This document shows, piece after piece, positions 1 to 64,000 of a stretch of 64,000 bases of DNA (the first letter of the stretch is position 1; every line of letters begins with the position of its first letter). The position numbers and the translations under genes were made by a program. This DNA comes from Parolsenella massiliensis. GTDB taxonomy: Bacteria; Actinomycetota; Coriobacteriia; Coriobacteriales; Atopobiaceae. The DNA lies in NCBI RefSeq assembly GCF_900143685.1, contig NZ_LT671675.1:99111-163110 (forward strand). Reading direction: 5' to 3'. Under the pieces are notes generated by a model. It had not been told where the DNA came from. It was given only the letters and a program-made list of their open reading frames with translations, and did no database searches.

Positions 1-233
1 AGGTAGGGAGATGATGGGCGGGATGGCCGCGACCGACGACTTCACGCCCGCGGGCCCGCTCTCGAAGGCGGGGGAGCGGATCGCCCGTACGCGACTGCCG
101 GGGTGGCTCTCGGGCTTCGTGCTCTCCCATGGCACCGGCGCCCTCACGGGCGGCCTCAGGGAGCAGCGGCACCTGCTTGCTGCTGCGGGACAATCCCCTC
201 AGGCATCTGCCCATTCGACTTGCTCGGCATGCC
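1..233. other. No supportable gene at window edge
   Basis: Several overlapping frames are open here on both strands, none with a ribosome binding site or a recognisable domain. A 24-codon minus-strand frame begins right after the stop of the neighbouring membrane protein, but no Shine-Dalgarno precedes it. The stretch may be the end of a gene whose body lies outside the window. Confidence 0.3.
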
Positions 234-1298
234 TTACGCGGCGCCGACCAGGTACGTCAGGGTCTCCCGAAGGCTCGTGTCGTCCACCATCCACGTGCCG
301 TCATTGCCTTTGGAGAGCCAGGCGCTCAGATAGCCATCGTCTCTTACCGCGGCTTTCGAGAGCGCCTCGTTGAAATAGGCGCTCATCTGGGCCTTCTGCT
401 CGTCTGTGAGCGCGACGGCAACTCCATCGGGGCCATATGTCCCGTAGAGTCTGTTGCTGAAGACGTAATCGGATGTCTTGGTGTAGAAGTCGTTGAATAA
501 CCGGTAGATATCGGGGGACGTGACGTCGAACGCCGCGAACCCCGTGCCGTCGCCGTAGGCCTGGGCGCAGCTGAGCCGGTAGTCAATGGTACCAAGGAAC
601 CACTTTTCATAGGCAGCGGTATCGATACCGAGCTCGTTGGCCGTGTAGCCGAAGTTGGTCTTCAACTGACGGTCGAGCCCACGTTTGATGAGATCGCCTG
701 TTGTGGGATCGTCGAAGAGATTGTCAAGACGCGCGGTTGCGGCATCGGAGACCGCTCTGTCCTCGGCTTCGGCATCGTCTCGCGCCTTTGCCGCGTCATT
801 CTCCTCCGTGCCGTCGTCCGACTCGTCCGTCGCCTCGACTAGCGGCACATTCGCGCCGATAGTCGAGGTGAGGATCATTGAGCCACAGTTAGCAACGGCA
901 CCGAGCAGCAGTGCGGCAAGAAAGATGATGCCGATTGTGATGGAATATCCGTGGATGGGCCTGCGGTGTCCGGTAGTCTCCTCTGTGTCGAAATCGTCGT
1001 CCGAGACGGATTCCGCCTCGGGCTGGTGTGACACATGGGGCTCGCCTATTGCTCTGGTCTTGGATTTAGCCTTGAATATGGTCTTGGCCTCGGTTCGGAC
1101 CTTAGTTGCGGTGACGGAGGCGGCATGCGGATCCTGTGCCTCCGCCTCTTCAGGTTCTTCTGCACGGCTCGCCATCCCTACGCGCTTATCGCGCGTAGGG
1201 GCGACATCGTCGAGCGGCATAACAGGATCGCCGGCATTAAACGGGTTGATGTCCTCGCGGTCGTCGGACCCTCTTGGGAAAAAACGGATGCGAGCCAT
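234..1298 (-). CDS. Single-pass membrane protein of unknown function
   Basis: A 354-residue protein with ATG start preceded by a strong AGGAGGAGG-type ribosome binding site. Residues 1-115 are highly charged (many Asp/Glu, plus a Lys-rich patch near 70-82) and look cytoplasmic and disordered. One hydrophobic helix lies at about residues 117-140. The rest (about 145-354) begins with an acidic Ala-rich linker and continues as a probable extracytoplasmic domain. No enzymatic motif is recognisable. The gene lies 57 nt downstream of the SPFH gene on the same strand, so the two are probably co-transcribed and may act at the membrane together. The function is unknown. Confidence 0.75.
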   Translation of the reverse strand: MARIRFFPRGSDDREDINPFNAGDPVMPLDDVAPTRDKRVGMASRAEEPEEAEAQDPHAASVTATKVRTEAKTIFKAKSKTRAIGEPHVSHQPEAESVSDDDFDTEETTGHRRPIHGYSITIGIIFLAALLLGAVANCGSMILTSTIGANVPLVEATDESDDGTEENDAAKARDDAEAEDRAVSDAATARLDNLFDDPTTGDLIKRGLDRQLKTNFGYTANELGIDTAAYEKWFLGTIDYRLSCAQAYGDGTGFAAFDVTSPDIYRLFNDFYTKTSDYVFSNRLYGTYGPDGVAVALTDEQKAQMSAYFNEALSKAAVRDDGYLSAWLSKGNDGTWMVDDTSLRETLTYLVGAA

Positions 1299-1355
1299 GC
1301 CTCCTCCTGATGTTGATGGAGCGGTGCCGGTTAGGCTATTGGGTCCAATCCGGCG

Positions 1356-2291
1356 TTAGTTGTCGTCGACCTTCGTGGCAGTGAGCATCTGCTCGAACGT
1401 CGAGGCCGTTTGGGTAAAATCGCTCGGCAGCACGACCGTCGAGCTCTTCCCCGCGCGTGCGAACTCCGTCATCATCTCGGTCCACTGCGTGAACATGAAC
1501 AGCTGGTTTGCCTCGTCGCCACCCACGCCCGTCTCCTGGATGGTTTCGAGCGAGTCCTTGATGCCGAGCGCGATCGCCTTGCGCTGGCCGGCGATGCCCT
1601 CGCCGGCCTTCTCCATGGCCTCCGCCTCGGCGGCTGCCTCGGTGACGCGCCTGATGCGGTCAGCCTCGGCGAGCTCCTGCGCCGCGGCGCGCTTGCGCTG
1701 GGCGGCGTTGATGTCGTTCATGGACTTCTCGACTTCGGCTGGCAACGCGATCTTGGTGATGAGCGTTGAGACGAGCGTGAAGCCGTAGGCTGCCATCTGC
1801 CCGGAAACGGTGGCGTTGACGTCCTTGGCGATGTCGTCCTTCTTGGCGAAGACCTCGTCGAGCGTGTAGACCGGGATGGAGGAGCGCAGGGCGTCGGTGA
1901 TGAAGTCGCGCATCTGCGCCACGGGTTGCTGCAGCATGTAGTAGCTCTTGTAGACACCGGACTGCGCGGGCGTCTCTCCGCGCTCGTAGCTCACGTGGTA
2001 TTGCACGGAGACCTCGAGGCCGATGGTCACGTTGTCTTGGGTCTTGACATCGATATCAAAGCCGTTCTTCATGGTGCGGAGGCTCACTGTCGCCGCCTTG
2101 CGGTCGATGAATGGCACCTTGGCGTGTAGGCCCGCTCCCAGGATGGCGCTGAAACGCCCCAGACGCTCGATGATAACGGCGTTTTGCTGTTTCACCACGA
2201 AGAACGCGTTGAAGGCAAGTGCAATCAGGACGACGATCAGGATGACGGCTCCCAGGTTGCCGCGATTGAGGAAAGATACGATGGAATTCAT
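1356..2291 (-). CDS. SPFH/Band 7 (stomatin-like) membrane protein
   Basis: The 311-residue product starts at an ATG with AAGGAG six bases upstream; an in-frame start 90 nt further out has no ribosome binding site and adds a non-conserved basic tail. A transmembrane helix spans about residues 13-32. It is followed by an SPFH/Band 7 domain that opens with the typical run VIIERLGRF and contains a DVKTQDNVTI segment. The C-terminal third is an Ala/Glu-rich helical region (IRRVTEAAAEAEAMEKAGEG), as in stomatin/HflK-type scaffolds that oligomerise on membranes. It is probably co-transcribed with the downstream membrane protein. Family assignment is firm; the cellular role is inferred. Confidence 0.92.
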   Translation of the reverse strand: MNSIVSFLNRGNLGAVILIVVLIALAFNAFFVVKQQNAVIIERLGRFSAILGAGLHAKVPFIDRKAATVSLRTMKNGFDIDVKTQDNVTIGLEVSVQYHVSYERGETPAQSGVYKSYYMLQQPVAQMRDFITDALRSSIPVYTLDEVFAKKDDIAKDVNATVSGQMAAYGFTLVSTLITKIALPAEVEKSMNDINAAQRKRAAAQELAEADRIRRVTEAAAEAEAMEKAGEGIAGQRKAIALGIKDSLETIQETGVGGDEANQLFMFTQWTEMMTEFARAGKSSTVVLPSDFTQTASTFEQMLTATKVDDN

Positions 2292-2430
2292 GTCGCTCCT
2301 TCGGTCAGGCTGGATGCGCGCCACAAGATTGCGTCTAGGGCACGATTTCCCCTCATATTCTACAGTACGCGTACGCATCATCCCGAGTTGCGATGAGAGG
2401 TCTGATGTTATGCTGACCGATCGCTTACCG

Positions 2431-2453
2431 CCTGTTCACCGGTCGCGAACAGG
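2431..2453. repeat. Short inverted repeat CCTGTTC/GAACAGG
   Basis: Seven-base arms CCTGTTC and GAACAGG enclose a 9-base spacer in the 271-bp gap between the HD-domain gene and the SPFH gene. The arms match the outer halves of the GTGAACAGGGG palindromes seen elsewhere in the window, so this may be a degenerate copy or a regulator site. Confidence 0.3.
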
Positions 2454-2562
2454 AGCGTATCCTGCGTTTATGGCCGAAGGCAACCGCGTCGCCGCAATGC
2501 TTATGTCATGCCCAGAGCGCCAGAATATGACGCGCTGCTACAAGCGGTCGGTGACGCTTGAA

Positions 2563-3105
2563 CTAACTCTCCAAGCCGAACATGGCGTTGAGCAACGCTA
2601 TGCCTGTCCTAGTTTGGAAGACCCTCTCACGTGCCACGAGCATGGCGTCTCTGGAACAGCCGTCCTCGTACAGGTTGACCAAGAAGTCCGCCTCGACCAG
2701 AATCCGGTAGTCGGCCCCATCGATAGCGTCGTAGGTGTGGTGATGCCCGACCAGGAATGCCACACGCTCGACGGTCTGGACATCAAAGCCCAGATCGCGC
2801 AGCATGGTCCGAGCCGGTGCCGGTCCCTCCTGCTCCTGTAGTTTGCCCGCACTGGAGCCGTACTTCTCGATGGACGGGTGGATGCCGATATCGTGGACGA
2901 TAGCCGCCGCGGTGAGCGTGAAGAGCTCGGGCACGGACAGGCCTTCGGCTTCGCCGATGGTGCGTGCGAGACTTGCCACCTTCACGAAGTGTTGGATGCG
3001 CTTGGGGTCGCCGGCGTCGAATTCGACCATCTTGAGCATAAGCCGGTTGAGGAGCATGTTCTGCTCCGAGGTGAGTTGTGTGAAACCGCCCTTGCCGTCC
3101 TGCAT
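2563..3105 (-). CDS. HD-domain phosphohydrolase-like protein
   Basis: A 180-residue protein; the start was placed at the ATG following GAAAGGAACGCA rather than the 21-codon-longer frame, which lacks a ribosome binding site. It is an HD-superfamily fold: the metal-binding HD doublet is at residues 71-72 in AAAIVHDIGIHP, with an earlier His at 39, a His cluster near 121-123 and a distal Asp at 140 (LVEADFL). The family hydrolyses nucleotides or phosphate esters using divalent metals, but the substrate cannot be read from the sequence. The gene stands alone, with 183 bp to the next gene upstream. Confidence 0.85.
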   Translation of the reverse strand: MQDGKGGFTQLTSEQNMLLNRLMLKMVEFDAGDPKRIQHFVKVASLARTIGEAEGLSVPELFTLTAAAIVHDIGIHPSIEKYGSSAGKLQEQEGPAPARTMLRDLGFDVQTVERVAFLVGHHHTYDAIDGADYRILVEADFLVNLYEDGCSRDAMLVARERVFQTRTGIALLNAMFGLES

Positions 3106-3155
3106 TGCGTTCCTTTCGCCGGTGCTTCGCGGAGCGTATTGTAGCGCGGGCACGC

Positions 3156-3180
3156 GGACAGGGGACACGTCTCCTCTGTT
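3156..3180. repeat. Degenerate GGGGACG palindrome
   Basis: An imperfect inverted repeat, GACAGGGGACACGTCTCCTCTGTT, sits just upstream of the HD-domain gene. It shares the CAGGGGAC...GTCCCCTGT architecture of the palindrome family that is dense from 15 to 28 kb. Confidence 0.4.
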
Positions 3181-3288
3181 GATTGTCGTGCGTTGTTGCC
3201 CTTTCGGACGGTGTTGGCGTGATAAACAGCTCCCGCGCTCAAGAACTTCCCGAATGCGGGGATGTCAAAGCCGACGAGGCCTAGGGTG

Positions 3289-3627
3289 TCAGTCGCATCG
3301 GGTGCCCCGGGCCTCAGCAGCCTTCTTGGTCATTGTCTCGCTGTCCATCCAGTTCGCAAGACGTTTGCGCTGTTCCTCGGTCGCCGGCCCGCGCCTTGCG
3401 TACATCTTGCGTGCGTCGATGATTTCCTGCGTTACCCTGTCGCCAAGACCCGGGTTTTCTTCGAGGATCGCGGTTGGCAAGAAGAGCGCAGAGTTGACCG
3501 CGTCTTCTTTGCGATGCAGGGCGTTGGCTCCGATTAGGTTGCAGAGCAGGCTGGAGTTCCTTCCGTCGTCGAAGCGATGACAGACCCCCGAGGGGCAGGG
3601 GCGCTCGCGTTGATCGAGCAGGCTCAT
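3289..3627 (-). CDS. Hypothetical protein, possibly the 3' part of a decayed gene
   Basis: A 112-residue frame whose ATG overlaps the stop of the preceding fragment (ATGA). It has no clear ribosome binding site. Its segment RKEDAVNSALFLPTAIL resembles the 'R..D.f.l.lP...f' stretch at the end of YcxB-like membrane proteins, and the frame just upstream encodes the two membrane helices expected before it. My reading is that this and the next feature were once one gene. It could alternatively be an independent small protein. Confidence 0.4.
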   Translation of the reverse strand: MSLLDQRERPCPSGVCHRFDDGRNSSLLCNLIGANALHRKEDAVNSALFLPTAILEENPGLGDRVTQEIIDARKMYARRGPATEEQRKRLANWMDSETMTKKAAEARGTRCD

Positions 3628-4053
3628 GCCACGTTGAAGCTGCCGTTAGCGCTCTCCACCGTGTAGCCGAGGTCTCCCAAAGTCACGCGACACGAAGTCG
3701 AAAGATCTCCGAGGGCCCTGTCGCTCGAAGGGTCAGCCCCGTGGAGCCAAAGCCAGAGGGCAATCTGCTTTCCCCGGAAGCGCAGCATGAACGCCGGGTC
3801 GCGGACCATGGCCACGGAGAGCGCGATGAGTGCCGCGAAGATAACCGCAATTCAGAGACTCGATTCCTGGTTCTGCCAGAAAGGCGAGAATAGCGAACAA
3901 GGCCATGATGCTGCAGAGCACCCCTCCCAAGATGCCGAGTTTGCGAGCGTATGGTCCCTGCTGTACCCGGAACAGCTCAGTGAACATATCCATATTCACT
4001 GGTATTTCAAACGTCGCGAACGTCGTGCCGTCATCTTTCATGGGAGAAACCAC
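3624..4053 (-). pseudogene. Frameshifted two-helix membrane protein (YcxB-like)
   Basis: The 5' frame, starting at GTG 4053 or ATG 4041, encodes a short cytoplasmic N-terminus and one hydrophobic helix (LGILGGVLCSIMALFAILAF). It then runs into a Gly/Arg/His-rich shadow sequence. Removing a single base near 3851 joins it to another frame that reads IAVIFAALIALSVAMV, an obvious second helix, then RDPAFMLRFRGKQIALWLWLH and a soluble tail ending at 3624. A one-base indel in the gene, or a sequencing error, is the simplest explanation. The two-helix plus C-terminal domain layout resembles YcxB-like proteins; this is a weak assignment. Confidence 0.6.
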
Positions 4054-4266
4054 CCTTCTGTATCGCGCACGCCTAGAAAGAAGCTAGCACTCGAGGAGGA
4101 CGTCTTTGTAAGGATGGCGTAACCGTCTGCGGAGCCATTTGACAAGTTCTACCGACATCCCTCGTTTGTGATGCGGCTAGATTGAACCAAATGGGCTAGC
4201 CTCGGGGGAGTTCCGGGGCCAGCCCATCGTTAAGCCAAGACGCGCGAAGGCGCTCTTCTCGGGTCC

Positions 4267-4503
4267 CTAGTGCCGCCTGAGAGCGGATGCGCCCCCGATG
4301 GCGGCCGCTACGCCCGCGCCTGCCATCACGGCGATTGGTGCCATGGAGCCGTCGCCGGTCTGCGGTAACGCCTTCTTAGGCTCCGGAGCGGGCTGGTTAT
4401 CAGACGCTGCCGTGCCCGCAGGCGTTACGCTTGGCGTCGTCGGGTTGTCCGGCTGGCTCGGCGTGTCGGGGTTGTCCGGCGTCGTCGGCGAGCAGCAGAC
4501 CAT
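4267..4503 (-). pseudogene. C-terminal remnant of an LPQTG-anchored surface protein
   Basis: The 78-residue frame holds a Pro/Thr-rich wall-spanning linker (repeats of TPDNPDTPSQPDNP type), a sortase signal LPQTG, a hydrophobic segment (about PIAVMAGAGVAAAIGGASA) and a basic tail LRRH. It has no signal peptide, no ligand-binding domain and no ribosome binding site, and a stop codon lies five codons upstream in frame. It is therefore the anchoring tail of a once larger cell-wall protein whose 5' part is lost or out of frame. A short exported peptide is possible but unlikely. Confidence 0.6.
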
Positions 4504-4674
4504 ACCAGATGGCCTTTACGCCCCGTGCCTAATGATTCGTGGGCTTGCCAAACCCAAGCGGACGGTTTTTGAAAACGACGTGCGGTTGATTAGATGGCCG
4601 CAGGGGCGTTGCGGACGCTGGGTATGTTAGCGGGATGCAGACGCAGCCTACCGTTGGAAAGGAACGACAGAGAT

Positions 4675-5223
4675 ATGTCAAAGCTAGACGACTTCATGGG
4701 GCTTTTGCTGGGAAGCTTCGACAACCGCGAGCAGTTCGAGGCAAAGAAGGCGGCGGGGGAGGTGTTTCCCTTCGCTAGGCACATCAACACCGTCTGCAAC
4801 GACAAAATCTTGAACCTCCCGACCGACTTCGCCGGCGTGTTCATGGTCGAGGAGAGCTACTACGAGACCGATGGGAGGAGCTCCGCGTCTCCTCACCTGT
4901 TCCTCTTTACCGAGGAGCCAGATGGGGTGCTTCTGACCTCCTACGACGCGCCGGAGGGCAACGACAGGCGCACGTTCTCCTATGACACCATGGTGCCTGC
5001 GGAGTACGCCTCCCTCAGGAAGTCCGGTAAGTTTGTGCCAGCGCTCTATCGCGAGCACGAAGGCGTGTGGGAGGGGGGATCTGACTCCATGTTCACCCCG
5101 ACCATGAAGTTCCACCTCTTCGAGAAGTTCTCCGCCGATGCGCTCGAGGTCACCGAGACGATGGAGATGAACGGCCGCCGCGTCTTTGGGTTTGACGACC
5201 CGATTCTCTACCATCGCGTCTAA
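4675..5223 (+). CDS. Conserved hypothetical protein (possible CpcT/CpeT-like fold)
   Basis: A 182-residue soluble protein. The start is the ATG 12 bases after GGAAAGGA; the longer frame has no ribosome binding site. No signal peptide or membrane helix is present. The opening MGLLLGSFDNREQF, followed by a Phe/Pro-His stretch, a 'fmvEESYY' segment and a repeated pattern of beta-strand-like segments, recalls the CpcT/CpeT family ('l.G.fsN.eQ....', 'EQ.y'). The match is weak, and a chromophore-lyase role would make no sense in this organism. It is a single gene, convergent with the topoisomerase operon. Confidence 0.7.
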   Translation: MSKLDDFMGLLLGSFDNREQFEAKKAAGEVFPFARHINTVCNDKILNLPTDFAGVFMVEESYYETDGRSSASPHLFLFTEEPDGVLLTSYDAPEGNDRRTFSYDTMVPAEYASLRKSGKFVPALYREHEGVWEGGSDSMFTPTMKFHLFEKFSADALEVTETMEMNGRRVFGFDDPILYHRV

Positions 5224-5256
5224 ACCCAGACACCCTGGGGTCTGGTCTCAGCAAAA

Positions 5257-5294
5257 GGCGGTCGCATCCGGTCTCTCGGCCGGATGCGACCGCC
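5257..5294. terminator. Strong hairpin terminator between convergent genes
   Basis: Perfect 15-bp arms (GGCGGTCGCATCCGG at 5257-5271, its complement at 5280-5294) enclose an 8-base loop. AAAA directly precedes it on the plus strand, giving a U-run for minus-strand transcripts. It therefore ends the parE-parC-like operon and may also stop the plus-strand gene. Confidence 0.8.
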
Positions 5295-5322
5295 GAATCA
5301 TGCACGCGCTAGGTCTATTAGG

Positions 5323-7563
5323 CTAGTCGAACAGGCTCGGCATGTCGCTTTCCTTCATGAGAGCGCCGGCGCAGGGGAGGGCCTGGGCACAGAACTTCTC
5401 TGCCCAGACGTCGCCTCCCAGGAAGTCCCCGATCGCACCGACGGCGGTGACGATGCGGCCCTTCTTGGCCGTGAAGGCCTGGACGCCCTGGGTGTTCGTC
5501 GTCGTCTTGGTCTTGAGCAGCGACGTGTTGAAGTTCATCAGACGTCCGTCGTTCGAGACGAGCGTGAGGTCGCGATTGTCCTTGAGCACCTGGGCATAGA
5601 GCAGCTTGCTGCCACCGTAGATGGCGTTCTTGAGGCGCTTGCGGTTGGTTTTGGTCACATATCCCGCCAGCGCCACGCGCGCCACGCGGCCATTCTCGAA
5701 CACGAACAGCACGTCTGCCTTGTAGTCCTCGGGGTCGAGCACCCAGATGACGGTCTCGTCGGGGTCCATCTCCAGGTCCGTGGGCAGGTACGAGCCGAGC
5801 TGCGCCGACTTGGTGTCCTCGAACTGGGAGACCTTGCACTTGTACACTTGGCTCTTATCGGTGAAGACCAAAAGCTCGTGCGCGTTGGAGGACGGGAACT
5901 CGATGAAGGGCTTGTCGCCGTCCTTGTACTTGAGCGAGGCGGCCTTCTTGAGCACGCGGTCGGTCATCTTCTTGAGGTAGCCGTCGCACGAGAGCATCAT
6001 CGTGACCGGGTAGTCCTCGACCTCGGGCTCGAGGCTGACCTCGATGACGTCCTCGGGGTCCACGCGGCCGGTCCTGCGCGGCGTCACGTATTTCTTGTTG
6101 ACCGCGGCCAGCTCGTCGCTGATGACCTGCTTGATCTTGTCCTCGCTGGAGAGCGTGTCGTTGAGATCGGCGATGTCGGCCTCGAGCTTCTCGATGTCCT
6201 TGGTGCGGTTGAGGATGTACTCCTCGTTGATGTTGCGCAGCTTGATCTCGGCCACGAACTCGGCCTGCGTCTCGTCGATGTTGAAGCCCTTCATGAGGTT
6301 GGGGACAACCTCGGCCTCGAGCTTGGTGCCGCGGATGATTGCGATGGCCTTGTCGATATCCAGAAGGATTGCCTCGAGGCCGTGCAGCAGGTGCAGACGC
6401 TCGGATTTCTTGGCCAGGTCGAAGTTGATGCGGCGACGCGTGGAGTCCATGCGCCATGCCACCCACTCGTGCAGGATCTGCCGCACGCCCATGACGCGGG
6501 GATAGCCGTCGACCAGCACGTTGAAGTTGCAGGAGAACGAGTCCTGCAGCGTGGTGAGGCGGAAGAGCTTGGCCATGAGCTTCTCGGGGTCAACGCCGCG
6601 CTTGAGGTCGATGGCGATGCGCAGGCCCGAGAGGTCGGTCTCGTCTCGGATGTCAGCAATCTCCTTGACCTTGCCCTCCTTGGAGAGCTTGACGATGCGC
6701 TCGATGATGACGTCGGTCTTCGTGGTGTAGGGGATCTCGTACACCTCGATGATGCGTTCCTCGGGGATCCAACGCCAGCGGGAGCGAATCTGGAAGCTGC
6801 CGAGTCCCATCTCGATGATCTTCTCCATCTCGTCGCGGCGGTAGATGATCTCGCCGCCGGTGGAGAAGTCGGGCATGGGCATGTACTTGAGAAGGTCGCA
6901 GTCGGGGTCCTCGAGGTAGTGGATCGTGGCGGTGCAGACCTCGTTGAGGTTGAAGCCACAGATGTCCGAGGCCATGGCAACGCCGATGCCCTTGTTGGCA
7001 GAAACGAGGACGTTGGGGAAGGACGTGGGCAGCAGGCGCGGCTCCTTCATGGCGCCGTCGTAGCTGTCGATGAAGTCCACCGGGTCCTTGTCGATGTCCT
7101 TGAAGATCTCTGCGCTGATGGGGGCGAGCTTGGCCTCGGTGTAACGGGAGGCGGCGTAGCTCAGGTCTCCCGAGTAGTACTTGCCGAAGTTGCCCTTGGA
7201 CTCAACGAAGGGCGTGAGCAGCGCCTCGTTGCCCGTGGCGAGGCGGACCATCGTCTCGTAGATGGCGGAGTCGCCGTGGGGGTTGAGCTTCATGGTCTGG
7301 CCCACGATGTTGGCGCTCTTCTGGCGCTCGCCCTTGAGCAGGCCCATCTTGTACATGGTGTAGAGCAGCTTGCGGTGCGAGGGCTTGAAGCCATCAATCT
7401 CGGGGAACGCGCGCGAGACGTTGACGCTCATGGCGTAGGGCATGTAGTTGACCTCGAGCGTCTCCGTGATGGGCTGCTCGGTGACCTCGGAGTGCAGGCC
7501 GATTACGTTCTCGTTGCTGACCTGCTTCTTCTTGGGCTGGTTCTTCGTCTTCTTCTTTGCCAC
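5323..7563 (-). CDS. Type IIA topoisomerase subunit A (ParC/GyrA-like)
   Basis: The 746-residue product starts at a GTG preceded by AAGAGGGA; a 19-codon-longer ATG frame lacks a ribosome binding site. After a Lys-rich N-terminus comes the breakage-reunion domain (PYAMSVNVSRAFPEIDG, then SHRKLLYTMYKMG). The catalytic tyrosine is Tyr141 in AASRYTEAKL. The C-terminal third has repeated beta-strand segments that differ from canonical GyrA-box propellers. With ATP-dependent subunit B (next gene) it would pass DNA duplexes to relax or decatenate DNA. The sequence is atypical for both GyrA and ParC, so a symbol is withheld; this is probably a second topoisomerase alongside gyrase elsewhere. Confidence 0.93.
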   Translation of the reverse strand: MAKKKTKNQPKKKQVSNENVIGLHSEVTEQPITETLEVNYMPYAMSVNVSRAFPEIDGFKPSHRKLLYTMYKMGLLKGERQKSANIVGQTMKLNPHGDSAIYETMVRLATGNEALLTPFVESKGNFGKYYSGDLSYAASRYTEAKLAPISAEIFKDIDKDPVDFIDSYDGAMKEPRLLPTSFPNVLVSANKGIGVAMASDICGFNLNEVCTATIHYLEDPDCDLLKYMPMPDFSTGGEIIYRRDEMEKIIEMGLGSFQIRSRWRWIPEERIIEVYEIPYTTKTDVIIERIVKLSKEGKVKEIADIRDETDLSGLRIAIDLKRGVDPEKLMAKLFRLTTLQDSFSCNFNVLVDGYPRVMGVRQILHEWVAWRMDSTRRRINFDLAKKSERLHLLHGLEAILLDIDKAIAIIRGTKLEAEVVPNLMKGFNIDETQAEFVAEIKLRNINEEYILNRTKDIEKLEADIADLNDTLSSEDKIKQVISDELAAVNKKYVTPRRTGRVDPEDVIEVSLEPEVEDYPVTMMLSCDGYLKKMTDRVLKKAASLKYKDGDKPFIEFPSSNAHELLVFTDKSQVYKCKVSQFEDTKSAQLGSYLPTDLEMDPDETVIWVLDPEDYKADVLFVFENGRVARVALAGYVTKTNRKRLKNAIYGGSKLLYAQVLKDNRDLTLVSNDGRLMNFNTSLLKTKTTTNTQGVQAFTAKKGRIVTAVGAIGDFLGGDVWAEKFCAQALPCAGALMKESDMPSLFD

Positions 7564-7638
7564 GGTTCCCTCTTGAAACGTCTCTTGAGCTTGGTCGATT
7601 GGCTGTCGGCGGTGTCGCATCCTGGCGGCGGGTCGCCG

Positions 7639-9636
7639 TTACTGCAGGTCAAGCTGGTCCAGGTACTCCTTGCCGTGCGCGGAGATGTGGCGCTTGCGCC
7701 CCTCGTCATCGTTGCCCAGCAGGAGGTTGAACATGGTCTCCATCTTGGCCACGTCCTCGGGCTCCACCTTGATGAGGCGGCGCGTCTCGGGGTTCATGGT
7801 GGTGAGCCACATCATGTCGGGGTCGTTCTCGCCAAGACCCTTGGAGCGGTTGATGGAGCACTTCTGCTCGCCGATCTGCTTGAGCACGTCGTTCTTCTCG
7901 AGCTCGGTGTAGGCGAAGTAGGTCTTCTCCTTGCAGTTGATCTCATACAGCGGCGACTCGGCGATGTAGACGTAGCCCTGCTCGATGAGCGTGGGCACCA
8001 GGCGGTAGAGCATCGTGAGGACGAGCGTGCGGATGTGGTAGCCGTCGACGTCTGCATCCGTGCAGATGATGACCTTGTTCCAGTTGAGATTGTCCAGGTC
8101 AAAGGTGCCGAGGTTCTTGATGCGCTTGTCCTTGATCTCTACGCCGCAGCCCAGCACGCGCATGAGGTCCATGATGATGTCGGACTTGAAAATGCGCGGG
8201 TAGTCCTCCTTGAGGCAGTTCAAGATCTTGCCTCGCACCGGCATGACGCCCTGGAACTCGGCGTCGCGAGACGTGCGGATGGCGCCCGCCGCCGAGTCGC
8301 CCTCCACGATGTAGACCTCGCGGCGGCTCTTGTCCTTGGAGCGGCAGTCGATGAACTTCTGCACGCGGTTGGCCATGTCGGTCTTCTGCTGCAGGTTGGT
8401 CTTGATGCTCTGGCGGGTCTTCTCGGCGTTCTCGCGGGAGCGCTTGTTGATGAGCACCTGCTCCACGATCTTGCCGGCGGCGTCCTTGTTCTCGATCAGG
8501 TAGGTGGAGAGGCGCTCCTTGAAGAAGGCCGTCATCGCCTGCTGGATGAAGCGGTTGTTGATGGCCTTCTTGGTCTGGTTCTCGTAGGAGGTCTGTGTGG
8601 AGAAGCAGTTGGTCACGAGCACGAGGCAGTCCTGGACGTCCTGCCACTTGATGGAGCTCTCGTTCTTGTTGTACTTGCCCTGTTGCTTGATGTGGGCGTC
8701 GATAGCGCTGGTCAGGGCGCTGCGGGCGGCCTTCTCGGGCGAGCCGCCGTTCTCGAGCCACGACGAGTTGTGGTAGTACTCCTGCATCTGGAACGTGCGC
8801 GAGAAGCACAGGCAGGCCGTGATCTTGACGTTGTAGTCGGGCAGGTCGTCGCGGTCGCGGCCGCGACGGTCCGCCTCGATGAAGAAGGGCTCGGTGAGGT
8901 ATTCGGCGCCGACCTTCTCGAGCACGTAGTCCTCGATGCCCTTGGGGTAGCAGAACTCCTCCTCGGTGAAGGTGCTGTCCTCCTGTTCGAGGCGTAGGCG
9001 GAAGGTGACGTTGGCGTTGACCACGGCCTGGCGGCGCATGGTCTCGCGATACCACTCGTCGGGAATGTCGATGGAGGTGAAGACCTCGAGGTCGGGACGC
9101 CACTTGATGGTGGTGCCGGTGCGCTTCTCGTCTGTGGGCTCGACCGTCAGCGCCTTCTTCTTGGCGCCCACGACCTTGCCCTTCTTGAAGTGCAGGCTGT
9201 ACTTGTTGCCGTCGCGCCAGACCGTGACGTCCATGTACTCGGAGGCGTACTGGGTTGCGCACGAGCCCAGGCCGTTCGTGCCCAGGGAGAAGTCGTAGTC
9301 GCCGCCCTCGTTGTTGTCGTACTTGCCGCCGGCGTAGAGCTCGCAGAAGACGAGCTCCCAGTTGAAGCGCTTCTCGGTGGGGTTCCAGTCAAGCGGGCAG
9401 CCGCGGCCGTTGTCCTCCACCTGGATGGACTTGTCGGCGAAGGCCGTGAGGGTGATGAGCTTGCCGTAGCCCTGGCGCGCCTCGTCCACCGAGTTGGACA
9501 GGATCTCGAAGGCGGCGTGCGCGCAGCCGTCGAGGCCGTCCGAGCCAAAGATGACGGCGGGGCGCAGACGTACACGCTCCTCATCCTTGAGCTGACGGAT
9601 GCTGTCGTTGCCATACGTTGCGGTGCTCTTTGCCAT
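7639..9636 (-). CDS. Type IIA topoisomerase subunit B (ParE/GyrB-like)
   Basis: A 665-residue ATPase subunit; the ATG follows AGAGCAGGT. An earlier in-frame start adds 66 non-conserved residues. The GHKL ATPase motifs are visible: EILSNSVDEA near residue 44-53, DNGRGCPLDW at 75-84 and the ATP lid GTNGLGSCATQYAS near 119-132. The TOPRIM domain carries EGDSAAG at 445-451 and DADVDG at 527-532, the acidic residues that hold catalytic Mg2+. It is transcribed first, 75 bp ahead of the A subunit, so both form one operon. A LexA-type box lies about 120 bp upstream. Confidence 0.94.
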   Translation of the reverse strand: MAKSTATYGNDSIRQLKDEERVRLRPAVIFGSDGLDGCAHAAFEILSNSVDEARQGYGKLITLTAFADKSIQVEDNGRGCPLDWNPTEKRFNWELVFCELYAGGKYDNNEGGDYDFSLGTNGLGSCATQYASEYMDVTVWRDGNKYSLHFKKGKVVGAKKKALTVEPTDEKRTGTTIKWRPDLEVFTSIDIPDEWYRETMRRQAVVNANVTFRLRLEQEDSTFTEEEFCYPKGIEDYVLEKVGAEYLTEPFFIEADRRGRDRDDLPDYNVKITACLCFSRTFQMQEYYHNSSWLENGGSPEKAARSALTSAIDAHIKQQGKYNKNESSIKWQDVQDCLVLVTNCFSTQTSYENQTKKAINNRFIQQAMTAFFKERLSTYLIENKDAAGKIVEQVLINKRSRENAEKTRQSIKTNLQQKTDMANRVQKFIDCRSKDKSRREVYIVEGDSAAGAIRTSRDAEFQGVMPVRGKILNCLKEDYPRIFKSDIIMDLMRVLGCGVEIKDKRIKNLGTFDLDNLNWNKVIICTDADVDGYHIRTLVLTMLYRLVPTLIEQGYVYIAESPLYEINCKEKTYFAYTELEKNDVLKQIGEQKCSINRSKGLGENDPDMMWLTTMNPETRRLIKVEPEDVAKMETMFNLLLGNDDEGRKRHISAHGKEYLDQLDLQ

Positions 9637-9754
9637 ACCTGCTCTTTCGGTGCTTCCTCTTTGCGCTTGGGCCAGTCTGGTGGCCACGTTGGCCTGAACT
9701 AGGCAACTTATCATAAGCCGAGAGGCGGACATGATGGTTGGGCCGAAAAAACAT

Positions 9755-9768
9755 CGAACAATCGTTCG
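9755..9768. promoter_or_regulatory. Candidate LexA (SOS) box
   Basis: CGAACAATCGTTCG is a perfect CGAAC-N4-GTTCG palindrome, the consensus of LexA operators in Gram-positive and actinobacterial genomes. It lies 119 bp upstream of the subunit B start, within reach of its promoter. Known: box consensus. Inferred: that it controls this operon. Confidence 0.5.
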
Positions 9769-9822
9769 CGAACTGTTTGGGGCGCCGGGGTGGCGATGGC
9801 CCGGCCGGCTGCGGAACCTTTT

Positions 9823-9860
9823 GGCGTGGGGCATGCAACCTGATCTACATGCCCCACGCC
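9823..9860. terminator. 13-bp stem hairpin between operons
   Basis: Perfect arms GGCGTGGGGCATG (9823-9835) and CATGCCCCACGCC (9848-9860) lie just past the stop of the minus-strand gene ending at 9870. No U-run follows on that strand, so termination strength is uncertain. It separates this operon from the topoisomerase promoter region. Confidence 0.6.
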
Positions 9861-9869
9861 TTGTTAGGT

Positions 9870-10352
9870 CTATCGGAACTCGGCTGGTAGTTCAATTGGA
9901 TGCTCTCCGCGCATTGCGCGGTTGTAGCTATTATTAAGGCTTCGCCTCATGAAGCGTTCTGCTTCCTTAGCCTTGTCCAAGTGCAGCTCGGCTTCTTCAC
10001 GTGCCTTTTCAAGCGGAATTACTTCTACTAGCGTGTCGTATTCGGGGTCGCCGATTCCCACGATGCAGTCTATCCACAAGAATGGATCCGACGGTTGATA
10101 GAGCCTTGCTCCGGCAACAACGGCAAATAAATCGCCTTCTCTCGCCACAATGGGCTCATCGCCCTTAAGGCTGGAAAGGCTTTGGCAGCCGGAGAGCCAG
10201 GAGCCGCCGTGCAGATCCTGTTTTACCCTCACGCCGCAAACACAGACGAGATATTCAAGCGTCTTCACTTCCTCGGACTCGTTGACGGCGCGTTCGATGC
10301 CAGCAATTTCGGCGAGGCAATTGACTCGAAGATACGATTCCTGATAGCCCAT
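9870..10352 (-). CDS. Hypothetical protein paired with the YhcG-like nuclease
   Basis: A 160-residue soluble protein; the ATG is preceded by AGGAAGGTGG. A longer frame overlapping the nuclease gene has no ribosome binding site. The first half looks like a small alpha/beta domain with conserved Cys residues (EYLVCVCGVRV), the middle has a hydrophobic core (DLFAVVAGARLYQPSDPFLWID) and the last third is a charged helix (EKAREEAELHLDKAKEAERFMRR). It starts 26 nt after the nuclease stop, so the two are one transcription unit. No family is recognised; an accessory or modulator role is only inferred from position. Confidence 0.7.
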   Translation of the reverse strand: MGYQESYLRVNCLAEIAGIERAVNESEEVKTLEYLVCVCGVRVKQDLHGGSWLSGCQSLSSLKGDEPIVAREGDLFAVVAGARLYQPSDPFLWIDCIVGIGDPEYDTLVEVIPLEKAREEAELHLDKAKEAERFMRRSLNNSYNRAMRGEHPIELPAEFR

Positions 10353-10378
10353 GAGAAGCCACCTTCCTTGGTGTCTGC

Positions 10379-11434
10379 CTACTCTTTTGACTTCGTTGCG
10401 AAATAAGCCTCGCGTCGTGTTGGTTCGAGCGCCTCCGTTATTTCTTCTTCCGTTGGCAGGTAGGTCACGTACGACGAGGCAAACAGTCCCTTGCCGTCTG
10501 CGAGTGCCGAATACTTGGCGACGGTGCGGTCTGCAAAAGAGCAAAGAATGAGGCCAATGGTTGGGTTGTCGCTTTCCGCGGCGTACTTTTCGTCAAACAG
10601 ACGGACGTAAAAGTCCATCTGCCCCATGTCTTTTGGATTGAGCGGTCGCGTCTTTAGCTCAATGAGGACGTGGCATTTCAAGACGATGTTGTAGAAAACG
10701 AGGTCGACATAGTAGCTTTGCACCTCGGCATCAAGGCGAAATTGCCTTCCTACGAATGCAAAGCCGCGTCCGAGCTCAAGTAGAAACTCTTGGAGCCTCG
10801 TCACGAGAGCCTGCTCAAGCGTTTTTTCATCAAAGTCGGTCCTGTCGCCAAGGTCGAGAAAGTCGAGAACATAGGGGTCTTTGATGAAGGCGTCTCCAGG
10901 AGTTGGTAACTCTGAATCTGTGACCTCCTTTTGGGCGGCTGCGCGTGATTGATCTGAGGCGTTAAGAATGCGCTCATAGCAGAACGTCGCAATTTGGCGA
11001 TCGAGCTGCCGGACCGTCCACTTTCCCTCGGCTGCTGCGTTCATGTAGAACTCTCGGCGGCCTTGGTCTCCTATCCTCATAAGACGCCTGTAGTGAGACC
11101 AGCTCAAATGTGCACTCAGCGTGTGCACATTTGGAAATACCAGGTAGAACTGCCTCATTTGATATAGGTTGCGCTTTGTGTAGCCCCTCCCGAACTCGCC
11201 GCTCAGTCGTTCTGAAAGGTATTCGAGAAGATGCTCGCCGTATTCCGCGCGGTCACCCGTTGCCTCGCTAATCTGGCGCCCTATCTCCCAATATGCGCTG
11301 ACCATTGCGGTGTTGACCACAGTCTCCACGCGTGCGCGCGCTTGCTCGAGAGTGTTCTTGACTGATGTGTAGATTTGCTCGTCTGATAGCGTCGGATTAA
11401 TGACGTGTGATTGAGAGGTCGAGATAATGTCCAC
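10379..11434 (-). CDS. YhcG-family PD-(D/E)XK nuclease (DUF1016)
   Basis: The 351-residue protein starts at a GTG with GGGGGTG upstream. Residues about 20-160 form the helical DUF1016 N-terminal domain (VSAYWEIGRQISE, then GYTKRNLYQMRQFYLVFP and LSWSHYRRLM). Residues about 180-340 form the nuclease domain: D244 in YYVDLVFYN and E259-x-K261 in LIELKTRP are the PD-(D/E)XK metal-binding and catalytic residues, with E216 as an additional candidate. All are intact. Members often sit near restriction or mobile loci and are thought to act on DNA. The locus is flanked by a 700-bp gene-free stretch, which suits a horizontally acquired module. Confidence 0.92.
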   Translation of the reverse strand: MDIISTSQSHVINPTLSDEQIYTSVKNTLEQARARVETVVNTAMVSAYWEIGRQISEATGDRAEYGEHLLEYLSERLSGEFGRGYTKRNLYQMRQFYLVFPNVHTLSAHLSWSHYRRLMRIGDQGRREFYMNAAAEGKWTVRQLDRQIATFCYERILNASDQSRAAAQKEVTDSELPTPGDAFIKDPYVLDFLDLGDRTDFDEKTLEQALVTRLQEFLLELGRGFAFVGRQFRLDAEVQSYYVDLVFYNIVLKCHVLIELKTRPLNPKDMGQMDFYVRLFDEKYAAESDNPTIGLILCSFADRTVAKYSALADGKGLFASSYVTYLPTEEEITEALEPTRREAYFATKSKE

Positions 11435-11744
11435 GATAATACACCCCCATGATGCTCACAGGAAAAAGGAAGTAGAGCTGTGAGGGCCAGTCTTTGCGGG
11501 TGCTGGCAAACAGGGGCGCTAGCCTGCCTGGGTAAATGAGTGCGCCGAATATCGATTGCGCCCGTTCGTGCGTACCATTGGGGGTCTCCGCGCGAGCTCT
11601 CACTCAATCCCATACCTTGCGATTATGATACCAGATAATACAAACATCTGTTCGAGAAAATTGAGAATTGTTATAGCCGCATTGGGCGCGGAACATGCGG
11701 CCTGGCTTGCGAGCCCCGCTTCTTGTCGGGCCTTTCTAGAGGCG

Positions 11745-11769
11745 CCCAAAAGTCTTTGACACTTTTGGG
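11745..11769. repeat. Hairpin CCCAAAAGT/ACTTTTGGG
   Basis: Perfect 9-bp arms (11745-11753, 11761-11769) with a 7-base loop. It may be a weak terminator or a protein site; no U-run follows. Confidence 0.5.
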
Positions 11770-11806
11770 TACGCGAGCGATTTACGTGCCGTTGGCCCAA
11801 GCTCTA

Positions 11807-11967
11807 CGTCGCAAATGCGAGAAGTGTACGAGCGGGGCGCACTTTGGCGGACTCCATGAATTGGTGTCAATCGTGAAGGAGCTGTTTGATTGGTCGCCGC
11901 AACTTTGATGGCCTGCGATTTGGGGCGATTGTCACCGTGAGCTCGTACACAACTCGAGTTTGCGACG
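11807..11967. repeat. Long imperfect inverted repeat (hairpin element A)
   Basis: Arms at 11807-11833 and 11941-11967 pair over 27 positions with only 4 mismatches (shared CGTCGCAAA, CGAG and GTGTACGAGC blocks). The 107-nt interior contains CACTTTGGCGG, also present (inverted) inside hairpin element B near 49.8 kb. This suggests a dispersed non-coding element or small RNA. Confidence 0.55.
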
Positions 11968-12072
11968 AGAAAATCCGGGTCCCGTTCGGTAGGCAGCTTG
12001 TTGGTGGGCGGTTCGCATTCGATCGGAGCAGCCTCTCCCGCATTCCAACGAACGTTGCGCCGACTCAATGTG

Positions 12073-12101
12073 TTGACAACTGTGTATAGCGTATATACAC
12101 T
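12073..12101 (+). promoter_or_regulatory. Promoter of the GntR-ABC operon
   Basis: A perfect -35 TTGACA (12073-12078), a 17-bp spacer and a -10 TACACT (12096-12101) lie 32 bp before the GntR start. Confidence 0.8.
12082..12100. promoter_or_regulatory. YtrA-type operator overlapping the promoter
   Basis: Perfect 7-bp arms GTGTATA and TATACAC around a 5-bp centre lie across the spacer and -10 element. YtrA-subfamily GntR regulators bind GTGTA...TACAC palindromes, so this is the likely autoregulatory site. Confidence 0.75.
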
Positions 12102-12133
12102 GAGATTAACAGGTTGAGGGACGCGGAGGCAGA

Positions 12134-12526
12134 GTGGACATCATTCTTTCCAATGGGGGCGACAAGCCCATATACGAGCAGATCTCGTCTCAGCTCAGGG
12201 GGCAGATCATGGCGGGCTCCCTTGCTGCGGGCGAACGGCTCCCATCCATCCGGTCCTTGGCGAACGACCTGGGCGTGAGCGTCATTACCACTAAGCGCGC
12301 CTATTCGGATCTGGAGGCGGAGGGGCTCATCGAGACGGTGCCGGGTAAGGGCTGCTTTGTGTCCGCCGTCGACCCAAGGTTGCTCCGCGAGCGCCGGCTC
12401 AGGGAAATCGAGGGGCTGCTTGAGGACGCCGCCAAACGCGCTGCAGACGCGGGCGTCGGGCGCGCCGAGCTTCACGAGATGCTTGACCTTGTGATGCCGG
12501 GTTCGTTTGACGATAAGGAGAGCTGA
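12134..12526 (+). CDS. GntR-family (YtrA subfamily) transcriptional regulator
   Basis: The 130-residue protein begins at a GTG with GGAGG nearby. Residues 10-75 are the GntR winged helix: KPIYEQISSQLRGQIMAG, then RLPSIRSLANDLGVSVITTKRAYSDLE and a wing LIETVPGKGCFVS. The short C-terminal tail (about 50 residues, helical) has no ligand-binding domain, which defines the YtrA group that controls adjacent ABC exporters. It is the first gene of a three-gene operon and sits directly behind a matching operator, so autorepression relieved by cell-envelope or antibiotic stress is likely by family precedent. Confidence 0.93.
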   Translation: MDIILSNGGDKPIYEQISSQLRGQIMAGSLAAGERLPSIRSLANDLGVSVITTKRAYSDLEAEGLIETVPGKGCFVSAVDPRLLRERRLREIEGLLEDAAKRAADAGVGRAELHEMLDLVMPGSFDDKES

Positions 12527-12527
12527 T

Positions 12528-13409
12528 ATGGCGAAGTTGGTTGAGCTGAGCGGGGCGAGCCGCCGCGTGAGTGACTCGTTCTCATTGTGCAATGTGAGCC
12601 TTGACGTGGAGCCCGGAGAGATCATGGGATTCGTGGGCGCCAACGGCGCCGGAAAGACCACGACCATGCGCGCTATCCTCGGACTGCTTCGTCTTGATGC
12701 CGGTGACCTGCGGGTATTCGGCGAGCCGTTTGGCGCGGACGCGAGCGATGACGTCGTGAGGCGTGTGCGCTCGAGGGTTGGCGTCGTGCTCGATACGTGT
12801 CCGTTCCCGACGGACCACACCGTGGCGCAGGCCGCGGCCTGCGTGTCGCCAGCCTATCCGACATGGAATCGCGAAAAGTTCGATGAGCTCGCAGACTCGT
12901 TCGGGCTGGACCAGCGTGCAAGGGTCAAGGAGCTCTCGCGTGGCATGGGCATGAAGCTTCAGCTCGCCTGCGCGCTCGCCCACGATGCGGACCTGCTCCT
13001 GCTCGATGAGGCAACGGCGGGCCTGGACCCCATCGCCCGCGACGAGGTGCTCGACATGCTCCGCGACTATGCGGGCGAGGGAGAGCGGGGCGTGCTGCTC
13101 TCGAGCCATATCACCTCTGACTTCGAGCGAATTGCTGATCGCGTCGTGGCCATCGACGGCGGGGCTATCGTGTTCGACGTGCCGCGCGAGCGGATCACGG
13201 ACGAGGCGGGCGTCGCCCGGTGCGCCGCCAGCCGGGCCGACGAGATCCTGTCCTGCGTGGACGGTGCCCGAGCGCGTAGGCGTGCGTACAGCACGGATGT
13301 GCTCGTCCCCAACAGATTCGAGTTCGCGGAGGCGTTCCCAGACGTCGCGTGTGACCGCGCAAGCATCGACGACTACCTGCACTTCTACCTCAAGGAGAGC
13401 GAGCGATGA
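12528..13409 (+). CDS. ABC transporter ATP-binding protein
   Basis: A 293-residue ATPase; the ATG follows AAGGAGAGCTGAT one base after the regulator stop. Walker A is GANGAGKTTT, the signature is a variant LSRGMGMKLQ, Walker B is LLLLDEATAGLD and the H-loop is SSHITSD. It resembles the YtrB/EcsA-type subunits that drive ABC-2 membrane partners. The C-terminal 80 residues probably form a regulatory extension. Its stop overlaps the permease start (ATGA), indicating translational coupling. Confidence 0.93.
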   Translation: MAKLVELSGASRRVSDSFSLCNVSLDVEPGEIMGFVGANGAGKTTTMRAILGLLRLDAGDLRVFGEPFGADASDDVVRRVRSRVGVVLDTCPFPTDHTVAQAAACVSPAYPTWNREKFDELADSFGLDQRARVKELSRGMGMKLQLACALAHDADLLLLDEATAGLDPIARDEVLDMLRDYAGEGERGVLLSSHITSDFERIADRVVAIDGGAIVFDVPRERITDEAGVARCAASRADEILSCVDGARARRRAYSTDVLVPNRFEFAEAFPDVACDRASIDDYLHFYLKESER

Positions 13410-14143
13410 AATCCATCATCAAATGCGAGTGGAACACGCTGCGCACAACCATGCCCTCCGTTGTAATAACGGTGGCCCTCGTCTGCGCCTTTCTCGTCAT
13501 TGGTGGCAACGCGGTCTCTGGCATGAGCAGCGGGTGCGTGATGACCGCTTTGCTCGTGGCGTCGTCGCTGTGCGGCTATGACGATCGGATCGGATGGTTT
13601 CGTTATCGGAGCCTGCTGCCGTTCTCGCGCAGGGAACTCGTTGTGGGGCGCTATGCCACCGTACTGCTTGTGAGCCTTGCTACGAGCGCGGCGCTTATTG
13701 CTATTGCGGCCTTCGCGGAGGCAATTCCCGGGGCCGCGGGGCTTGGGCTTGAGACGGATAGCCCGTTGACTCATGTGTATGCCATTGTGGCGTCCGAGGG
13801 TATCGGGCTTCTTGTGGTATCGATTGCGTTGCCACTCTACTTTAGATATGGAGTCATGAAGGGCGTGCGGTTCGTTGCGTGTATCGGAGCTATCGTTAGC
13901 GCGGTCGTGGTGGGGGCGGTCTCGAAACGCGTGGATATGGGGGCGACGCATGCGGGCGTGGCAGCCACGATGGCGGGCAACGCCATATCCCTCTCCATTT
14001 CCTCTGATGCCTTGGCGCCGGTTGGGGTTTGGGCGGAGTCGAATTTCTGCCTGCTTATGGTTGCCTTTACCTTGGCCTCCCTTGCCATCTATGCCGCGAG
14101 CTGCGGCCTTAGCATCAAAATTCTCGAGAAGAAGGACCTGTAA
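13406..14143 (+). CDS. ABC-2 type transporter permease
   Basis: The 245-residue product has about six hydrophobic helices (for example VVITVALVCAFLVIGG, YATVLLVSLATSAALIAIAAF, GIGLLVVSIALPLYF, FLACIGAIV-like and LLMVAFTLASLAIYAA) and a short basic C-terminus ending KKDL. It overlaps the ATPase gene by 4 nt and completes a regulator-ATPase-permease unit of the YtrA type. Substrate is unknown; such systems often respond to cell-wall-active compounds. Confidence 0.88.
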   Translation: MKSIIKCEWNTLRTTMPSVVITVALVCAFLVIGGNAVSGMSSGCVMTALLVASSLCGYDDRIGWFRYRSLLPFSRRELVVGRYATVLLVSLATSAALIAIAAFAEAIPGAAGLGLETDSPLTHVYAIVASEGIGLLVVSIALPLYFRYGVMKGVRFVACIGAIVSAVVVGAVSKRVDMGATHAGVAATMAGNAISLSISSDALAPVGVWAESNFCLLMVAFTLASLAIYAASCGLSIKILEKKDL

Positions 14144-15091
14144 GTGGGAAGCGAGACCTCGATGCCAATTCTGTCACTGGCTCCCATGGAGGGGATAACG
14201 GGGCATGTGTTTCGACGGGCGCACGCCGACTGCTTTGGCGCGCTCGACCGCTACTACACGCCGTTCCTGGCGCCGCCGCGCGTGGGCAAGCCATTCACCA
14301 ACAAGGGCCTGCGCGAGGTGGACCCCGCGAGCAACGAGGGCCTCAACGTGGTCCCGCAGCTGCTGACGAGGAATGCCGACGAGTTCGTCTGGGCGGCGCG
14401 CCTGCTCGCGGACATGGGATACGCCGAGGTCAACCTCAATCTGGGATGCCCGTCGGGCACCGTCGTGTCAAAGGGCAAGGGGTCTGGGTTCCTGCGTGAC
14501 CTCGACGGGCTCGAGGCCTTTTTCGCGGATGTGTGCGAGCGCTCGCCGCTGCCCGTCTCGGTCAAGACGCGCCTGGGCCTCGAGGGCCCCGACGAGTACG
14601 GACGAATCCTCGAGCTGTACTGCCGTATGCCGTTGGCCGAGCTCATCGTGCACCCGCGCGTGCAAGATGATGGCTACGACGGCAAGCCGCGACGCGAGTT
14701 CTACGGCGAGACGCTCGAGCGAGCGCCGTTCCCCGTGGCGTACAACGGCAACGTCTTCTCGGCCGAGGACATGGACGAGCTGCTCGCCGCCTACCCCGAG
14801 ACGCGCCACGTGATGCTTGGCCGAGGAGTGCTGATGAACCCGGCCCTGCCTCGCGAACTTGGTGGGGGAGCGCCGCTTGCGATGGATGGGCTCTCGCGCT
14901 TCCACGATGAGCTGTACGCGGCCTACGTTGCCGAGATGGGCGGCAACGCGGTCTTCCGCATGAAGGAGTGGTGGTCCTACGCCAAGCATTCCTTCGCCGA
15001 CCCGGTTGCGGTGTGGCGCCTCATCCGCAAGGTGAAGAAGACTGGCGACTACGAGGTCGCCGTCGCTCGCGTCTTCCGCGATCTTGCGTAG
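14144..15091 (+). CDS. dus: tRNA-dihydrouridine synthase
   Basis: The 315-residue FMN enzyme starts at GTG (AAGGA seven bases upstream); an ATG at codon 7 is an alternative. It reduces uridines in tRNA D-loops using NADPH and FMN. The TIM-barrel start reads SLAPMEGITGHVFRR. The catalytic Cys is in NLNLGCPSG, and substrate/FMN motifs are VSVKTRLG, LIVHPRVQ, YNGNVFS and MLGRGVLMNP. The start immediately follows the permease stop, so some read-through expression is likely. Its stop is directly followed by a palindrome shared with convergent brnQ. Confidence 0.93.
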   Translation: MGSETSMPILSLAPMEGITGHVFRRAHADCFGALDRYYTPFLAPPRVGKPFTNKGLREVDPASNEGLNVVPQLLTRNADEFVWAARLLADMGYAEVNLNLGCPSGTVVSKGKGSGFLRDLDGLEAFFADVCERSPLPVSVKTRLGLEGPDEYGRILELYCRMPLAELIVHPRVQDDGYDGKPRREFYGETLERAPFPVAYNGNVFSAEDMDELLAAYPETRHVMLGRGVLMNPALPRELGGGAPLAMDGLSRFHDELYAAYVAEMGGNAVFRMKEWWSYAKHSFADPVAVWRLIRKVKKTGDYEVAVARVFRDLA

Positions 15092-15122
15092 GCGTGAACG
15101 GGGGACGTACCCCTGTTCACGC
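15092..15122. repeat. Type A palindrome
   Basis: GCGTGAACGGGGGACGT then ACCCCTGTTCACGC: near-perfect 14-bp arms around ACGT. It lies between convergent dus and brnQ, and the TGA stop of brnQ (15117-15119) is inside it. A bidirectional terminator role is plausible. Confidence 0.85.
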
Positions 15123-16469
15123 CTTGCTGCGCGAGGTGGCCACGCCGATGACGGTGGCGACGATGGCCGGCAGCACCCAGCCCAGGCCGATGTCGGCGAG
15201 TGGCAGCAGGTCGCTCGGCAGCGCAAGGCCGGGCGCGAGCGCGTCTCGCAGGGCGCCGGCCACGCTCAGGACGGCGACCACGCCCGTGACCCAGGGCCAG
15301 ATGCGCGGGGCGGAGTCGCACGCGCGGTGCGCCATGCCCATGATGACCAGCACGATCGAGATGGGATAGAGCGCGCTCAGCAGCGGCACGGAGAATGCCA
15401 GGATTGCGTCGAGCCCAAAGTTGGAGAGGGCGCAGGAGAACGCTGCGAACGCCGCCGCCCATGCCGCGTAGGGGACGCGTCCGAGCACATGGCTGCCGGG
15501 GTCGGCGGACTGCGCGCCGAACGTCTCGGCAAAGTAGGTGCCGCAGCAGCTGATGAGGCCGATGCACACGTTGAGGCACGCAAGCAGGTAGATCGCGGCC
15601 ACGACGACGGTTCCCGCGACGCCAAAGTGCATGGTCGCCGAGGCCGTGAGGATTGCGGCGCCGTTCGTGGCGTTGGGCATGACGGAGCCAAACGTGGCGC
15701 CCACGAAGGCCAGGCCGCAGTAGATGAGGCCCATGAGAATGCCGGTGACGACGCCCGCGCGGGAAATCTCTCGCGTGAGGCCCTTGCCGTCCGTGACGCC
15801 GAGGCCGCGGATGTTCTCGGCGATGACCAGGCCAAACGTGAGCGAGGCGAGCAGGTCCATCGTCTGGTAGCCGGACAGGAAGCCCTGGATGGCCGGCGCG
15901 TTGTCGAACGGCGCGAGCGGGGCCTGGGGCGTTCCAGCCGGGTCGATGATGGCCGAGCCCACGACGGCGACGATGAGCACGATGAGCGCGGGGCCCGTGA
16001 TGCGGCCGAGCAGGCGCGTGAGCGTCGTGGGACGCAGCGCGAGGACGAACGCCAGGGCAAAGAAGACGACCGAGAACGCGGCCTGCGCCACGCCGACGGG
16101 CATGCCGGCCGGCAGCAGCGGGATGAGCATCTCGAAGGCCGTCGAGCTCGTACGCGGGATGGCGAGGCACGGGCCGATCGAGAGGTAAATCGCGGTCACG
16201 AAGACGAGCGAGAACGTGGGGTGAACCCTGCCGGCGAGCTCGCGGGCCGTGCCGACGAGCGCCACGGCGATGATGCCCATGATCGGCAGGCCGATGCCCG
16301 CAACGAGGAATCCCGCCACGGCGGGGATGGCGCTCGTGCCGGCCTGAAGCGCCATTAGCGAGGGCAGAATGAGGTTGCCCGCGCCAAAGAACATCGAGAA
16401 CAGCGTGATGCCAACGGCGATCGACTGCCTCGTGGATAGGCGAGCGGTCTGGTTCTTGGCTTGCGTCAT
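15117..16469 (-). CDS. brnQ: Branched-chain amino acid transporter, BrnQ/LIVCS family
   Basis: A 450-residue polytopic membrane protein with about 12 helices; the ATG is preceded by GAGGAGACACC. The N-terminal signature VGITLFSMFFGAGNLILPS is diagnostic of LIVCS carriers that import Leu, Ile and Val with Na+ or H+. Further conserved segments are IGPCLAIPRTS and GLISCCGTYFAETFG. The gene is monocistronic and its last codons run into the type A palindrome. Confidence 0.95.
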   Translation of the reverse strand: MTQAKNQTARLSTRQSIAVGITLFSMFFGAGNLILPSLMALQAGTSAIPAVAGFLVAGIGLPIMGIIAVALVGTARELAGRVHPTFSLVFVTAIYLSIGPCLAIPRTSSTAFEMLIPLLPAGMPVGVAQAAFSVVFFALAFVLALRPTTLTRLLGRITGPALIVLIVAVVGSAIIDPAGTPQAPLAPFDNAPAIQGFLSGYQTMDLLASLTFGLVIAENIRGLGVTDGKGLTREISRAGVVTGILMGLIYCGLAFVGATFGSVMPNATNGAAILTASATMHFGVAGTVVVAAIYLLACLNVCIGLISCCGTYFAETFGAQSADPGSHVLGRVPYAAWAAAFAAFSCALSNFGLDAILAFSVPLLSALYPISIVLVIMGMAHRACDSAPRIWPWVTGVVAVLSVAGALRDALAPGLALPSDLLPLADIGLGWVLPAIVATVIGVATSRSKA

Positions 16470-16508
16470 GGTGTCTCCTCTTTGCACGCGTCCAGGTCGC
16501 CTATTCTA

Positions 16509-16550
16509 GCGTGAACGGGGTGAACGGGGGATGTACCCCTTGTTTACGTG
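16509..16550. repeat. Degenerate type A palindrome
   Basis: GTGAACGGGG is duplicated, then GGGGATGTACCCC and TTGTTTACGTGC complete a mismatched palindrome between the divergent brnQ and esterase genes. The ATG inside it opens an in-frame but probably unused start of the esterase. Confidence 0.7.
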
Positions 16551-16566
16551 CGAGAAGGGTGCGGCT

Positions 16567-17229
16567 GTGAACGTGAGCGTATGGAAGCCCGGGTGGGCTG
16601 GCGGGCCGCTTCCGGTCATCTACCTCAACGTCTTTCGGGGCGATGGCTCCGGGGTGTGGGAGGCGTGCCGCGCGCTCGGCTGCCCGCCGTTCGCGCTTGT
16701 CGCGATTGGTGGCCTCGATTGGAACCGGGACTTGAGTCCCTGGGAGTGCGAGCCGGTGACGCGGGCCGGCGAGCCATTTGCCGGGGGTGCCGGCGATTAC
16801 CTCGACGCGCTTCTCGGTGAGGTTGTCCCGCGGGTTGAGGGCGAGCTCGCAAGCCCCGTTGCCTGGCGTGGCATTGCCGGCTATTCGCTCGCGGGGCTGT
16901 TCGCGCTCTGGTCGCTTTGGCAGACGGACGCCTTCTCGCGCGCGGCGAGCGTCTCGGGGTCGTTGTGGTTCCCGGGGCTGGTCGAGCATTGTACGGGGCG
17001 TCCGCTCGTCTCGATTGCCGATGCCGTCTATCTCTCGTTGGGCAAGAAGGAGCACAAGACGCCCAACCGTCTGATGCGAGACGTGCTTGCGCGGACGCGG
17101 GACGTCGAGGCGCTGCTGCGTTCGCGCAACGTTGACGTGACGTTTGAGCTCAACCCCGGCAACCACTTCAGTGAGCCTGATGCACGCAGCGCCCGCGGCA
17201 TTGCCTGGCTGCTCGGTTGCGACGCGTGA
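16567..17229 (+). CDS. Alpha/beta hydrolase, esterase D/Fes-like
   Basis: The preferred start is the GTG following GAGAAGG (220 residues); an ATG 36 nt earlier lies in the palindrome. The nucleophile elbow is GYSLAG with Ser107, typical of putative esterases. A late His in NPGNHFSE completes the probable triad, while the acid is not certain. The fold ends with short helices and no signal peptide, so it is cytoplasmic. Related proteins hydrolyse small esters, S-formylglutathione or siderophore esters. The gene has no functional neighbours that narrow the substrate. Confidence 0.85.
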   Translation: MNVSVWKPGWAGGPLPVIYLNVFRGDGSGVWEACRALGCPPFALVAIGGLDWNRDLSPWECEPVTRAGEPFAGGAGDYLDALLGEVVPRVEGELASPVAWRGIAGYSLAGLFALWSLWQTDAFSRAASVSGSLWFPGLVEHCTGRPLVSIADAVYLSLGKKEHKTPNRLMRDVLARTRDVEALLRSRNVDVTFELNPGNHFSEPDARSARGIAWLLGCDA

Positions 17230-17234
17230 CGCCG

Positions 17235-17265
17235 GCGTGAACAGGGGTACGTCCCCTGTTCACGC
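17235..17265. repeat. Type A palindrome
   Basis: A perfect palindrome GCGTGAACAGGGG-TACGT-CCCCTGTTCACGC lies between the convergent esterase and SirTM genes; the SirTM stop is inside its right arm. Confidence 0.9.
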
Positions 17266-18129
17266 GAGCGCGTCGAGTACGACGTCGGCGCCGGCGTCGA
17301 TGAGGATGGCCTGGCGGTCGATCTCGACGGGCGCCACGGCCTCGCCGAGGTTTATGCAGGCGTAGGTGGCCTGCGGGTTCCCCGCGCACATCTGCCAGAA
17401 GGGATACTTGATGATGCCGGGCGTGTTGCCGCCCACGCCGAGCTCGAGAAGCAGCGTGCGTATGCCCTTGTGACGACGGAGGAAGTCGTTGTACCGAGAC
17501 GCGGCGCGGTGCCAGCCCTCGTCCTCGACGAACGTGTCGTCGCAGCGCAGGTTCATCGTCATGGGAGCGCCGCAGTTGGGACAGTGTGGCACGAGCTCGC
17601 TGGGGATGCGCAGGTCTTCCTGCTGCTCAAACATCGCACGGATTGCCTGTTCGTTGTCCCAGGTCTGCCGACAGCACGGGCGGCTGCACTGGAAGAGGCC
17701 GTAGTCTCCCTGCGTGTAGAAGAGCCGCTGCTTGTCGAACCCCGCCCTCTGGAAGCAGTGGTCCACGTTGGTGGTGATCACGAAGTAGTCGCGGCCGCGC
17801 ACCAGTGCGAGGAGCCGCTCGTAGACGGGCTTGGGCGTCGGCTCGTAGCGGTTGCACATGACGTAGCGGCTCCAGAAGGCCCAGTACTCCTCGAGCGAGT
17901 CATAGGGGTAGAAGCCGCCCGCGTACATGTCCGAGAAGCCGTAACGTGCGGCGAAGTCGCCAAAGAGACGCTCGAACCGCTCGTCGGAGTACGTGTAGCC
18001 CGCGGCGGTGGAGAGGCCCGACCCCGCTCCCACGATGATGGCGTCGGCCTCATCGAGCGCGGCTTGCAGCCTATCGATTTGTGCCGAGAAGCTCCTGGTA
18101 GATTGCCTCGTCAGACGCGAGAAATACAT
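17260..18129 (-). CDS. SirTM-class sirtuin (protein ADP-ribosyltransferase)
   Basis: A 289-residue class M sirtuin. The ATG has AAGGTGG seven bases upstream and lies 59 nt inside the end of the macrodomain gene, so translation is coupled. The NAD motif is GAGSGLSTAAG (34-44); SirTM-specific features include the long insert YGFSDMYAGGFYPYDS and EEYWAFWSRY. The catalytic group is N121, D123 and Q140 in TTNVDH and TQGDYGLFQC. Zinc ligands are Cys148, Cys152/153, Cys183 and Cys186. Known SirTMs ADP-ribosylate a lipoylated GcvH-like carrier, a mark the linked macrodomain removes. No GcvH-L or lipoate ligase is in this window. Confidence 0.9.
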   Translation of the reverse strand: MYFSRLTRQSTRSFSAQIDRLQAALDEADAIIVGAGSGLSTAAGYTYSDERFERLFGDFAARYGFSDMYAGGFYPYDSLEEYWAFWSRYVMCNRYEPTPKPVYERLLALVRGRDYFVITTNVDHCFQRAGFDKQRLFYTQGDYGLFQCSRPCCRQTWDNEQAIRAMFEQQEDLRIPSELVPHCPNCGAPMTMNLRCDDTFVEDEGWHRAASRYNDFLRRHKGIRTLLLELGVGGNTPGIIKYPFWQMCAGNPQATYACINLGEAVAPVEIDRQAILIDAGADVVLDALA

Positions 18130-18856
18130 CGAACACCACCTTGAGGTCGTGGTCGTTGTGGGAGAGATGGCGCCGCACGGCATCGATGGCGACGCGGGCA
18201 GCGTCTTGCTGCGGGTAGCCAAAGACGCCCGTGGAGATGCAGCAGAAGGCCAGCGTGGAGAGCCCGGCGCGCGTTGCCTCGGCCAGACAGCTCTCATAGC
18301 AGCTGCGTAGCAGGAGCTCCTCGCGCGGTCCCGGCCGGTGACTGGGCACGACGGGACCCACGGTGTGGAAGACAAAGCGGCTGGGGAGGTTGAAGGCCGG
18401 CGTCACCTTGACTTGGCCGGTGGGCTCCTCGTGGCCCTGCTCGTCCATGAGCTCAGCGCAGGCGAGGCGCAGCTGCATGCCGGCGTAGGTGTGGATGGCG
18501 TTGTCGATGCAGCTGTGACCGGGAACGAAGCAGCCCAGCATCTGCGAGTTTGCCGCGTTGACGATGGCGTCTGCCGCGAGCAGCGTGATGTCGCCGCGCC
18601 AGATGGCGATGCGGTCGTGGAAGGCGAGCCTCTCGGCGTCCGTGGCGTCCCCGCGCTCCGCAAGGCGTTGCTCGAGGTAGGCGTCCTGGACATGCAGCAC
18701 GTCGGGTGGGACTGGCTCGGGCGGTCTCACGTTCATGAGCGCGCGCAGGAGGGCGCGCTGGCCCTCGGCGTCCGTGGGAATCTCGATGCTGCGGCCGTCT
18801 GGCCTCTCTGCGAGAAGCGCCCGGATGAGGAACTCCCCGCGCTCTGACTGGTTCAT
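18071..18856 (-). CDS. Zinc-type macrodomain ADP-ribosyl hydrolase
   Basis: The 261-residue protein starts at an ATG after AAAGGAGTCAC. Residues 1-75 are a helical N-terminal region as in SirTM-linked macrodomains; the macrodomain follows (IWRGDITLLAADAIVNAANSQMLG, residues about 85-108). C109, H114 and C116 in GCFVPGHSCIDNAIH are the expected zinc-site residues, and the phosphate loop is STGVFGYP. The family hydrolyses protein-linked ADP-ribose. It is the first gene of the two-gene macro-SirTM operon. Confidence 0.92.
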   Translation of the reverse strand: MNQSERGEFLIRALLAERPDGRSIEIPTDAEGQRALLRALMNVRPPEPVPPDVLHVQDAYLEQRLAERGDATDAERLAFHDRIAIWRGDITLLAADAIVNAANSQMLGCFVPGHSCIDNAIHTYAGMQLRLACAELMDEQGHEEPTGQVKVTPAFNLPSRFVFHTVGPVVPSHRPGPREELLLRSCYESCLAEATRAGLSTLAFCCISTGVFGYPQQDAARVAIDAVRRHLSHNDHDLKVVFDVFLASDEAIYQELLGTNR

Positions 18857-19202
18857 GTGACTCCTTTTCCTGGCTGTGTCCGCGGAAAAGTCTGTCACGG
18901 GGGCGCAGCCTCGCGAAAGAGGGCACCTTAAGGTAAGCGCCCGTCGGCTGCGTTAGGACCGGGGACGCTCTGAGACGTGGTGAGTGCGAAATTCCGAGGC
19001 TAAAACGTTTTGCGCCGAGTAGAGCCAATAACGCCCCTGCGATCACCAGCGGTTTTGCCTAACGCCTGCCGAGCTCTACTCGCCTGTGGCAGAAATAGCC
19101 TCGGAATTTCGTGCATAAGGCCGTCCGGTGGGCGCGTGCGGGCCGTGCAGTGGGCGCGCTTGGGCCGCGCGGCGGGTGTGTGCGGGCCGCATGGCGGCTC
19201 CG
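18857..19202. other. Gene-free region containing hairpin element D
   Basis: No coding frame is supportable. The centre is occupied by a nested inverted repeat (18987-19111), and the flanks are GC-rich without motifs I recognise. Confidence 0.7.
18987..19111. repeat. Nested inverted repeat (hairpin element D)
   Basis: Outer arms CGAAATTCCGAGGCTA (18987-19002) and its exact complement (19096-19111) enclose inner arms CGAGTAGAGC (19016-19025) and GCTCTACTCG (19073-19082). The transcript of either strand would fold into a two-tier hairpin. It lies between the hxlR-type gene stop and the macrodomain start. Confidence 0.7.
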
Positions 19203-19535
19203 CTATCCCTCGCGAACGAGCTGCTGGTAGTCGGTGCCCCACTCGACCATCGAGTTGATGACGGGCATGAGGCTCTCGCCTACCTCGGAGAGCGCGTGCT
19301 CCGTGCGGATGGGCGTCTCGGGAATCACCGTGCGTGTGATGAGGCCGGCCGCCTCCATCTCCTTGAGGTTGGACGAGAGAACCTTCTGGCTGATGCCTGC
19401 GATGGCACGCTGCAGTTCGTTGAAGCCAAACGGTCGCTCCTTGAGCTGCTGGATGATGTAGATCTTCCACTTGTTGCCAAACAGCTGGAAGCACGTGGCA
19501 ACGGGACAGGGGGGAAGCTCTTCCTTGGTCAGCAT
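19203..19535 (-). CDS. HxlR-family transcriptional regulator
   Basis: A 110-residue winged-helix protein; the ATG follows GAGAGGAGTCGGC. The family features are CPVATCFQLFGNKWKIYIIQQL, then RPFGFNELQRAIAGISQKVLSSNLKEMEAAGLI and the wing. The N-terminal Cys pair (CPVATC) matches the redox or electrophile-sensing Cys of HxlR/HypR-type regulators. It is transcribed divergently from the radical-SAM peptide cluster, 182 bp away, and is the probable regulator of that cluster; this is inference from position. Confidence 0.92.
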   Translation of the reverse strand: MLTKEELPPCPVATCFQLFGNKWKIYIIQQLKERPFGFNELQRAIAGISQKVLSSNLKEMEAAGLITRTVIPETPIRTEHALSEVGESLMPVINSMVEWGTDYQQLVREG

Positions 19536-19609
19536 GCCGACTCCTCTCGGTGAGACGGGGGATTAGCCTTTGCCTCCATTATCTATTGCGGTTTCCGCCG
19601 CGCACCTAC

Positions 19610-19631
19610 TTACCTTTTTGTAACCGGGTAA
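19610..19631. promoter_or_regulatory. Possible operator TTACC-N12-GGTAA
   Basis: A short inverted repeat (TTACC at 19610-19614, GGTAA at 19627-19631) lies in the AT-richer centre of the intergenic region between the HxlR gene and the peptide cluster. A regulator site is inferred, with low certainty. Confidence 0.3.
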
Positions 19632-19717
19632 TAGATTGGTGCCTTCTTTTGGGCGATGCGCAATTCTCGGATGATTCTTCCTGGACGCAGAAGCGTTCGT
19701 TAATGAGAGGAGAAATC

Positions 19718-19918
19718 ATGTCCGAGAATCTCGAGAAGGTTGCTGCCTTCGCCGCCTGCGGCACCACCGACCCCGCCCCTGCCTGCGGCTCCGCCGACCC
19801 GGCTGCCGCGCCCGCGTGTGGCTCCGCCGATCCCAAGGCCGCCCCGGCCTGCGGCAGCGCCGACCCCAAGGCTGCTCCCTCCTGCGGTACCGCCTGCGGC
19901 ACGGCTGACGCCAAGTAG
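19718..19918 (+). CDS. ACGX-repeat RiPP precursor with CX3D motifs
   Basis: A 66-residue peptide starting at an ATG with GAGAGGAG upstream. Residues 1-12 are a short leader (MSENLEKVAAFA); the core is a Cys/Gly/Ala/Pro repeat of ACGSADPxAAP type. The six Cys are at 14, 23, 34, 45, 56 and 60. Five form CX3D (C14-D18, C23-D27, C34-D38, C45-D49, C60-D64) and one is CX3C (C56-C60). The following genes encode a flavin/ferredoxin fusion and a radical SAM/SPASM enzyme, the classical precursor-maturase layout of the 'ACGX system'. By analogy with freyrasin-type ranthipeptides, Cys-to-Asp thioether bridges are the likely modification. The biological role is unknown; no transporter or protease gene is adjacent. 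Confidence 0.88.
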   Translation: MSENLEKVAAFAACGTTDPAPACGSADPAAAPACGSADPKAAPACGSADPKAAPSCGTACGTADAK

Positions 19919-19944
19919 TCGAAATCGCAAGAAAGGGGCTCGTA

Positions 19945-20559
19945 ATGGACGCACAGACCTGTTTGCAGAAGATGAGGCTTGCCGACACGCTCTCGCTCGC
20001 CACCGTGGACGAGGCGGGCGCGCCGCAGATTCGCTGCGTGAGCGCCGTTCATTACGAGCCCGACGCGGTCTATTTCCTGACCGCGCGCGGCAAGGAGATG
20101 GCCCGTCAGCTCGATCGTGACGGCCGCATTCAGACGCTCGTCCACACGCGCTTCAACGAGATGATTCGCATGAGTGGCGTGGCCAAGGCCGCACCGGCGG
20201 ATGAGCAGGCACGCTGGATCGACGCCATCTATGCCGAGCAGCCCTATCTTGCCAACGTCTATCCGGGCGACACGCGCAAGATCAACGTGATCTACAAGGT
20301 CGAGAACATCGTGATCGACTACTTCAACCTGGGCATCCGCCCCATCGAGCGCGCGGTCTTCTCGCTTGACGGCGCGCCGGCGCCCGCCAAGGGCTATCGC
20401 ATCGATGCCGAGAGGTGCATCGGCTGCGGCACCTGCGCGGCAAGCTGTCCGCAGGGCTGCATCGTCGAGGGCGACACGTATCGCATCGAACCCGAGCACT
20501 GCCTGCACTGCGGCGCCTGCGCCGAGGCGTGCCCGGCCGGCGCCGTCGAGCGACTCTAG
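19945..20559 (+). CDS. FMN-binding split barrel fused to 2[4Fe-4S] ferredoxin
   Basis: A 204-residue fusion; the ATG follows GAAAGGGGCTCGTA. Residues 1-125 are a pyridoxamine 5'-phosphate oxidase-like FMN-binding barrel (SLATVDEAGAPQIRCVSAVHY). Residues about 150-200 hold two 4Fe-4S motifs with Cys158/161/164/168 and Cys186/189/192/196, each ending CP. Placed between the peptide and the radical SAM gene, it probably supplies electrons to reduce the maturase clusters or reduces the product. It starts 26 nt after the precursor stop, in the same operon. Confidence 0.9.
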   Translation: MDAQTCLQKMRLADTLSLATVDEAGAPQIRCVSAVHYEPDAVYFLTARGKEMARQLDRDGRIQTLVHTRFNEMIRMSGVAKAAPADEQARWIDAIYAEQPYLANVYPGDTRKINVIYKVENIVIDYFNLGIRPIERAVFSLDGAPAPAKGYRIDAERCIGCGTCAASCPQGCIVEGDTYRIEPEHCLHCGACAEACPAGAVERL

Positions 20560-20580
20560 AAACAAGGGAGCAAGTCAACG

Positions 20581-21639
20581 ATGAGCAATACGCCGCAGGT
20601 CAAGCCTGCGTTTGCCTTCCAGTGGCACATCACCGACGAGTGCGATCAGCGCTGCAAGCACTGCTATATCTTTGCCAACGGGGACTGCCCGGGATTCAAC
20701 CGCATGTTGTGGGAGCAGATGACCAAGGTCGTGGACCAGGCCCAGCAGCTGTGCGACCGCCTCGGTCGCCAGCCCTACTTCTACGTCACGGGTGGTGACC
20801 CGATCCTGCACCCGGACTTCTGGCGCCTCGCCGAGCTGCTGCACGAGCGCGGACTCATGTGGTGCGTCATGGGCAACCCCTTCCACCTCACCGACGAGGT
20901 CTGCGCGCGCATGAAGGCGCTCGGCTGCCGCAAGTATCAGCTCTCGCTCGACGGCCTCGAGGCCACGCACGACTACTTCCGCAAGCCCGGCTCCTTCGCC
21001 GAGACGATGCGCGCCATCGGCTGCCTCAAGCGCGCGGGCATCTGGGTGGCCATCATGAACACTGTCTCCAGCCGGAACGCGCACGAGCTGCCGCAGCTCA
21101 TCGACCTCGTGGCGAGCCTCGACGTGGACGTGTTCGCCTTCGGCCGCTACTGCCCCACCTCTGGCCAGAAGCGCGACGAGTTCCATATGGAGCCGCTCGA
21201 GTACCGCGAGGTGCTTCTCGCGGCCCAGGAGCGCATGGACTACCACCAGGCAAACGGCTGCAAGACCTACTTCCAGCTCAAGGACCATCTCTGGACGCTG
21301 CTGCGCTGGGAGCAGGGACGCTTCAAGATTCCCGAGAACGCCAAGCCCGGCGTCATCTATGACGGCTGCCACTGCGGCCACGGCCACATGACCGTGCTGC
21401 CCACCGGCGACGTCTGCGCCTGCCGCCGCATGGAGAGCAAGGTCGGCAACATCGCCGACAACACGCTTGAGCAGCTGTTCTTCTCGCCTGAGATGGAGGA
21501 GAGGCGTGACTTCTCCAAGTTCAAGAAGTGTGCCAAGTGCGAGCTGTTCGGCTGGTGCCGCGGCTGCCCCGCGGTGACCTCCGGCTACACCGGCGACATG
21601 TACGACGCCGACCCCCAGTGCTGGAAGGTCGTGGAGTAG
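20581..21639 (+). CDS. Radical SAM/SPASM peptide maturase, ACGX system
   Basis: The 352-residue enzyme starts at an ATG 21 nt after the ferredoxin-fusion stop, with AAGGGAGC upstream. The SAM cluster motif CX3CX2C is Cys21/25/28 in CDQRCKHCY, and a GGDP motif (71-74) replaces GGEP. The C-terminal SPASM region has Cys263, 265, 279, 281, 317, 320, 326, 329 and 347, enough for two auxiliary 4Fe-4S clusters. Such enzymes make thioether or other crosslinks on ribosomal peptides. The substrate is almost certainly the peptide at 19718. An early AFQWHITDEC stretch is typical of the group. Confidence 0.93.
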   Translation: MSNTPQVKPAFAFQWHITDECDQRCKHCYIFANGDCPGFNRMLWEQMTKVVDQAQQLCDRLGRQPYFYVTGGDPILHPDFWRLAELLHERGLMWCVMGNPFHLTDEVCARMKALGCRKYQLSLDGLEATHDYFRKPGSFAETMRAIGCLKRAGIWVAIMNTVSSRNAHELPQLIDLVASLDVDVFAFGRYCPTSGQKRDEFHMEPLEYREVLLAAQERMDYHQANGCKTYFQLKDHLWTLLRWEQGRFKIPENAKPGVIYDGCHCGHGHMTVLPTGDVCACRRMESKVGNIADNTLEQLFFSPEMEERRDFSKFKKCAKCELFGWCRGCPAVTSGYTGDMYDADPQCWKVVE

Positions 21640-21646
21640 CGCGCAC

Positions 21647-21677
21647 TCGTGAACAGGGGACGTAGCCCCGTTCACGC
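21647..21677. repeat. Type A palindrome
   Basis: CGTGAACAGGGGACGTAGCCCCGTTCACG has one imperfect arm. It lies directly after the radical SAM gene and may terminate the RiPP operon. Confidence 0.85.
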
Positions 21678-21703
21678 TTGCGTCCGAGTCGGAGGGATGC
21701 GTC

Positions 21704-21793
21704 ATGGACGCTCTTGAGCTCGTCAAGACGAGGCGATCGATCCGCAGGTATGCGGCCGAGCAGGTCTCGCGCGAGGACGTCGTGAACGCATGA
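21704..21793 (+). pseudogene. Nitroreductase N-terminal stub
   Basis: A GGAGGGATGCGTC ribosome binding site and an ATG start a frame of 29 codons: MDALELVKTRRSIRRY followed by AAEQVSREDVV. This is the conserved N-terminus of nitroreductase-family flavoproteins (normally about 170-200 residues). The frame ends at a TGA supplied by a type A palindrome that starts at the breakpoint, and nothing of the remaining domain is downstream. Deletion or insertion associated with the palindrome destroyed the gene; the original enzyme may have belonged to the redox neighbourhood of the RiPP cluster. Confidence 0.75.
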
Positions 21794-21818
21794 ACAGGGG
21801 ACGTACCCCTGTTCACGT
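21782..21818. repeat. Type A palindrome at a gene breakpoint
   Basis: TGAACAGGGGACGT and ACCCCTGTTCACG arms, preceded by a partial GTGAACGCA duplication. It marks the end of the nitroreductase stub and precedes trmO. Confidence 0.85.
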
Positions 21819-21826
21819 CGACACGC

Positions 21827-21840
21827 TACAATTCCGCACA
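21827..21840 (+). promoter_or_regulatory. -10 element for a leaderless trmO transcript
   Basis: TACAAT (21827-21832) lies only 7 nt before the trmO ATG and no ribosome binding site is present, so transcription probably begins at or next to the start codon. The -35 region is not convincing. Confidence 0.5.
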
Positions 21841-22577
21841 TGAGACCAATCGCGCACATACGCACGGACCTGCCGCAGAAGTTCGGCATCCCGCGCAACA
21901 GCTTTCTCGCCCCACACCTGCGGGGCACCATCGTGTTCGAGCCCGAATTCGCGCTCGCGTCGGCCGTCGAGGGGCTCCAGAGCTTCTCGCACCTGTGGCT
22001 CATCTGGCAGTTCGAGAACGGCACCCCTGGCGGCACCGCGGCAGATATTGCCGCGGACACGGCCGTCTCCGAGCGGGGCGCCACAGCCACAAACGCTCGC
22101 TGGCGTCCGACGGTTCGCCCACCCAGGCTGGGTGGCAGCGAGCGCGTGGGCGTCTTCGCGACGCGCAGCCCCTTTAGGCCCAACTCGATCGGCCTCACGT
22201 GCGTGCGCCTCGAGGGCGTCGAGCTCACGGACGAGGGTCCGCTCATCCATGTGCTGGGCGCGGACCTTCGTGACGGCACGCCCATCTATGACATCAAGCC
22301 CTACATTCCCTTCGCGGACTGCCATCCGGATGCGTGCGGCGGCTGGATCGAGGAGAGCCCCTGGCATGAGCTCGAGGCGGACTTTTCGCCCGAGCTGCGC
22401 GCTCGCGTTGCGCCTGACAAGCTCGACGGCCTTCTCGAGATTCTGCGCCAGGACCCTCGCCGTGCCGGCAGCAAGCACGAGCCCGAGCGTGTCTACCACC
22501 TGGCCTACGCCGGCCTCGACGTGTCGTTCACGGTCGACGGCGACGCGCTGCGCGTGGTGGCGGTCGAGGGACTGTAG
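21840..22577 (+). CDS. trmO: tRNA (N6-threonylcarbamoyladenosine37-N6)-methyltransferase
   Basis: The 245-residue protein has the TrmO (YaeB/TsaA) beta-barrel domain: IAHIRTDLPQKFGIPRNS, FSHLWLIWQF, then VFATRSPFRPNSIGLTCV and YDIKPYIPFAD. It uses S-adenosylmethionine to methylate t6A37 in threonine tRNAs. The C-terminal region with RVYHLAYAGL is as in bacterial TrmO. It has no ribosome binding site, in keeping with a leaderless mRNA. Confidence 0.95.
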   Translation: MRPIAHIRTDLPQKFGIPRNSFLAPHLRGTIVFEPEFALASAVEGLQSFSHLWLIWQFENGTPGGTAADIAADTAVSERGATATNARWRPTVRPPRLGGSERVGVFATRSPFRPNSIGLTCVRLEGVELTDEGPLIHVLGADLRDGTPIYDIKPYIPFADCHPDACGGWIEESPWHELEADFSPELRARVAPDKLDGLLEILRQDPRRAGSKHEPERVYHLAYAGLDVSFTVDGDALRVVAVEGL

Positions 22578-22591
22578 CCGCGGTCGGCGGC

Positions 22592-22645
22592 ACCGTGAAC
22601 GGTGCTGCGTCCCCTGTTCATCCTGTTCGCGCTCCCTGTTCATGC
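22592..22645. repeat. Degenerate type A palindrome
   Basis: Contains CCGTGAACGGTG and CCCCTGTTCA plus a second partial CCCTGTTCATGCG. It lies between convergent trmO and the DUF389 gene, and the DUF389 reading frame ends inside it. Confidence 0.7.
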
Positions 22646-23799
22646 GAGATGAACTCCACGCGGGTGAGGCCGGGGACGTTGAGGCGGATGAGCCTGCGTG
22701 CCGTGTCCTTCTCGTCCTCGTCGAGCTCGTCGGTGGTGGTGACGCGCGCCACCACCTCGCGGGTCACGGTGCCGGCTGCGGCGCTCGTGGCCCCGTCACC
22801 CGAGCTGGCGGAGACCTCCGAGCCCACGCTGTAGTCCTCGAAGCCGGGGAGCACCGCCGCGAGCTCGCGCGTCGTCTGCATGACGCCGTAGCCGTCCTGC
22901 ACGCCGTCCGCAGCCGACCCGATGGAGCCGGCCGTGAGCAGCACGCACGGGATGGCGAAGACGATCGTCCCCGCGATGACGCGCCTGCGCACCTTGCGCG
23001 AGAGCTCGTCAGCGAGGCGGCTCTCCTCGTCCGTGACGATGCCGTCGTCGTTGAGGTCTCGCTTGAGGGGGACGCGCAGCGCGAGAAGCACGCCCTCGGC
23101 GGCCAGCGCGATGAACACGACGTTGATGCCAAACTCATAGAGCGCCGAGAGGAACAGCGACAGGCTTGCCGCGGCGATGCCGTAGCCCGCGGCGCACAGC
23201 GGCGGCATGAGCGCCGTTGCCACCGCGACGCCGGAGATGAGTGTCGCCGGCTCCTGGTCGCGCGAGTTGCCCAGGCCGCCCGCGAAGCCGCCCGCGAGCG
23301 CGATGGCGAGGTCCCACACGGTGGGCGTGGAGTTGTCCACGATGGCCGCCGTTGTGGACGCGATGGGGGAGAGCTTGAAGTAGATCGTCGAGGTCACGAG
23401 GCAGAAGGCCATCTGCAGTGCCAGACCCGCGATGGCCTGCTCGGTGACGCGACGGTCGAGCGTGGCGATGCCGTAGGCCATGGCGAGCACCGAGCCCATG
23501 AGCGGGCAGATGAGCATGGCGCCCACGATTGCGATGTCCGAGTTCGTGTCCAGGCCGATGCAGGCGATGGTCATGGCCACGATGAGGATGCACAGGTGCG
23601 TGCCGTTGAGCTGGGCGCCGCTCACGAAGCGCTTGCGAATGACGGGGTATGGTGCGCGTCCCTGACGCACGTTGAAGGACCGCGCGAGAAACTTCCTCGC
23701 CTCGTGCACGAGACGGACGACCGCCGGACGGATGCCGTGACGGCGATGGTGACGCCTGCGCACGCGCTTTATTTGTTGCTTGTCGAGTTCCATGGGCAT
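22618..23799 (-). CDS. DUF389 membrane protein with an EF-hand loop
   Basis: About 393 residues; the ATG at 23799 was preferred, with GAGGAGGG upstream (a TTG five codons earlier is possible). A basic N-terminus leads to the DUF389 core of about six helices (LCILIVAMTIACIGLDTNS, AIVGAMLICPLMGSVLAM, PTVWDLAIALAGGFAGGLG). Between the last core helices lies DLNDDGIVTDEE, a complete 12-residue EF-hand loop with acidic or polar ligands at positions 1, 3, 5 and 12. The C-terminus is a soluble domain whose final residues come from the adjacent palindrome. Function of DUF389 is unknown; calcium binding is inferred. Confidence 0.87.
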   Translation of the reverse strand: MPMELDKQQIKRVRRRHHRRHGIRPAVVRLVHEARKFLARSFNVRQGRAPYPVIRKRFVSGAQLNGTHLCILIVAMTIACIGLDTNSDIAIVGAMLICPLMGSVLAMAYGIATLDRRVTEQAIAGLALQMAFCLVTSTIYFKLSPIASTTAAIVDNSTPTVWDLAIALAGGFAGGLGNSRDQEPATLISGVAVATALMPPLCAAGYGIAAASLSLFLSALYEFGINVVFIALAAEGVLLALRVPLKRDLNDDGIVTDEESRLADELSRKVRRRVIAGTIVFAIPCVLLTAGSIGSAADGVQDGYGVMQTTRELAAVLPGFEDYSVGSEVSASSGDGATSAAAGTVTREVVARVTTTDELDEDEKDTARRLIRLNVPGLTRVEFISHEQGARTG

Positions 23800-23828
23800 T
23801 GCTGGCGAACGCAATCCCTCCTCTTGGG

Positions 23829-23860
23829 GCGTGAACAGGGGTACGTCCCCTGTTCACGCG
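23829..23860. repeat. Type A palindrome
   Basis: A perfect GCGTGAACAGGGG-TACGT-CCCCTGTTCACGC lies between the co-directional flavoprotein gene and the DUF389 gene. Confidence 0.9.
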
Positions 23861-23864
23861 GCGG

Positions 23865-24344
23865 CTACTTCTCCTGGACCTGCTTGCCGGTGAGGTGCTC
23901 GACCTCTATCTCGTAGAGCTGGACGGCGGAGAGGTACTTGGCGAGTTCCCTCTCGACCTCCTCGGCGCTTGGATAGTACTTGAGCGCGAGCCGGCGCAGC
24001 TCCTCCTCGGTCTTGGCGGTGTCATCGACGAGGCGGCAGTGGCCAAAGACGACCACGCTCTGCACGTAGGGCGCCCACTCGCCGTTCTCGAAGCGCTCGT
24101 TGCCCATGACGGTGAGGCAGACCTTGTCGCTGCGGCGCAGGGCGTCCACCTTCTGGCCCGCCTTGGCGCCGTGGAAGTAGATCTTGTTTGCCTCGGCATC
24201 GAATCGGTAGTCGATGGGGAAGGCGAACGGGTAGCCGTCGTCCCCGTTGACGGCGAGGACGGCGCGGCGGCCCTTTGCGAGCAGGCTCCTGGCGTCCTCG
24301 TCGCTGATGGTCCTCTTCATGCGCCTCATCGGTCGAAACATCAT
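23865..24344 (-). CDS. Nim-like pyridoxamine 5'-phosphate oxidase-family flavoprotein
   Basis: A 159-residue split-barrel protein; tandem ATGs follow GGGAGGC and the first overlaps the stop of the upstream LuxR-type gene. The motif RAVLAVNGDDGYPFAFPIDYRF, then IYFHGAKAGQKVDALRRSDKV, matches the NimA-related group that binds FMN and reduces nitroimidazoles or unknown substrates. Close relatives in gut anaerobes are common and mostly uncharacterised, so drug resistance should not be assumed. Confidence 0.87.
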   Translation of the reverse strand: MMFRPMRRMKRTISDEDARSLLAKGRRAVLAVNGDDGYPFAFPIDYRFDAEANKIYFHGAKAGQKVDALRRSDKVCLTVMGNERFENGEWAPYVQSVVVFGHCRLVDDTAKTEEELRRLALKYYPSAEEVERELAKYLSAVQLYEIEVEHLTGKQVQEK

Positions 24345-25783
24345 GCCTCCCGTTGAACATGTGAACAGGTGCCTGACCCCTGTTCATTTGCTGCATTGAT
24401 TCCCTGGCTGAGAAACTTGCTCGTGAGTCCCGTGCGAGACTGGGTGCTCGTCTTGGCGTAGATGCTCGTGAGGTGGCGCTGAACCATGCGCATGGAAATG
24501 CCCAGGTCGGCGGCTATCTGCTTGAGTGGGCGGTCGTCGCAGGTGACTGCGAGCAAGACCTCGGTCTCTCGCGGCGTGAGGCCAGCCCTGTCGATGAAGG
24601 CCTGCTTGCGCTCCTGCGGCGTTGGGCCTGCGGGTGTGGCCGTGGCCGCCTCGTCGCCGGGGAGCCCGAACAGCCCGGCCTTGAGAAACGCGACGCTGGC
24701 GACAACGACAAGCAGCACGGACGCGATCATCACCGCGACGGGTCCCATCTCCACGACGGCCATGGACGCGCCGGCAATCGTGAACGCGCATGCGTTGTTG
24801 GCCGCGCGGCCCATGCCCGCCCAGAGCTCGGGTGCCCGCATGCCTGGCGCCAGCGTCACGAACAAGGTCGTGAAGAACGTGACGAAGCAGCCGGACCCCA
24901 GGTAGAACACCACGAGCCCGATGAGCGGAGGGGCGCCCGCCTCGACGGCCAGGATGGAGAGCACGGACAGCAGCGCCACGCAGAACATGATGGGACCGCG
25001 ATAGCGCCCGCCGCGCGTGTCGAGTGCGATGCCGGACGCGAGGCCGCTTGCGGCGAGGAAGAGCCGCGGCCACGTCTGCACGGCGTAGGTGCCCTCGGCG
25101 TTCGCGACCGTCACCACGCCGTCGAGCGTCGGGAACGTGCAGGCCAGGATCACGACGAGCACAACGGACCAGAGCGCGCGGGCCAGCGGCTGGCCTGGCG
25201 TCTCGGTGTCCGCCGTGCCCTCCGCGTCATTGACTGCCCTGCCACTGCCGAGTGCCCACATGAGGCACGCCGCAAGCGCCACAAGGCCCACGCACAGCAC
25301 GATCGATTCCAAAAAACCCTGTGGTACCAGCATGTTATTGGCAAACTGCATGAGGATTCCGGCGGCGTAGGAACACCCTGCGGCGCTGGCAATGCGGCCT
25401 TCTCCCGCAAAGGCGCACGAGAAGGCCGCATGTGCCGCAGCGCCCATGAGGCCCAGGGCGAGAAAGCAGGCGGCGCCTGCCGCTTGAACTGCCGCGGCAC
25501 TGCCAAGCGGACGAATCGCAAGCAGGCATCCTGCCGCCAGCGCGCCCGCGAGCGCCGTGCGAGCGCGTCCAAGTGCTCCGCGCAACAGCCTCTCAGCCGC
25601 CGCATATCCCAGAAAGCCAACGACGCTCGCGCCGAGGATGACACCCTGCGCGGCGACGACGCCGCCAGGCCCCACAAGCTTGCCAATCTCGATGTCGTAG
25701 TGGAACTCGCTGCCGAGGAACACGAAGTTGAACAGCGCAAGCGCGCTGAGGGCGTAGAACTTCTGCGAGTTGAGCTTTGGCAT
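24341..25783 (-). CDS. 12-TM membrane protein with LuxR-type C-terminal HTH
   Basis: A 480-residue protein with about 12 hydrophobic helices (residues 10-375) resembling an MFS-like sensor, a Thr/Pro linker and a LuxR helix-turn-helix near 400-455 (LTPRETEVLLAVTCDDRPLKQIAADLGISMRMVQRHLTSIY). This architecture is abundant in Coriobacteriia and is thought to couple small-molecule sensing at the membrane to transcription. The last 17 or so residues (NEQGSGTCSHVQREA) are translated from a type A palindrome, so the original stop has been lost. The stop overlaps the downstream flavoprotein start, a possible regulatory target. Confidence 0.9.
   Translation of the reverse strand: MPKLNSQKFYALSALALFNFVFLGSEFHYDIEIGKLVGPGGVVAAQGVILGASVVGFLGYAAAERLLRGALGRARTALAGALAAGCLLAIRPLGSAAAVQAAGAACFLALGLMGAAAHAAFSCAFAGEGRIASAAGCSYAAGILMQFANNMLVPQGFLESIVLCVGLVALAACLMWALGSGRAVNDAEGTADTETPGQPLARALWSVVLVVILACTFPTLDGVVTVANAEGTYAVQTWPRLFLAASGLASGIALDTRGGRYRGPIMFCVALLSVLSILAVEAGAPPLIGLVVFYLGSGCFVTFFTTLFVTLAPGMRAPELWAGMGRAANNACAFTIAGASMAVVEMGPVAVMIASVLLVVVASVAFLKAGLFGLPGDEAATATPAGPTPQERKQAFIDRAGLTPRETEVLLAVTCDDRPLKQIAADLGISMRMVQRHLTSIYAKTSTQSRTGLTSKFLSQGINAANEQGSGTCSHVQREA
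24358..24389. repeat. Type A palindrome forming part of a reading frame
   Basis: GTGAACAGGTGCCTGACCCCTGTTCA, a mismatched copy, is translated as the C-terminal tail of the 12-TM LuxR protein. Confidence 0.75.
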
Positions 25784-25954
25784 GGTTTGCCCCAGGTCTT
25801 CGCCGGTCGTATGCCTCGATTATAGAAACGTGTGGCCCTCCCTGCGGCTTGCGCCGCTTGTGCTGGGCGCGTGGCCGGTGTGCCGTTTGCCGACTGCTTA
25901 TGCTCATATATATGTCAGTTATGAACTTAGATAATTATCGGCTATGTAAGTACT

Positions 25955-25960
25955 TATACT
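25955..25960 (+). promoter_or_regulatory. Possible manA -10 element
   Basis: TATACT lies in an AT-rich island (about 25905-25965) in an otherwise GC-rich 231-bp divergent intergenic region, 55 bp before manA. The -35 is unclear. A perfect TAAGTACTTA palindrome overlaps it. Confidence 0.35.
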
Positions 25961-26014
25961 GGAAACAACGCAAGCCGAGAACGGCGTTTCGCCACCACGT
26001 CACAGGGAGGCACC

Positions 26015-26950
26015 ATGGGCCCGCTTCTGTTCAACACCAACTACATTGCCCCCATCTGGTCGGGCGACCGCATCAACAAGACGCGTGGCCTTGAGGGCGA
26101 CGTGCTCTACGGCGAGGGCTTCGACGTCTCCGCGCATCGCGGCATGGTGACGTCCGTCAAGGGCGGCGAGTACGACGGCACCCCGCTCGACGAGCTCATC
26201 CGCGACCACCACGAGGAGGTCATCGGTGGCTCTGACGACGACGGTGTGACCCAGACGCTCATGCTCGACGCGCGCGAGACGGTCTCCGTGCAGGTGCACC
26301 CCAACGAGGCCTACGCCCGCGAGCACGAGGACGACCACGAGAAGGCTGAGGCCTGGTACGTCTTCGAGGCCGACCCCGGCTCCACGCTCATCGCCGGCTC
26401 GCTCACCGATGACGTCGACGCCCTGCGCGCCGCCGCCGCGGACGACACGATTGGCGACAAGTACGGCCGTCGCGTGCCCGTGACCGAGGGTGACTTCATC
26501 GTGGTGCCCTCCGGCACGCTGCACGCCTATGGCGCTGGCATCTTTGCCGTGGAGATCGGCACGCTTGGCTTCACGACGTATCGCCTGTGCGACTGGGGCC
26601 GCGGTCGCGAGCTCCACGTCGAGAAGGGCTTCGACGTGCTCGACGTGGCACCTAAGCCCGACCCCATCCACCTGGGCAAGTTTGACCCGGCCGCTCCCGC
26701 ACGCACCGTGCGCGGCACCACCGACGAGGACCTGTTCATCATCGACATCATGGACGTGCCCGAGAGCTGGGGCGAGGAGACGGGCGACGAGTACCGCGTG
26801 CTCACGTGCGCCGCGGGCGAGTGCGACGTGGCGTCGGCCGAGGGCAGCGTGCACCTTGGCTTCACGGAGTCCTGCCTTGTGCCCGCCAGTGCCGGCCACT
26901 ACACCGTGACCGGTCCGTGCCGCATCATCTCGAGCCGCATGAGGCACTAG
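26015..26950 (+). CDS. manA: Mannose-6-phosphate isomerase, class I
   Basis: The 311-residue cupin enzyme interconverts mannose-6-phosphate and fructose-6-phosphate; the ATG has AGGGAGGCACC upstream. Zinc-site motifs are visible: SVQVHPNEAYA and GDFIVVPSGTLHAYGAG with the HP and HAYG histidines, plus EAWYVFEADPGS. Length matches the short bacterial class I form. It provides mannose catabolism or precursors for surface glycans. It is monocistronic, followed by a palindrome. Confidence 0.93.
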   Translation: MGPLLFNTNYIAPIWSGDRINKTRGLEGDVLYGEGFDVSAHRGMVTSVKGGEYDGTPLDELIRDHHEEVIGGSDDDGVTQTLMLDARETVSVQVHPNEAYAREHEDDHEKAEAWYVFEADPGSTLIAGSLTDDVDALRAAAADDTIGDKYGRRVPVTEGDFIVVPSGTLHAYGAGIFAVEIGTLGFTTYRLCDWGRGRELHVEKGFDVLDVAPKPDPIHLGKFDPAAPARTVRGTTDEDLFIIDIMDVPESWGEETGDEYRVLTCAAGECDVASAEGSVHLGFTESCLVPASAGHYTVTGPCRIISSRMRH

Positions 26951-26989
26951 CAACTAGCAAAAGCGACAAGGGAACAGAGGGTCCGCCGG

Positions 26990-27020
26990 CCGTGAACAGG
27001 GGACGTACCCCTGTTCACGG
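26990..27020. repeat. Type A palindrome
   Basis: CCGTGAACAGGGGACGT plus ACCCCTGTTCACGG, a perfect 14-bp-arm copy between manA and the GNAT gene on the same strand. Confidence 0.9.
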
Positions 27021-27069
27021 CTTGCGCCGTTGTTCGAGGGGTGTCCCTTCGCTACCATGTCCGCAGACG

Positions 27070-27573
27070 ATGGGTATAGCGATGAGCGAAGTGGCGATAC
27101 GGCCGATAACCGAGGCGGACGACGAGCGCATGGGGGGCATTGCGCGGGGAAACCTTGCGGCGTTTTGCCTCGACATTCCTGGCACGGCCTACTTTGACCC
27201 AGAGATCATGCATCTGAGCTCGTACTATGCGGCGGAGCCAAAGCGGCGTGCGTACTACGTTGCCGTGGACGAGGCCGGACGCGTGCTCGGTGGCGCTGGC
27301 CTGGCCGAGCTCGAGTCGCTCGAAGGCACGGCCGAGCTGCAGAAGCTCTATCTGTCGGACGAGGCCAAGGGTCACGGCCTGGGTACCCGCCTCGTTGGCG
27401 TGGTCGAGCGCCGTGCCCGCGAGCTCGGCTATGAGCAACTCTACCTGGAGACCCACTCGAACCTCAAAGTGGCCATCCACCTCTACGAGAAGCTCGGCTA
27501 CCAGCGAATCGAGCCCGTCTCGCCCAGCCATGTCGTGATGGACCACTTCTGCATCAAGGACCTACGCGCGTGA
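27070..27573 (+). CDS. GNAT-family N-acetyltransferase
   Basis: A 167-residue acyltransferase (an internal ATG at 27082 is equally possible). A TACCAT -10 lies 11 nt before the first ATG, and no ribosome binding site is present, so a leaderless or near-leaderless transcript is likely. The acetyl-CoA motif is ELQKLYLSDEAKGHGLGTRL, followed by YLETHSNLKVAIHLYEKLGY, typical of GNATs. The substrate is unknown. The TGA stop is inside a type A palindrome. Confidence 0.88.
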   Translation: MGIAMSEVAIRPITEADDERMGGIARGNLAAFCLDIPGTAYFDPEIMHLSSYYAAEPKRRAYYVAVDEAGRVLGGAGLAELESLEGTAELQKLYLSDEAKGHGLGTRLVGVVERRARELGYEQLYLETHSNLKVAIHLYEKLGYQRIEPVSPSHVVMDHFCIKDLRA

Positions 27574-27598
27574 ACGGGGGACGTACCCCTGTTCACGC
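27568..27598. repeat. Type A palindrome
   Basis: GCGTGAACGGGGGACGT and ACCCCTGTTCACGC between two convergent GNAT genes; both reading frames end inside or at its edge. Confidence 0.9.
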
Positions 27599-28035
27599 TT
27601 GCAGCTCCATGCGGAGGAGGGGATAGGGCTCGCCCTGGTCGTCGGGCTCGAGGCGCTCGACGGTGTGGAAGCCGCGGGTCTCGTAGAATGCGACGGCGGC
27701 TGGGTTCTGCTCGTTTACCGTGAGCTCGCGCACGCCCAGCACGCTGATGCCGTGCTCGAGAAGCGCGCTGCCGATGCCGCGCCCGCGAAGCTCAGCGTCC
27801 ACGAAGAGCATCTCGAGCATGCCGTCCTGCGCGCCGAGAAACGCGACCGGCCGGCCGCCCTCGCTTGCCACAACCAGATGCTCAACGCCGAGAATCGCCT
27901 GGGGCACATAGCCCTTGATGCGCTCGATGTCCTTCTCGCCCAAAAGTCGTGCGAGGCGCGCACGGAACGCTCCCAGACGCAAACTAGCTGGTCAACAAGC
28001 TGTTGCGACCGCTCTCCCGGCTCAGATATCCGCAC
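27593..28035 (-). pseudogene. Frameshifted GNAT acetyltransferase
   Basis: A GTG at 28035 preceded by GAGAGGAG opens a frame reading RISEPGERSQQLVDQL and then VCVWERSVRASHDF, the usual N-terminus of small GNATs. At a TTTT/GGG stretch near 27943 the frame breaks. Inserting one base restores GEKDIERIKGYVPQAI and the acetyl-CoA region EMLFVDAELRGRGIGSALL through ERLEPDDQG. A one-base deletion in a homopolymer run, either real or a sequencing error, explains this. Confidence 0.75.
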
Positions 28036-28096
28036 GTGCGCTCCTCTCGCGTAGTGGGCTTTGCCATTATCGCACGGCAATTTTTAGAAAAAGATG

Positions 28097-28126
28097 TTGA
28101 CGCGTTTGGAACGCGGGCGCTATAGT
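28097..28126 (+). promoter_or_regulatory. Promoter of the clpP-like/virD4-like cluster
   Basis: -35 TTGACG (28097-28102), an 18-bp spacer and -10 TATAGT (28121-28126) predict a start near 28133, giving a leader of about 180 nt. Confidence 0.75.
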
Positions 28127-28134
28127 CCACATCA

Positions 28135-28299
28135 CCCGAGGGCCATATGGCCATCTCCTGGCAACCCGGCGCCCGTGCGTCGTGGCGGAGATTTGCCGGC
28201 GTAATTGCCTAAGCCGGATTTCCATGAACAACCACAGACGGAGAGCCTATACGCGCTGCGGCCATCCATGGCTGCTACCGATGCGTGCCAGCCCTCGGG
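28135..28299 (+). ncRNA. Structured, riboswitch-like leader
   Basis: The predicted transcript begins with CCCGAGGGC (28135-28143), which pairs perfectly with GCCCTCGGG (28291-28299). The latter directly abuts the AAGGAG ribosome binding site of the first gene. Within this 9-bp closing stem lie a GGCCATATGGCC hairpin (28141-28152, mutually exclusive in part with the closing stem), a perfect ATCTCC/GGAGAT helix and a CCGGC/GCCGG helix. The arrangement would let folding hide or expose the ribosome binding site. I cannot match it to a known riboswitch class. Confidence 0.5.
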
Positions 28300-28311
28300 A
28301 AGGAGCTCGTT

Positions 28312-28908
28312 ATGAGCGAATGCACACCCATCTACCAGCCGCAGATCATCCGTGAGACCGCGGAGGGCCTGAACCGCCTCGACGTTCGAGACGAGATGCT
28401 CTCCCACCGCGAGCTCGAGCTCACGTCTACCGTGGACGCGCAATCGTGCGCCACTATCATCCGCGGCTTGCTCTACCTGCAGCGTTGCGACGCCAACGCA
28501 CCCGTGACGCTCTATATCAACAGCCCCGGCGGCGAGGTGCAGTCTGGCCTTGCCCTCTATGACGTCATGCAGGCCGTGAACTGCCCCGTCCACACCGTCT
28601 GCCTGGGCATGGCGGCGAGCATGGCAGCGCTGCTGTTCATCGCGGGGGACGAGCGGCAGATGCTGCCCCACAGCCGCGTCATGATCCACGACCCGCTCAT
28701 TGGCGGCGGACTTGGCGGCAGCGCGCTTTCCGTGAAGGCCCGCGCCGACGACCTCATGCGCATCCGTGACATCACGGCCAACGTCATTGCCCGGCACACG
28801 GGCATGACCCTCGAGCAGGTCTTTGCGCTCACGGCGTCCGACACCTACTTCGAGGCCGAGCAGGCCGTTGCGCAAGGCCTTGCCGACCGCATCGCCACGT
28901 CACTCTAG
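28312..28908 (+). CDS. ClpP-like serine protease
   Basis: The 198-residue protein starts at an ATG after GGGAAGGAGC. The ClpP fold is clear: TLYINSPGGEVQSGLALYDVM, CLGMAASMAALLF and LPHSRVMIHDP. The catalytic triad appears intact (Ser103, His126, Asp177). The N-terminus (about 45 residues) differs from housekeeping ClpP, and the handle region is Gly-rich (GGGLGGSA). It is not next to clpX or tig; instead it heads a cluster with a conjugative-type ATPase. It is either a processing or degradation subunit dedicated to that cluster or a mobile-element-encoded ClpP paralogue. Confidence 0.9.
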   Translation: MSECTPIYQPQIIRETAEGLNRLDVRDEMLSHRELELTSTVDAQSCATIIRGLLYLQRCDANAPVTLYINSPGGEVQSGLALYDVMQAVNCPVHTVCLGMAASMAALLFIAGDERQMLPHSRVMIHDPLIGGGLGGSALSVKARADDLMRIRDITANVIARHTGMTLEQVFALTASDTYFEAEQAVAQGLADRIATSL

Positions 28909-28965
28909 CTGCGGCTTTATCGCACTAACGTACGCACCGCATTCGCATAGAAAGCGAGAACCACC

Positions 28966-30363
28966 ATGGCGAACGCCATCATCGACCGCACTCCCTACGC
29001 AGGCGAGCTCCTTCTCACCTCCGGGCGCACCGCGAGCATGGACTCGTGGCAGACCGGTCTCAACAACAACGTGCTCGTGCTGGGAAGCTCCGGCTCGGGC
29101 AAGACGCGCAACTTCCTCAAGCCCAACCTCCTGCAGTGCGCGGGATCCTACGTCGTTCTCGACGCAAAGGGCCAGCTCTATCGCGAGATGTCTCCCTACC
29201 TGTACGCTCACGGCTACCAGGTGGACCGCCTCGACTTCACAACGATGGGAGGCACGCTGGGCTACGACCCGCTCCATCACGTCCGCTGGCGGCGCGGACG
29301 TCCTCTCGCGCAGGACGTCATCGGCATCGCGACCGCGCTGTTCCCCCGCGACGACATGGGAAGCGACCCCTTCTGGGCCAGCGCCGCGGCCAACTATGTG
29401 GCGAGCTGCATCGCCTACGTCTTCGAGGCGCTGCCGGATGACGAGTGGAACATGGCCTCGGTGGTGAGCGTGTACGAGCAGGCGTGCGAGGGCAACGCCA
29501 ATGCCATGTTTGCCGAGCTCGCGAGCCAAGATCCCGAGAGCTATGCCGTCTCGCTGTTTCGCCGTGCGAGAAGCACGGCCCACGCCGAGAAGATGCACGC
29601 GAGCATCATGGGCATCATCGCCGCGAACCTCATGCCGCTCACGTTCGACGGGGCGCTCGCATCGTTCCGCAGGCCCGAGCAGGTCGACTTCCACAAGCTG
29701 GGGCACGCCCGTCACGCACTGTTCGTGACCATGGACGATATGGACCGCAGCCTAGCCCCGCTCACGAGCTTGTTCGTGCGCCAGGCGTTCCAGAGTCTGT
29801 GCGCCCATGCGGACGCGGACTGCGAGGGTGGCCGGCTGCCCGTGCCCGTGCGTTTTATGCTCGACGACTTTGCCAACCTCACGCTGCCGGGCATCGACGA
29901 CATCCTGGCGGTCATCCGCAGCCGCGAGGTGAGTTGCACGCTCATCTGCCAGACGGTGAGCCAGCTCGAGGCGCGTTATGGCGAGGCCGAGGCGAACTCG
30001 ATCATCGGCAACTGCGACCGCCAGCTCGTGCTGGGCTTCCAGGACGAGCGAACGGCTCGCTACTTTGCCCTGCGCGCCAACCGGACGCCGAGCACGTTGC
30101 TCGAGACGCCCACTGGTAGCTGGTGGTATTTCGAGCGCGGCCAGCGCGGGGCATGCGAGCCCGCCTACGAGCTCGAGCGCCATCCCGGCTACGGGCAGCT
30201 TGTGGAGGCGACCTCTCTCGTGAGCGCCTGGCCTTCCTCGGGCGTGGTGCCCTGCGCCCCTGGCCTCGATGACTTTGGCGTAGAGGTCGACGAGGACGAG
30301 GAGTGGCAGCAGATGCTCTTTGAGATGGCCAAGGATGCGGGCAGCGAGATTGCCGCAGCGTAG
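28966..30363 (+). CDS. VirD4/TraG-type coupling ATPase, soluble form
   Basis: A 465-residue ATPase with an AAAGCGAGAACCACC ribosome binding region. Walker A is GSSGSGKT at 40-47, and LDAKGQLYREMSPYL resembles the TraG/VirD4 'DPKGE' motif. Walker B is FMLDDFAN at 297-304, followed by an R-finger-like IRSREVSCTLICQ and GNCDRQLVLG, characteristic of type IV coupling proteins. No N-terminal membrane helices are present, unlike most conjugation couplers. No other transfer gene (relaxase, VirB4, pilin) is in the window. It is therefore an orphan coupling ATPase working with the neighbouring ClpP-like protein or with a system encoded elsewhere. Confidence 0.9.
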   Translation: MANAIIDRTPYAGELLLTSGRTASMDSWQTGLNNNVLVLGSSGSGKTRNFLKPNLLQCAGSYVVLDAKGQLYREMSPYLYAHGYQVDRLDFTTMGGTLGYDPLHHVRWRRGRPLAQDVIGIATALFPRDDMGSDPFWASAAANYVASCIAYVFEALPDDEWNMASVVSVYEQACEGNANAMFAELASQDPESYAVSLFRRARSTAHAEKMHASIMGIIAANLMPLTFDGALASFRRPEQVDFHKLGHARHALFVTMDDMDRSLAPLTSLFVRQAFQSLCAHADADCEGGRLPVPVRFMLDDFANLTLPGIDDILAVIRSREVSCTLICQTVSQLEARYGEAEANSIIGNCDRQLVLGFQDERTARYFALRANRTPSTLLETPTGSWWYFERGQRGACEPAYELERHPGYGQLVEATSLVSAWPSSGVVPCAPGLDDFGVEVDEDEEWQQMLFEMAKDAGSEIAAA

Positions 30364-30374
30364 GGAGGAACACG

Positions 30375-30941
30375 ATGAGTGAGAAGAACGGCCGAGTGAG
30401 CCTGAGTGACCGCATCGCGAGTGCGAGCGCCGCGCGCGCGACCGCCGCTCCGAGCAGGGAGGAGATCGAGGCCGCACGCCTCGCCAGCTTCGACATCTCG
30501 GACGCGTTCCACGACCACGCCGAGGAGCTGCACGCCATCGTCGGCCACATCTCTGCCGCGTTGCCAAGCTGGAGCGCCTACATGATGCAGAAGGACCCGA
30601 TTGCGGCGTCGCTTCCCGAGAATTGCGTGATTGACGCCCATGCCTCGATCGAGAACCCCGCCTGCGTCTTCGTTTGGGAGGTGAAGTCCCATAAGGACGG
30701 TGCGCTCGCCAACCTTCCGGACGACAAGTACAACGAGGTCCTGAACGCCACGGCCTGGCTCAAGGACCTGTGGGACGACGAGCCGGTCGCCACGGAGCAG
30801 CAGCTTGCGAAGGCGCTCATCGCACGGATCGTGCTGCTCGACGATGACCTGCGAGAGACGGTTCTCGAACGCGCTGACATCATGGCGCGCGGACTGTCGG
30901 CCACCGTGACGCCGTATCTCAAGATGGACGGGCAAGCGTAG
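30375..30941 (+). CDS. Hypothetical protein of the ClpP/VirD4-like cluster
   Basis: A 188-residue soluble, acidic protein starting 12 nt after the ATPase stop with GGGAGGAACACG upstream. It has a low-complexity N-terminus (SAAPSREEIEAARL-like) and two or three helical segments (FHDHAEELHAIVGHISAALP, EVLNATAWLKDLWDDE). No family is recognised. Tight spacing argues that it functions with the ATPase, perhaps as substrate adaptor; this is inference. Confidence 0.75.
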   Translation: MSEKNGRVSLSDRIASASAARATAAPSREEIEAARLASFDISDAFHDHAEELHAIVGHISAALPSWSAYMMQKDPIAASLPENCVIDAHASIENPACVFVWEVKSHKDGALANLPDDKYNEVLNATAWLKDLWDDEPVATEQQLAKALIARIVLLDDDLRETVLERADIMARGLSATVTPYLKMDGQA

Positions 30942-30955
30942 CCGGCACATCAAGT

Positions 30956-30961
30956 TAGAAT
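30956..30961 (+). promoter_or_regulatory. Possible internal promoter (-10)
   Basis: TAGAAT lies 36 bp ahead of the DUF4365-type gene, in the 55-bp gap after the preceding gene. The -35 is poor. Confidence 0.3.
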
Positions 30962-30996
30962 CTATCCAACCAACAAGCCAACCCAAGGAGCGCCCC

Positions 30997-31638
30997 ATGG
31001 CCCAGGACTTCTTTGACCTTCTCTACAACGGCTACACCGGCGAGTACCAGCTCATGAGCTCGCTGTACCGCAACGGCCTGGACGCGTTGCGCCCGCCGGC
31101 GGACATGGGCATCGACGTGGTTTCGCTCAATCTCAAAGAGCGGCTCGAGAATCCCGGGGTTGCGCCCGAGACGTTCTACTTCCAGGTGAAGACGGCCGTG
31201 ACCGGCGTTCGCGAGGCCAACGGACGTCCCGGCGCCATCTCGACGGTTGAGTTCAAGCTCAAGGAGAGCGAGGTGGAGCTCTTGTCGCGCGGGAGCGACC
31301 GTGCCCTTTTCTGCTACGTCTACAACGGTCTTGCCGACGCGCTCACGGACTCGTTCGAGACGCCGTTCATGTGCTTCTGGCTCGACGGTGAGCGGCTTGC
31401 GCGCGTCAGGCGCTCCGGGGCGTTCTTCCGCAGGGAGGGGGAGTCCAAGCTGATCCTTGCCTGCCAGCTTCGCAAGCCGGCGCACGAGTTTGGTCACTGG
31501 TACGCCGTCGTGGTTGGCGAGGATGGCAAGACGGTCGATGGCGGCTACCTGGGCGTTGTTGGTGGCGAGGGCAATCCCGCCGATGACGGCACCGACCACT
31601 ACAGCGTGGGCGGCTACCTCCGTCACGCGCGGGGATAG
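30997..31638 (+). CDS. DUF4365-like PD-(D/E)XK nuclease-fold protein
   Basis: A 213-residue protein with AAGGAGCGCCCC before the ATG. The N-terminal half fits the DUF4365 nuclease fold: YTGEYQLMSSLYRNGLDA, MGIDVVSLNLKE (Asp of the active site) and TFYFQVKTAV (Q-x-K in place of E-x-K). The rest is beta-rich (ALFCYVYNGLADALTD, PFMCFWLDGERL) and less typical. Members are found in defence and mobile loci. Whether it belongs with the ClpP/VirD4-like genes or is independent depends on the promoter in between. Confidence 0.65.
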   Translation: MAQDFFDLLYNGYTGEYQLMSSLYRNGLDALRPPADMGIDVVSLNLKERLENPGVAPETFYFQVKTAVTGVREANGRPGAISTVEFKLKESEVELLSRGSDRALFCYVYNGLADALTDSFETPFMCFWLDGERLARVRRSGAFFRREGESKLILACQLRKPAHEFGHWYAVVVGEDGKTVDGGYLGVVGGEGNPADDGTDHYSVGGYLRHARG

Positions 31639-31688
31639 GCGTCCGAGCGGCCGCGACGCGCTGATGCGCCGCGGCCGCTATCCGTAAA

Positions 31689-31764
31689 TTTCAGAACCTT
31701 CGCACTTTGCGCACTCCGCCGCCAAAATCGGCGGTGAAATGCACGCAGTGCGAAGGTTCTGAAA
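31689..31764. repeat. Perfect 18-bp inverted repeat (hairpin element C)
   Basis: Arms TTTCAGAACCTTCGCACT (31689-31706) and its exact complement (31747-31764) surround an inner CCGCCG/CGGCGG hairpin. It lies just upstream of the truncated LysR gene. Confidence 0.75.
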
Positions 31765-31869
31765 ATAAGGGAGTTTGAGGCTCCCGCTATTGCTCCGAGA
31801 ATCGCGGCCGTGCCTCGCTACTTCGAGACGCGCGCGATCCACGCGTCGACGTCGCGCTGCGGCGTCACC

Positions 31870-32483
31870 TGCTCACCGAGACGTTCGTTGAGCTTCGGCG
31901 CGAGTACCCCGAGGTGACGTGCGAGCTGTTCACGGGCAACGCCGACGTGGTCGAGGAGCGCCTCGAGCGCGGCCTTCTCGACTTTGCGCTCGTTATCGAG
32001 CCCGTGAACGTCGAGAAGTACGAGTGGCTGCGCATGCCCGAGCGCGATCGCTCCGGCGTGGTCGTGGCGGCGGACAGCGAGTGGGCGGCCCTCGACGCCG
32101 TGACCCCGGAGGACCTTGCGCGCATGCCCCTGCTTACGAGCTCGCGAACCGTGAACCGCATGGTCGACATCGAGGCGTGGTCTGGGGGCAGGCTCACTGC
32201 CTCCGACCTCAACGTGGTGGGACGTTTTGACCTTATCGGCAACGCGTCGCTGATCGTGCGGTCGGGGGCGGCGTGTGCCCTAAGCATCGACCATCTATTC
32301 CATCTCAATGACCCTGGCCTGCGGTTTGTTCCGCTCGAGCCCGAGGTTAGGATAGGCTCGTACGTTATCTGGAAAAAGTATCGTCTGCGCTCCCGCGCGT
32401 GCGAGGAGTACCTCCGCCGCCTTCGCGAGGCGTGCTCGGCTCCGGCCGGCGGGCAGGCGGGCCAGGGAGGAGACGCGCGATGA
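31870..32483 (+). pseudogene. LysR-type regulator lacking its DNA-binding domain
   Basis: The frame shows the effector-binding domain of a LysR regulator: REYPEVTCELFTGNADVVEERLERG, then GLLDFALVIEPV. Homology appears to extend about 15 codons upstream of the first GTG (31914), but the 80-residue winged HTH and linker are missing and replaced by gene-free sequence with hairpin C. No ribosome binding site precedes it. It is a 5'-truncated gene. Its stop overlaps the ATG of the LOG gene, a relic of an intact operon. Confidence 0.75.
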
Positions 32484-33010
32484 ACGTCACTGTGTACCTT
32501 GGGGCAAACGAGGGCAACGACCCAAGCCTTGCCGCGGCCGTTCGCGAGCTGGGCGCGTGGATTGGTGCCAGTGGCAACAGCCTTGTTTACGGAGGCTCGA
32601 GGTCTGGCCTCATGGGAGCGCTCGCCGATGCGGTGCTGGCGGCCGGTGGCGAGGTCACGGGCGTGGAGCCGCAGATGTTCATGGACCGCGAGCTGCAGCA
32701 CGAGGGCCTTACGCGCCTCATCGTCACCGGTGACATTCCCGAGCGTCGCGCGAAGATGATCGAGCTCGGTGACGCATTCGTGGCGTTTCCCGGCGGCACG
32801 GGCACGCTCGAGGAGATTGCCGAGGCCATGTCGATGTCGTGCCTGGGGCGGCTGGACGCGCCCTGCGTGCTGCTCAACTTGGGTGGCTACTATGACGGGC
32901 TCAAGGCCCTCCTCGGCACGATGGTCGAGAAGGGCCTCTCCACGCCCGAGCGTCAGCAGGGCATCCGCTTTGCGGGCAGCGTGGCCGAGCTTGCCAAGCT
33001 GCTTGGCTAG
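32480..33010 (+). CDS. LOG-family (cytokinin-activating-like) phosphoribohydrolase
   Basis: A 176-residue Rossmann protein; the ATG follows GGGAGGAGACGCGCG and overlaps the LysR stop. The signature is PGGTGTLEEI, with an upstream LVYGGSRSGLMG nucleotide-binding segment. LOG proteins cleave the N-glycosidic bond of nucleoside 5'-monophosphates to release a base and ribose-5-phosphate. In bacteria other than plant associates the physiological substrate is usually unknown. Its frequent pairing with a LysR regulator is noted, but here the regulator is broken. Confidence 0.9.
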   Translation: MNVTVYLGANEGNDPSLAAAVRELGAWIGASGNSLVYGGSRSGLMGALADAVLAAGGEVTGVEPQMFMDRELQHEGLTRLIVTGDIPERRAKMIELGDAFVAFPGGTGTLEEIAEAMSMSCLGRLDAPCVLLNLGGYYDGLKALLGTMVEKGLSTPERQQGIRFAGSVAELAKLLG

Positions 33011-33034
33011 CGCGTTGCCCCGCGCCGCCGTCTG

Positions 33035-33763
33035 CTACTGCTTGCGCAGCGTGATGGCGATGGTGTTGAGGTAGCTAAGCGCACCGGACTCGACGGCCGC
33101 GCGGTCACCCGCGGCGTATTCGTTGTCGCAGGCGGTCCAGTCTGCCCAGGCCTCCTGGGTGCAGGCCATCTCGCACATGTCCACGATTTCCACGCCGGGC
33201 GTGGGCTCGATCATCTTGCGCCACCAGCTCATGTCGTGCATGTACTCGAGCTGCTCTGGGGTCCAGGAGGCAAGCAGACATGACGGCAGGCTCTCGTGGC
33301 AATCGTGCTTCATGCCGGGAATGGCCAGGTAGAGCATGCCGCCGGACTTGACGTAGGGAAGAAGCCGCGCACCCAGGTATTTGGGGTCGCGCCCGTAGTA
33401 GTTGTACGAGTCGATGCTCACGACCGCGTCGAAGAACGAGTGGGGAAACGGCAGGCCCTGGGAGGCATCCGCCTTCACGGGATGGAGCGTGGAGTTGGGG
33501 ATGCCGAGGCCGTGGAAGAACGTGCGGTTCTCCTCGGGGTCGCTCCACAGGTCAACGGCGTAGACGTCAAGCCCGTACTCGCGCGCGAGCAGAGCGCTCG
33601 TGATGCCCGTGCCGCTGCCGAGGTCGCAGACGGTCGACCCTTGGGGAATGTTGGCGCCCGCAAGAAGCTCCTCGCAGAGCTTGAGCGGATTAGGCCCCAT
33701 GATTTTGCTGGCTACGATGGACGGGGCAAAGCTGTTCGCCTTGGGAAAAGTGCAGATAGTCAT
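33035..33763 (-). CDS. SAM-dependent methyltransferase
   Basis: A 242-residue class I methyltransferase; the ATG follows AGGAATAACA, and an earlier in-frame start adds 16 non-conserved residues. Motif I is TVCDLGSGTGITSALLA, then VYAVDLWSDPEEN (motif II acidic) and FFDAVVSIDSYNYYG (motif IV). The C-terminal half has several Trp/Cys/Met residues. The substrate is unknown. It is convergent with the LOG gene and separated from prfC by 600 bp. Confidence 0.88.
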   Translation of the reverse strand: MTICTFPKANSFAPSIVASKIMGPNPLKLCEELLAGANIPQGSTVCDLGSGTGITSALLAREYGLDVYAVDLWSDPEENRTFFHGLGIPNSTLHPVKADASQGLPFPHSFFDAVVSIDSYNYYGRDPKYLGARLLPYVKSGGMLYLAIPGMKHDCHESLPSCLLASWTPEQLEYMHDMSWWRKMIEPTPGVEIVDMCEMACTQEAWADWTACDNEYAAGDRAAVESGALSYLNTIAITLRKQ

Positions 33764-34368
33764 TGTTATTCCTGTCATTTGTGAGGTGTGGTGACAAGGA
33801 GGGAACGGCATACGAAGCGTGCCGCGTCAACGCGGCGTTTCGCTCGCTTCTGCGGTTGTGCCGTTCCCTAGAGAACAATGACCAAAAAGGCATCCCCTTG
33901 AATGGCTGGGTTGGGCTTGCGCCCGGTACGAGGCTAGTGTAGCGCCCGCGTCCGCGATGCCTGGCGACGTGGCAAAACGTGACGAAGACGTAAGGGCGCT
34001 GCCTGGCACGCGATCTGCCGAGCACGAGGCCATTATTTTGGTCACAAATGACGTTTGGGAACGAGTGACGGCCGCAATCTCGAAGCGTTGAAGTAGCGGG
34101 AAAAACAAAACGCGTGCTAGATGCGCTGCGGCAAATCGATGAAGTCCGTTAAATTTGGACATGGTCGTTCCCAATCGCAATTTGTGACCATCGAGCGGGC
34201 CCGGTTTTTGGTAGATGGCCCGCAAGGCTTTGGAACGGCTGCCTGCACCCCCAGGCAATGCTGCTCGCCGAGCCGTCCCGAGCCTGATGTCCCGGCGAGC
34301 CAACCCTGCCATAGCCGCTGCTTCTCGCTACAATACGTGGGGCTACAACCACGCAACAAAGGAAGTAC
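33764..34368. other. Gene-free region with hairpin element F and prfC promoter
   Basis: No open frame has a ribosome binding site or domain. It contains the long inverted repeat at 34039-34190 and a TACAAT -10 at 34329-34334 ahead of prfC (39 bp before the ribosome binding site region). Confidence 0.65.
34039..34190. repeat. Long inverted repeat (hairpin element F)
   Basis: Arms at 34039-34064 and 34165-34190 pair over 26 positions with 3 mismatches: TGGTCACAAAT..CG.TTGGGAACGA. A 100-nt interior separates them. Confidence 0.7.
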
Positions 34369-35982
34369 ATGGCATCTCTGGCAGACCAGATCTCCTCGCG
34401 CAGGACGTTCGCGATCATCTCGCACCCTGACGCAGGCAAGACCACCCTCACCGAGAAGCTCCTGCTCTACACCGGCAGCATCCAGACGGCCGGCTCGGTC
34501 AAGGGCAAGAGCAGCTCAAAGCACGCAAAGTCGGACTGGATGGACATCGAGAAGGAGCGAGGCATCTCCGTCACGTCCTCGGTGCTGCAGTTCACCTATG
34601 ACGGCGCGTGCGTCAACATCCTGGACACCCCCGGCCACCAGGACTTCTCCGAGGACACGTACCGCACGCTCATGGCCGCCGACGCCGCCGTCATGGTCAT
34701 CGATGGTGCCAAGGGCGTGGAGGCGCAGACCAAGAAGCTCTTCAAGGTGTGCACGCTGCGCCACATCCCCATCTTCACGTTCGTCAACAAGCTCGACCAC
34801 GACGCGCGCGACCCCTTCGAGCTCATGGAGGAGATCGAGAACGTCCTGGGCATCAACACCTACCCCATGAACTGGCCCATTGGCTCCGGCCGCAACTTCC
34901 GCGGCGTGTTCGACCGCCAGACCCGCCGCGTCATCGCCTTCGAGGGCGACGGTCACGCCAACGCCTCCAAGAAGGTCGCCGAGGTCGAGGCAGAGCTGGG
35001 CGACCCCGCCATGGACGAGCTCATTGGCGAGGAGAACCACAGGAACCTCATGGACGACATCGAGCTGCTTGATGGCGCCGGCGACGAGCTTGACCTTGAC
35101 GCCGTTGCCTGCGGCAAGCTGTCGCCCGCCTTCTTTGGCTCGGCGCTCACGAACTTTGGCGTGGAGCCGTTCCTCAAGGAGTTCCTGCGCCTGGCGCCCA
35201 CGCCGCGCCCCTACACCGACGTCATCTCCGGCGAGCCGGTGGAGCCCACGCGCAAGGACTTCTCGGGCTTCGTGTTCAAGATCCAGGCCAACATGGACAA
35301 GAACCACCGCGACCGCATCGCGTTCGTGCGCATCTGCTCAGGCAAGTTCGAGCGCGGCATGACGGCCTACCACGTGCAGGGCGAGCGCAACCTCAAGCTC
35401 GCGACCGGCACCTCGATGATGGCCGACGACCGCGCCATCGTGGACGAGGCCTACGCGGGCGACATCGTGGGCCTGTTCGACCCTGGCATCTTCTCCATCG
35501 GCGACACGGTGTGCGCGGGCAAGGACCACGTGCGCTTCGCGGGCATCCCCACGTTCGCGCCCGAGCACTTCGCGCGCATCTCGCAGGTGGACACGCTCAA
35601 GCGCAAGCAGTTCGTGAAGGGCATGGAGGAGCTTGCCCAGGAGGGCGCCATCCAGATCTTCCGCGAGCTGGGCGCTGGCATGGAGAGCGTCGTCGTGGGC
35701 GTCGTGGGCGTGCTGCAGTTCGAGGTGCTCGAGCAGCGCCTCAAGAGCGAGTACCACGTTGAGGTGTACCGCCAGCCTCTGCCGTTCTCCGAGATTCGCT
35801 GGATCGAGGGCGACATGGACGAGAAGGACGTTCGCGCGCTGTCGCTCACGAGGGACACGATGCGCGTCGAGGACATGCGCGGCGGCAAGCTGCTGCTGTT
35901 CACGAGCGAGTGGAACCTCAACTTCGCCACCGAGCACAACGAGGGCCTCAAGCTCTCCGAGTTTGGCAACGTGACGTTCTAA
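34369..35982 (+). CDS. prfC: Peptide chain release factor 3
   Basis: The 537-residue translational GTPase has the typical N-terminus RRTFAIISHPDAGKTTLTEKLLLYTG (G1), then the G2/G3 region WMDIEKERGISVTSSVLQF and DTPGHQDFSEDT, and G4 NKLD. RF3 recycles RF1 and RF2 after peptide release. Length is close to E. coli RF3 (529). The ATG is preceded by AAAGGAAGTAC. It is monocistronic and followed by a terminator. Confidence 0.97.
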   Translation: MASLADQISSRRTFAIISHPDAGKTTLTEKLLLYTGSIQTAGSVKGKSSSKHAKSDWMDIEKERGISVTSSVLQFTYDGACVNILDTPGHQDFSEDTYRTLMAADAAVMVIDGAKGVEAQTKKLFKVCTLRHIPIFTFVNKLDHDARDPFELMEEIENVLGINTYPMNWPIGSGRNFRGVFDRQTRRVIAFEGDGHANASKKVAEVEAELGDPAMDELIGEENHRNLMDDIELLDGAGDELDLDAVACGKLSPAFFGSALTNFGVEPFLKEFLRLAPTPRPYTDVISGEPVEPTRKDFSGFVFKIQANMDKNHRDRIAFVRICSGKFERGMTAYHVQGERNLKLATGTSMMADDRAIVDEAYAGDIVGLFDPGIFSIGDTVCAGKDHVRFAGIPTFAPEHFARISQVDTLKRKQFVKGMEELAQEGAIQIFRELGAGMESVVVGVVGVLQFEVLEQRLKSEYHVEVYRQPLPFSEIRWIEGDMDEKDVRALSLTRDTMRVEDMRGGKLLLFTSEWNLNFATEHNEGLKLSEFGNVTF

Positions 35983-35987
35983 CCTGC

Positions 35988-36006
35988 AAAGGGGGCAACC
36001 CCTTTT
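35988..36006 (+). terminator. Rho-independent terminator of prfC
   Basis: AAAGGGG-GCAA-CCCCTTTT, a compact hairpin with U-tract, six bases after the prfC stop. Confidence 0.8.
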
Positions 36007-36014
36007 CCAATTAT

Positions 36015-36048
36015 GCGGGGCCGGGGGCGCAACGTCTCCCGGCCCCGC
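36015..36048. terminator. Second hairpin between convergent prfC and ung
   Basis: Perfect 11-bp arms GCGGGGCCGGG (36015-36025) and CCCGGCCCCGC (36038-36048); probably ends ung transcription on the minus strand. Confidence 0.65.
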
Positions 36049-36056
36049 TGCTGTCT

Positions 36057-36776
36057 CTAGCCCACGTCTGCCCAGTCGATGGGCTTGGCACCTGCTTCTA
36101 CCAGCAGTTTATTGGCGTGCGAGAACGGCCTTGAGCCGATGAACGCCGGGACGTCCCTTGCCGCGCGCGTCGCGGAGAGCGGCGAGGGATGCGTCGAGGC
36201 GAGGCAGAACTTGTTGGAGCCGGGCGCGTCCGTGCCGGTGGCCTCCATGGTGGCGCGCACCATCTTGATGGCGTGGGCGCCCCAGGCCAGAAACATCACG
36301 GGCTGCGGCAGCTCGCAGCAGCGGCGCACCAGGTAGTCCGTGAGCACCTTCCAGCCCAGCTTGGCGTGCGAGTTGGCCTCGTGCTCGCGAACGGTGAGCG
36401 TCGTGTTGAGCAGCAGCACGCCCTGGCGGGCCCAGTTGCTGAGGTCGCCGGTTGTCGGCATGTCGCAGCCCAGGTCTGCGACGAGCTCCTTGTAGACGTT
36501 GCGCAGGCTGGGCGGCAGCTTCTGGTCGCGATGGACCGAGAATGACAGCCCCATGGCCTGGCCGGGACCGTGGTAGGGGTCCTGCCCCAGGATCACGGCG
36601 CGCACATCCTGCGGCGCCGTCCATGCGAGGGCGTTCAGGATGTCATCCTGCGGCGGGTAGATGACCTGCTCGCCTCGCAGGGCATCTACCTCGGCAAGCA
36701 GGCGCTCGCATGTCTCGCGCACCTGTGCCGGCGCGCCCTCGAACCAGGCCTGTACGTTCTCGTTCCCAGCGGTCAT
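36057..36776 (-). CDS. ung: Uracil-DNA glycosylase, family 1
   Basis: A 239-residue base-excision repair enzyme that removes uracil from DNA. The ATG follows GGGAGGCCCC. The catalytic-water motif is VILGQDPYHGPGQAMGLSFSV, and the minor-groove loop is HPSPLSATR. Both are intact. No signal peptide or fusion. It lies between prfC and the surface-protein gene without evident functional linkage. Confidence 0.97.
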   Translation of the reverse strand: MTAGNENVQAWFEGAPAQVRETCERLLAEVDALRGEQVIYPPQDDILNALAWTAPQDVRAVILGQDPYHGPGQAMGLSFSVHRDQKLPPSLRNVYKELVADLGCDMPTTGDLSNWARQGVLLLNTTLTVREHEANSHAKLGWKVLTDYLVRRCCELPQPVMFLAWGAHAIKMVRATMEATGTDAPGSNKFCLASTHPSPLSATRAARDVPAFIGSRPFSHANKLLVEAGAKPIDWADVG

Positions 36777-36824
36777 GGGGCCTCCCAATCTCGAGTGCCG
36801 GGAGACCCCGACGACCACTCGATT

Positions 36825-39722
36825 CTATCCGAGCTTCTTAATGGCTCGCGAGATGCCGAGAAGCACGATTCCGAGAATGCCGAGAGCCCCGGCTGAGGTC
36901 GTGACGTCCCCGGTCTGGGGAATGGCCTTCTCCTGCTGGGACTGGTCGTTGCCGGGCTGTGCGGCTTCGGTCTGCGAGTCATCCGCTGGCCCCGCGGGCG
37001 TGGAGGGCTCCGGGGTCGTGGGCATCGTGGGATCCGAGGGCGTTACGGGCGTGGGGTCATCGGAGCTGCCGACCTTCTTCCATTGCGCATACACGCGCAT
37101 GCTGCGCCCCACGGGGGTCTCGTCGGTGAACGCGTCGCCAGACCCGTCCGCCTTCGTGTTCCAGCCCTCGAACGTGTAGCCGTCTCGCGTGGGGTCGTCG
37201 GGTTCGGCAAACGTGAGCGTCTCGCCCTCGTGATGCTCCTCGGACTCAATCGCCCACGGGTCGTATGCGGCCCTTCCCTCGTTGAGGTCGAACACGACCG
37301 AGATGACATCGGCAATCTGCCACTCCCAGCCGCTGGAGCCCTCGGCCTCGTCGGCGACGTTGTCGAGGAAGAGGCTCGCTGCGAGGGCGTCGCGATTCCA
37401 CAGGTGGAAGGTCCTGCGCTTGGCGGCGCTCGTCTGCTCTTGGACGATGTAGTTCTGGCCAAGCGCGGGCATCGCTAGCTTCGTGTAGTCATCTGCCGAG
37501 ACGACCTTCACGAACGAGTCGCCATCCGCGACGCCGTAGATATCCAGGGGAATCGTTCCGCCGGTGTCACTTCCGTCGTAGTTGTTGCTCACGACGGGCA
37601 GGCAGAGCGTTCCGTCGTCTCCAACGTAGTCTGCCTGCATGATCGCGGGATTCATGAGGGCCATGGTCCCTGCGTTTGTTACCTCGCCCTTGAGGTTGGC
37701 GGTGCCAAGGCTCGCGATTGTGCCGTCTGGCCCCACCTCGGTCGTGCCGGCAACGTAGAGGTCGTTGTAGTCGCTGGCCTGGGCGTACGATTGCGTCCAG
37801 GTGCCGTCGATCGATGCGTTGCCAAACACCCACGACTGGCCGCCCGTGGTCGTGAGGGAGGAGCCCTCCTCGACCTCCAGGTCTTGGCCTATCTTTGTGG
37901 TCCCATTGCCAGTCGTGAGCGAGGAATTGCCCTCGACCGTTACGTTGTTGACGGAGTAGAAGGGCTTGCTGCCATTGTTGAACTGACTTGCGTCGATCTT
38001 GACGGTGGCGCCGTCCGTGACGTTGGCGTTCTCGAACAGGTACAGGTAGCCAATTTGGGTGGGGGCGCTCGCGCTGCCGCACCCGGTGAAGATGACGCTG
38101 TCCGTAGACGAGCCGCCCTCACTCTCGAAGTGGGACTCCAGCCCCTGGATCCTCTTGATGCGTCCGCCGGTCACGCAGACCTGGGAACCCCCCGTGGCCG
38201 TGAGCATGCCATAGCTGTCGAGAATCACCTGGTCGAGGCTGCCGCCCTGCACGTTGATTTGCATCGACCCGTTGACGTCCATGTCGATGTCGGCATCGCA
38301 CCCGGCGAAGATGTCGTGGTCGTAGTCGGACTCCTCCCTGCCCTCCTGCGCGTCGTATGAGATGGTGAGCGCGTCCTTCTCTCCGGCCTGGTTGAGAATC
38401 TGGACGGCCCCATACGAGGAGTCCATGTCCTCGGCCAGGTCGCTCTCTCCACCGCCAAACAGCGAGGCATTGAGCATCTCGTCATCGCTCACGTCGACGC
38501 TCATCTCGACCGTCCCGAGAACGACGTCGCGAAGGCCGCAACCGTAGTAGGACCGACCTCCGTTGATGCCGTCGTCCCATGTGCCGTCAAGCATGGAGAA
38601 TCGCACGTTGCCAACGGTCGAGTGCCATGAGCCGCCGTGCGCGAACGACGCCGAGCCGATGGTGGCGATATGGCTCGGGGCGCCGGCGAAACCGCTCGTT
38701 ACGTATGCCGTGCCCGAGACGGTCGCGGGGGTGCGGTCGTCGGTTCCGTTTGAGGCGATGTTCTGGCCGCCGCCAAAGAGGAGCTTGACCCGACCCTGCC
38801 TCACGGAAACACGTGCGTCTCCGCCAACGGTGCCAGACTTGGTCTTTTGTGCCCTGCCGCCGCCAAAGACGTTGTCGACGATGACATTCGCGTCATCGAT
38901 GAGCACGCTCGTGCTGCCGCTCACGGCACTGTCGGAGCCTCCGCCATAGACGTATGCCCAATCGGCGTGGCCTCGAAGCGTGAGGCTCGTGTCGCCCGAG
39001 ACGTCTTGTCCCTCGGGCCCACCTCCGAACAGATGCGAGTCAGCCCTATTGGCGAGCGAGAAGCTTGCCGTGGTCTCGAACGAGTGGCCGCAGGCGTAGA
39101 GAACGCACCAACCATTCGCTGCTCCGTCGTGGGCCTCCCAGGCGAGGCTGGCACAGGCGTTGTCGAACGTGACGTCTCCTTCGAGGCAAGCTGCGAGCTG
39201 GAGCGTGTGCTGGTTGCCCTCGGCGCTTGTGACGGTGACGTGTTTGCCGGCTACGCCAGCGAACTCGATGTCGGTGATGCTGGCCGTAAGAACGATGGTC
39301 GAGTCGTCGTCCTCTGACGAGGCGATTTGCTGAAGCGCTTGTGAGAGCTCGTCGGCTGTTCCCACCGAATAGGTTGTGCCTTGGCGGAGGGAAGACGTGG
39401 TGGCTGCGCCCTGCGTCTCGATGCCTTGGGCGGGTGCTTGGGCGTCTTGAGTGTCTGTTGTCTGAGAGTCTGAGTTTTGTGCGTCCTGCATCTGCGCGCT
39501 TTGGTCACCCGTGGTCTGGGCGCTTTCGGGGGCCTCGGCGTCTGCTTCGGGTGCCGTCTCGTCTGACGCGGGGGACGTCTCGTCTGCTATCTGCAGGGCT
39601 CCGGCAGATGACGCGGGCTGTGCTGCCCCGGCGCTTGCCTCTGACGCAAGCGCCATGTTTGGCGAAAGGGCGAGAACGGCGCAGAGCCCCGCCACGACGG
39701 CGGGGTGATGTGAATGGCTCAT
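36825..39722 (-). CDS. Large cell-wall-anchored surface protein (IPQTG sorting signal)
   Basis: A 965-residue secreted protein. The start is the ATG preceding a signal peptide (HHPAVVAGLCAVLALSPNMALA); AGAGAAG lies upstream. Residues about 30-130 are a Ser/Thr/Ala/Gln-rich disordered stretch. The middle (130-700) has repeated Gly/Val/Thr beta-helix-like turns (VFGGGRAQ, LFGGGQN, LFGGGE). An InlB B-repeat-like module follows near 850-905 (YTFEGWNTKADGSGD, VYAQWKK). The C-terminus has a Pro/Thr linker, IPQTG, a hydrophobic helix and a KKLG tail. It is an adhesin-type surface protein; the ligand is unknown. Ile at the first sortase position is less common than Leu. Confidence 0.9.
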   Translation of the reverse strand: MSHSHHPAVVAGLCAVLALSPNMALASEASAGAAQPASSAGALQIADETSPASDETAPEADAEAPESAQTTGDQSAQMQDAQNSDSQTTDTQDAQAPAQGIETQGAATTSSLRQGTTYSVGTADELSQALQQIASSEDDDSTIVLTASITDIEFAGVAGKHVTVTSAEGNQHTLQLAACLEGDVTFDNACASLAWEAHDGAANGWCVLYACGHSFETTASFSLANRADSHLFGGGPEGQDVSGDTSLTLRGHADWAYVYGGGSDSAVSGSTSVLIDDANVIVDNVFGGGRAQKTKSGTVGGDARVSVRQGRVKLLFGGGQNIASNGTDDRTPATVSGTAYVTSGFAGAPSHIATIGSASFAHGGSWHSTVGNVRFSMLDGTWDDGINGGRSYYGCGLRDVVLGTVEMSVDVSDDEMLNASLFGGGESDLAEDMDSSYGAVQILNQAGEKDALTISYDAQEGREESDYDHDIFAGCDADIDMDVNGSMQINVQGGSLDQVILDSYGMLTATGGSQVCVTGGRIKRIQGLESHFESEGGSSTDSVIFTGCGSASAPTQIGYLYLFENANVTDGATVKIDASQFNNGSKPFYSVNNVTVEGNSSLTTGNGTTKIGQDLEVEEGSSLTTTGGQSWVFGNASIDGTWTQSYAQASDYNDLYVAGTTEVGPDGTIASLGTANLKGEVTNAGTMALMNPAIMQADYVGDDGTLCLPVVSNNYDGSDTGGTIPLDIYGVADGDSFVKVVSADDYTKLAMPALGQNYIVQEQTSAAKRRTFHLWNRDALAASLFLDNVADEAEGSSGWEWQIADVISVVFDLNEGRAAYDPWAIESEEHHEGETLTFAEPDDPTRDGYTFEGWNTKADGSGDAFTDETPVGRSMRVYAQWKKVGSSDDPTPVTPSDPTMPTTPEPSTPAGPADDSQTEAAQPGNDQSQQEKAIPQTGDVTTSAGALGILGIVLLGISRAIKKLG

Positions 39723-39829
39723 CGGGCTTCTCTCTACTTTGTCTGGAACAAGAGGGATTCGCCCGAGGGCTCGTCTGTCTCGCCTCAGAGACAATAATTA
39801 ACACCTAACGCTAGGCGTTTCAAAAATGA

Positions 39830-39839
39830 GGGGGGGGGG
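39830..39839. repeat. Homopolymeric G10 tract
   Basis: Ten consecutive G residues in the AT-rich divergent promoter region between the surface-protein gene and the bile salt hydrolase. Adjacent sequence contains AATCAACG/GGTTGATT inverted arms (about 39844-39873). Confidence 0.8.
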
Positions 39840-40020
39840 ATAAATCAACGATCAATCGGTGAACGGTTGATTTGCTCTCGCACCTGCGCATTCACGAGGG
39901 GTACACATGGGCTGGGTAGAAGGCGCTTGTCTCGGGGCGAGTGGGTGGCACAACGCTGCCCGGTCTCGTGGCGATACGGGCGGCGTGCCCAGGCGCACCC
40001 GCTCGGGAAGGGAAGAGGAA

Positions 40021-40989
40021 ATGTGCACAGGAGTTAGGTTCACCGGAGATGCGGGCGAGATGTACTTTGGCCGCAACCTCGACTGGAGCTGTGGCTACGG
40101 CGAGCGCGTGCGCGTCATGCCCAAGGGATTCCCCGCGAGCTACCGCTTCATGGATGACGCCCCGGCGGCGCACGCCGCCATTGGCATGTGTGTCGACTTC
40201 AACAACTACCCCATGTTCTTCGACTGCGGCAACGATGTCGGGCTTGCCGTGGCGGGCCTTAACTTCCCCGGCTACGCCGCCTATGCCGACGCCCCGGCAG
40301 AGGGTCGCACGAACGTGTGCGCCTTCGAGTTCCCGCTGTGGGTCGCCGCGAACTTCTCGAACGTGGCCGAGGTCGAGGCGGCGCTCGCGGACGTGACGAT
40401 CGTGGGCGCCTCGGCAGGCGAGGGCCTTGGCGTGTCCTACCTGCACTGGATCATTGGCGACGCCGAGCGCAGCATCGTGGTGGAGAGCCGTGCGGACGGT
40501 ATGCACGTGCTCGACGACCCCGTTGACGTGCTCGCCAACCAGCCCTCGCTCGAGTGGCACCTGGAGAACCTGCGCGGCTACATCACGGCGACGAACGACT
40601 TCCCCGCCACGGCAAAGTGGCGCGCGGCGGACCTCGCTCCCTACGGCGCCGGCGCGGGCATGCACGGCATCCCGGGCGACTGCTACTCGCCGTCTCGCTT
40701 CGTGAAGGCCGCCTACCTCAACGCCAACTATCCCGAGAAGGTCGGCGAGCATGACAACGTGATCCGCATGCTTCGCACGCTCGAGGGCGTTGCCATGGTG
40801 GAGGGCGCGGCCCGCATGGGCAACGGAGACTTCGAGAAGACGCTCTACACGAGCTGCTTCTCGGCCAAGACGGGCACGTACTACTACACCACCTACGATG
40901 ACCCCGCGATCCGCCACGTGAGCCTGGCAGACGCCGCGGGCGCACCGGCAGACAAGCTCGTGTGTCCCGATCCCAGCCGCAAGTGGTAG
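40021..40989 (+). CDS. bsh: Bile salt hydrolase/choloylglycine hydrolase
   Basis: The 322-residue Ntn-hydrolase deconjugates glycine- or taurine-linked bile acids. After Met removal Cys2 is the nucleophile (MCTGVRF), and the conserved active-site residues R18 and D21 are in FGRNLDW. N81 and other family positions (LANQPSLEWHLENLRGY) are present. The ATG follows GGAAGGGAAGAGG. Length and the AVAGLNFPGYA loop match bile salt hydrolases rather than penicillin V acylases, although the distinction from sequence alone is imperfect. It points to an intestinal habitat. Confidence 0.92.
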   Translation: MCTGVRFTGDAGEMYFGRNLDWSCGYGERVRVMPKGFPASYRFMDDAPAAHAAIGMCVDFNNYPMFFDCGNDVGLAVAGLNFPGYAAYADAPAEGRTNVCAFEFPLWVAANFSNVAEVEAALADVTIVGASAGEGLGVSYLHWIIGDAERSIVVESRADGMHVLDDPVDVLANQPSLEWHLENLRGYITATNDFPATAKWRAADLAPYGAGAGMHGIPGDCYSPSRFVKAAYLNANYPEKVGEHDNVIRMLRTLEGVAMVEGAARMGNGDFEKTLYTSCFSAKTGTYYYTTYDDPAIRHVSLADAAGAPADKLVCPDPSRKW

Positions 40990-40990
40990 C

Positions 40991-41102
40991 CATGCCATTG
41001 CATGCCATTGGGGACGGGTCCCTCTGACATGCCAAACGAACCCGTCCCCTTTGACGTCCCCTTTGACAGCTGACATGCCAAACGAACCCGTCCCCAATGG
41101 CA
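40991..41102. repeat. Tandem type B repeats
   Basis: Two facing copies of a GGGGACGGGTT(C) element (ATTGGGGACGGGTCC and the complement AACGAACCCGTCCCC, repeated), with ATGCCA edges, between convergent bsh and a small zinc-ribbon gene. Confidence 0.85.
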
Positions 41103-41103
41103 G

Positions 41104-41400
41104 CTACTTCTTGGCCGCCTTGTGCGTGAGGTGCCAGCCTCCGCAGTAGGGGCAGCGGTAGCAGTGCAGGTCCCTTGACCCATGGCGCTCGCAGCTGCGG
41201 ATGGCGTCCTTGGCGTCCGTCTCGCTGACATAGCGCTTCTTGCGCTCGCAGGCCTTGTACCTCAGGGCCTGCGAGCGCCGCTCTTCCTGCTGGGCGCGGC
41301 GTGCGTCCTCGCGGGCAAAGACGCCTCCCAGCTCGTCTCCCAGCCCCTGCTCGAAGCTGTGGCGCTGCGCCATGCGCGCGCTCTTCTTCCTGCTGCCCAT
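41104..41400 (-). CDS. Small basic protein with a C-terminal zinc ribbon
   Basis: A 98-residue protein; the ATG at 41400 has GGAGGGC four bases away. The N-terminal half is charged and helical (SFEQGLGDELGGVF, EDARRAQQEERRSQ). The C-terminal part (RKKRYVSETDAKDAIRSCE, then HCYRCPYCGGWHLTHK) carries a Cys-x2-Cys plus His residues that suit a treble-clef or zinc-ribbon fold. Similar C-termini are common in actinobacterial small proteins of unknown function. It may bind nucleic acid; this is inference. Confidence 0.7.
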   Translation of the reverse strand: MGSRKKSARMAQRHSFEQGLGDELGGVFAREDARRAQQEERRSQALRYKACERKKRYVSETDAKDAIRSCERHGSRDLHCYRCPYCGGWHLTHKAAKK

Positions 41401-41501
41401 CTGCCCTCCATGCATTCTGATGCCAAGAGTCTACTTCTTACGGGCGGGCACCGCCGGTCCTTCTCGGCTATGCTCTTTGCAGCCGAGACGAGAGGAAGAA
41501 G

Positions 41502-41972
41502 ATGCGCTACGCCGTCGTTGCCGTGGGCAAGCTCAAGGAGAAGTTCTGGGTCCAGGCCTGCGCCGAGTACGTGAAACGCCTGGGCGCCTACGCAAAGGTC
41601 GAGATGCGCGAGGTGGCAGACATCGACCCGGCGCGCGCCGGCGGTGTCGAGGCGAGCCGTGCGCGCGAGGGCCAGGAGATTCTTGCGGCCATTCCTGCGC
41701 GCAGCCACGTGATCCTTCTCGCCATCGATGGCAAGCAGCGAAGCAGCGAGCAGTTCTCGGCCCACCTCGACGAGCTGGCGCTTCGCGGCAAGAGCGACCT
41801 CACGTTTGTGATAGGCGGCTCGGACGGCGTGTCGCCCGAGGTGCGCGCCCGCGCCAACGAGACGTTCTCGTTTGGCCCCATCACGCTGCCGCACAACCTC
41901 GCCCGCGTCGTGCTTCTCGAGCAGCTCTACCGCGCCTGCAAGATCAGCCGCGGCGAGCCTTACCACAAGTAG
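41502..41972 (+). CDS. rlmH: 23S rRNA (pseudouridine1915-N3)-methyltransferase
   Basis: The 156-residue SPOUT methyltransferase modifies helix 69 of 23S rRNA. Diagnostic motifs are VGKLKEKFW at the start, LLAIDGKQRSSEQFS, the SAM-binding knot FVIGGSDGVSP and the C-terminal ITLPHNLARVVLLEQLYRA then GEPYHK. The ATG follows GAGAGGAAGAAG. Length is normal for the family. Confidence 0.97.
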   Translation: MRYAVVAVGKLKEKFWVQACAEYVKRLGAYAKVEMREVADIDPARAGGVEASRAREGQEILAAIPARSHVILLAIDGKQRSSEQFSAHLDELALRGKSDLTFVIGGSDGVSPEVRARANETFSFGPITLPHNLARVVLLEQLYRACKISRGEPYHK

Positions 41973-42010
41973 GCCGCGCCGTCCAAGAACCGCGCGAGAA
42001 GGACGAGAAA

Positions 42011-42040
42011 GGCCCCGCCATCCGCAAGGACGACGGGGCC
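42011..42040 (-). terminator. Terminator of pflB
   Basis: GGCCCCG (42011-42017) and CGGGGCC (42034-42040) form a stem followed on the minus strand by TTTCTC. Confidence 0.6.
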
Positions 42041-42067
42041 TGGCTGCAAGGTGTCCGGAATCGGGCG

Positions 42068-44338
42068 CTACATGCTCGTGTGGCAGGTGCGGGCGATGAC
42101 GTCCAGCTGCTGCTCGCGCGTGAGGTCGATGAACTTCACGGCGTAGCCGGAGACGCGGATGGTGAAGTTGGCGTACTCGGGCTTCTCGGGGTGCTCCATG
42201 GCGTCCTTGAGCTTCTCCACGCCAAAGACGTTGACGTTGAGGTGGTGGGCGCCGTTGGCGAAGTAGCCGTCCATGACGTTCACGAGGTTGTTGACGCGCT
42301 GCTCGGTGTCATTGCCCAGCGCGGACGGGTTGATCGTCTGCGTGTTGGAGATGCCGTCCAGGGCGTACTCGTAGGGGAGCTTGGCCACGGAGTTGAGCGA
42401 GGCGAGCAGGCCGTTCTGCTCGGCACCGTAGGCGGGGTTGGCGCCCGGGGCGAACGGGGTGAAGGCCTTGCGGCCGTCGGGGGTGCCGCCCGTGGCCTTG
42501 CCGTACACCACGTTCGAGGTGATCGTGAGGATCGAGGTCGTGGGCTCGGAGTTGCGGTAGGTGTGGTGCTTGGCGATCTTCTTCATGAAGGTCTTGAGCA
42601 GCCACACGGCAATCTCGTCGGCGCGGTCGTCGTCGTTGCCGTACTTGGGGAAGTCGCCCTCGACCTCGTAGTCCACGACGATGCCCTGCTCGTCACGGAT
42701 GGTCTTGACGCGGGCGTACTTCATGGCCGAGATGGAGTCCACGACATGCGAGAAGCCGGCGATGCCCGTGGCGAACGTGCGGCGGACGTTCGTGTCGATG
42801 AGAGCCATCTCGGCGGCCTCGTAGTAGTACTTGTCGTGCATGTACTGGATGAGGTTCAGGATGTTGACGTAGAGGTCGGCCAGCCAGTCCATCATGAGGT
42901 CGAACTTGTGCATGACCTCGCCGTAGTCCAGGTACTCGCTCGTGACGGGCGCGTACTCGGGGCCCACCTGCATGTGGTTGCCCTGCTTGTCGAGGAACTT
43001 CTCGTCCTTGCCGCCGTTGATGGCGTAGTTGAGCGCCTTGGCGAGGTTGGCGCGGGCACCGAAGAACTGCATCTCCTTGCCGGTCTCGGTGGCCGAGACG
43101 CAGCAGCAGATGGAGTAGTCGTCGCCCCATACCGGGCGCATGACGTCGTCGTTCTCGTACTGGATCGAGGACGTGTTGACCGAGATCTTGGCAGCGTACT
43201 TGCGGAAGTTGTCCGGAAGGCGCTTGCTGTAGAGCACGGTGAGGTTGGGCTCGGGGGCCGGGCCCATGTTCTCGAGCGTGTGCAGGAAGCGGTAGTCGTT
43301 CTTGGTCACCATGTGGCGGCCGTCCTGGCCAAGGCCGGCGACCTCGAGCGTGGCCCAAACCGGGTCGCCCGAGAACAGCGCCTGGTAGCTGGGGATGCGC
43401 GCGAACTTGACGATGCGCAGCTTCAGCACGAGGTGGTCGATGAGCTCCTGAGCCTCGGACTCGGAGATCTTGCCGGCGGTGAGGTCGCGCTGGATGTAGA
43501 TGTCCAGGAACGTGGACACGCGGCCCACAGACATGGCGGCGCCGTTCTGCGTCTTGATGGCGGCCAGGTAGCCAAAGTAGAGCCACTGGACGGCCTCGTG
43601 GGCGTCGCGGGCGGGCTGGGAGATGTCATAGCCGTAGGCGGCGGCCATCTCCTTCATGCCCTTAAGGGCGCGGATCTGGTCAGCGATCTCCTCGCGGGCG
43701 CGAACGACGTCGTCGGTCATGGTGCGGCCGCCGCAGTTGTTGAGGTCCTCCTGCTTGCCGGCGATGAGGCGGTCGATGCCGTAGAGGGCCACGCGGCGGT
43801 AGTCGCCCACGATGCGGCCGCGGCCGTAGGTGTCGGGAAGTCCCGTGATGACGTGGGAGTGGCGGGCGGCGCGCATCTCGGGGGTGTACGCGTCAAAGAC
43901 GCCCTGATTGTGCGTCTTGCGGTACTCGTTGAAGATCTGGTTGTACTTGTCGTTCACGTGGAAGCCGTAGTTCTCGGCCGCCTGCTGGGCCATCTTGATG
44001 CCGCCGTAGGGCATGAAGGCGCGCTTGAGCGGCTTGTCGGTCTGCAGACCCACGACCTGCTCCAGGTCCTTGAGCTCAGGATCGATGTAGCCGGCGCCGT
44101 AGGCGGTGAGGCCGGAGACGACCTCGGTCTCGCACTCGAGCACGCCGTTGTTGGCGCGCTCGGCGGCCTGGAGCTCCTGGACCTTGTCCCAGAGCTTGTC
44201 CGTGGCCTCGGTGGGACCGGCGAGGAACGACTCGTCGCCGTCATAGGCGGTGTAGTTGCGCTGGATGAAGTCGCGGACGTTGATGTCGTCCACCCAGTGC
44301 CCGCCGGCAAAGCCAGCCCACTCTTCTCGTAGTGCCAT
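42068..44338 (-). CDS. pflB: Formate C-acetyltransferase (pyruvate formate-lyase)
   Basis: The 756-residue glycyl radical enzyme splits pyruvate plus CoA into acetyl-CoA and formate under anaerobiosis. The ATG is preceded by GGAGGACTAC. Catalytic cysteines lie in [20 protein letters not shown] (three consecutive Cys rather than the usual two). The glycyl radical site is RVSGYAV near Gly731, 26 residues from the C-terminus. Length is normal. It is 81 bp downstream of its activator gene pflA and shares the Fnr-box promoter ahead of pflA, unless a separate promoter exists in that gap. Confidence 0.97.
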
Positions 44339-44419
44339 GTAGTCCTCCCTTTGCGCCGCTGCTGGGCAGTCTCGGCGCGGTCGATGTTTTCCCGGCGCGC
44401 CCCGCGTCGGGTGGGGTAC

Positions 44420-45202
44420 CTAGGGTTGCGGCGTGGTTGGCTCGTCGTCGCTTTCGTTGGTCGAGACGCTCTCCTCGCCGCGCAGGATCGCCTGCGCTCG
44501 CTCCGTGCGCCCGGGCGTGGGTGGCTCGACGTCTCCCAGCGTGTAGGGGATGCCAAGCTCCTCCCACTTGAAGACGCCGAGCGTGTGGTAGGGCAGCACC
44601 TCGACGCGCCTCACGCAGCCGCCGAGAGAGGCGATGAAGGCGCGCGTGCGGGCGAGGGCCGCGTCGTCGTCCGTGTAGCCGGCGACGAGCACCTGGCGAA
44701 TCCACAGGTCCTGACCGCGCTCGGCAAGCCAGCGCAGGCAGTCGAGGATGTTGCCGTTGGTGCGGCCCGTGAGTCTGAGGTGCACCTCGGGGTCGATGTG
44801 CTTGATGTCGGCGATGACGAGGTCGCAGGAGTCCATGACGCGCTCGAAGGCGGCGAGGGCGTCTGGCTCGCGCGAGAACGGGGAGAGCGAGGTGTCGAGG
44901 CACGTGTTGATGCCGCGCGCGTGCGCCTGCTCGAAGAGCTCGGCCACGAATTCGGGCTGGGCCAGAGCCTCTCCGCCCGAGACGGTGATGCCGCCGTCTG
45001 GGCCCCAGTAGCTGCGGTAGCGCTCCGCGCGGTCCAGAATCTCGGCCGGCTCCATGAGCGTGCCACCGTCCGTGCGCCACGTGTCGGGGTTGTGGCAGTA
45101 ACGGCAGCGCATGGAGCATCCCTGGAGAAAGACGAGAAAGCGAACGCCCGGCCCGTCAGCCGAGCCAAACGACTCAATGGAGTGGACGCGACCCTTGGTC
45201 AT
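44420..45202 (-). CDS. pflA: Pyruvate formate-lyase activating enzyme
   Basis: The 260-residue radical SAM enzyme installs the glycyl radical in PflB. The start at ATG 45202 was chosen: the 37-codon-longer frame begins inside the Fnr box, upstream of the predicted transcription start. The cluster motif is Cys29/33/36 in GCSMRCRYCHNPDTW, preceded by ESFGSADGPGVRFLVFLQG; GGITVSGGEALAQ and DIKHID are further family signatures. The Asp/Glu/Pro-rich extension at the C-terminus (about 30 residues) is longer than in E. coli PflA. Confidence 0.95.
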   Translation of the reverse strand: MTKGRVHSIESFGSADGPGVRFLVFLQGCSMRCRYCHNPDTWRTDGGTLMEPAEILDRAERYRSYWGPDGGITVSGGEALAQPEFVAELFEQAHARGINTCLDTSLSPFSREPDALAAFERVMDSCDLVIADIKHIDPEVHLRLTGRTNGNILDCLRWLAERGQDLWIRQVLVAGYTDDDAALARTRAFIASLGGCVRRVEVLPYHTLGVFKWEELGIPYTLGDVEPPTPGRTERAQAILRGEESVSTNESDDEPTTPQP

Positions 45203-45271
45203 GCTGCCTGCCTCGCTCGTTACCTGCGACGATGTGGCGACGGGAGCTCTGCTGCCTTTGTCGCCGGATGA

Positions 45272-45277
45272 AATGTA
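45272..45277 (-). promoter_or_regulatory. -10 element of pflA-pflB
   Basis: TACATT on the minus strand, exactly 22 nt beyond the Fnr-type box. This is the spacing of class II Crp/Fnr-activated promoters (site centred near -41.5). Confidence 0.6.
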
Positions 45278-45299
45278 GTCGCTGGGCGAGGGAAGTTCC

Positions 45300-45313
45300 T
45301 TGACCGTAATCAA
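45300..45313. promoter_or_regulatory. Fnr-type box upstream of pflA
   Basis: TTGAC-CGTA-ATCAA matches TTGAT-N4-ATCAA at nine of ten positions. It lies about 98 bp upstream of the pflA start, with the Fnr-like regulator gene next door. Confidence 0.75.
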
Positions 45314-45349
45314 ATAGCGAGAAAAAATTGTTTAATGAGGTTAACTTGT

Positions 45350-45386
45350 GTCATCGTGCCGTCGGGGACGGGTTCCCGTGTCACGC
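45350..45386. repeat. Type B repeat
   Basis: GTGTCATCGTGCCGTCGGGGACGGGTTC then CCGTGTCACGC; a single copy at the 3' end of the Fnr-like gene. Confidence 0.75.
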
Positions 45387-45388
45387 GC

Positions 45389-46123
45389 CTATGCCTCCGA
45401 GACGCGGGCGAGCCCCTCGCGGTCGAGCACGAGCAGCCGGCCGCGGCCCGTCCTCTTCACGAGCCCCTCGCGATCGAAGCGCGCGATGTTGCGCGAGACG
45501 GTCTCGGGTCGCAGGCCCACCGAGCTTGCGATGTCCTCGAGCTTGAGGTGGATCTCGGGACCGGTGCAGCTGCGGTCGCGCACGAGCAGGTACTCGGCGA
45601 GGCGCCTTCTGGGGTCGCGGATGCTCAGCATCATGATGCGCTCCTCGGCACGGTCGAGCTCGGTGCAGACCATGCGGATGAGCCCCATGGCCACGTCGGG
45701 GTGGTTCGCGAGCATCTGCTCGACGTCGGCGCGATGAATCCGGCACAGGCGCACGGGCGTGAGGCACGAGACGGAATAGCCGTAGGTGTGGTTGTCGAGA
45801 AACAGGCCGTGCCACAGCGCCTGGCCGTCATGCAGGACGTCGAGGACGTACTGCTCGCCGTCCGACGTGCTGCGGTACGTCTTGATGCGCCCGGAGCGCA
45901 CCACGATGATCGACTCGATGGGGTCGCCCTCGTGCGCGATGATGGCGCCGCTCTCGTGCGTCGTGTGGCGTGCGCGTGCGAGAAGCTCGCGCTTTGCCGG
46001 GGAGGGGAGGTCGGCGAACAGGCGGATGTTGTCCATGCACGAGCTTCCGGCCCTGCTGAACGCGCAGTCGTGGCCGGCGCCGGCGCACACGCGCCTGTCC
46101 TCGGGAACGGCGTCGATCGCCAT
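45389..46123 (-). CDS. Crp/Fnr-family transcriptional regulator (Fnr-like)
   Basis: The 244-residue protein has a cNMP-like beta-roll (residues about 30-150: IIAHEGDPIESIIVVRSGRIKTY), a dimerisation helix and a C-terminal winged HTH. The recognition helix GLRPETVSRNIARF retains the E..SR triad that reads TTGAT half-sites in Fnr. The N-terminal region carries Cys13, Cys20 and Cys29 (with further Cys in the beta-roll), which may ligate an oxygen-sensing 4Fe-4S cluster. The spacing differs from E. coli Fnr. Position next to pflA-pflB and a box in that promoter make it the probable anaerobic activator. The ATG start at 46123 was preferred over an upstream TTG. Confidence 0.9.
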   Translation of the reverse strand: MAIDAVPEDRRVCAGAGHDCAFSRAGSSCMDNIRLFADLPSPAKRELLARARHTTHESGAIIAHEGDPIESIIVVRSGRIKTYRSTSDGEQYVLDVLHDGQALWHGLFLDNHTYGYSVSCLTPVRLCRIHRADVEQMLANHPDVAMGLIRMVCTELDRAEERIMMLSIRDPRRRLAEYLLVRDRSCTGPEIHLKLEDIASSVGLRPETVSRNIARFDREGLVKRTGRGRLLVLDREGLARVSEA

Positions 46124-46197
46124 GGGCAACCGCCTCTCTCTTGGGTGGCGGCTGGGCGCCGCCTGCTGTGGCGATTATAGCCACCCCGTCCAGGCGC

Positions 46198-46203
46198 TAG
46201 AAT
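46198..46203 (+). promoter_or_regulatory. -10 element for a near-leaderless rsmJ transcript
   Basis: TAGAAT lies 8 nt before the ATG at 46212, so transcription probably starts within a base or two of that codon. Confidence 0.45.
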
Positions 46204-46211
46204 TGGCGGGT

Positions 46212-46913
46212 ATGGCGAAGGGAGGGCCGATGAAGCTGGAAGAGATTGAGGCGCGGGCGGCAGGTCTTGCGCTGCCCGATGGCCTTGAGCTGCGAGTTAT
46301 TGACGGCCGGCTTACCCTGTGCGGTGGCGGCATGCAGCTTGCCGAGGACTTCTGCGAGCTTCTCCCGCGGCTTCGCCACGATCGCCTGGGCCGGGAGCTT
46401 CTCGTGAAGGCGGCCCGGGTGAGGGGCGTGGACAGCCCAGCCGTCGTGGACGCCACGGCGGGGCTCGGGGAGGACTCGCTGCTTCTTGCCGCGGCCGGCG
46501 CCACCGTGACGATGTGCGAGAGCGACCCGGTGATCGCGCTGCTGCTCGCCGACGCCCTGAGGCGGGCGGCTGGAGACCCGCAGCTTGCGGGCATCGTCTC
46601 TCGCATGACGCTTGTGGAGGCGGACAGCGTGGTCGTGCTTGGCGGCCTGACGGAGCCGCCAGACGTGGTCTATCTCGACCCGATGTTTCCCTCGCGCACG
46701 AAGAGCGCCGCCGTGAAGAAGAAGTTCCAGCTGCTGCACAGGCTCGAGGCCCCCTGCGAGGACCAGGACCGGCTCATGGCGGCCGCCCTTGCAAGTGACC
46801 CCCGCAAGGTCGTGGTGAAGCGCCCCGTGAAGGCCCCCGTGCTTGCGGGCGTGAAGCCGAGCCACTCCATTGCCGGCAAGGCCGTCCGCTTCGACGTCAT
46901 CGCCCGTCGGTGA
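46212..46913 (+). CDS. rsmJ: 16S rRNA (guanine1516-N2)-methyltransferase RsmJ-like
   Basis: The 233-residue protein has the RsmJ hallmarks: VDATAGLGEDSLLLAAAGA as the SAM-binding motif, MCESDPVIALLLADAL, DVVYLDPMFPSRTKSAAVKK and a C-terminal KRP...PSHSIAGKAVRFDVI. The first ATG suits a leaderless transcript; an ATG at 46230 (GGAGGG three bases away) is the alternative. It modifies the small ribosomal subunit near the decoding region. Its TGA stop is inside a type B repeat. Confidence 0.88.
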   Translation: MAKGGPMKLEEIEARAAGLALPDGLELRVIDGRLTLCGGGMQLAEDFCELLPRLRHDRLGRELLVKAARVRGVDSPAVVDATAGLGEDSLLLAAAGATVTMCESDPVIALLLADALRRAAGDPQLAGIVSRMTLVEADSVVVLGGLTEPPDVVYLDPMFPSRTKSAAVKKKFQLLHRLEAPCEDQDRLMAAALASDPRKVVVKRPVKAPVLAGVKPSHSIAGKAVRFDVIARR

Positions 46914-46942
46914 CACTTGGGGACGGGGCCAAACTGTCACCG
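46908..46942. repeat. Type B repeat with perfect inverted ends
   Basis: GGTGACA and TGTCACC flank CTTGGGGACGGGGCC and AAAC. It carries the rsmJ stop codon and may act as a terminator. Confidence 0.8.
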
Positions 46943-47031
46943 TCGCCTGTCCGCCCGCCGAAGCGAGGGGCGGCGTGCTTTACATAACGGGTAGCCTTGT
47001 CTGAACGAGACCAGCAGACAAGGAGCGCCCC

Positions 47032-48369
47032 ATGGCGAGCAGAGACAGCGTGACCATGTTCGTGAACGCCACGATCCTCGACGGAACCGAGGACATGAAG
47101 CCACAGCGTGGCATGGCCGTGACCGTTGAGTCGGGCAAGATCTCGCGCATCGAGCCCGCCGCCGTTGCCCAGATGCCGCCCCATGCACGCGTCATCGACC
47201 TGGGCGGCGCCTACCTCATGCCCGGCCTCGTGAACATGCACGTGCACTTCTGCGGCTCTGGCAAGCCCATGAGCTCGGGAGACGCCGGATCGATCATGGG
47301 GAAGCTCGACAATCCCGTGGGGCGCGCCATCCTGCGGCGCATCATCCGTGGCTCTGCCCAGCAGCAGCTCGCGAGCGGCGTCACGACGGTCCGCGGCGCG
47401 GGAGACCCGCTGTACGCAGACATCGAGGTTCGCGACGCCATCAGGGCCGGGCGCTACGTGGGGCCGCGCATCGTGGCGCCGGGCACGGGCGTCACCGTTC
47501 CGGGAGGCCATGGCGCGGGGCTGTTCGCCCAGGTTGCCGAGACGCCCGAACAGGGGCGCGAGCAGGTCCGCGAGAGCATGGCGCGCGGGGCGGACGCCAT
47601 CAAGCTGTTCGTCACGGGCGGCGTTTTTGACGCCACCGAGCCCGGCGAGCCTGGCGTCCTGCGCATGTCGCCCGAGGTTGCGGCGGCTGCCTGCGAGACG
47701 GCCCACGAGCTGGGGCTTCCCGTCATGGCGCACGTCGAGAGCACCGAGGGCGTCCGCGTGGCGCTCGAGGCGGGCGTCGACACGATCGAGCACGGCGCGC
47801 CCATGACGCCCGAGATTCTCGACCTGTATCGCGGCTCGGCCGGCACGCAGCTCCCCGGCCGCGCCCCGAGCCTTACGTGCACGATATCCCCCGCGCTCCC
47901 GTTCGTGCTTCTCGACCCCGAGAAGACGCACTCGACGGACGTCCAGAAGGTCAACGGTGACATCGTGTGTTCGGGCATCATCGGTGGGGCCCGCGAGGCG
48001 CTCGACGCCGGCATCCCGGTTGGCCTGGGCACGGACTCGAGCTGCCCTTACGTCACCCAGTACGACATGTGGCGCGAGGTTGCCTACTTTGCCAAGTACG
48101 TGGGCGTCTCGAACGCGTTTGCCCTGCACACGGCCACGCAGGTCAACGCGAGCCTCCTGGGCCTTGGGGACGTCACGGGCACCATCGAGCTTGGCCGCGA
48201 CGCAGACATCCTCATCACGCGGAACAACCCGCTCGACGACCTCTCGGCCCTTCGCGAGCCGCTCCATGTGATGGCTCGCGGCGTTCTTGCGGACCGCCTG
48301 CACGTGAAGCGCAACGCCGAGCTCGACCGCGAGCTCGACTGGATCATGGGGCAGCCCGTCAAAAAGTAG
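47032..48369 (+). CDS. Metal-dependent amidohydrolase
   Basis: A 445-residue imidazolonepropionase-like amidohydrolase; AAGGAGCGCCCC precedes the ATG. The metal ligands typical of the superfamily are visible: NMHVHFCG (HxH after strand 1), the carboxylated-Lys candidate in DAIKLFVTGGVFD, His in MAHVEST and IEHGAPMT, and the catalytic Asp in GLGTDSSCPY. The substrate is unclear. Related enzymes hydrolyse cyclic amides, dipeptides or mycotoxins. No signal peptide is present. It is monocistronic. Confidence 0.92.
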   Translation: MASRDSVTMFVNATILDGTEDMKPQRGMAVTVESGKISRIEPAAVAQMPPHARVIDLGGAYLMPGLVNMHVHFCGSGKPMSSGDAGSIMGKLDNPVGRAILRRIIRGSAQQQLASGVTTVRGAGDPLYADIEVRDAIRAGRYVGPRIVAPGTGVTVPGGHGAGLFAQVAETPEQGREQVRESMARGADAIKLFVTGGVFDATEPGEPGVLRMSPEVAAAACETAHELGLPVMAHVESTEGVRVALEAGVDTIEHGAPMTPEILDLYRGSAGTQLPGRAPSLTCTISPALPFVLLDPEKTHSTDVQKVNGDIVCSGIIGGAREALDAGIPVGLGTDSSCPYVTQYDMWREVAYFAKYVGVSNAFALHTATQVNASLLGLGDVTGTIELGRDADILITRNNPLDDLSALREPLHVMARGVLADRLHVKRNAELDRELDWIMGQPVKK

Positions 48370-48419
48370 GGGGATGGGTGGCTTCCCGCGCTTGCGGGCC
48401 GTTCGAGTACGACAATGCG

Positions 48420-48498
48420 CCGACCTGCGGTTCATTGCCCAGGTCGGCACTTTTTTGCACCAAAGTGCCCAAATCCTGTGAGATTTCTGACAGGTTTG
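48420..48498. repeat. Three tandem hairpins (hairpin element E)
   Basis: CCGACCTG/CAGGTCGG (48420-48447), GCACTTT/AAAGTGC (48447-48468) and CAAATCCTGT/ACAGGTTTG (48470-48498) follow each other in the 238-bp gap after the amidohydrolase. Together they look like a folded RNA or a compound terminator. Confidence 0.6.
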
Positions 48499-48607
48499 CG
48501 TTTGACGGCGCGGGACTTTCTCGGCAACGAGGGCCCGGCCCGCCCCACGGCCCCATACCCTTCTCGCAACGAAGGCGGCGAATGCGCCATGGTGAGAGGA
48601 GAGGGCG

Positions 48608-49255
48608 ATGGGTGTCGAGGCGCAGGTCGAGCGGGACGTACGCTCGGTGGCGGAGTACTGGGGGAGAAGGAAGCGCGAGTTCATAGAGGAGCCCGCCATG
48701 CTGTTCGAGCAGGTCGTGAGGCCCGCCATCTACTTCGAGCAGGACCCAGACCCGCTCGTAGAGATGCAGGTGAACGCCGCGTTCACGGAGTGGCTCCTGT
48801 TCGACTACGAGGCCGACGATGGCGAGACGCTGTTTGAGCGCTATACGCGCCGTCCTCCCGCCGGCACGAGCGAGACCCGCGTGGAGCGCCTTCGCCAGGT
48901 GGCGAGCACGCACCTGTTCTCGGAGTTCGCCATCGCGGGGAAGAACCCGGGTGTGGGCACGCTCGACTTGCTCGACATATACGACGGGACGCTGCGCTGC
49001 GTCCATGACGCGCGCCTCGCAAGGCGCAACGGCTGGGACAAGGGCACTGTCTCGCTGCGTCTGGCCTGCGTGGACGAGGCGTGGATGCCCGTGGGCCAGA
49101 CCATCATGTATGACCGCTGCCTGTTCGACCCATCATGGGTACCCATCGAGGACGAGTGCGTGGGCTCGGGCGCGCGGCTGCTCGAGCTGGCTCATGACGT
49201 GTTCGGTGTCGACGGGTTGTATCGGGGGAGCGTGAACATGCGCCAGCTTGGGTGA
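48608..49255 (+). CDS. Conserved hypothetical protein
   Basis: A 215-residue soluble acidic protein; AGAGGAGAGGGCG precedes the ATG. It has regularly spaced aromatic and acidic helices (REFIEEPAMLFEQVVRPAIYFE, AAFTEWLLFDYEADDGETLFERY) followed by a beta-rich half (GTLDLLDIYDGTLRCVHDARL). I do not recognise a family or catalytic motif. The downstream deformylase is co-directional, 99 bp away, so common transcription is possible. Confidence 0.75.
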   Translation: MGVEAQVERDVRSVAEYWGRRKREFIEEPAMLFEQVVRPAIYFEQDPDPLVEMQVNAAFTEWLLFDYEADDGETLFERYTRRPPAGTSETRVERLRQVASTHLFSEFAIAGKNPGVGTLDLLDIYDGTLRCVHDARLARRNGWDKGTVSLRLACVDEAWMPVGQTIMYDRCLFDPSWVPIEDECVGSGARLLELAHDVFGVDGLYRGSVNMRQLG

Positions 49256-49354
49256 GGGCCCGAGCGCCCCGCGCTCCAATCACGTATCATCGATGGGGCA
49301 AACAACCGGCTGCGCCGTCATCTGCGGGCGCGGCCTTAAGGGAAAGGGAGCGAC

Positions 49355-49771
49355 ATGGTCAAGGACATCGTGAAGGACGAGGAGTTCCTCAGCAAGCCGG
49401 CGGAGCCTGCCACCATCGAGGATGCCGAGGTTGCCCAGGACCTCATCGACACGATGGTCGCCACGGAGAACTGCGCCGGTCTCGCAGCGAACCAGATTGG
49501 CTCCACGAAGGCCATCATCGCGTTCGAGGGTGCCAACGGCCCGCAGGTCATGTACAACCCCAAGATCATCGCCTCCATGGCCCCCTACACGGCCACCGAG
49601 GGCTGCCTGTCGCTCGACCGCGACACGCAGGTGCGTCGCTTCCAGCTCGTGCGCGTGAAGTTCGACGCGCTTGTGAACGGCAAGTTCGAGTCGCGCACGC
49701 GCAAGTACTCCGGCTGGGTGGCCGAGGTCGTGCAGCACTGCGTCGACCACTGCGCCGGCAAGCTCGTCTAG
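49355..49771 (+). CDS. def: Peptide deformylase-like protein with altered motif III
   Basis: A 138-residue deformylase-fold protein with AAGGGAAAGGGAGCGAC before the ATG. Motif I is CAGLAANQIG (consensus GxGLAAxQ) and motif II EGCLSLD is intact with its metal-binding Cys. Motif III reads QHCVDHCAGKL: the two metal-ligand His are kept, but the catalytic Glu of HExDH is replaced by Cys. Canonical enzymes remove the formyl group from nascent N-termini with that Glu as general base. The protein is therefore either inactive, altered in chemistry, or a paralogue of a canonical enzyme elsewhere. Confidence 0.85.
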   Translation: MVKDIVKDEEFLSKPAEPATIEDAEVAQDLIDTMVATENCAGLAANQIGSTKAIIAFEGANGPQVMYNPKIIASMAPYTATEGCLSLDRDTQVRRFQLVRVKFDALVNGKFESRTRKYSGWVAEVVQHCVDHCAGKLV

Positions 49772-49797
49772 CGCTGCGCCCTCTCAGCCTGCTTTAT

Positions 49798-49868
49798 CGC
49801 GAGCGCTGCAAGTCAGACGCCATCGGGGCCGTTGGGGCCGCCAAAGTGTCCGATTTGCAGCGCTCGCG
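49798..49868. repeat. Perfect 14-bp inverted repeat (hairpin element B)
   Basis: Arms CGCGAGCGCTGCAA (49798-49811) and TTGCAGCGCTCGCG (49855-49868) surround an interior with CCGCCAAAGTG, the complement of the core inside element A. It lies between convergent def and the aldehyde dehydrogenase gene. Confidence 0.75.
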
Positions 49869-49896
49869 TAGTTTTCAACGTGGCCGAGGCGGGCGC

Positions 49897-51276
49897 CTAG
49901 TGGACGAACTTCCGCACAAAGAAGCGCTTCCAGCTTGCGTGGGGCTGGAAGCGAAACGGCGCGTCGAACCAGGTCGCCTTGTCCACGACGCTCTTCTCGT
50001 GCGTGAACGTCTCGAAGCTCTTGCGTCCGTGGTAGCTGCCCATGCCCGAGCTGCCCATGCCCCCGAATCCCATGTGGGACGTGGCAAGGTGCATGATCGT
50101 GTCGTTGACGCAGCCGCCGCCAAACGGCACGTCGCGCATGACGCGCTGGGCGAGCGCACGGTCGCCCGTGAACAGGTAGAGGGCAAGCGGCGTCGGGCGC
50201 TCCTCCACGAAGCGCAGTGCCTCGTCCAGGCTGTCGTAGGCGATGACGGGCAGCACGGGGCCAAAGATCTCCTCGCCCATGACGGCGTCCTCGGGCGTTA
50301 CGTCGTCCATGATGGTGGGCTCGATGCGCAGCGTCTGAGCGTCGCCGTGGCCGCCCATCACGACCTTCTCCGGGCCGATGAGCCCCGTCACGCGGTCGAA
50401 GTGCTTGCGGTTGACCATCTTGCCGTATGAGGGGTTCGCAAGGGCGTCGGCACCGTACATCTTGCGCGTCTCCTCGCGGATAAGGCCGATGAGCTCGTCT
50501 TTTATGCTGCGGTCAACGAGGACGTAATCGGGTGCCACGCACGTCTGGCCCACGTTGAGCCACTTGCCGAAGGCGATGCGCCGCGCCGCGACGCGCAGGT
50601 TGGCACTGCGCTCGACGATGCAGGGGCTCTTGCCGCCCAGCTCGAGCGTCACGGGCGTGAGGTGCTCCGCGGCCCGGGCCATGACGAGCTTGCCCACCGC
50701 GACGCTGCCGGTGAAGAAGATGTTGTCCCAGCGCTGGTCGAGCAGGGCCTCGTTCTCCGCGCGCCCGCCCTCGACCACGCTCACGAGCTCGGGCTCAAAG
50801 GCCTCCTCGCAGATCTGGCGTAGCACCGCGGAGGAAGCCGGAGCATAGGCGCTCGGCTTCACGACCACGGTGTTACCTGCGGCGAGCGCTCCCGCGAGCG
50901 GCTCGAGCGTGAGCAGAAACGGGTAGTTCCACGGCGCCATGATGAGCGTGACGCCGTAGGGCACGCGCTCGACGCGGCTCGTGGCCACGGCGTTTGCGAG
51001 GTCGGTTGCGCGCAGACGTGGCCGTACCCAGCGCGAGACGTGGCGCTCTTGGTAGCGAATCTCGGAGAGCGAGAGGCCCGTCTCGCACATGTAGCCCTCG
51101 TCGGCGGACTTGCCGAGGTCCTCGTGCAGCGCGCGGGCGATGTCTGCCTCGTGCGCCTGGACCGCCGCACGCAGCCTCGCGAGAGCGGCACGGCGCGAGG
51201 CCACGTCCATGGTGGCGTGGCTCATGAAGTACGAGCGCTGGCGCTCGACCAGCTTCGCTATCTGCTGCTCGTTCAC
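49897..51276 (-). CDS. Aldehyde dehydrogenase (class 3-like)
   Basis: A 459-residue NAD(P)-dependent enzyme; the GTG start overlaps the upstream stop (GTGA) and has GGAGG eight bases before it. Motifs are LIMAPWNYPFLLTLEPLAGA, FFTGSVAVGK, the general-base Glu in TLELGGKSP and the catalytic Cys in NVGQTCVAPDYVLV. The conserved C-terminal EEIFGPVLP and the FGGGCVNDT segment fit ALDH3-type fatty aldehyde enzymes. It is coupled to an iron-type alcohol dehydrogenase, so the pair probably interconverts an alcohol, its aldehyde and the acid. Confidence 0.93.
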   Translation of the reverse strand: MNEQQIAKLVERQRSYFMSHATMDVASRRAALARLRAAVQAHEADIARALHEDLGKSADEGYMCETGLSLSEIRYQERHVSRWVRPRLRATDLANAVATSRVERVPYGVTLIMAPWNYPFLLTLEPLAGALAAGNTVVVKPSAYAPASSAVLRQICEEAFEPELVSVVEGGRAENEALLDQRWDNIFFTGSVAVGKLVMARAAEHLTPVTLELGGKSPCIVERSANLRVAARRIAFGKWLNVGQTCVAPDYVLVDRSIKDELIGLIREETRKMYGADALANPSYGKMVNRKHFDRVTGLIGPEKVVMGGHGDAQTLRIEPTIMDDVTPEDAVMGEEIFGPVLPVIAYDSLDEALRFVEERPTPLALYLFTGDRALAQRVMRDVPFGGGCVNDTIMHLATSHMGFGGMGSSGMGSYHGRKSFETFTHEKSVVDKATWFDAPFRFQPHASWKRFFVRKFVH

Positions 51277-52583
51277 GCGAGGGCCTCCTCGTCTACCGAT
51301 GGGGATGTCAATGGGGACGGGTTCGTTTGACATGGCAATGGGGACGGGTTCGTCTGGCACGTGCCCGGCTCGTCCGCGAAGCGACCGCCCGCCACGACAC
51401 GATACATGTGCTCGAGCGCCGTCCGGTCCCACAGCACGGGGACGGGGTAGAGGGGGTTTGCCTCGGCGTCTGCGTGGGCAGCCATGACCTCAAGGTCCTC
51501 GGCACGGATGCCGTCGAGGTGCACAGGAATGCCGAGGCGCGCGTTCATGCCGTCCACCCACTCGATGAAGGCGGCGGCCGCCGCGTCGTCCGTCTCGCTT
51601 ACGGTCGCAATGCCCGCGTGCCGGGCGAGAATCGCGAGCTTGGGGGCCGCGGCGCTGCCGTAGGCGCGCAGCACGTGCGGCAGGATGACGGCGTTTGCCA
51701 GGCCGTGGGGGATGCCGTACCTGCCGCCGAGGCTGTGGGCGATCGCGTGGACATAGCCCACGTATGACTGGGTGAAGGCAATGCCTGCCTCGTAGGAGGC
51801 CGTGAGCATGTTGCGCCGAGCGGTCTCGTCCCTGCCGTTCTCGTAGGCGGCGAGCAGGTTGTCATGGATGAGGCGAACGGCGTCCAACGCCATCTCGCGC
51901 GTGTGGCGCGTCGTGCTGCGGCCGATGAACGCCTCGACCGCGTGCGTGAGCGCGTCCATGCCCGTCTGCCCCGTGATGGACGCGGGCAGGCCCGCCGTGA
52001 GTCGCCAGTCGTGAACGGTGACGCTCGGGATGAGGGCGAAGTCGTTGATGGGGTACTTGTAGTGCGTCTTCTCGTCTGTGATGACGGCGGCGAGCGTCAC
52101 CTCGCTGCCGGTGCCGGCCGTGGTGGGAATGGCTATGAGCAGCGGCAGCTTGCGGTGAACGCGCAATAGACCGCGCATGGAGCCCACGCTCTTGCGCGGC
52201 TGGGCAACGCGCGCGCCAACGGCCTTTGCGCAGTCCATGGACGAGCCGCCGCCAAAGCCGATGATGGCCTGGCAGCCGTTTGCGTGGTAGAGCGCGAGTG
52301 CCGCCTCCACGTTCGCAACGGTGGGATTGGCGACCGTCCCGGAATAGACGGTGTGCGCAATTCCCGCGCGGGCGAGGGCATCCTCGAGCCCGTGTGTGAG
52401 CCCGATGCGGGCGATGCCCGGGTCCGTGACGAGCAGGACGGATTTGACGCCGCGGCTCGAGAGCTCGGCGGGCACGGCCTCGACCGAGTCGAGGATGGTG
52501 GGCTCGCGGTAGGGTAGGACGGGCAGCACGATACGAAACGCCGCCTGGTAGGTGCGGCACCAGGCCTTGCGAAGTGGATTCAT
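51273..52583 (-). CDS. Iron-containing alcohol dehydrogenase
   Basis: A 436-residue group III dehydrogenase; AAGGAGACAG lies directly ahead of the ATG. NAD-binding GFGGGSSMDCAKA and the metal ligands in GQTGMDALTHAVEAF, HAIAHSLGGRYGIPHG are intact. The normal domain ends near residue 400; the last 25 or so residues (CQTNPSPLPCQTNPSPLTS...) are encoded by two tandem type B repeats, so the tail has been lengthened by repeat insertion in frame. It is translationally coupled to the aldehyde dehydrogenase. Confidence 0.93.
   Translation of the reverse strand: MNPLRKAWCRTYQAAFRIVLPVLPYREPTILDSVEAVPAELSSRGVKSVLLVTDPGIARIGLTHGLEDALARAGIAHTVYSGTVANPTVANVEAALALYHANGCQAIIGFGGGSSMDCAKAVGARVAQPRKSVGSMRGLLRVHRKLPLLIAIPTTAGTGSEVTLAAVITDEKTHYKYPINDFALIPSVTVHDWRLTAGLPASITGQTGMDALTHAVEAFIGRSTTRHTREMALDAVRLIHDNLLAAYENGRDETARRNMLTASYEAGIAFTQSYVGYVHAIAHSLGGRYGIPHGLANAVILPHVLRAYGSAAAPKLAILARHAGIATVSETDDAAAAAFIEWVDGMNARLGIPVHLDGIRAEDLEVMAAHADAEANPLYPVPVLWDRTALEHMYRVVAGGRFADEPGTCQTNPSPLPCQTNPSPLTSPSVDEEALA
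51306..51363. repeat. Two tandem type B repeats inside a coding sequence
   Basis: Two direct copies of CAATGGGGACGGGTTCGT in the 3' end of the alcohol dehydrogenase gene, both translated as CQTNPSPL. Confidence 0.88.
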
Positions 52584-52595
52584 CTGTCTCCTTAC

Positions 52596-52630
52596 GTGGG
52601 ACATTGGGGACGGGTTCCTTTGTCCCGTCC
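52596..52630. repeat. Type B repeat
   Basis: GACATTGGGGACGGGTTCC then TTTGTCCCGTCC, in the leader of the alcohol dehydrogenase transcript. Confidence 0.8.
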
Positions 52631-52635
52631 GGGCA

Positions 52636-52664
52636 TAACGATAGGGCTGAGATGTTGAGTAGTC
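52636..52664 (-). promoter_or_regulatory. Promoter and operator-like palindrome of the ADH/ALDH operon
   Basis: On the minus strand -35 TTGACT (52659-52664), a 17-bp spacer and -10 TATCGT (52636-52641). A GTTGA-GTAG-TCAAC palindrome (52653-52666) overlaps the -35 and could bind a regulator. Confidence 0.65.
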
Positions 52665-52767
52665 AACAAATGTCATGCAAGACGCCACGCAAAGCACCAC
52701 GCAACCATCGCGCGTCTGAGTGCCGCTCGCGTGCCAATGCTGTTCTCGGCCCAAACGTGCGGCAAAA

Positions 52768-52805
52768 GTTCAATTTAATGTGCTACCGTGAACGCTAAAT
52801 TGAAC
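52768..52805. promoter_or_regulatory. Operator pair 1 of the HTH-aminotransferase gene
   Basis: Perfect 10-bp inverted arms GTTCAATTTA (52768-52777) and TAAATTGAAC (52796-52805). Confidence 0.7.
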
Positions 52806-52818
52806 CACAGACCCAAAT

Positions 52819-52857
52819 AGTTCAATTTCAACCTACGTTGGCCATTGAAATTGAACT
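52819..52857. promoter_or_regulatory. Operator pair 2 of the HTH-aminotransferase gene
   Basis: Perfect 13-bp inverted arms AGTTCAATTTCAA (52819-52831) and TTGAAATTGAACT (52845-52857), using the same GTTCAATTT half-site as pair 1. They lie 26-64 bp before the preferred start codon. Confidence 0.72.
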
Positions 52858-52882
52858 CGTGCAACCAGATTTGGAGAAGCGC

Positions 52883-54376
52883 ATGGAGCAAGACGGGTTC
52901 TCCGGACGTCTCAGACACGCCATGGACGAGGCGGGCCTCAAGCAGGCAGACCTCGTCCGCATGGCGTTCCAGCGCGGGGAGAAGCTGGGAAAGAGCCAGC
53001 TCAGCCAGTATGTGAGCGGCAAGGTCAGGCCACGCCAGGATGCGCTGACACTGCTCGCCGGCCTTCTCGGCGTCTCCGTGGACTGGCTCGCGGGCCAGCC
53101 GGAGGCCTCGGCAGACGCCAAGCCCCATGTTCAAGTTCGCAACGAGAGGGAGCGCCCCATGAGAGAGTTCAAGAAGTCCTCGAAGCTCGACCACGTCCTG
53201 TACGACGTCCGCGGCCCCGTCGTTGACGAGGCAGCCCGCATGGAGGCCGAGGGCGAGCGCATCCTCAAGCTCAATATCGGCAACCCCGCCCCGTTCGGCT
53301 TCCGCACGCCCGACGAGGTCGTGAAGGACATGCGCCAGCAGCTCACGGACTGCGAGGGCTACTCCGACTCGCGCGGCCTGTTCTCCGCGCGCAAGGCCAT
53401 CATGCAGTACGCCCAGGTTAAGGGCCTGCCCAACGTGCAGATGGAGCACATCTACACGGGCAACGGTGTCTCCGAGCTCATCCAGCTGTCCATGCACGCC
53501 CTGCTCGACGACGGCGACGAGATCCTCATCCCCAGCCCCGACTACCCGCTGTGGACGGCCTGCGCCACGCTTGCCGGCGGCCACCCCGTGCACTACCTGT
53601 GCGACGAGCAGTCCGAGTGGTACCCCGACATCGCCGACATGGAGTCCAAGGTCACGGACCGCACGAAGGCTCTCGTCATCATCAACCCCAACAACCCCAC
53701 GGGCGCCGTCTACCCGCGCGAGGTGCTCGAGCAGATCATCGAGCTCGCGCGTCGCCACCAGCTCATGATCTTCTCCGACGAGATCTACGACCGCCTGTGC
53801 ATGGACGGCGTCGAGCACGTCTCGATTGCCTCGCTCGCGCCCGACCTGCCCTGCGTCACGTTCTCGGGCCTCTCGAAGAGCCACATGATCGCCGGCTACC
53901 GCATTGGCTGGATGATCCTGTCGGGCAACATTCGCTGCATGAGCGACTTTTTGCTGGGCGTCAACATGCTGTCCAACATGCGCCTGTGCTCCAACGTCCC
54001 CGCGCAGTCCATCGTGCAGACGGCGCTGGGCGGCTACCAGAGCGTCGAGACGTACGTGCGACCCGGCGGCCGCGTGTACGACCAGCGCGACTTCGTCTAC
54101 CGCGCGCTCAACGAGATCGACGGCGTCACGGCCGTGAAGCCCAAGGCGGCGTTCTACATCTTCCCGAAGCTCGACGTGAAGAAGTTCAACATCCACGACG
54201 ACGAGCAGTTCGCCCTCGACCTGCTGCATCAGAAGAAGATCTTGGTCACGCGCGGCGGCGGCTTCAACTGGGACCAGCCGGACCACTTCCGCGTGGTCTA
54301 CCTGCCGCGCATCGACGTCCTCGCCGAGTGCATGGACGACCTCGCCGACTTCCTCTCCACCTACCACCAGGAGTAG
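52883..54376 (+). CDS. HTH-aminotransferase fusion (class I, alanine-aminotransferase-like)
   Basis: A 497-residue fusion. The ATG at 52883 has TTTGGAGAAGCGC upstream; a TTG-initiated frame 45 nt longer would cover the operator. Residues 5-75 are an XRE-type HTH (LRHAMDEAGLKQADLVRMAF, SQLSQYVSGKVRPRQDAL). Residues 93-497 are a fold type I aminotransferase with NPNNPTG (269-275), SDEIYDRL and the PLP Lys332 in FSGLSKSHMIAGYR. An internal ATG at 53159 after GGGAGCGCCCC could give the enzyme alone. The operator half-sites immediately upstream suggest autoregulation, perhaps responsive to amino-acid or PLP status. Confidence 0.92.
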   Translation: MEQDGFSGRLRHAMDEAGLKQADLVRMAFQRGEKLGKSQLSQYVSGKVRPRQDALTLLAGLLGVSVDWLAGQPEASADAKPHVQVRNERERPMREFKKSSKLDHVLYDVRGPVVDEAARMEAEGERILKLNIGNPAPFGFRTPDEVVKDMRQQLTDCEGYSDSRGLFSARKAIMQYAQVKGLPNVQMEHIYTGNGVSELIQLSMHALLDDGDEILIPSPDYPLWTACATLAGGHPVHYLCDEQSEWYPDIADMESKVTDRTKALVIINPNNPTGAVYPREVLEQIIELARRHQLMIFSDEIYDRLCMDGVEHVSIASLAPDLPCVTFSGLSKSHMIAGYRIGWMILSGNIRCMSDFLLGVNMLSNMRLCSNVPAQSIVQTALGGYQSVETYVRPGGRVYDQRDFVYRALNEIDGVTAVKPKAAFYIFPKLDVKKFNIHDDEQFALDLLHQKKILVTRGGGFNWDQPDHFRVVYLPRIDVLAECMDDLADFLSTYHQE

Positions 54377-54379
54377 CCC

Positions 54380-54410
54380 ACGTGAACAGGGGGCGTCCCC
54401 CTGTTCACGC
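54380..54410. repeat. Type A palindrome (isolated copy)
   Basis: ACGTGAACAGGGGG-CGT-CCCCCTGTTCACG: the only type A copy outside 15-28 kb, directly after the HTH-aminotransferase stop. Confidence 0.88.
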
Positions 54411-54416
54411 ATGACG

Positions 54417-54454
54417 AGTGCCGGGGTTCGCGCAGCGTCGCGGGCCCCGGCACT
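54417..54454. terminator. Hairpin terminator after the HTH-aminotransferase
   Basis: Perfect 10-bp arms AGTGCCGGGG (54417-54426) and CCCCGGCACT (54445-54454), followed by TGGCGTTTC. Confidence 0.6.
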
Positions 54455-54640
54455 TGGCGTTTCGGTGAATGTGGGCGCGCAGCCACGTTCTCCCAGCTTG
54501 GGCCTTAAACTAATCCGCTGGTGCCGGGCGCCCCGGAAGGGGCAAGGAGACGAACGACATAGATGATCTGAGTTGAGGAATCCGGCATGGGGCGCAGGCG
54601 CGCCCGCAGAGCGCCTTGGATGGCGCAAGAAGGAGACATG

Positions 54641-55609
54641 ATGTCCCAGTTCGAGAATGACGAGACGCTAGACGAGACCACGACCGAGGTCGTGGAGGAG
54701 ACGGCTGAGGCCGAGGCCGTCGAGAACGAGTCCGAGAACAACGCCGAGGCCGAGGCCAGCGAGCCCAAGGCCGAGGAGAAGGCCGCCGAGCAGACCGACG
54801 CCAACGACGTCCTGTTCGACAAGGCCAACAAGGCAGCCCGCCTGCTCCGCTGCCGCCGCGCCGTCATGCGCCGCGAGCAGGAGGAGAAGGGCGGCAAGGC
54901 GAGCGCCCTCGTGCGCGCGCTCAAGCTCCTGCAGCTCAAGCCGAAGATGGAGCAGAAGGAGATGTCCGAGCTGCTCGGCATGCGCCTTCGCGAGCTCGAC
55001 GCCATGATGGCCGAGGCCGAGAAGAACGACATCGTCGCCCGCGTGGAGCCGGCCGAGCCCGACATGCGCAAGGTCGTCATCATGGCCGACGAGGGCGCCA
55101 TCGAGCGCGCCGAGGCCTTTGAGCGCAAGGGCGAGGACCTCGTCCCCGGCCTTGGCGAGGACGACATGGCCCAGCTCAACGCCCTTCTCGACAAGGTGAT
55201 TGACCCCCTCGTCGCCCTCGGCCTTGACGAGGACCGCGAGGAGCGCGGTGGCTTTGGTGCCAAGCGTGACGACCGTGGCGGCCGTGGCGGCTTCCGCGGC
55301 AACGACCGCGGCGGCGACCGTGGCGGCTTCCGCGGCGGCAACGACCGCGGTGGCTTTGGCAGCCGTGACAGCCGTGGCGGCGACCGCGGCGGCTTCCGTG
55401 GCAACGACCGCGGCGGCGACCGTGGCGGCTTCCGCGGCGGCAACGACCGTGGTGGCTACCGTGGTGGCAGCGACCGCGGCGGCTTCCGCGGCAACGACCG
55501 CGGTGGCGACCGCGGCGGTTATCGTGGCGGCAACGATCGCGGTGGCTACCGTGGCGGCAGCGACCGTGGCAACGACCGCGGTGGCTACCGTGGCGGCAAC
55601 CGCTACTAA
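54641..55609 (+). CDS. Winged-helix protein with an RGG-repeat tail
   Basis: A 322-residue protein; of two adjacent ATGs the second has AAGGAG at the better distance. Residues 1-55 are strongly acidic (Glu/Thr/Ala). Residues about 60-165 include a MarR-like winged helix (VRALKLLQLKPKMEQKEMSELLGMRLRELD). From residue 200 to the end the sequence is a Gly/Arg/Asp/Asn tandem repeat of GGFRGNDRGGDR and GGYRGGNDR units. RGG/RG tails bind RNA and favour condensate formation in eukaryotes and in some bacterial RNA helicases and RNases. An RNA-linked or nucleoid role is inferred. The DNA repeat would allow length variation by slippage. Confidence 0.85.
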   Translation: MSQFENDETLDETTTEVVEETAEAEAVENESENNAEAEASEPKAEEKAAEQTDANDVLFDKANKAARLLRCRRAVMRREQEEKGGKASALVRALKLLQLKPKMEQKEMSELLGMRLRELDAMMAEAEKNDIVARVEPAEPDMRKVVIMADEGAIERAEAFERKGEDLVPGLGEDDMAQLNALLDKVIDPLVALGLDEDREERGGFGAKRDDRGGRGGFRGNDRGGDRGGFRGGNDRGGFGSRDSRGGDRGGFRGNDRGGDRGGFRGGNDRGGYRGGSDRGGFRGNDRGGDRGGYRGGNDRGGYRGGSDRGNDRGGYRGGNRY

Positions 55610-55621
55610 GGTCTAGCGAAG

Positions 55622-55685
55622 CCAGGTCTCGAACCTGGGTATAAGGTGCGAGGAGGGCGCTCGGTCATGCCGGGTGCCCTCCTCG
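55622..55685. terminator. Two hairpins after the RGG-repeat gene
   Basis: CCAGGT/ACCTGG (55622-55638) and a 10-bp stem CGAGGAGGGC/GCCCTCCTCG (55649-55685). The second probably terminates the RGG gene; no strong U-run is present. Confidence 0.5.
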
Positions 55686-55711
55686 TGCGTAAAGGGGAAG
55701 TGCTGTTTGCC

Positions 55712-56677
55712 ATGACTGACTGGCTTTCGAGACTGTTCGTGAAAAACTACGGGCGCGTGAACGATCCCGACGTGCGAACCTCCTACGGTCTCATGGCCGG
55801 GGCGGTGGGCATCGTCTGCAACGTGGTGCTGTGTCTCGCGAAGAGCGCCATCGGCCTCATGTCGGGCTCCGTGTCCATCGTGGCAGACGCCCTCAACAAC
55901 CTCTCCGACGCGTCGAGCAACATCGTGACGCTCGCCGGCTTCAAGCTGGCGAGCAAGCCTGCCGACAAGGGCCACCCCTATGGGCATGGGCGCTTCGAGT
56001 ACCTGGCTGGCCTCGTCGTGGCCGTTCTCGTTGCGGCCGTTGGCCTCGAGCTCGTGCGCTCGGGCATCGAGCGCATCGTCGAGCCGCAGCAGGTGGAGTT
56101 CGGCCTGCCCGTCGTCGTGGTCATGCTGCTCTCCATCGCCGTCAAGGCGTGGATGATGGGCTTCAACCGCACGATTGGCCGGCGCATCGAGTCTGAGACG
56201 CTCGAGGCCACGGCCATCGACTCGAGAAACGACGTCATCACGACGCTCACGGTCCTGGCCTGCTCGACGCTCTCCTGGGCCACGGGCGTCCAGCTCGATG
56301 GCTGGGTGGCGCTGGGCGTGGGCGTCTTTGTGCTCGTGAGCGGCCTGGGCCTCGTGAGGGACACGGTGAACCCGCTTCTGGGCCAGGCGCCCTCCGACGA
56401 GGTCGTGAACCGCGTGCACGAGATCATCCTCGGCAAGCCCGGCGTGCTGGGCATGCACGACCTCATGATCCACGACTACGGTCCCGGCAGAAAGATTGGG
56501 AGCGCCCACGTGGAGATGTCCGCGAGCGGCGACCCGCTCAAGATCCATGCCGTGTTGGACGGCATCGAGAAGGAAGTGGAGCGCGAGCTTGGAATCGTGC
56601 TCACGCTCCACTATGACCCGATCGTGCTCGATGGCGTTCGCCCGCGCCCCGAGGGCAAGGGCAAGCTCATCGGCTAG
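55712..56677 (+). CDS. Cation diffusion facilitator (CDF) transporter
   Basis: A 321-residue metal/proton antiporter with six helices. The first metal-site helix reads IVADALNNLSDASSN, with two Asp; the signature HPYGHGRFEYLAGL and a further IDSRNDVITTLTVL provide the other binding residues. The C-terminal cytoplasmic domain (about residues 215-310) carries GVLGMHDLMIHDYGPG, as in CDFs that sense the same metals. It probably exports Zn2+, Fe2+ or Mn2+. GGGGAAG lies upstream of the ATG at 55712, and an in-frame ATG (55667) inside the hairpin is unlikely. Confidence 0.92.
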   Translation: MTDWLSRLFVKNYGRVNDPDVRTSYGLMAGAVGIVCNVVLCLAKSAIGLMSGSVSIVADALNNLSDASSNIVTLAGFKLASKPADKGHPYGHGRFEYLAGLVVAVLVAAVGLELVRSGIERIVEPQQVEFGLPVVVVMLLSIAVKAWMMGFNRTIGRRIESETLEATAIDSRNDVITTLTVLACSTLSWATGVQLDGWVALGVGVFVLVSGLGLVRDTVNPLLGQAPSDEVVNRVHEIILGKPGVLGMHDLMIHDYGPGRKIGSAHVEMSASGDPLKIHAVLDGIEKEVERELGIVLTLHYDPIVLDGVRPRPEGKGKLIG

Positions 56678-56681
56678 CGGG

Positions 56682-56796
56682 CATGGCAAAGGGGACGGGT
56701 TCTTTTGTCATGCTCCCGCCGCCGGTGGCTGCCCCAACCGAGCCTGTCCCCAATGGCAGGGCCAGACCTGCCAAAAGAACCCGTCCCCAATGGCAG
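56682..56796. repeat. Cluster of three type B repeats
   Basis: ATGGCAAAGGGGACGGGTTC, then two complementary-strand copies (GAGCCTGTCCCCAATGGCA and AAGAACCCGTCCCCAATGGCA) fill the gap between convergent CDF and engB genes. Confidence 0.85.
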
Positions 56797-56797
56797 G

Positions 56798-57385
56798 TTA
56801 GAAGTTCAGGCGCTCCTCGATGACCTTCTTGAGCTCGTCGATGCCCGTGCCCTTGAGCGAGGAGACGAGCACGCTGCGGACGCTTTCGTCCACGCACAGC
56901 TGCTGGCGCAGAAGGTTCGCCTGCGCCACGCCCTTGGAGTGGCTGAGCTTGTCGGCCTTCGTGAACGCGATGGCGTAGGGGTGGCCGAGCGACTCTAGGT
57001 AGCCGATCATCTGGGCGTCCAGCGGGCTCGCGTCATGGCGGATGTCAACGAGCGCCACGACGAGCTTGAGGTTGCACTCGCCCTCGAAGTAGCCGTCCAT
57101 GAGGTTGTCCCAGCGCTGCTTCTCGGCAGCGTTCACGCGCGCGTAGCCGTAGCCGGGCAGGTCCACGAAGTCCACGTCGCCGATGGCAAAGAAGTTAATC
57201 GTCGTGGTCTTGCCGGGCTTGGAGGAGACCTTCACGAGGTCCTTGCGGCCAAACACCTTGTTCATGAGCGAGGACTTGCCCACGTTCGAGCGGCCGACGA
57301 AGGCGATCTCGGGGCGGTCGTTGTGGGGGAGCTGCTCGGCGGTGCCGGCGCTCATCGTGAATTTCACGAGGTTGTAGTTGAGCAT
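56798..57385 (-). CDS. engB: Ribosome biogenesis GTP-binding protein YsxC/EngB
   Basis: A 195-residue small GTPase needed for large-subunit assembly and often essential. G1 is VGRSNVGKSS, G2 includes SSKPGKTTTINFF, G3 DLPGYGYARV, G4 FTKADKLS and G5 VSSLKGTGID. The ATG has AACGGAGAAGC upstream. The gene is downstream of the helicase on the same strand with 57 bp between them, so co-transcription is possible. Confidence 0.96.
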   Translation of the reverse strand: MLNYNLVKFTMSAGTAEQLPHNDRPEIAFVGRSNVGKSSLMNKVFGRKDLVKVSSKPGKTTTINFFAIGDVDFVDLPGYGYARVNAAEKQRWDNLMDGYFEGECNLKLVVALVDIRHDASPLDAQMIGYLESLGHPYAIAFTKADKLSHSKGVAQANLLRQQLCVDESVRSVLVSSLKGTGIDELKKVIEERLNF

Positions 57386-57442
57386 TGCTTCTCCGTTTCT
57401 GGTGCGCGGGCCGAGAAGACCGTTGCCCGCGCGCGGGGTTCA

Positions 57443-60121
57443 CTATTGCGCGAGGTCCTCGACCGATCCGGCGCGGTAGGTCTTGAACACGGCCTCGCCC
57501 TCGTCCTGCGTGGCGTCCAGGTCCACGTCTGCCTCGATGCGGAAGTCGTTGTCGCCGTCGGCGTCGTGGAAGATCTGGGTCACGTGCCACACGTGGTCTG
57601 TGGCCTCGCGGGCCTCGTCAACGACAAAGTATGCCGTGGAGCGGGCGTCCGCGTCGAGCAGAATCTCGTCGTGCTCCTCGTGGAACCGCGCAAGGACGTC
57701 CCTCCAGCGGCGCTCGCCCATGCCAAACGGCTGGTCGAGGTCGCCGAGCGTGGGAATCTCCTCCGCGGCGAACAGGCGGACGCGGCGCCACAGGGCGTTT
57801 CGCACGAGGACGGTGAGGCCATGGCGGTCCCGCACGACGGCCTCCTCGGCTCCCGGGGGCAGCTGCTCGGCAACCTGGCCGGACGCCTCCCACTCGTCCA
57901 CGAGGCTGGAGTCGGTCGTGCGGACGACGAACCCAAGCCAGGCAACGATGTCGTCGAGCCGCTCGGTGCGCTTGTCGAGCGGCACGGTCTTGTCGAGCAC
58001 GCGCCAGGCGTCGGAGAGGTAGCGCAGGAGCGTCCCCTCGGAGCGCGAGAGCTTGTAGCGCTGCACGTAGGTCTTGAAGTCAGACATCGTCTCGAGCATG
58101 TCGCGCAGCACGGACTTGGGGCGCAGACAGTAGTCGCGTGCCCAGGGGACCTGCTCGCAGTACGTGGCGAACGCGGCGTCGAGCTCGGCCTCGAGCGGCT
58201 TGGGGTACGTGATGTCCTCGAGCTTCTCCATGCGTTCGTCGTACTCGATGCCCTGCATCTTCATCTCGGCGATGGCGCGGCCCTTTGCCTCGCGCTCCTG
58301 GGCGCGCAGCACCTGCCAGGGGTCCTCGAGCGTGGCCTCGACCATCGAGACGAGGTCCATGTCGTAGGTCTCGCTCTCTGGGTCGAGAAGCTCGAGCGCC
58401 GCGAGAAGGAACGGCGAGAGCGGCTGGTCGAGCGCGAAGTCCTCGGGAAGGTCCACCGTGAGTGAGTAGGACGCCGGGCTCGCGAGCGCGGAGCCTGCCG
58501 CGGCGGGGAGCAGCTCCGCGAGCTCGAGCGCGGCCTGCTCGTCCGTCTCGGTGGGGGCCACCTCCTTGCGGGTGATGACGCCCGCGTCCATGAGCGTGGC
58601 GTAGACCTCGTCGGCGCGGCCTACGAGCTTGGCCTTCTCGAGCGGGGTCTGCAGCGAGTCGGCGATGAGGTGCATGATGCGCGCGTGGGAGTCGCCGCCC
58701 TGCTCGGTCTCGGCGAGCACCATGGAGTGCGTGACGCGCATGCGCGGGGTGAGCGTCTCGGGCTCGGCTGCGCAGAGGTGCTCGAACGTATCCTTGTTCC
58801 AGTTCACGAAGCCCTCGGGCGGGCGCTTCTTCTTGACCTTGCGCTGCTTCTTGGGGTCGCCACCAGCCTTGAGCAGGGCCTTTGCGTTCTCAATCTCGTG
58901 CTCGGGGGCCTCGGCGATGACGCGTCCCTCCGTGTCGAAGCCGGAGCGGCCGGCGCGTCCCGCGATCTGGTGGAACTCGCGGGCGCGCAGGCGGCGCATA
59001 CGGTGGCCGTCGAACTTGGTGAGCGCCGTGAGCAGCACGGTGTGGATGGGCACGTTGATGCCCACGCCCAGCGTGTCCGTGCCGCAGATGACGGGCAGCA
59101 GCCCCTGCTGGGCGAGCTTCTCGACGAGCAGGCGGTAGCGCGGCAGCATGCCGGCGTGGTGCACGCCCACGCCGCACGAGAGCAGGCGCTGGAGCGTCTT
59201 GCCAAAGGCGGTGGTGAATCGCGCGCCCTTGCAGGCTTGCTTCACGGCGTCGCGCTGCTCCTTGGTGGCCACGCCGTAGCTCGCGAGCGACTGCGCCGTG
59301 TTGAGTGCGGCGTCCTGGGCAAAGTGGACAATGTAAATGGGGGCGTCCCCGTTGCGAAGCGCCAGCTCCACGGTTGCCTCGAGCGGCGTGTCCACGTACT
59401 CGTAGGTGAGCGGCACCGGTCGCTCGGCGTCCGTGACCATGTCGACGGCGCGACCCGTCTGGCGCTCGAGCATGGAGCCTACGGACGAGACGTCGCCCAG
59501 CGTGGCGCTCATGAGCAGAAACTGCGTGTTGGGGAGTGCGAGCAGGGGTACCTGCCAGGCCCAGCCGCGGTCTGCCTCGCCAAAGAAGTGGAACTCGTCC
59601 ATGGCCACGGCGGCAACGTCTGAGCCCTCGCCCTCGCGCAGCGCCTGGTTGGCGAGAATCTCCTCCGTGCAGCAGATGACGGGGGCGTCAGTGTTGATCT
59701 GGGTGTCTCCCGTGATCATGCCCACGTTGTCCTTGCCAAAGGCATCCACGAGGTCAAAGAACTTCTCGGAGACGAGCGCCTTGATGGGCGCGGTGTAATA
59801 GGCGCGCTTGTGCTGGCAGATGGCGAGGTAGCACAGGCCCAGCGCCACCATAGACTTGCCCGAGCCCGTGGGCGTGCCCAGGATGACGTGGTCTCCCGCG
59901 GCCAGGTCGAGAAGCGCCTCCTCCTGGTGCCCCCAGAGCTCCATGTCGCGGCTCGCGCACCAGTCCAGGTAGCGCTCGAGCGCCTCGTCTGCGCTGAGCG
60001 GCTCCTCGGGCTCGTAGCCGGGCCATGCCTCCGGATCGAACCATAGGTCTGGGACGAGCTCCCCAAGAGACCCCGGGGCAAAGGGGTCCGTGTCGTGCGC
60101 CTCAGTTGTTGCGTCTGCCAC
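57443..60121 (-). CDS. DEAD/DEAH-box (Ski2-like) helicase
   Basis: An 892-residue superfamily 2 helicase. Q-motif region, Walker A GTPTGSGKS, motif Ia TAPIKALVSEK, a DEFH box (VAMDEFHFFG), motif III LMSATLGDVS and motif VI QIAGRAGRSGFD are clear within the first 430 residues. A long Lys-rich insertion and a C-terminal domain typical of actinobacterial Ski2-like helicases (DUF3516-type) fill the rest. It unwinds RNA or DNA-RNA duplexes; the precise substrate is unknown. The ATG has AAGGACGCATTGTGGCAG-type purines rather than a perfect ribosome binding site. Confidence 0.92.
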   Translation of the reverse strand: MADATTEAHDTDPFAPGSLGELVPDLWFDPEAWPGYEPEEPLSADEALERYLDWCASRDMELWGHQEEALLDLAAGDHVILGTPTGSGKSMVALGLCYLAICQHKRAYYTAPIKALVSEKFFDLVDAFGKDNVGMITGDTQINTDAPVICCTEEILANQALREGEGSDVAAVAMDEFHFFGEADRGWAWQVPLLALPNTQFLLMSATLGDVSSVGSMLERQTGRAVDMVTDAERPVPLTYEYVDTPLEATVELALRNGDAPIYIVHFAQDAALNTAQSLASYGVATKEQRDAVKQACKGARFTTAFGKTLQRLLSCGVGVHHAGMLPRYRLLVEKLAQQGLLPVICGTDTLGVGINVPIHTVLLTALTKFDGHRMRRLRAREFHQIAGRAGRSGFDTEGRVIAEAPEHEIENAKALLKAGGDPKKQRKVKKKRPPEGFVNWNKDTFEHLCAAEPETLTPRMRVTHSMVLAETEQGGDSHARIMHLIADSLQTPLEKAKLVGRADEVYATLMDAGVITRKEVAPTETDEQAALELAELLPAAAGSALASPASYSLTVDLPEDFALDQPLSPFLLAALELLDPESETYDMDLVSMVEATLEDPWQVLRAQEREAKGRAIAEMKMQGIEYDERMEKLEDITYPKPLEAELDAAFATYCEQVPWARDYCLRPKSVLRDMLETMSDFKTYVQRYKLSRSEGTLLRYLSDAWRVLDKTVPLDKRTERLDDIVAWLGFVVRTTDSSLVDEWEASGQVAEQLPPGAEEAVVRDRHGLTVLVRNALWRRVRLFAAEEIPTLGDLDQPFGMGERRWRDVLARFHEEHDEILLDADARSTAYFVVDEAREATDHVWHVTQIFHDADGDNDFRIEADVDLDATQDEGEAVFKTYRAGSVEDLAQ

Positions 60122-60180
60122 AATGCGTCCTTTGAGCTGCGATTGTATTCACGCGCTCTATCTTATCGGACGCCGGGACA

Positions 60181-60219
60181 AAAAAGGACCCGCAAAGGGG
60201 GCAGCCCCCTTGCGGGTCA
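60181..60219 (-). terminator. Terminator of the secreted repeat protein gene
   Basis: A hairpin of GACCCGCAA.GGGGGC (60188-60203) and GCCCCCTTGCGGGTC (60205-60219), followed on the minus strand by TTTTTT. Confidence 0.85.
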
Positions 60220-60227
60220 TGCGGGCG

Positions 60228-62051
60228 CTAGAAGCCCAGAAGGCTGCCGAGCCACTGGAAGAACGCGATGATGGAGTTCTCGCTTGTCTCCGAGCTGGCC
60301 TCGGCCTGCACCTGGGTGGACGTCGTGGCCTGCGCGGAGCTCGCCTGCGTGGCGCTTGCCTGCGTGGTCGAGCCCTGGTCGCCCATGCTCCACGTGGTGC
60401 TCGTGCCCATCTGCTCGTCAAAGTCGCTGCGGTCGATGAGGTCGTCGCCGAGCGTGCCCGCCTCGCTCGCGTCGTAGTCCGTCGAATACGAGTCGCACGT
60501 CACCGTGACGTCCGAGTCTCCCTGGACCACGGTCTGGCCGCCTGCCACGATGGTCACCGTGTTGCCGTTCTCGTCCACCACCTGGGCGCCGCTGGCGACG
60601 TTCAAGGCGGAGATGGTGCAGCTGTCCGTGACCACCCAGCTGCTCGTGCCGTCGACGTTGACCGTGATGGGCGCGCCGGACGTGGCTCCGTTGGCGTTGT
60701 CCGTGATGGAGGCACTGCCTGTCCAGATGCTGCCCTGCGTGAGGTGCAGGTCAACGCTGGAGATGGTGTCGGCCTCGATGTTGCCCGTAAGCTGCTGCTC
60801 GATGCCCGTGAACCTCACGGTGGCGCCGTTGCCGCCCGCCGTGCCCCAGTTGTTCGAGTCGTTGCCCACGGCCATGATGAGGTCAGCCGCGTCCGAGTCA
60901 TAGTTGAGCGACGTCCGTGCGAGAACGACGTCGGCGCTCGTGTTCGTGAGGTAGAACATCGAGCCCGAGGTGATGGCGCTCTTGAGCGTGGAGTCCGCCG
61001 CCTGGAACGTCGCGGTCTCGCCCGTGGTGCTCTCGGCGTCTCCCGAGGTGGACTGGTAGATGATGATGCCGTTGGCCAGCGGGTCGCTCGCGGTCTTGTC
61101 GGTGTTCGTGCTCTCGAGCGTGGAGTTGTTGACGAGGATGGTGTTCAGCCCCTCAATGGCCGCGATCTGCGAGCCGCTCGCCGTGCCCGTGACGCCGCTT
61201 ACCTCGATGTCTCCGGTGGAGTAGAGCAAGGGCGAGCCGGAGCCGGCCGTCGAGAGCGTGGAGTTCGTGAGGCTCACGCTGCCGCCGCCGCGGTCGGTGG
61301 CAACGGTGGCGCTGTGGTCGCTCTGCGTCGTGGCCGTGACCCCGTTGGCGATGATCGTGCCCCCGTACGTGGCGTCGAGGCCGCGGGAGTTGCCGGCCGT
61401 CGTGTCGATGCGCACGTCGTTGGCGTAGGCGGTTGCCGAGTCGGTGGCAAAGATCGCGTTGGAGCCCTCGCTGGTGGAGGAGAGCTCAGAGCCACTGACG
61501 GTGGCGAGCGAGCCCTCGCCCACGCTGAGCAGCACGGAGTTCACGCCATAGAAGTTGCAGTTGTCGCCGTTCGTGTCATCGCCGGACTTCGTGAGCGTGG
61601 TACCTGTGAGGGCAAGCGCGCCGCCGTTCTCGGCCAGGGCGGCGTTCTCGTCCACCTCGCTTGCGTCGAAGGACTCGCCATCGGAGGAGACCTGCGTGCC
61701 ATCTGCGGTGATGGCACCGGAGTAGGTACCGCTGTAGTCAAAGCTCATCGTGTTGGCGCCGCCCGACGGGTTCGCGCCGTTGCCGGGGGCTCCGGTGGGC
61801 GCATCGCCAGAAGGCGGCTCGCCGGGCTGCCCGGCACCCTGGCTTGCGGACGCCTGGGGCGCCTGCTGGCTCTGGGCGGCAAGGGCGCTCGTGGGGACGG
61901 AGGCAAAGGCGAGCGTGCCGGCAAGGGCGATGACGCTCGTGCGGCGGATGAGGCGAGCGGCCGCCCCGTGGCCGAACGTGGACGTGCGGGCCGCGCCGGC
62001 GGCTTCGGGGTGACGGTGGTCGCCGCGCTGGGCGTTCGTGGTGGTGCTCAT
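60228..62051 (-). CDS. Secreted beta-helix-like protein
   Basis: A 607-residue exported protein; GGGGGAGCC lies ahead of the ATG. Residues 30-60 contain a signal peptide (RRTSVIALAGTLAFASVPTSALAA). A Pro/Gly/Gln linker follows, then about 400 residues of short Thr/Ser/Val/Asn-rich repeats (SGSELSSTSEGSNAIFATDSATAYANDVRID) that suggest a right-handed beta-helix. The C-terminus is Gln/Thr/Ser-rich and ends in a hydrophobic patch (IIAFFQWLGSLLGF) without a sortase motif. Similar proteins act as adhesins or autoaggregation factors; no ligand can be named. Confidence 0.85.
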   Translation of the reverse strand: MSTTTNAQRGDHRHPEAAGAARTSTFGHGAAARLIRRTSVIALAGTLAFASVPTSALAAQSQQAPQASASQGAGQPGEPPSGDAPTGAPGNGANPSGGANTMSFDYSGTYSGAITADGTQVSSDGESFDASEVDENAALAENGGALALTGTTLTKSGDDTNGDNCNFYGVNSVLLSVGEGSLATVSGSELSSTSEGSNAIFATDSATAYANDVRIDTTAGNSRGLDATYGGTIIANGVTATTQSDHSATVATDRGGGSVSLTNSTLSTAGSGSPLLYSTGDIEVSGVTGTASGSQIAAIEGLNTILVNNSTLESTNTDKTASDPLANGIIIYQSTSGDAESTTGETATFQAADSTLKSAITSGSMFYLTNTSADVVLARTSLNYDSDAADLIMAVGNDSNNWGTAGGNGATVRFTGIEQQLTGNIEADTISSVDLHLTQGSIWTGSASITDNANGATSGAPITVNVDGTSSWVVTDSCTISALNVASGAQVVDENGNTVTIVAGGQTVVQGDSDVTVTCDSYSTDYDASEAGTLGDDLIDRSDFDEQMGTSTTWSMGDQGSTTQASATQASSAQATTSTQVQAEASSETSENSIIAFFQWLGSLLGF

Positions 62052-62236
62052 GGCTCCCCCTTTCGCATCAAGGCAGAAGATGTTTCTGTCTTGATGCGAG
62101 TCTCACCCAAGCGAAGCCAGTAAAAACGCTGGTCAGAGCAACTGCAAAAGCTATGCGCAACGCTTTTGAGATGCTGAAGCTGAGCTTTTGGGAAGCTGAA
62201 AAACAGCACGTGAGAACCGCCCGGAGCGGGCGTGCG

Positions 62237-62905
62237 CTAGCGGCGCGGCCGCTGCTGCGGCTCGCGGAGCCTGCGCTCGAGGCAGGCGGCGACGGCCGTG
62301 AGGCACATGACGATGACGTAGTAGATGACGGCCACAATGATGAACGGCTCGAACGCGCGGTACGTGAGCGCCTGCACGCTCTGGGCCGCGCGCATCATGT
62401 CCATGAGGCCGATCGTCGCCACGAGCGAGGAGCTCTTGAGCACGGTGATGACCTCGTTCACCAGGGCCGGCGCCACCGAACGAAGCGCCTGGGGGATGAT
62501 GATGCGCGTCATCATCGTGACGTAGGGCAGACCCAGCGCGCGCGAGGCGTCGTACTGGCCACGGTCGATGCCCTCGATGCCGCCACGCAGTGTCTCGGAA
62601 ACGGTGGCCGAGCCGTTGAGCCCCAGCGTGAGGACGCTCGCGGCAAACATCGAGATCTTGTAGCCCGTGAGCTGCGGCGTCGCAAAGTAGGCGATGAAGA
62701 GCAGCACGATGAGCGGAATGCCTCGGAAAATCGAGGTGTAGAAGTCGAGCACGAGGCGCAGGGGCCTGCAGGGGAGCACCTTGAGCACGGCGATGAGCGC
62801 CCCCAGGGCAAAGGCGAGCACGAGGGCGACCCCCGTCACCTCGAGGGTGACGGCAAGGCCGCCCCAGAACATGGACGCATATGGCTCAACGACCGAGAAG
62901 TTCAT
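62237..62905 (-). CDS. Polar amino acid ABC transporter permease
   Basis: A 222-residue permease with about five helices; its EAA-loop region PQALRSVAPALVNEVITVLKSSSLVATIG is typical of HisMQ/GlnP-family subunits. The segment FYTSIFRGIPLIVLLFIAYF is another hallmark. The ATG lies 27 bp after the binding-protein stop with GGGAAACGCACG upstream. No ATPase gene (glnQ-type) follows in this window, so the complex must recruit an ATPase encoded elsewhere. Confidence 0.92.
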   Translation of the reverse strand: MNFSVVEPYASMFWGGLAVTLEVTGVALVLAFALGALIAVLKVLPCRPLRLVLDFYTSIFRGIPLIVLLFIAYFATPQLTGYKISMFAASVLTLGLNGSATVSETLRGGIEGIDRGQYDASRALGLPYVTMMTRIIIPQALRSVAPALVNEVITVLKSSSLVATIGLMDMMRAAQSVQALTYRAFEPFIIVAVIYYVIVMCLTAVAACLERRLREPQQRPRR

Positions 62906-62932
62906 CGTGCGTTTCCCGCCGGCTTTTCCGTG

Positions 62933-63847
62933 CTAGTTGGCGGCGCTCACGACGCCGGTCGTGGGCTGGCCCGAGGCGCTCGTGTCATCGCCCCACTTGA
63001 AGTCCTCGCCCACGTACTGGCCAATGTAGCCATCGATCGTGCCATCGGCGAGCATCTCGGCGACGCAGGCGTCGAACGCGCCCACGAACGAGGCGCCCTT
63101 CGTGGCCATGATGCGGTAGACGCCCACATAGTCCTTCGTCTCGGCGCGATCGAGGAAGCCCAGGACGAGGCCCTCGTTGGCGTCGCGCATGGACTGGCCC
63201 TCGGCGCCGTCGCACAGGTAGGCGTCGATGCGGCCGGCGAGGACCTCCTGCAGGCACTGGCCACCGCCGTCGTAGGTGTGGATGTCGCCGTCGGGCAGCA
63301 CCGCGGAGATGAACTTGTTCTGGACGGTGCCGGTGGTGCAGGCGATGGACTTGCCCTTGAGATCGTCGATGGTCTTGACCTCGTCGCCCATCGTGAGGAC
63401 GCCCACGAGCGGCTGGTAGTAGCCACGCGTGAAGTCATAGGTCTGCTCGCGCTCGGGGTTGGAGGACATGGCCATGGTGAACGACGTGTCGCTGCTCTGG
63501 ACCGAGGCGAGCGTGGCGGCGAACTCCTGTGGCTCGAAGTCGTAGGTGAAGCCGAGGCGGCTGGCCATCTCGTCGGCAATGGCGATGTCAAGGCCAACGA
63601 CCTTCTGGCTGCCGTCGGACTGAACCTCGAGGTAGCGGTAGGGGGCAAAGGCGTCGTCGCCCACGAACGTGAGGTGGGTGCCGGAGAGGTCTGCGGCGGC
63701 GGTCGTCGTGGCGGCCTCGGTCGTGGCGGCCTGCTGGGACTGGCCGCAGCCGGCAAGCGCGAGCGGGGTGAAGGCCGCGCCGGCGGCCATGAGCTTGAGG
63801 AAGCCGCGGCGGTCGATGCCGTTGGGCGTGGTGTGGCTGGAGTTCAT
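62933..63847 (-). CDS. Amino acid ABC transporter substrate-binding lipoprotein
   Basis: A 304-residue SBP family 3 protein; the ATG follows GAGAGGAATCAG, and an earlier frame is unsupported. A twin-Arg motif in DRRGFLKLMAAGAAF and a lipobox LAGC indicate Tat-dependent export with lipid anchoring. The mature part starts with a Thr/Ala linker and contains LTFVGDDAFAPYRYLE, VVGLDIAIADEMASRLGF and DLKGKSIACTTGTVQNK, typical ligand-binding lobes for polar amino acids. It pairs with the adjacent permease. Confidence 0.92.
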   Translation of the reverse strand: MNSSHTTPNGIDRRGFLKLMAAGAAFTPLALAGCGQSQQAATTEAATTTAAADLSGTHLTFVGDDAFAPYRYLEVQSDGSQKVVGLDIAIADEMASRLGFTYDFEPQEFAATLASVQSSDTSFTMAMSSNPEREQTYDFTRGYYQPLVGVLTMGDEVKTIDDLKGKSIACTTGTVQNKFISAVLPDGDIHTYDGGGQCLQEVLAGRIDAYLCDGAEGQSMRDANEGLVLGFLDRAETKDYVGVYRIMATKGASFVGAFDACVAEMLADGTIDGYIGQYVGEDFKWGDDTSASGQPTTGVVSAAN

Positions 63848-64000
63848 CTGATTCCTCTCGTTGGGTGCAGGCTTTCTATCATAGCCCAGCGCTGAAGGGG
63901 GATTACCCTGCATGGCTCGCCCGTGGCCGTATTGCCATGCCCAAGACGTATGGGAGGCCCGCGCGAAGAGGCATTGGCGCAGGCGGTGGCCGCGTGCTTC
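63848..64000. other. Upstream region at window edge
   Basis: Contains the ribosome binding site of the binding-protein gene; nothing else is supportable before the window ends. Confidence 0.4.

Follow-up and report, generated by a model that had tools for sequence, protein, structure and literature searches.

An ACGX-type peptide locus of Parolsenella massiliensis is linked across genomes to SirTM and Zn-macrodomain genes and may encode a switchable redox carrier

Analysis of a 64,000-nucleotide stretch of Parolsenella massiliensis DNA (the window) and of related loci in other genomes provided good support for a functional coupling between an ACGX-type radical SAM/peptide system and a gene pair encoding a class M sirtuin (SirTM) and a zinc-macrodomain protein (Zn-macro). 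With slightly less than even confidence, we further propose that the locus is an HxlR-controlled redox-response module in which SirTM/Zn-macro switches the modified peptide, a thiol/redox carrier of the cytosol. Two open questions meet at this locus, the function of ACGX peptides and the targets of SirTM/Zn-macro pairs outside GcvH-L operons; the linkage offers a testable candidate for such a target and makes both questions one test with few purified proteins.

The window comes from a relative of common gut species and contains the following features:

17260 to 18129, minus strand: SirTM-type (class M) sirtuin, 289 aa, start codon inferred (PDB 5a3a; motif YTQGDYG)
18071 to 18898, minus strand: zinc-macrodomain, predicted protein-ADP-ribose hydrolase (NF003163; PDB 8rsi, 5kiv)
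19203 to 19535, minus strand: HxlR-type regulator (PF01638, 89.7 bits), divergent from the peptide gene
19610 to 19623, no strand: putative operator, the palindrome TTAC-N6-GTAA, between the HxlR and peptide genes
19718 to 19918, plus strand: ACGX-type repeat peptide, 66 aa (TIGR04341, 13.3 bits, below the cut-off of 28)
19945 to 20559, plus strand: FMN-binding split-barrel (PNPOx_N, PF01243) with two 4Fe-4S motifs (Fer4, PF00037), also placed in a tree (PNPOx-Fer)
20581 to 21639, plus strand: radical SAM/SPASM peptide maturase rSAM_ACGX, 352 aa (TIGR04340, 522.4 bits, cut-off 400)
21704 to 21793, plus strand: truncated nitroreductase, only the first 29 codons left

The peptide, flavin-barrel/2[4Fe-4S], radical SAM/SPASM and divergent HxlR genes described in an earlier note on this DNA were all borne out by the sequence. 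That note had passed over the truncated nitroreductase, the operator-like palindrome and, as its main omission, the SirTM and Zn-macro genes. The latter two overlap and lie on the opposite strand, behind HxlR and outside the peptide operon; the peptide gene itself is preceded by AGGAG.

The ACGX assignment made in the earlier note held for the enzyme, which exceeded the curated TIGR04340 cut-off over residues 10 to 351, but not for the peptide, which fell below that of TIGR04341 (E 0.098) and whose kinship with ACGX peptides is suggested by position and motif only. Among its six Cys residues, Cys1 to Cys4 and Cys6 have Asp at position +4 (CX3D), and Cys5 has Cys there (CX3C). When all six frames were scanned (stretches of at least 30 aa, 70-aa segments, steps of 10), the peptide was the sole place in the window with at least four CX3[DE] units, and different synonymous codons are used in its repeats (Ser TCC/AGC, Asp GAC/GAT, Cys TGC/TGT). 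A repeat peptide was located upstream of the maturase in 81 of 85 loci. In 81 distinct peptides, Asp or Glu stood at +4 of 260 of the 450 Cys residues, compared with a mean of 48 and a maximum of 64 in 1000 shuffles; this set excludes locus L064 and a dropped false match (L044), and includes some N-terminally cut peptides, with six loci having less than 300 bases upstream. Since the pattern is unique in the window, varies synonymously and exceeds the shuffles, we conclude that it is not due to chance. The random arrangement of Cys in homologues that the earlier note had considered did not arise: at least one CX3[DE] was present in 80 of the 81 peptides and the last Cys had Asp or Glu at +4 in 77, so that the motif is strongly conserved, albeit not universal. 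CX3C accounted for 140 Cys residues, and Gly followed 442 of the 450.

The maturase contains the radical SAM motif CDQRCKHC (CX3CX2C) and nine Cys residues from residue 263 on, of which seven were invariant, C265 nearly so and C279 variable in a 12-row alignment. Its AlphaFold2 model (pLDDT 88.5) was nearest in fold to anSME, PqqE and SkfB. We infer that the CX3D units of the peptide would carry Cys-Asp thioethers. A substantial minority possibility is that the enzyme instead oxidizes Cys-Gly, as anaerobic sulfatase maturases do, or forms a ring, as named for SbtM, with the Asp at +4 serving in recognition. The near-constant Gly at +1, set against Asp or Glu at just 260 positions, speaks for such chemistry, as do anSME among the nearest folds and SbtM (TIGR04082; 178.8 bits, below its cut-off of 350) as the nearest other NCBIfam model; moreover, Methanobrevibacter locus L049 encodes a peptide with CX2D, and L064 a minimal one in which CX3C occurs but Asp at +4 does not. 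It is less easily reconciled with the conservation of CX3[DE], particularly at the last Cys, and with CX3D being the substrate motif of PapB according to the available text of PMC9413430. Cys-Gly chemistry would be compatible with the carrier reading as well as with its other rivals.

The locus might also encode an ordinary secreted thioether RiPP (a ranthipeptide, antimicrobial or signal) that is exported and cleaved by machinery elsewhere, the SirTM neighborhood being incidental. We consider this unlikely. The maturase is of the radical SAM/SPASM type, and the number of Cys varied freely from 3 to 10 per peptide among the 81 distinct peptides; repeat number varies in other repeat RiPPs as well. 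Set against this, the part before the repeats spans, by eye, just ∼10 to 20 residues, redox and ADP-ribosylation neighbors are conserved, and no exporter, protease or immunity family occupied a fixed place among neighbors of ACGX loci, as read from cluster representatives for the best 80 of at least 575 loci. An ABC ATPase family occurred in seven loci, with no constant offset or strand. Judged by the same representatives, the earlier observation that no exporter or leader peptidase lies nearby extends to recurring neighbors, and a secreted antimicrobial was rejected on these grounds. A defense system was likewise rejected: four of five proteins had no match to PADLOC models at E 1e-5, and the only hits were weak ones of two viperin models to the radical SAM core (up to 48 bits).

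The window sirtuin aligned with the solved SirTM 5a3a at E 7.9e-70, and QG replaces the catalytic HG within its YTQGDYG motif. The same QG pattern was found in 46/46 matches from ACGX loci and 34/36 others (matches spanning 75% of the profile or more). On the general Pfam SIR2 model it scored 19.6 bits, below the cut-off of 24, a plausible result for a diverged class. The QG pattern, macrodomain neighbor and homology point to class M, with predicted ADP-ribosyltransferase activity. Its neighbor matched NF003163 with 331.3 bits (cut-off 272), 8rsi at 1.4e-68 and 5kiv at 9e-64. The insert motif GCxxPxHxCxDN, which we take to be the zinc-binding motif of Zn-macros, was present in 29/30 matches from ACGX loci and 31/31 others, and the window protein falls within the family by this test.

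In relatives, the module comprises HxlR, peptide, radical SAM, nitroreductase, PNPOx-Fer, Zn-macro and SirTM genes, the nitroreductase being full-length in many. Neighbors were counted from -3.5 to +5.2 kb in those 50 of the 80 named loci whose downstream sequence reached 5.2 kb or more (the best 80 of at least 575, ranked by likeness to the 12-row alignment, all from the window's class): SirTM was present in 33, SirTM plus macrodomain in 20, nitroreductase in 35 and PNPOx-Fer in 34. SirTM was thus not nearby in 17 of the 50, nor the macrodomain in 13 of the 33 with SirTM; neither was found at the two Methanobrevibacter loci, and one ACGX genome (L067/G296) had no SirTM at E 1e-40 anywhere. 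Among 321 evenly drawn Clostridia genomes, after setting aside the centre genome, which had been selected because it has both, SirTM occurred in 13/13 ACGX genomes (11 within 5 kb) versus 42/307 others (Fisher, 3e-11, treating as independent genomes that kinship makes non-independent). The corresponding figures for 296 Coriobacteriia genomes, with the own genome left out, were 8/10 versus 80/285 (P = 0.0013, subject to the same kinship), with SirTM within 5 kb in only 4 of the 10. The linkage is non-clonal: a single clade of ACGX-linked SirTMs was rejected in quick trees (p-AU 4.5e-9; 47 versus 30 rows, after five rows belonging to ACGX-relic operons or to ACGX genomes were dropped from the comparison side), which implies repeated gain, loss or exchange of the linkage. 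The window SirTM grouped among SirTM-only rows. Differing gene orders had suggested independent SirTM recruitment in the window and Collinsella versus Eggerthella; this was unsupported, as one clade of the three is possible (p-AU 0.49).

SirTM-only and ACGX-only loci rejected the idea of a single inseparable unit. In 35 SirTM loci where no ACGX enzyme is adjacent, an ACGX peptide was found only at the relic L130; in such loci SirTM must therefore act on something else. A serious rival to the switched-carrier reading is that both systems cluster in a shared redox-stress response without contact, SirTM modifying another protein; we give this, too, a substantial minority probability. Fitting it, HxlR genes occurred in 20 and full-length, distant PNPOx-Fer relatives in 10 of these 35 loci, and SirTM is missing near one-third of the flanked ACGX loci, as counted above. 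Their regulons look different, however, given that TTAC-N5-7-GTAA was present in 29/62 ACGX but 3/20 SirTM-only HxlR regions, and two of those three have ACGX-type HxlR genes. The exact TTAC-N6-GTAA was found in 25/62 HxlR-peptide regions (0.46 expected from shuffles), and HxlR was divergent in 49 of the 60 named loci (from the best 80 of at least 575) with at least 2.3 kb upstream. Also at odds with a mere shared response, the known SirTM target family (GCV_H, to which GcvH-L belongs) was undetected in 21 of 23 ACGX+SirTM genomes, the own genome among the 21; these 23 are the only genomes that this count covers.

PNPOx-Fer is a possible electron donor to the maturase. The earlier suggestion of a dedicated electron protein stood in part: homologues from SirTM-only operons branched apart from a clade (support 89, not starred) that holds most of those beside ACGX enzymes, although three ACGX rows fell elsewhere and an ACGX-relic locus was included. 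Exclusive service to the maturase is weakened by the relatives in SirTM loci with no ACGX enzyme next to them and by the absence of PNPOx-Fer from 16 of the 50 flanked ACGX loci (from the best 80 of at least 575).

In the switched-carrier reading, the TIGR04340 enzyme would receive electrons, at least partly, from PNPOx-Fer and modify Cys units of the short cytosolic peptide, most likely to Cys-Asp thioethers in CX3D, while some CX3C thiols would stay free. The modified peptide would remain in the cell as a thiol/redox carrier for oxidoreductases, which in relatives may be a nitroreductase (broken in the window) or a zinc-type dehydrogenase. SirTM would ADP-ribosylate it on Asp or Cys, thereby holding it off, and Zn-macro would remove the mark under stress, much as has been proposed for lipoyl-GcvH-L of staphylococci and streptococci. 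Zn-macros remove Asp/Glu-linked and reportedly cleave Cys-linked ADP-ribose; the available text of the same source (PMC11490716) gives GcvH-L as the only SirTM target known as of 2024, describes targets of pairs outside GcvH-L operons as elusive, and states that Zn-macros from outside that operon do not demodify GcvH-L. More tentatively still, we suggest viewing the ACGX peptide as the ribosomal equivalent of a lipoyl domain, in which radical SAM chemistry builds a redox carrier that SirTM/Zn-macro reversibly ADP-ribosylates. If true, SirTM would have a second known target, and a RiPP-like peptide would be under the control of a reversible intracellular modification; this would join RiPP-type peptides to ADP-ribosylation signaling in gut bacteria and account for the lack of an exporter or peptidase near the peptide.

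Among known systems, the locus resembles the NCBIfam TIGR04340/TIGR04341 ACGX system in its above-cut-off enzyme with an ACG-repeat peptide just upstream, but its peptide lies below the TIGR04341 cut-off. Among the matches listed, a literature search by name returned no paper on ACGX and no prior mention of HxlR, PNPOx-Fer, nitroreductase or SirTM/Zn-macro as ACGX neighbors. CX3D repeats and a radical SAM/SPASM maturase are shared with the PapA/PapB (freyrasin) ranthipeptide system; plain PapB-family membership was nevertheless rejected, the window maturase scoring 51.5 bits on the PapB model NF047865, far under the cut-off of 340. Leader binding by an RRE domain is discussed for PapB in the available text of PMC9413430, whereas in the modeled 352-aa window maturase the radical SAM core starts at about residue 10, with no extra domain apparent. 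The selenobiotic maturase SbtM is the nearest sister model, but the window enzyme stays below its cut-off and SbtM is longer (profile of 516 positions). The extended SirTM operon of Staphylococcus aureus and Streptococcus pyogenes encodes GcvH-L, LplA2, Zn-macro, SirTM, OYE and LLM, according to the available text of PMC4518038 and PMC11490716. Like the present module, it has SirTM/Zn-macro next to a candidate carrier, the enzyme that modifies this carrier, and oxidoreductases, with a link to redox. In contrast to that operon, the own genome gave no GCV_H match at E 1e-5, and the carrier candidate is a radical-SAM peptide rather than a lipoylated protein.

The window holds every gene that an earlier note had described: those for a Cys-repeat peptide, an FMN-binding split barrel fused to two 4Fe-4S motifs (PNPOx-Fer), a radical SAM/SPASM enzyme and an HxlR-type regulator. 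Behind the HxlR gene, outside the region covered by that note, lie two mutually overlapping minus-strand genes for a class M ADP-ribosylating sirtuin (SirTM) and a zinc-macrodomain hydrolase (Zn-macro).

Features of the island and its surroundings (window coordinates)
17237-17261, 21651-21675, 21792-21816; also 15096, 23831, 26994, 27572, 54384: copies of a 25-bp palindrome
17260-18129, minus strand: SirTM; QG for HG; PDB 5a3a, 7.9e-70
18071-18898, minus strand: Zn-macrodomain; NF003163, 331 bits (cut-off 272); PDB 8rsi, 1.4e-68, and 5kiv, 9e-64
19203-19535, minus strand: HxlR
19610-19623: TTAC-N6-GTAA in the HxlR-peptide region
19718-19918, plus strand: Cys-repeat peptide; ribosome-binding site by eye
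19945-20559, plus strand: PNPOx/2[4Fe-4S] fusion; ribosome-binding site by eye
20581-21639, plus strand: radical SAM/SPASM enzyme; ribosome-binding site by eye; scored by TIGR04340
21704-21793: first 29 codons of a nitroreductase, downstream of the radical SAM/SPASM enzyme

With 522.4 bits against TIGR04340 (rSAM_ACGX, cut-off 400), the enzyme is almost certainly a member of the ACGX family. Model search thus bore out the proposed ACGX assignment for the enzyme but not for the peptide, which reached 13.3 bits against TIGR04341 (cut-off 28) and is therefore ACGX-like by motif and position, not by that model. Modelled with AlphaFold2 (pLDDT 88.5, 12-row alignment), the enzyme is closest in fold to anaerobic sulfatase maturase, PqqE, SkfB and SuiB; since the core begins near residue 10, an N-terminal recognition domain would have no room. 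A second, diverged ACGX-like radical SAM enzyme at locus L015 (G225:C49) scored 373 bits, under the cut-off.

Relatives were compared at 91 loci, comprising the window, 80 named loci (the best 80 of at least 575) and 10 from the window's class, from which the window's own locus and one duplicate of a named locus had been excluded. Among the 85 loci with at least 300 bases upstream, a repeat peptide was present in 81, counting L064, whose 27-aa peptide has one CX3C unit only; the upstream search found none in L013, L015, L044 and L091. Cys statistics were drawn from 81 distinct peptides of 82 loci, some truncated by contig ends, with 450 Cys in total. Cys was followed by Gly in 442 cases and directly preceded by Ala in 405, while 260 had Asp/Glu and 140 another Cys at position +4. 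When residues were shuffled with Cys fixed, Asp/Glu came to stand at +4 in 48 cases on average and in 64 at most, so that the Cys pattern is far from the random one that the earlier note had named as grounds for giving up its reading. At least one CX3[DE] occurred in 80 of the 81 peptides, the exception being Methanobrevibacter L049 (CX2D); the repeat pattern is genuine and conserved. The C-G pair is nevertheless steadier than CX3D across the relatives' peptides, which bears on the maturation chemistry. We lean slightly towards Cys-Asp thioether formation by the maturase, the comparison with PapB drawing on PMC9413430 and PMC10470005.

Among named loci from the best 80 of at least 575, 60 extended 2.3 kb or more upstream, and 49 of these had a divergent HxlR gene. 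The 50 that reached 5.2 kb or more downstream included 35 with a nitroreductase, 34 with PNPOx-Fer, 33 with SirTM and 20 with both SirTM and the macrodomain. The nitroreductase truncated in the window is full-length in many relatives, where it lies 3' of the enzyme. Members of a zinc-type dehydrogenase family, one of them matching PF08240, occurred in 30 of the 91 loci, including 14 of the 50 well-flanked ones. A DUF1848 family with a CX3CX2C motif (PF08902 in the L042 member) lay among the operon genes, ∼2.3 kb beyond the enzyme start, in 11 ACGX loci including L036 and L042. As suggested from the window, where no exporter or leader peptidase had been seen nearby, no exporter, protease or immunity family recurred at a fixed position among ACGX-locus neighbours; an ABC ATPase family was scattered over seven loci on both strands. 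Methanobrevibacter L049 has CGSD repeats, two HxlR genes and PNPOx-Fer, with SirTM and macrodomain not nearby; the Methanobrevibacter locus L084 matches it in neighbours, with only 98 bases upstream.

The SirTM-ACGX linkage was assessed in whole genomes. In an even draw of 321 Clostridia genomes (class of a Hungatella MAG), TIGR04340 exceeded its cut-off in 14, all with SirTM, within 5 kb in 12. Excluding the centre genome, which had been picked for carrying both, SirTM was present in 13/13 ACGX genomes (11 within 5 kb) versus 42/307 others (Fisher 3e-11, a test that ignores kinship). The 296 genomes of the window's class, taken to be Coriobacteriia, included 11 with ACGX, 89 with SirTM and nine with both (five within 5 kb); without the window's own genome, both occurred in 8/10 ACGX genomes (4 within 5 kb) versus 80/285 (p 0.0013, likewise ignoring kinship). 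The SirTM tree partly answers the kinship objection: a single clade of ACGX-linked SirTMs was rejected (p-AU 4.5e-9), and starred branches require at least five ACGX-label changes. On the enzyme tree of 60 loci, SirTM presence changed 13 times (raw count). PNPOx-Fer and HxlR of ACGX loci mostly formed their own lineages (2 changes, and 4 in a tree with few columns); the core thus seems to consist of peptide, enzyme, HxlR and PNPOx-Fer, a set also present in Methanobrevibacter, and the SirTM/macrodomain pair joined, left or was exchanged more than once. Contrary to expectation, independent recruitment in window/Collinsella versus Eggerthella was not supported (p-AU 0.49). Functional coupling of the ACGX system with SirTM/Zn-macro is likely.

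A strong rival is co-regulation of the two systems without contact. SirTM was not nearby in 17 of the 50 well-flanked loci, nor the macrodomain in 13 of the 33 SirTM-bearing ones (both from the best 80 of at least 575). Moreover, the comparison covered 35 SirTM loci that lack an adjoining ACGX enzyme (L127-L161 and L163, minus L146; the genomes of L131, L137 and L163 carry ACGX elsewhere). HxlR occurred in 20 of these and a full-length, distant PNPOx-Fer homologue in 10; the ACGX peptide was present only as a relic in L130, so SirTM has other targets elsewhere. An NmrA-like NAD(P)-binding protein was encoded in 13/35 of them and 0/91 ACGX loci. Recurrent SirTM/Zn-macro loci with HxlR, NmrA-like protein and distant PNPOx-Fer represent further SirTM operon types.

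An N-terminal Cys can make HxlR-type regulators responsive to disulfide and quinone stress, and a CPV motif was found in 59 of 71 HxlR matches of ACGX loci. TTAC-N6-GTAA, a putative operator, occurred in 25 of 62 HxlR-peptide regions, the window's included, versus 0.46 expected from base shuffles. With spacers of 5 to 7, it was carried by 29/62 ACGX regions (1.5 expected) and, among SirTM-only loci, by 3/20 HxlR regions (0.4 expected); two of these three loci have ACGX-type HxlR genes.

With at most 3 mismatches allowed, the window contains eight copies of the 25-bp palindrome, where 0 were expected. They bracket the island: a copy runs two bases into the SirTM stop, and two others flank the truncated nitroreductase. 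The exact core of the palindrome matched the genome ten times, five within ∼10 kb around the island. A decayed second ACGX copy lies 3 kb ahead of the window (L016 3711-4333; G000:C1 ∼95.7-96.3 kb), with a C-terminal enzyme piece (71% identical over 38 residues), then, in another frame, a nitroreductase without N-terminus; directly upstream (1383-3358) come first a membrane-type 4Fe-4S protein (Fer4_5) and then an AhpC/TSA-type thioredoxin-like lipoprotein.

The sole PDB matches of the window SirTM at E 0.001 were 8rsn (1.6e-22), a chain also matched by the macrodomain query, and 5a3a, named SIR2 family protein, which we take to be S. pyogenes SirTM. Against the general Pfam SIR2 model the window SirTM scored 19.6, under the cut-off of 24. 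Its replacement of sirtuin HG by QG marks class M sirtuins, according to PMC4518038. According to PMC4518038 and PMC11490716, SirTM of S. aureus and S. pyogenes ADP-ribosylates the lipoylated carrier GcvH-L (likely at Asp27 in S. pyogenes), a modification that Zn-macro reverses, and the flavin oxidoreductase OYE is a binding partner of lipoyl-GcvH-L; the latter source gives GcvH-L as the sole known target, calls those of other pairs elusive and reports that Zn-macros of a minimal operon or fusions did not demodify it. The word "radical" occurs 0 times in these two papers; among the papers listed by a search reaching few subscription papers, none linked SirTM or a macrodomain to radical SAM and none was relevant to ACGX/TIGR04340.

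No match to GCV_H, the family of GcvH-L, was detected in 21 of the 23 genomes with ACGX and SirTM, among them the window's own; the two exceptions were G556 (weak, partial) and G597 (SirTM unlinked to ACGX), and 10 of 14 control genomes matched. The peptide, which offers both Asp and Cys as modification sites, could itself be a direct ADP-ribosylation target of SirTM, a tentative reading suggested by gene place and matching parts. Compared with the GcvH-L operon, the peptide would take the place of the carrier GcvH-L and the radical SAM enzyme that of the modifying enzyme LplA2, while oxidoreductases, SirTM and Zn-macro are common to both.
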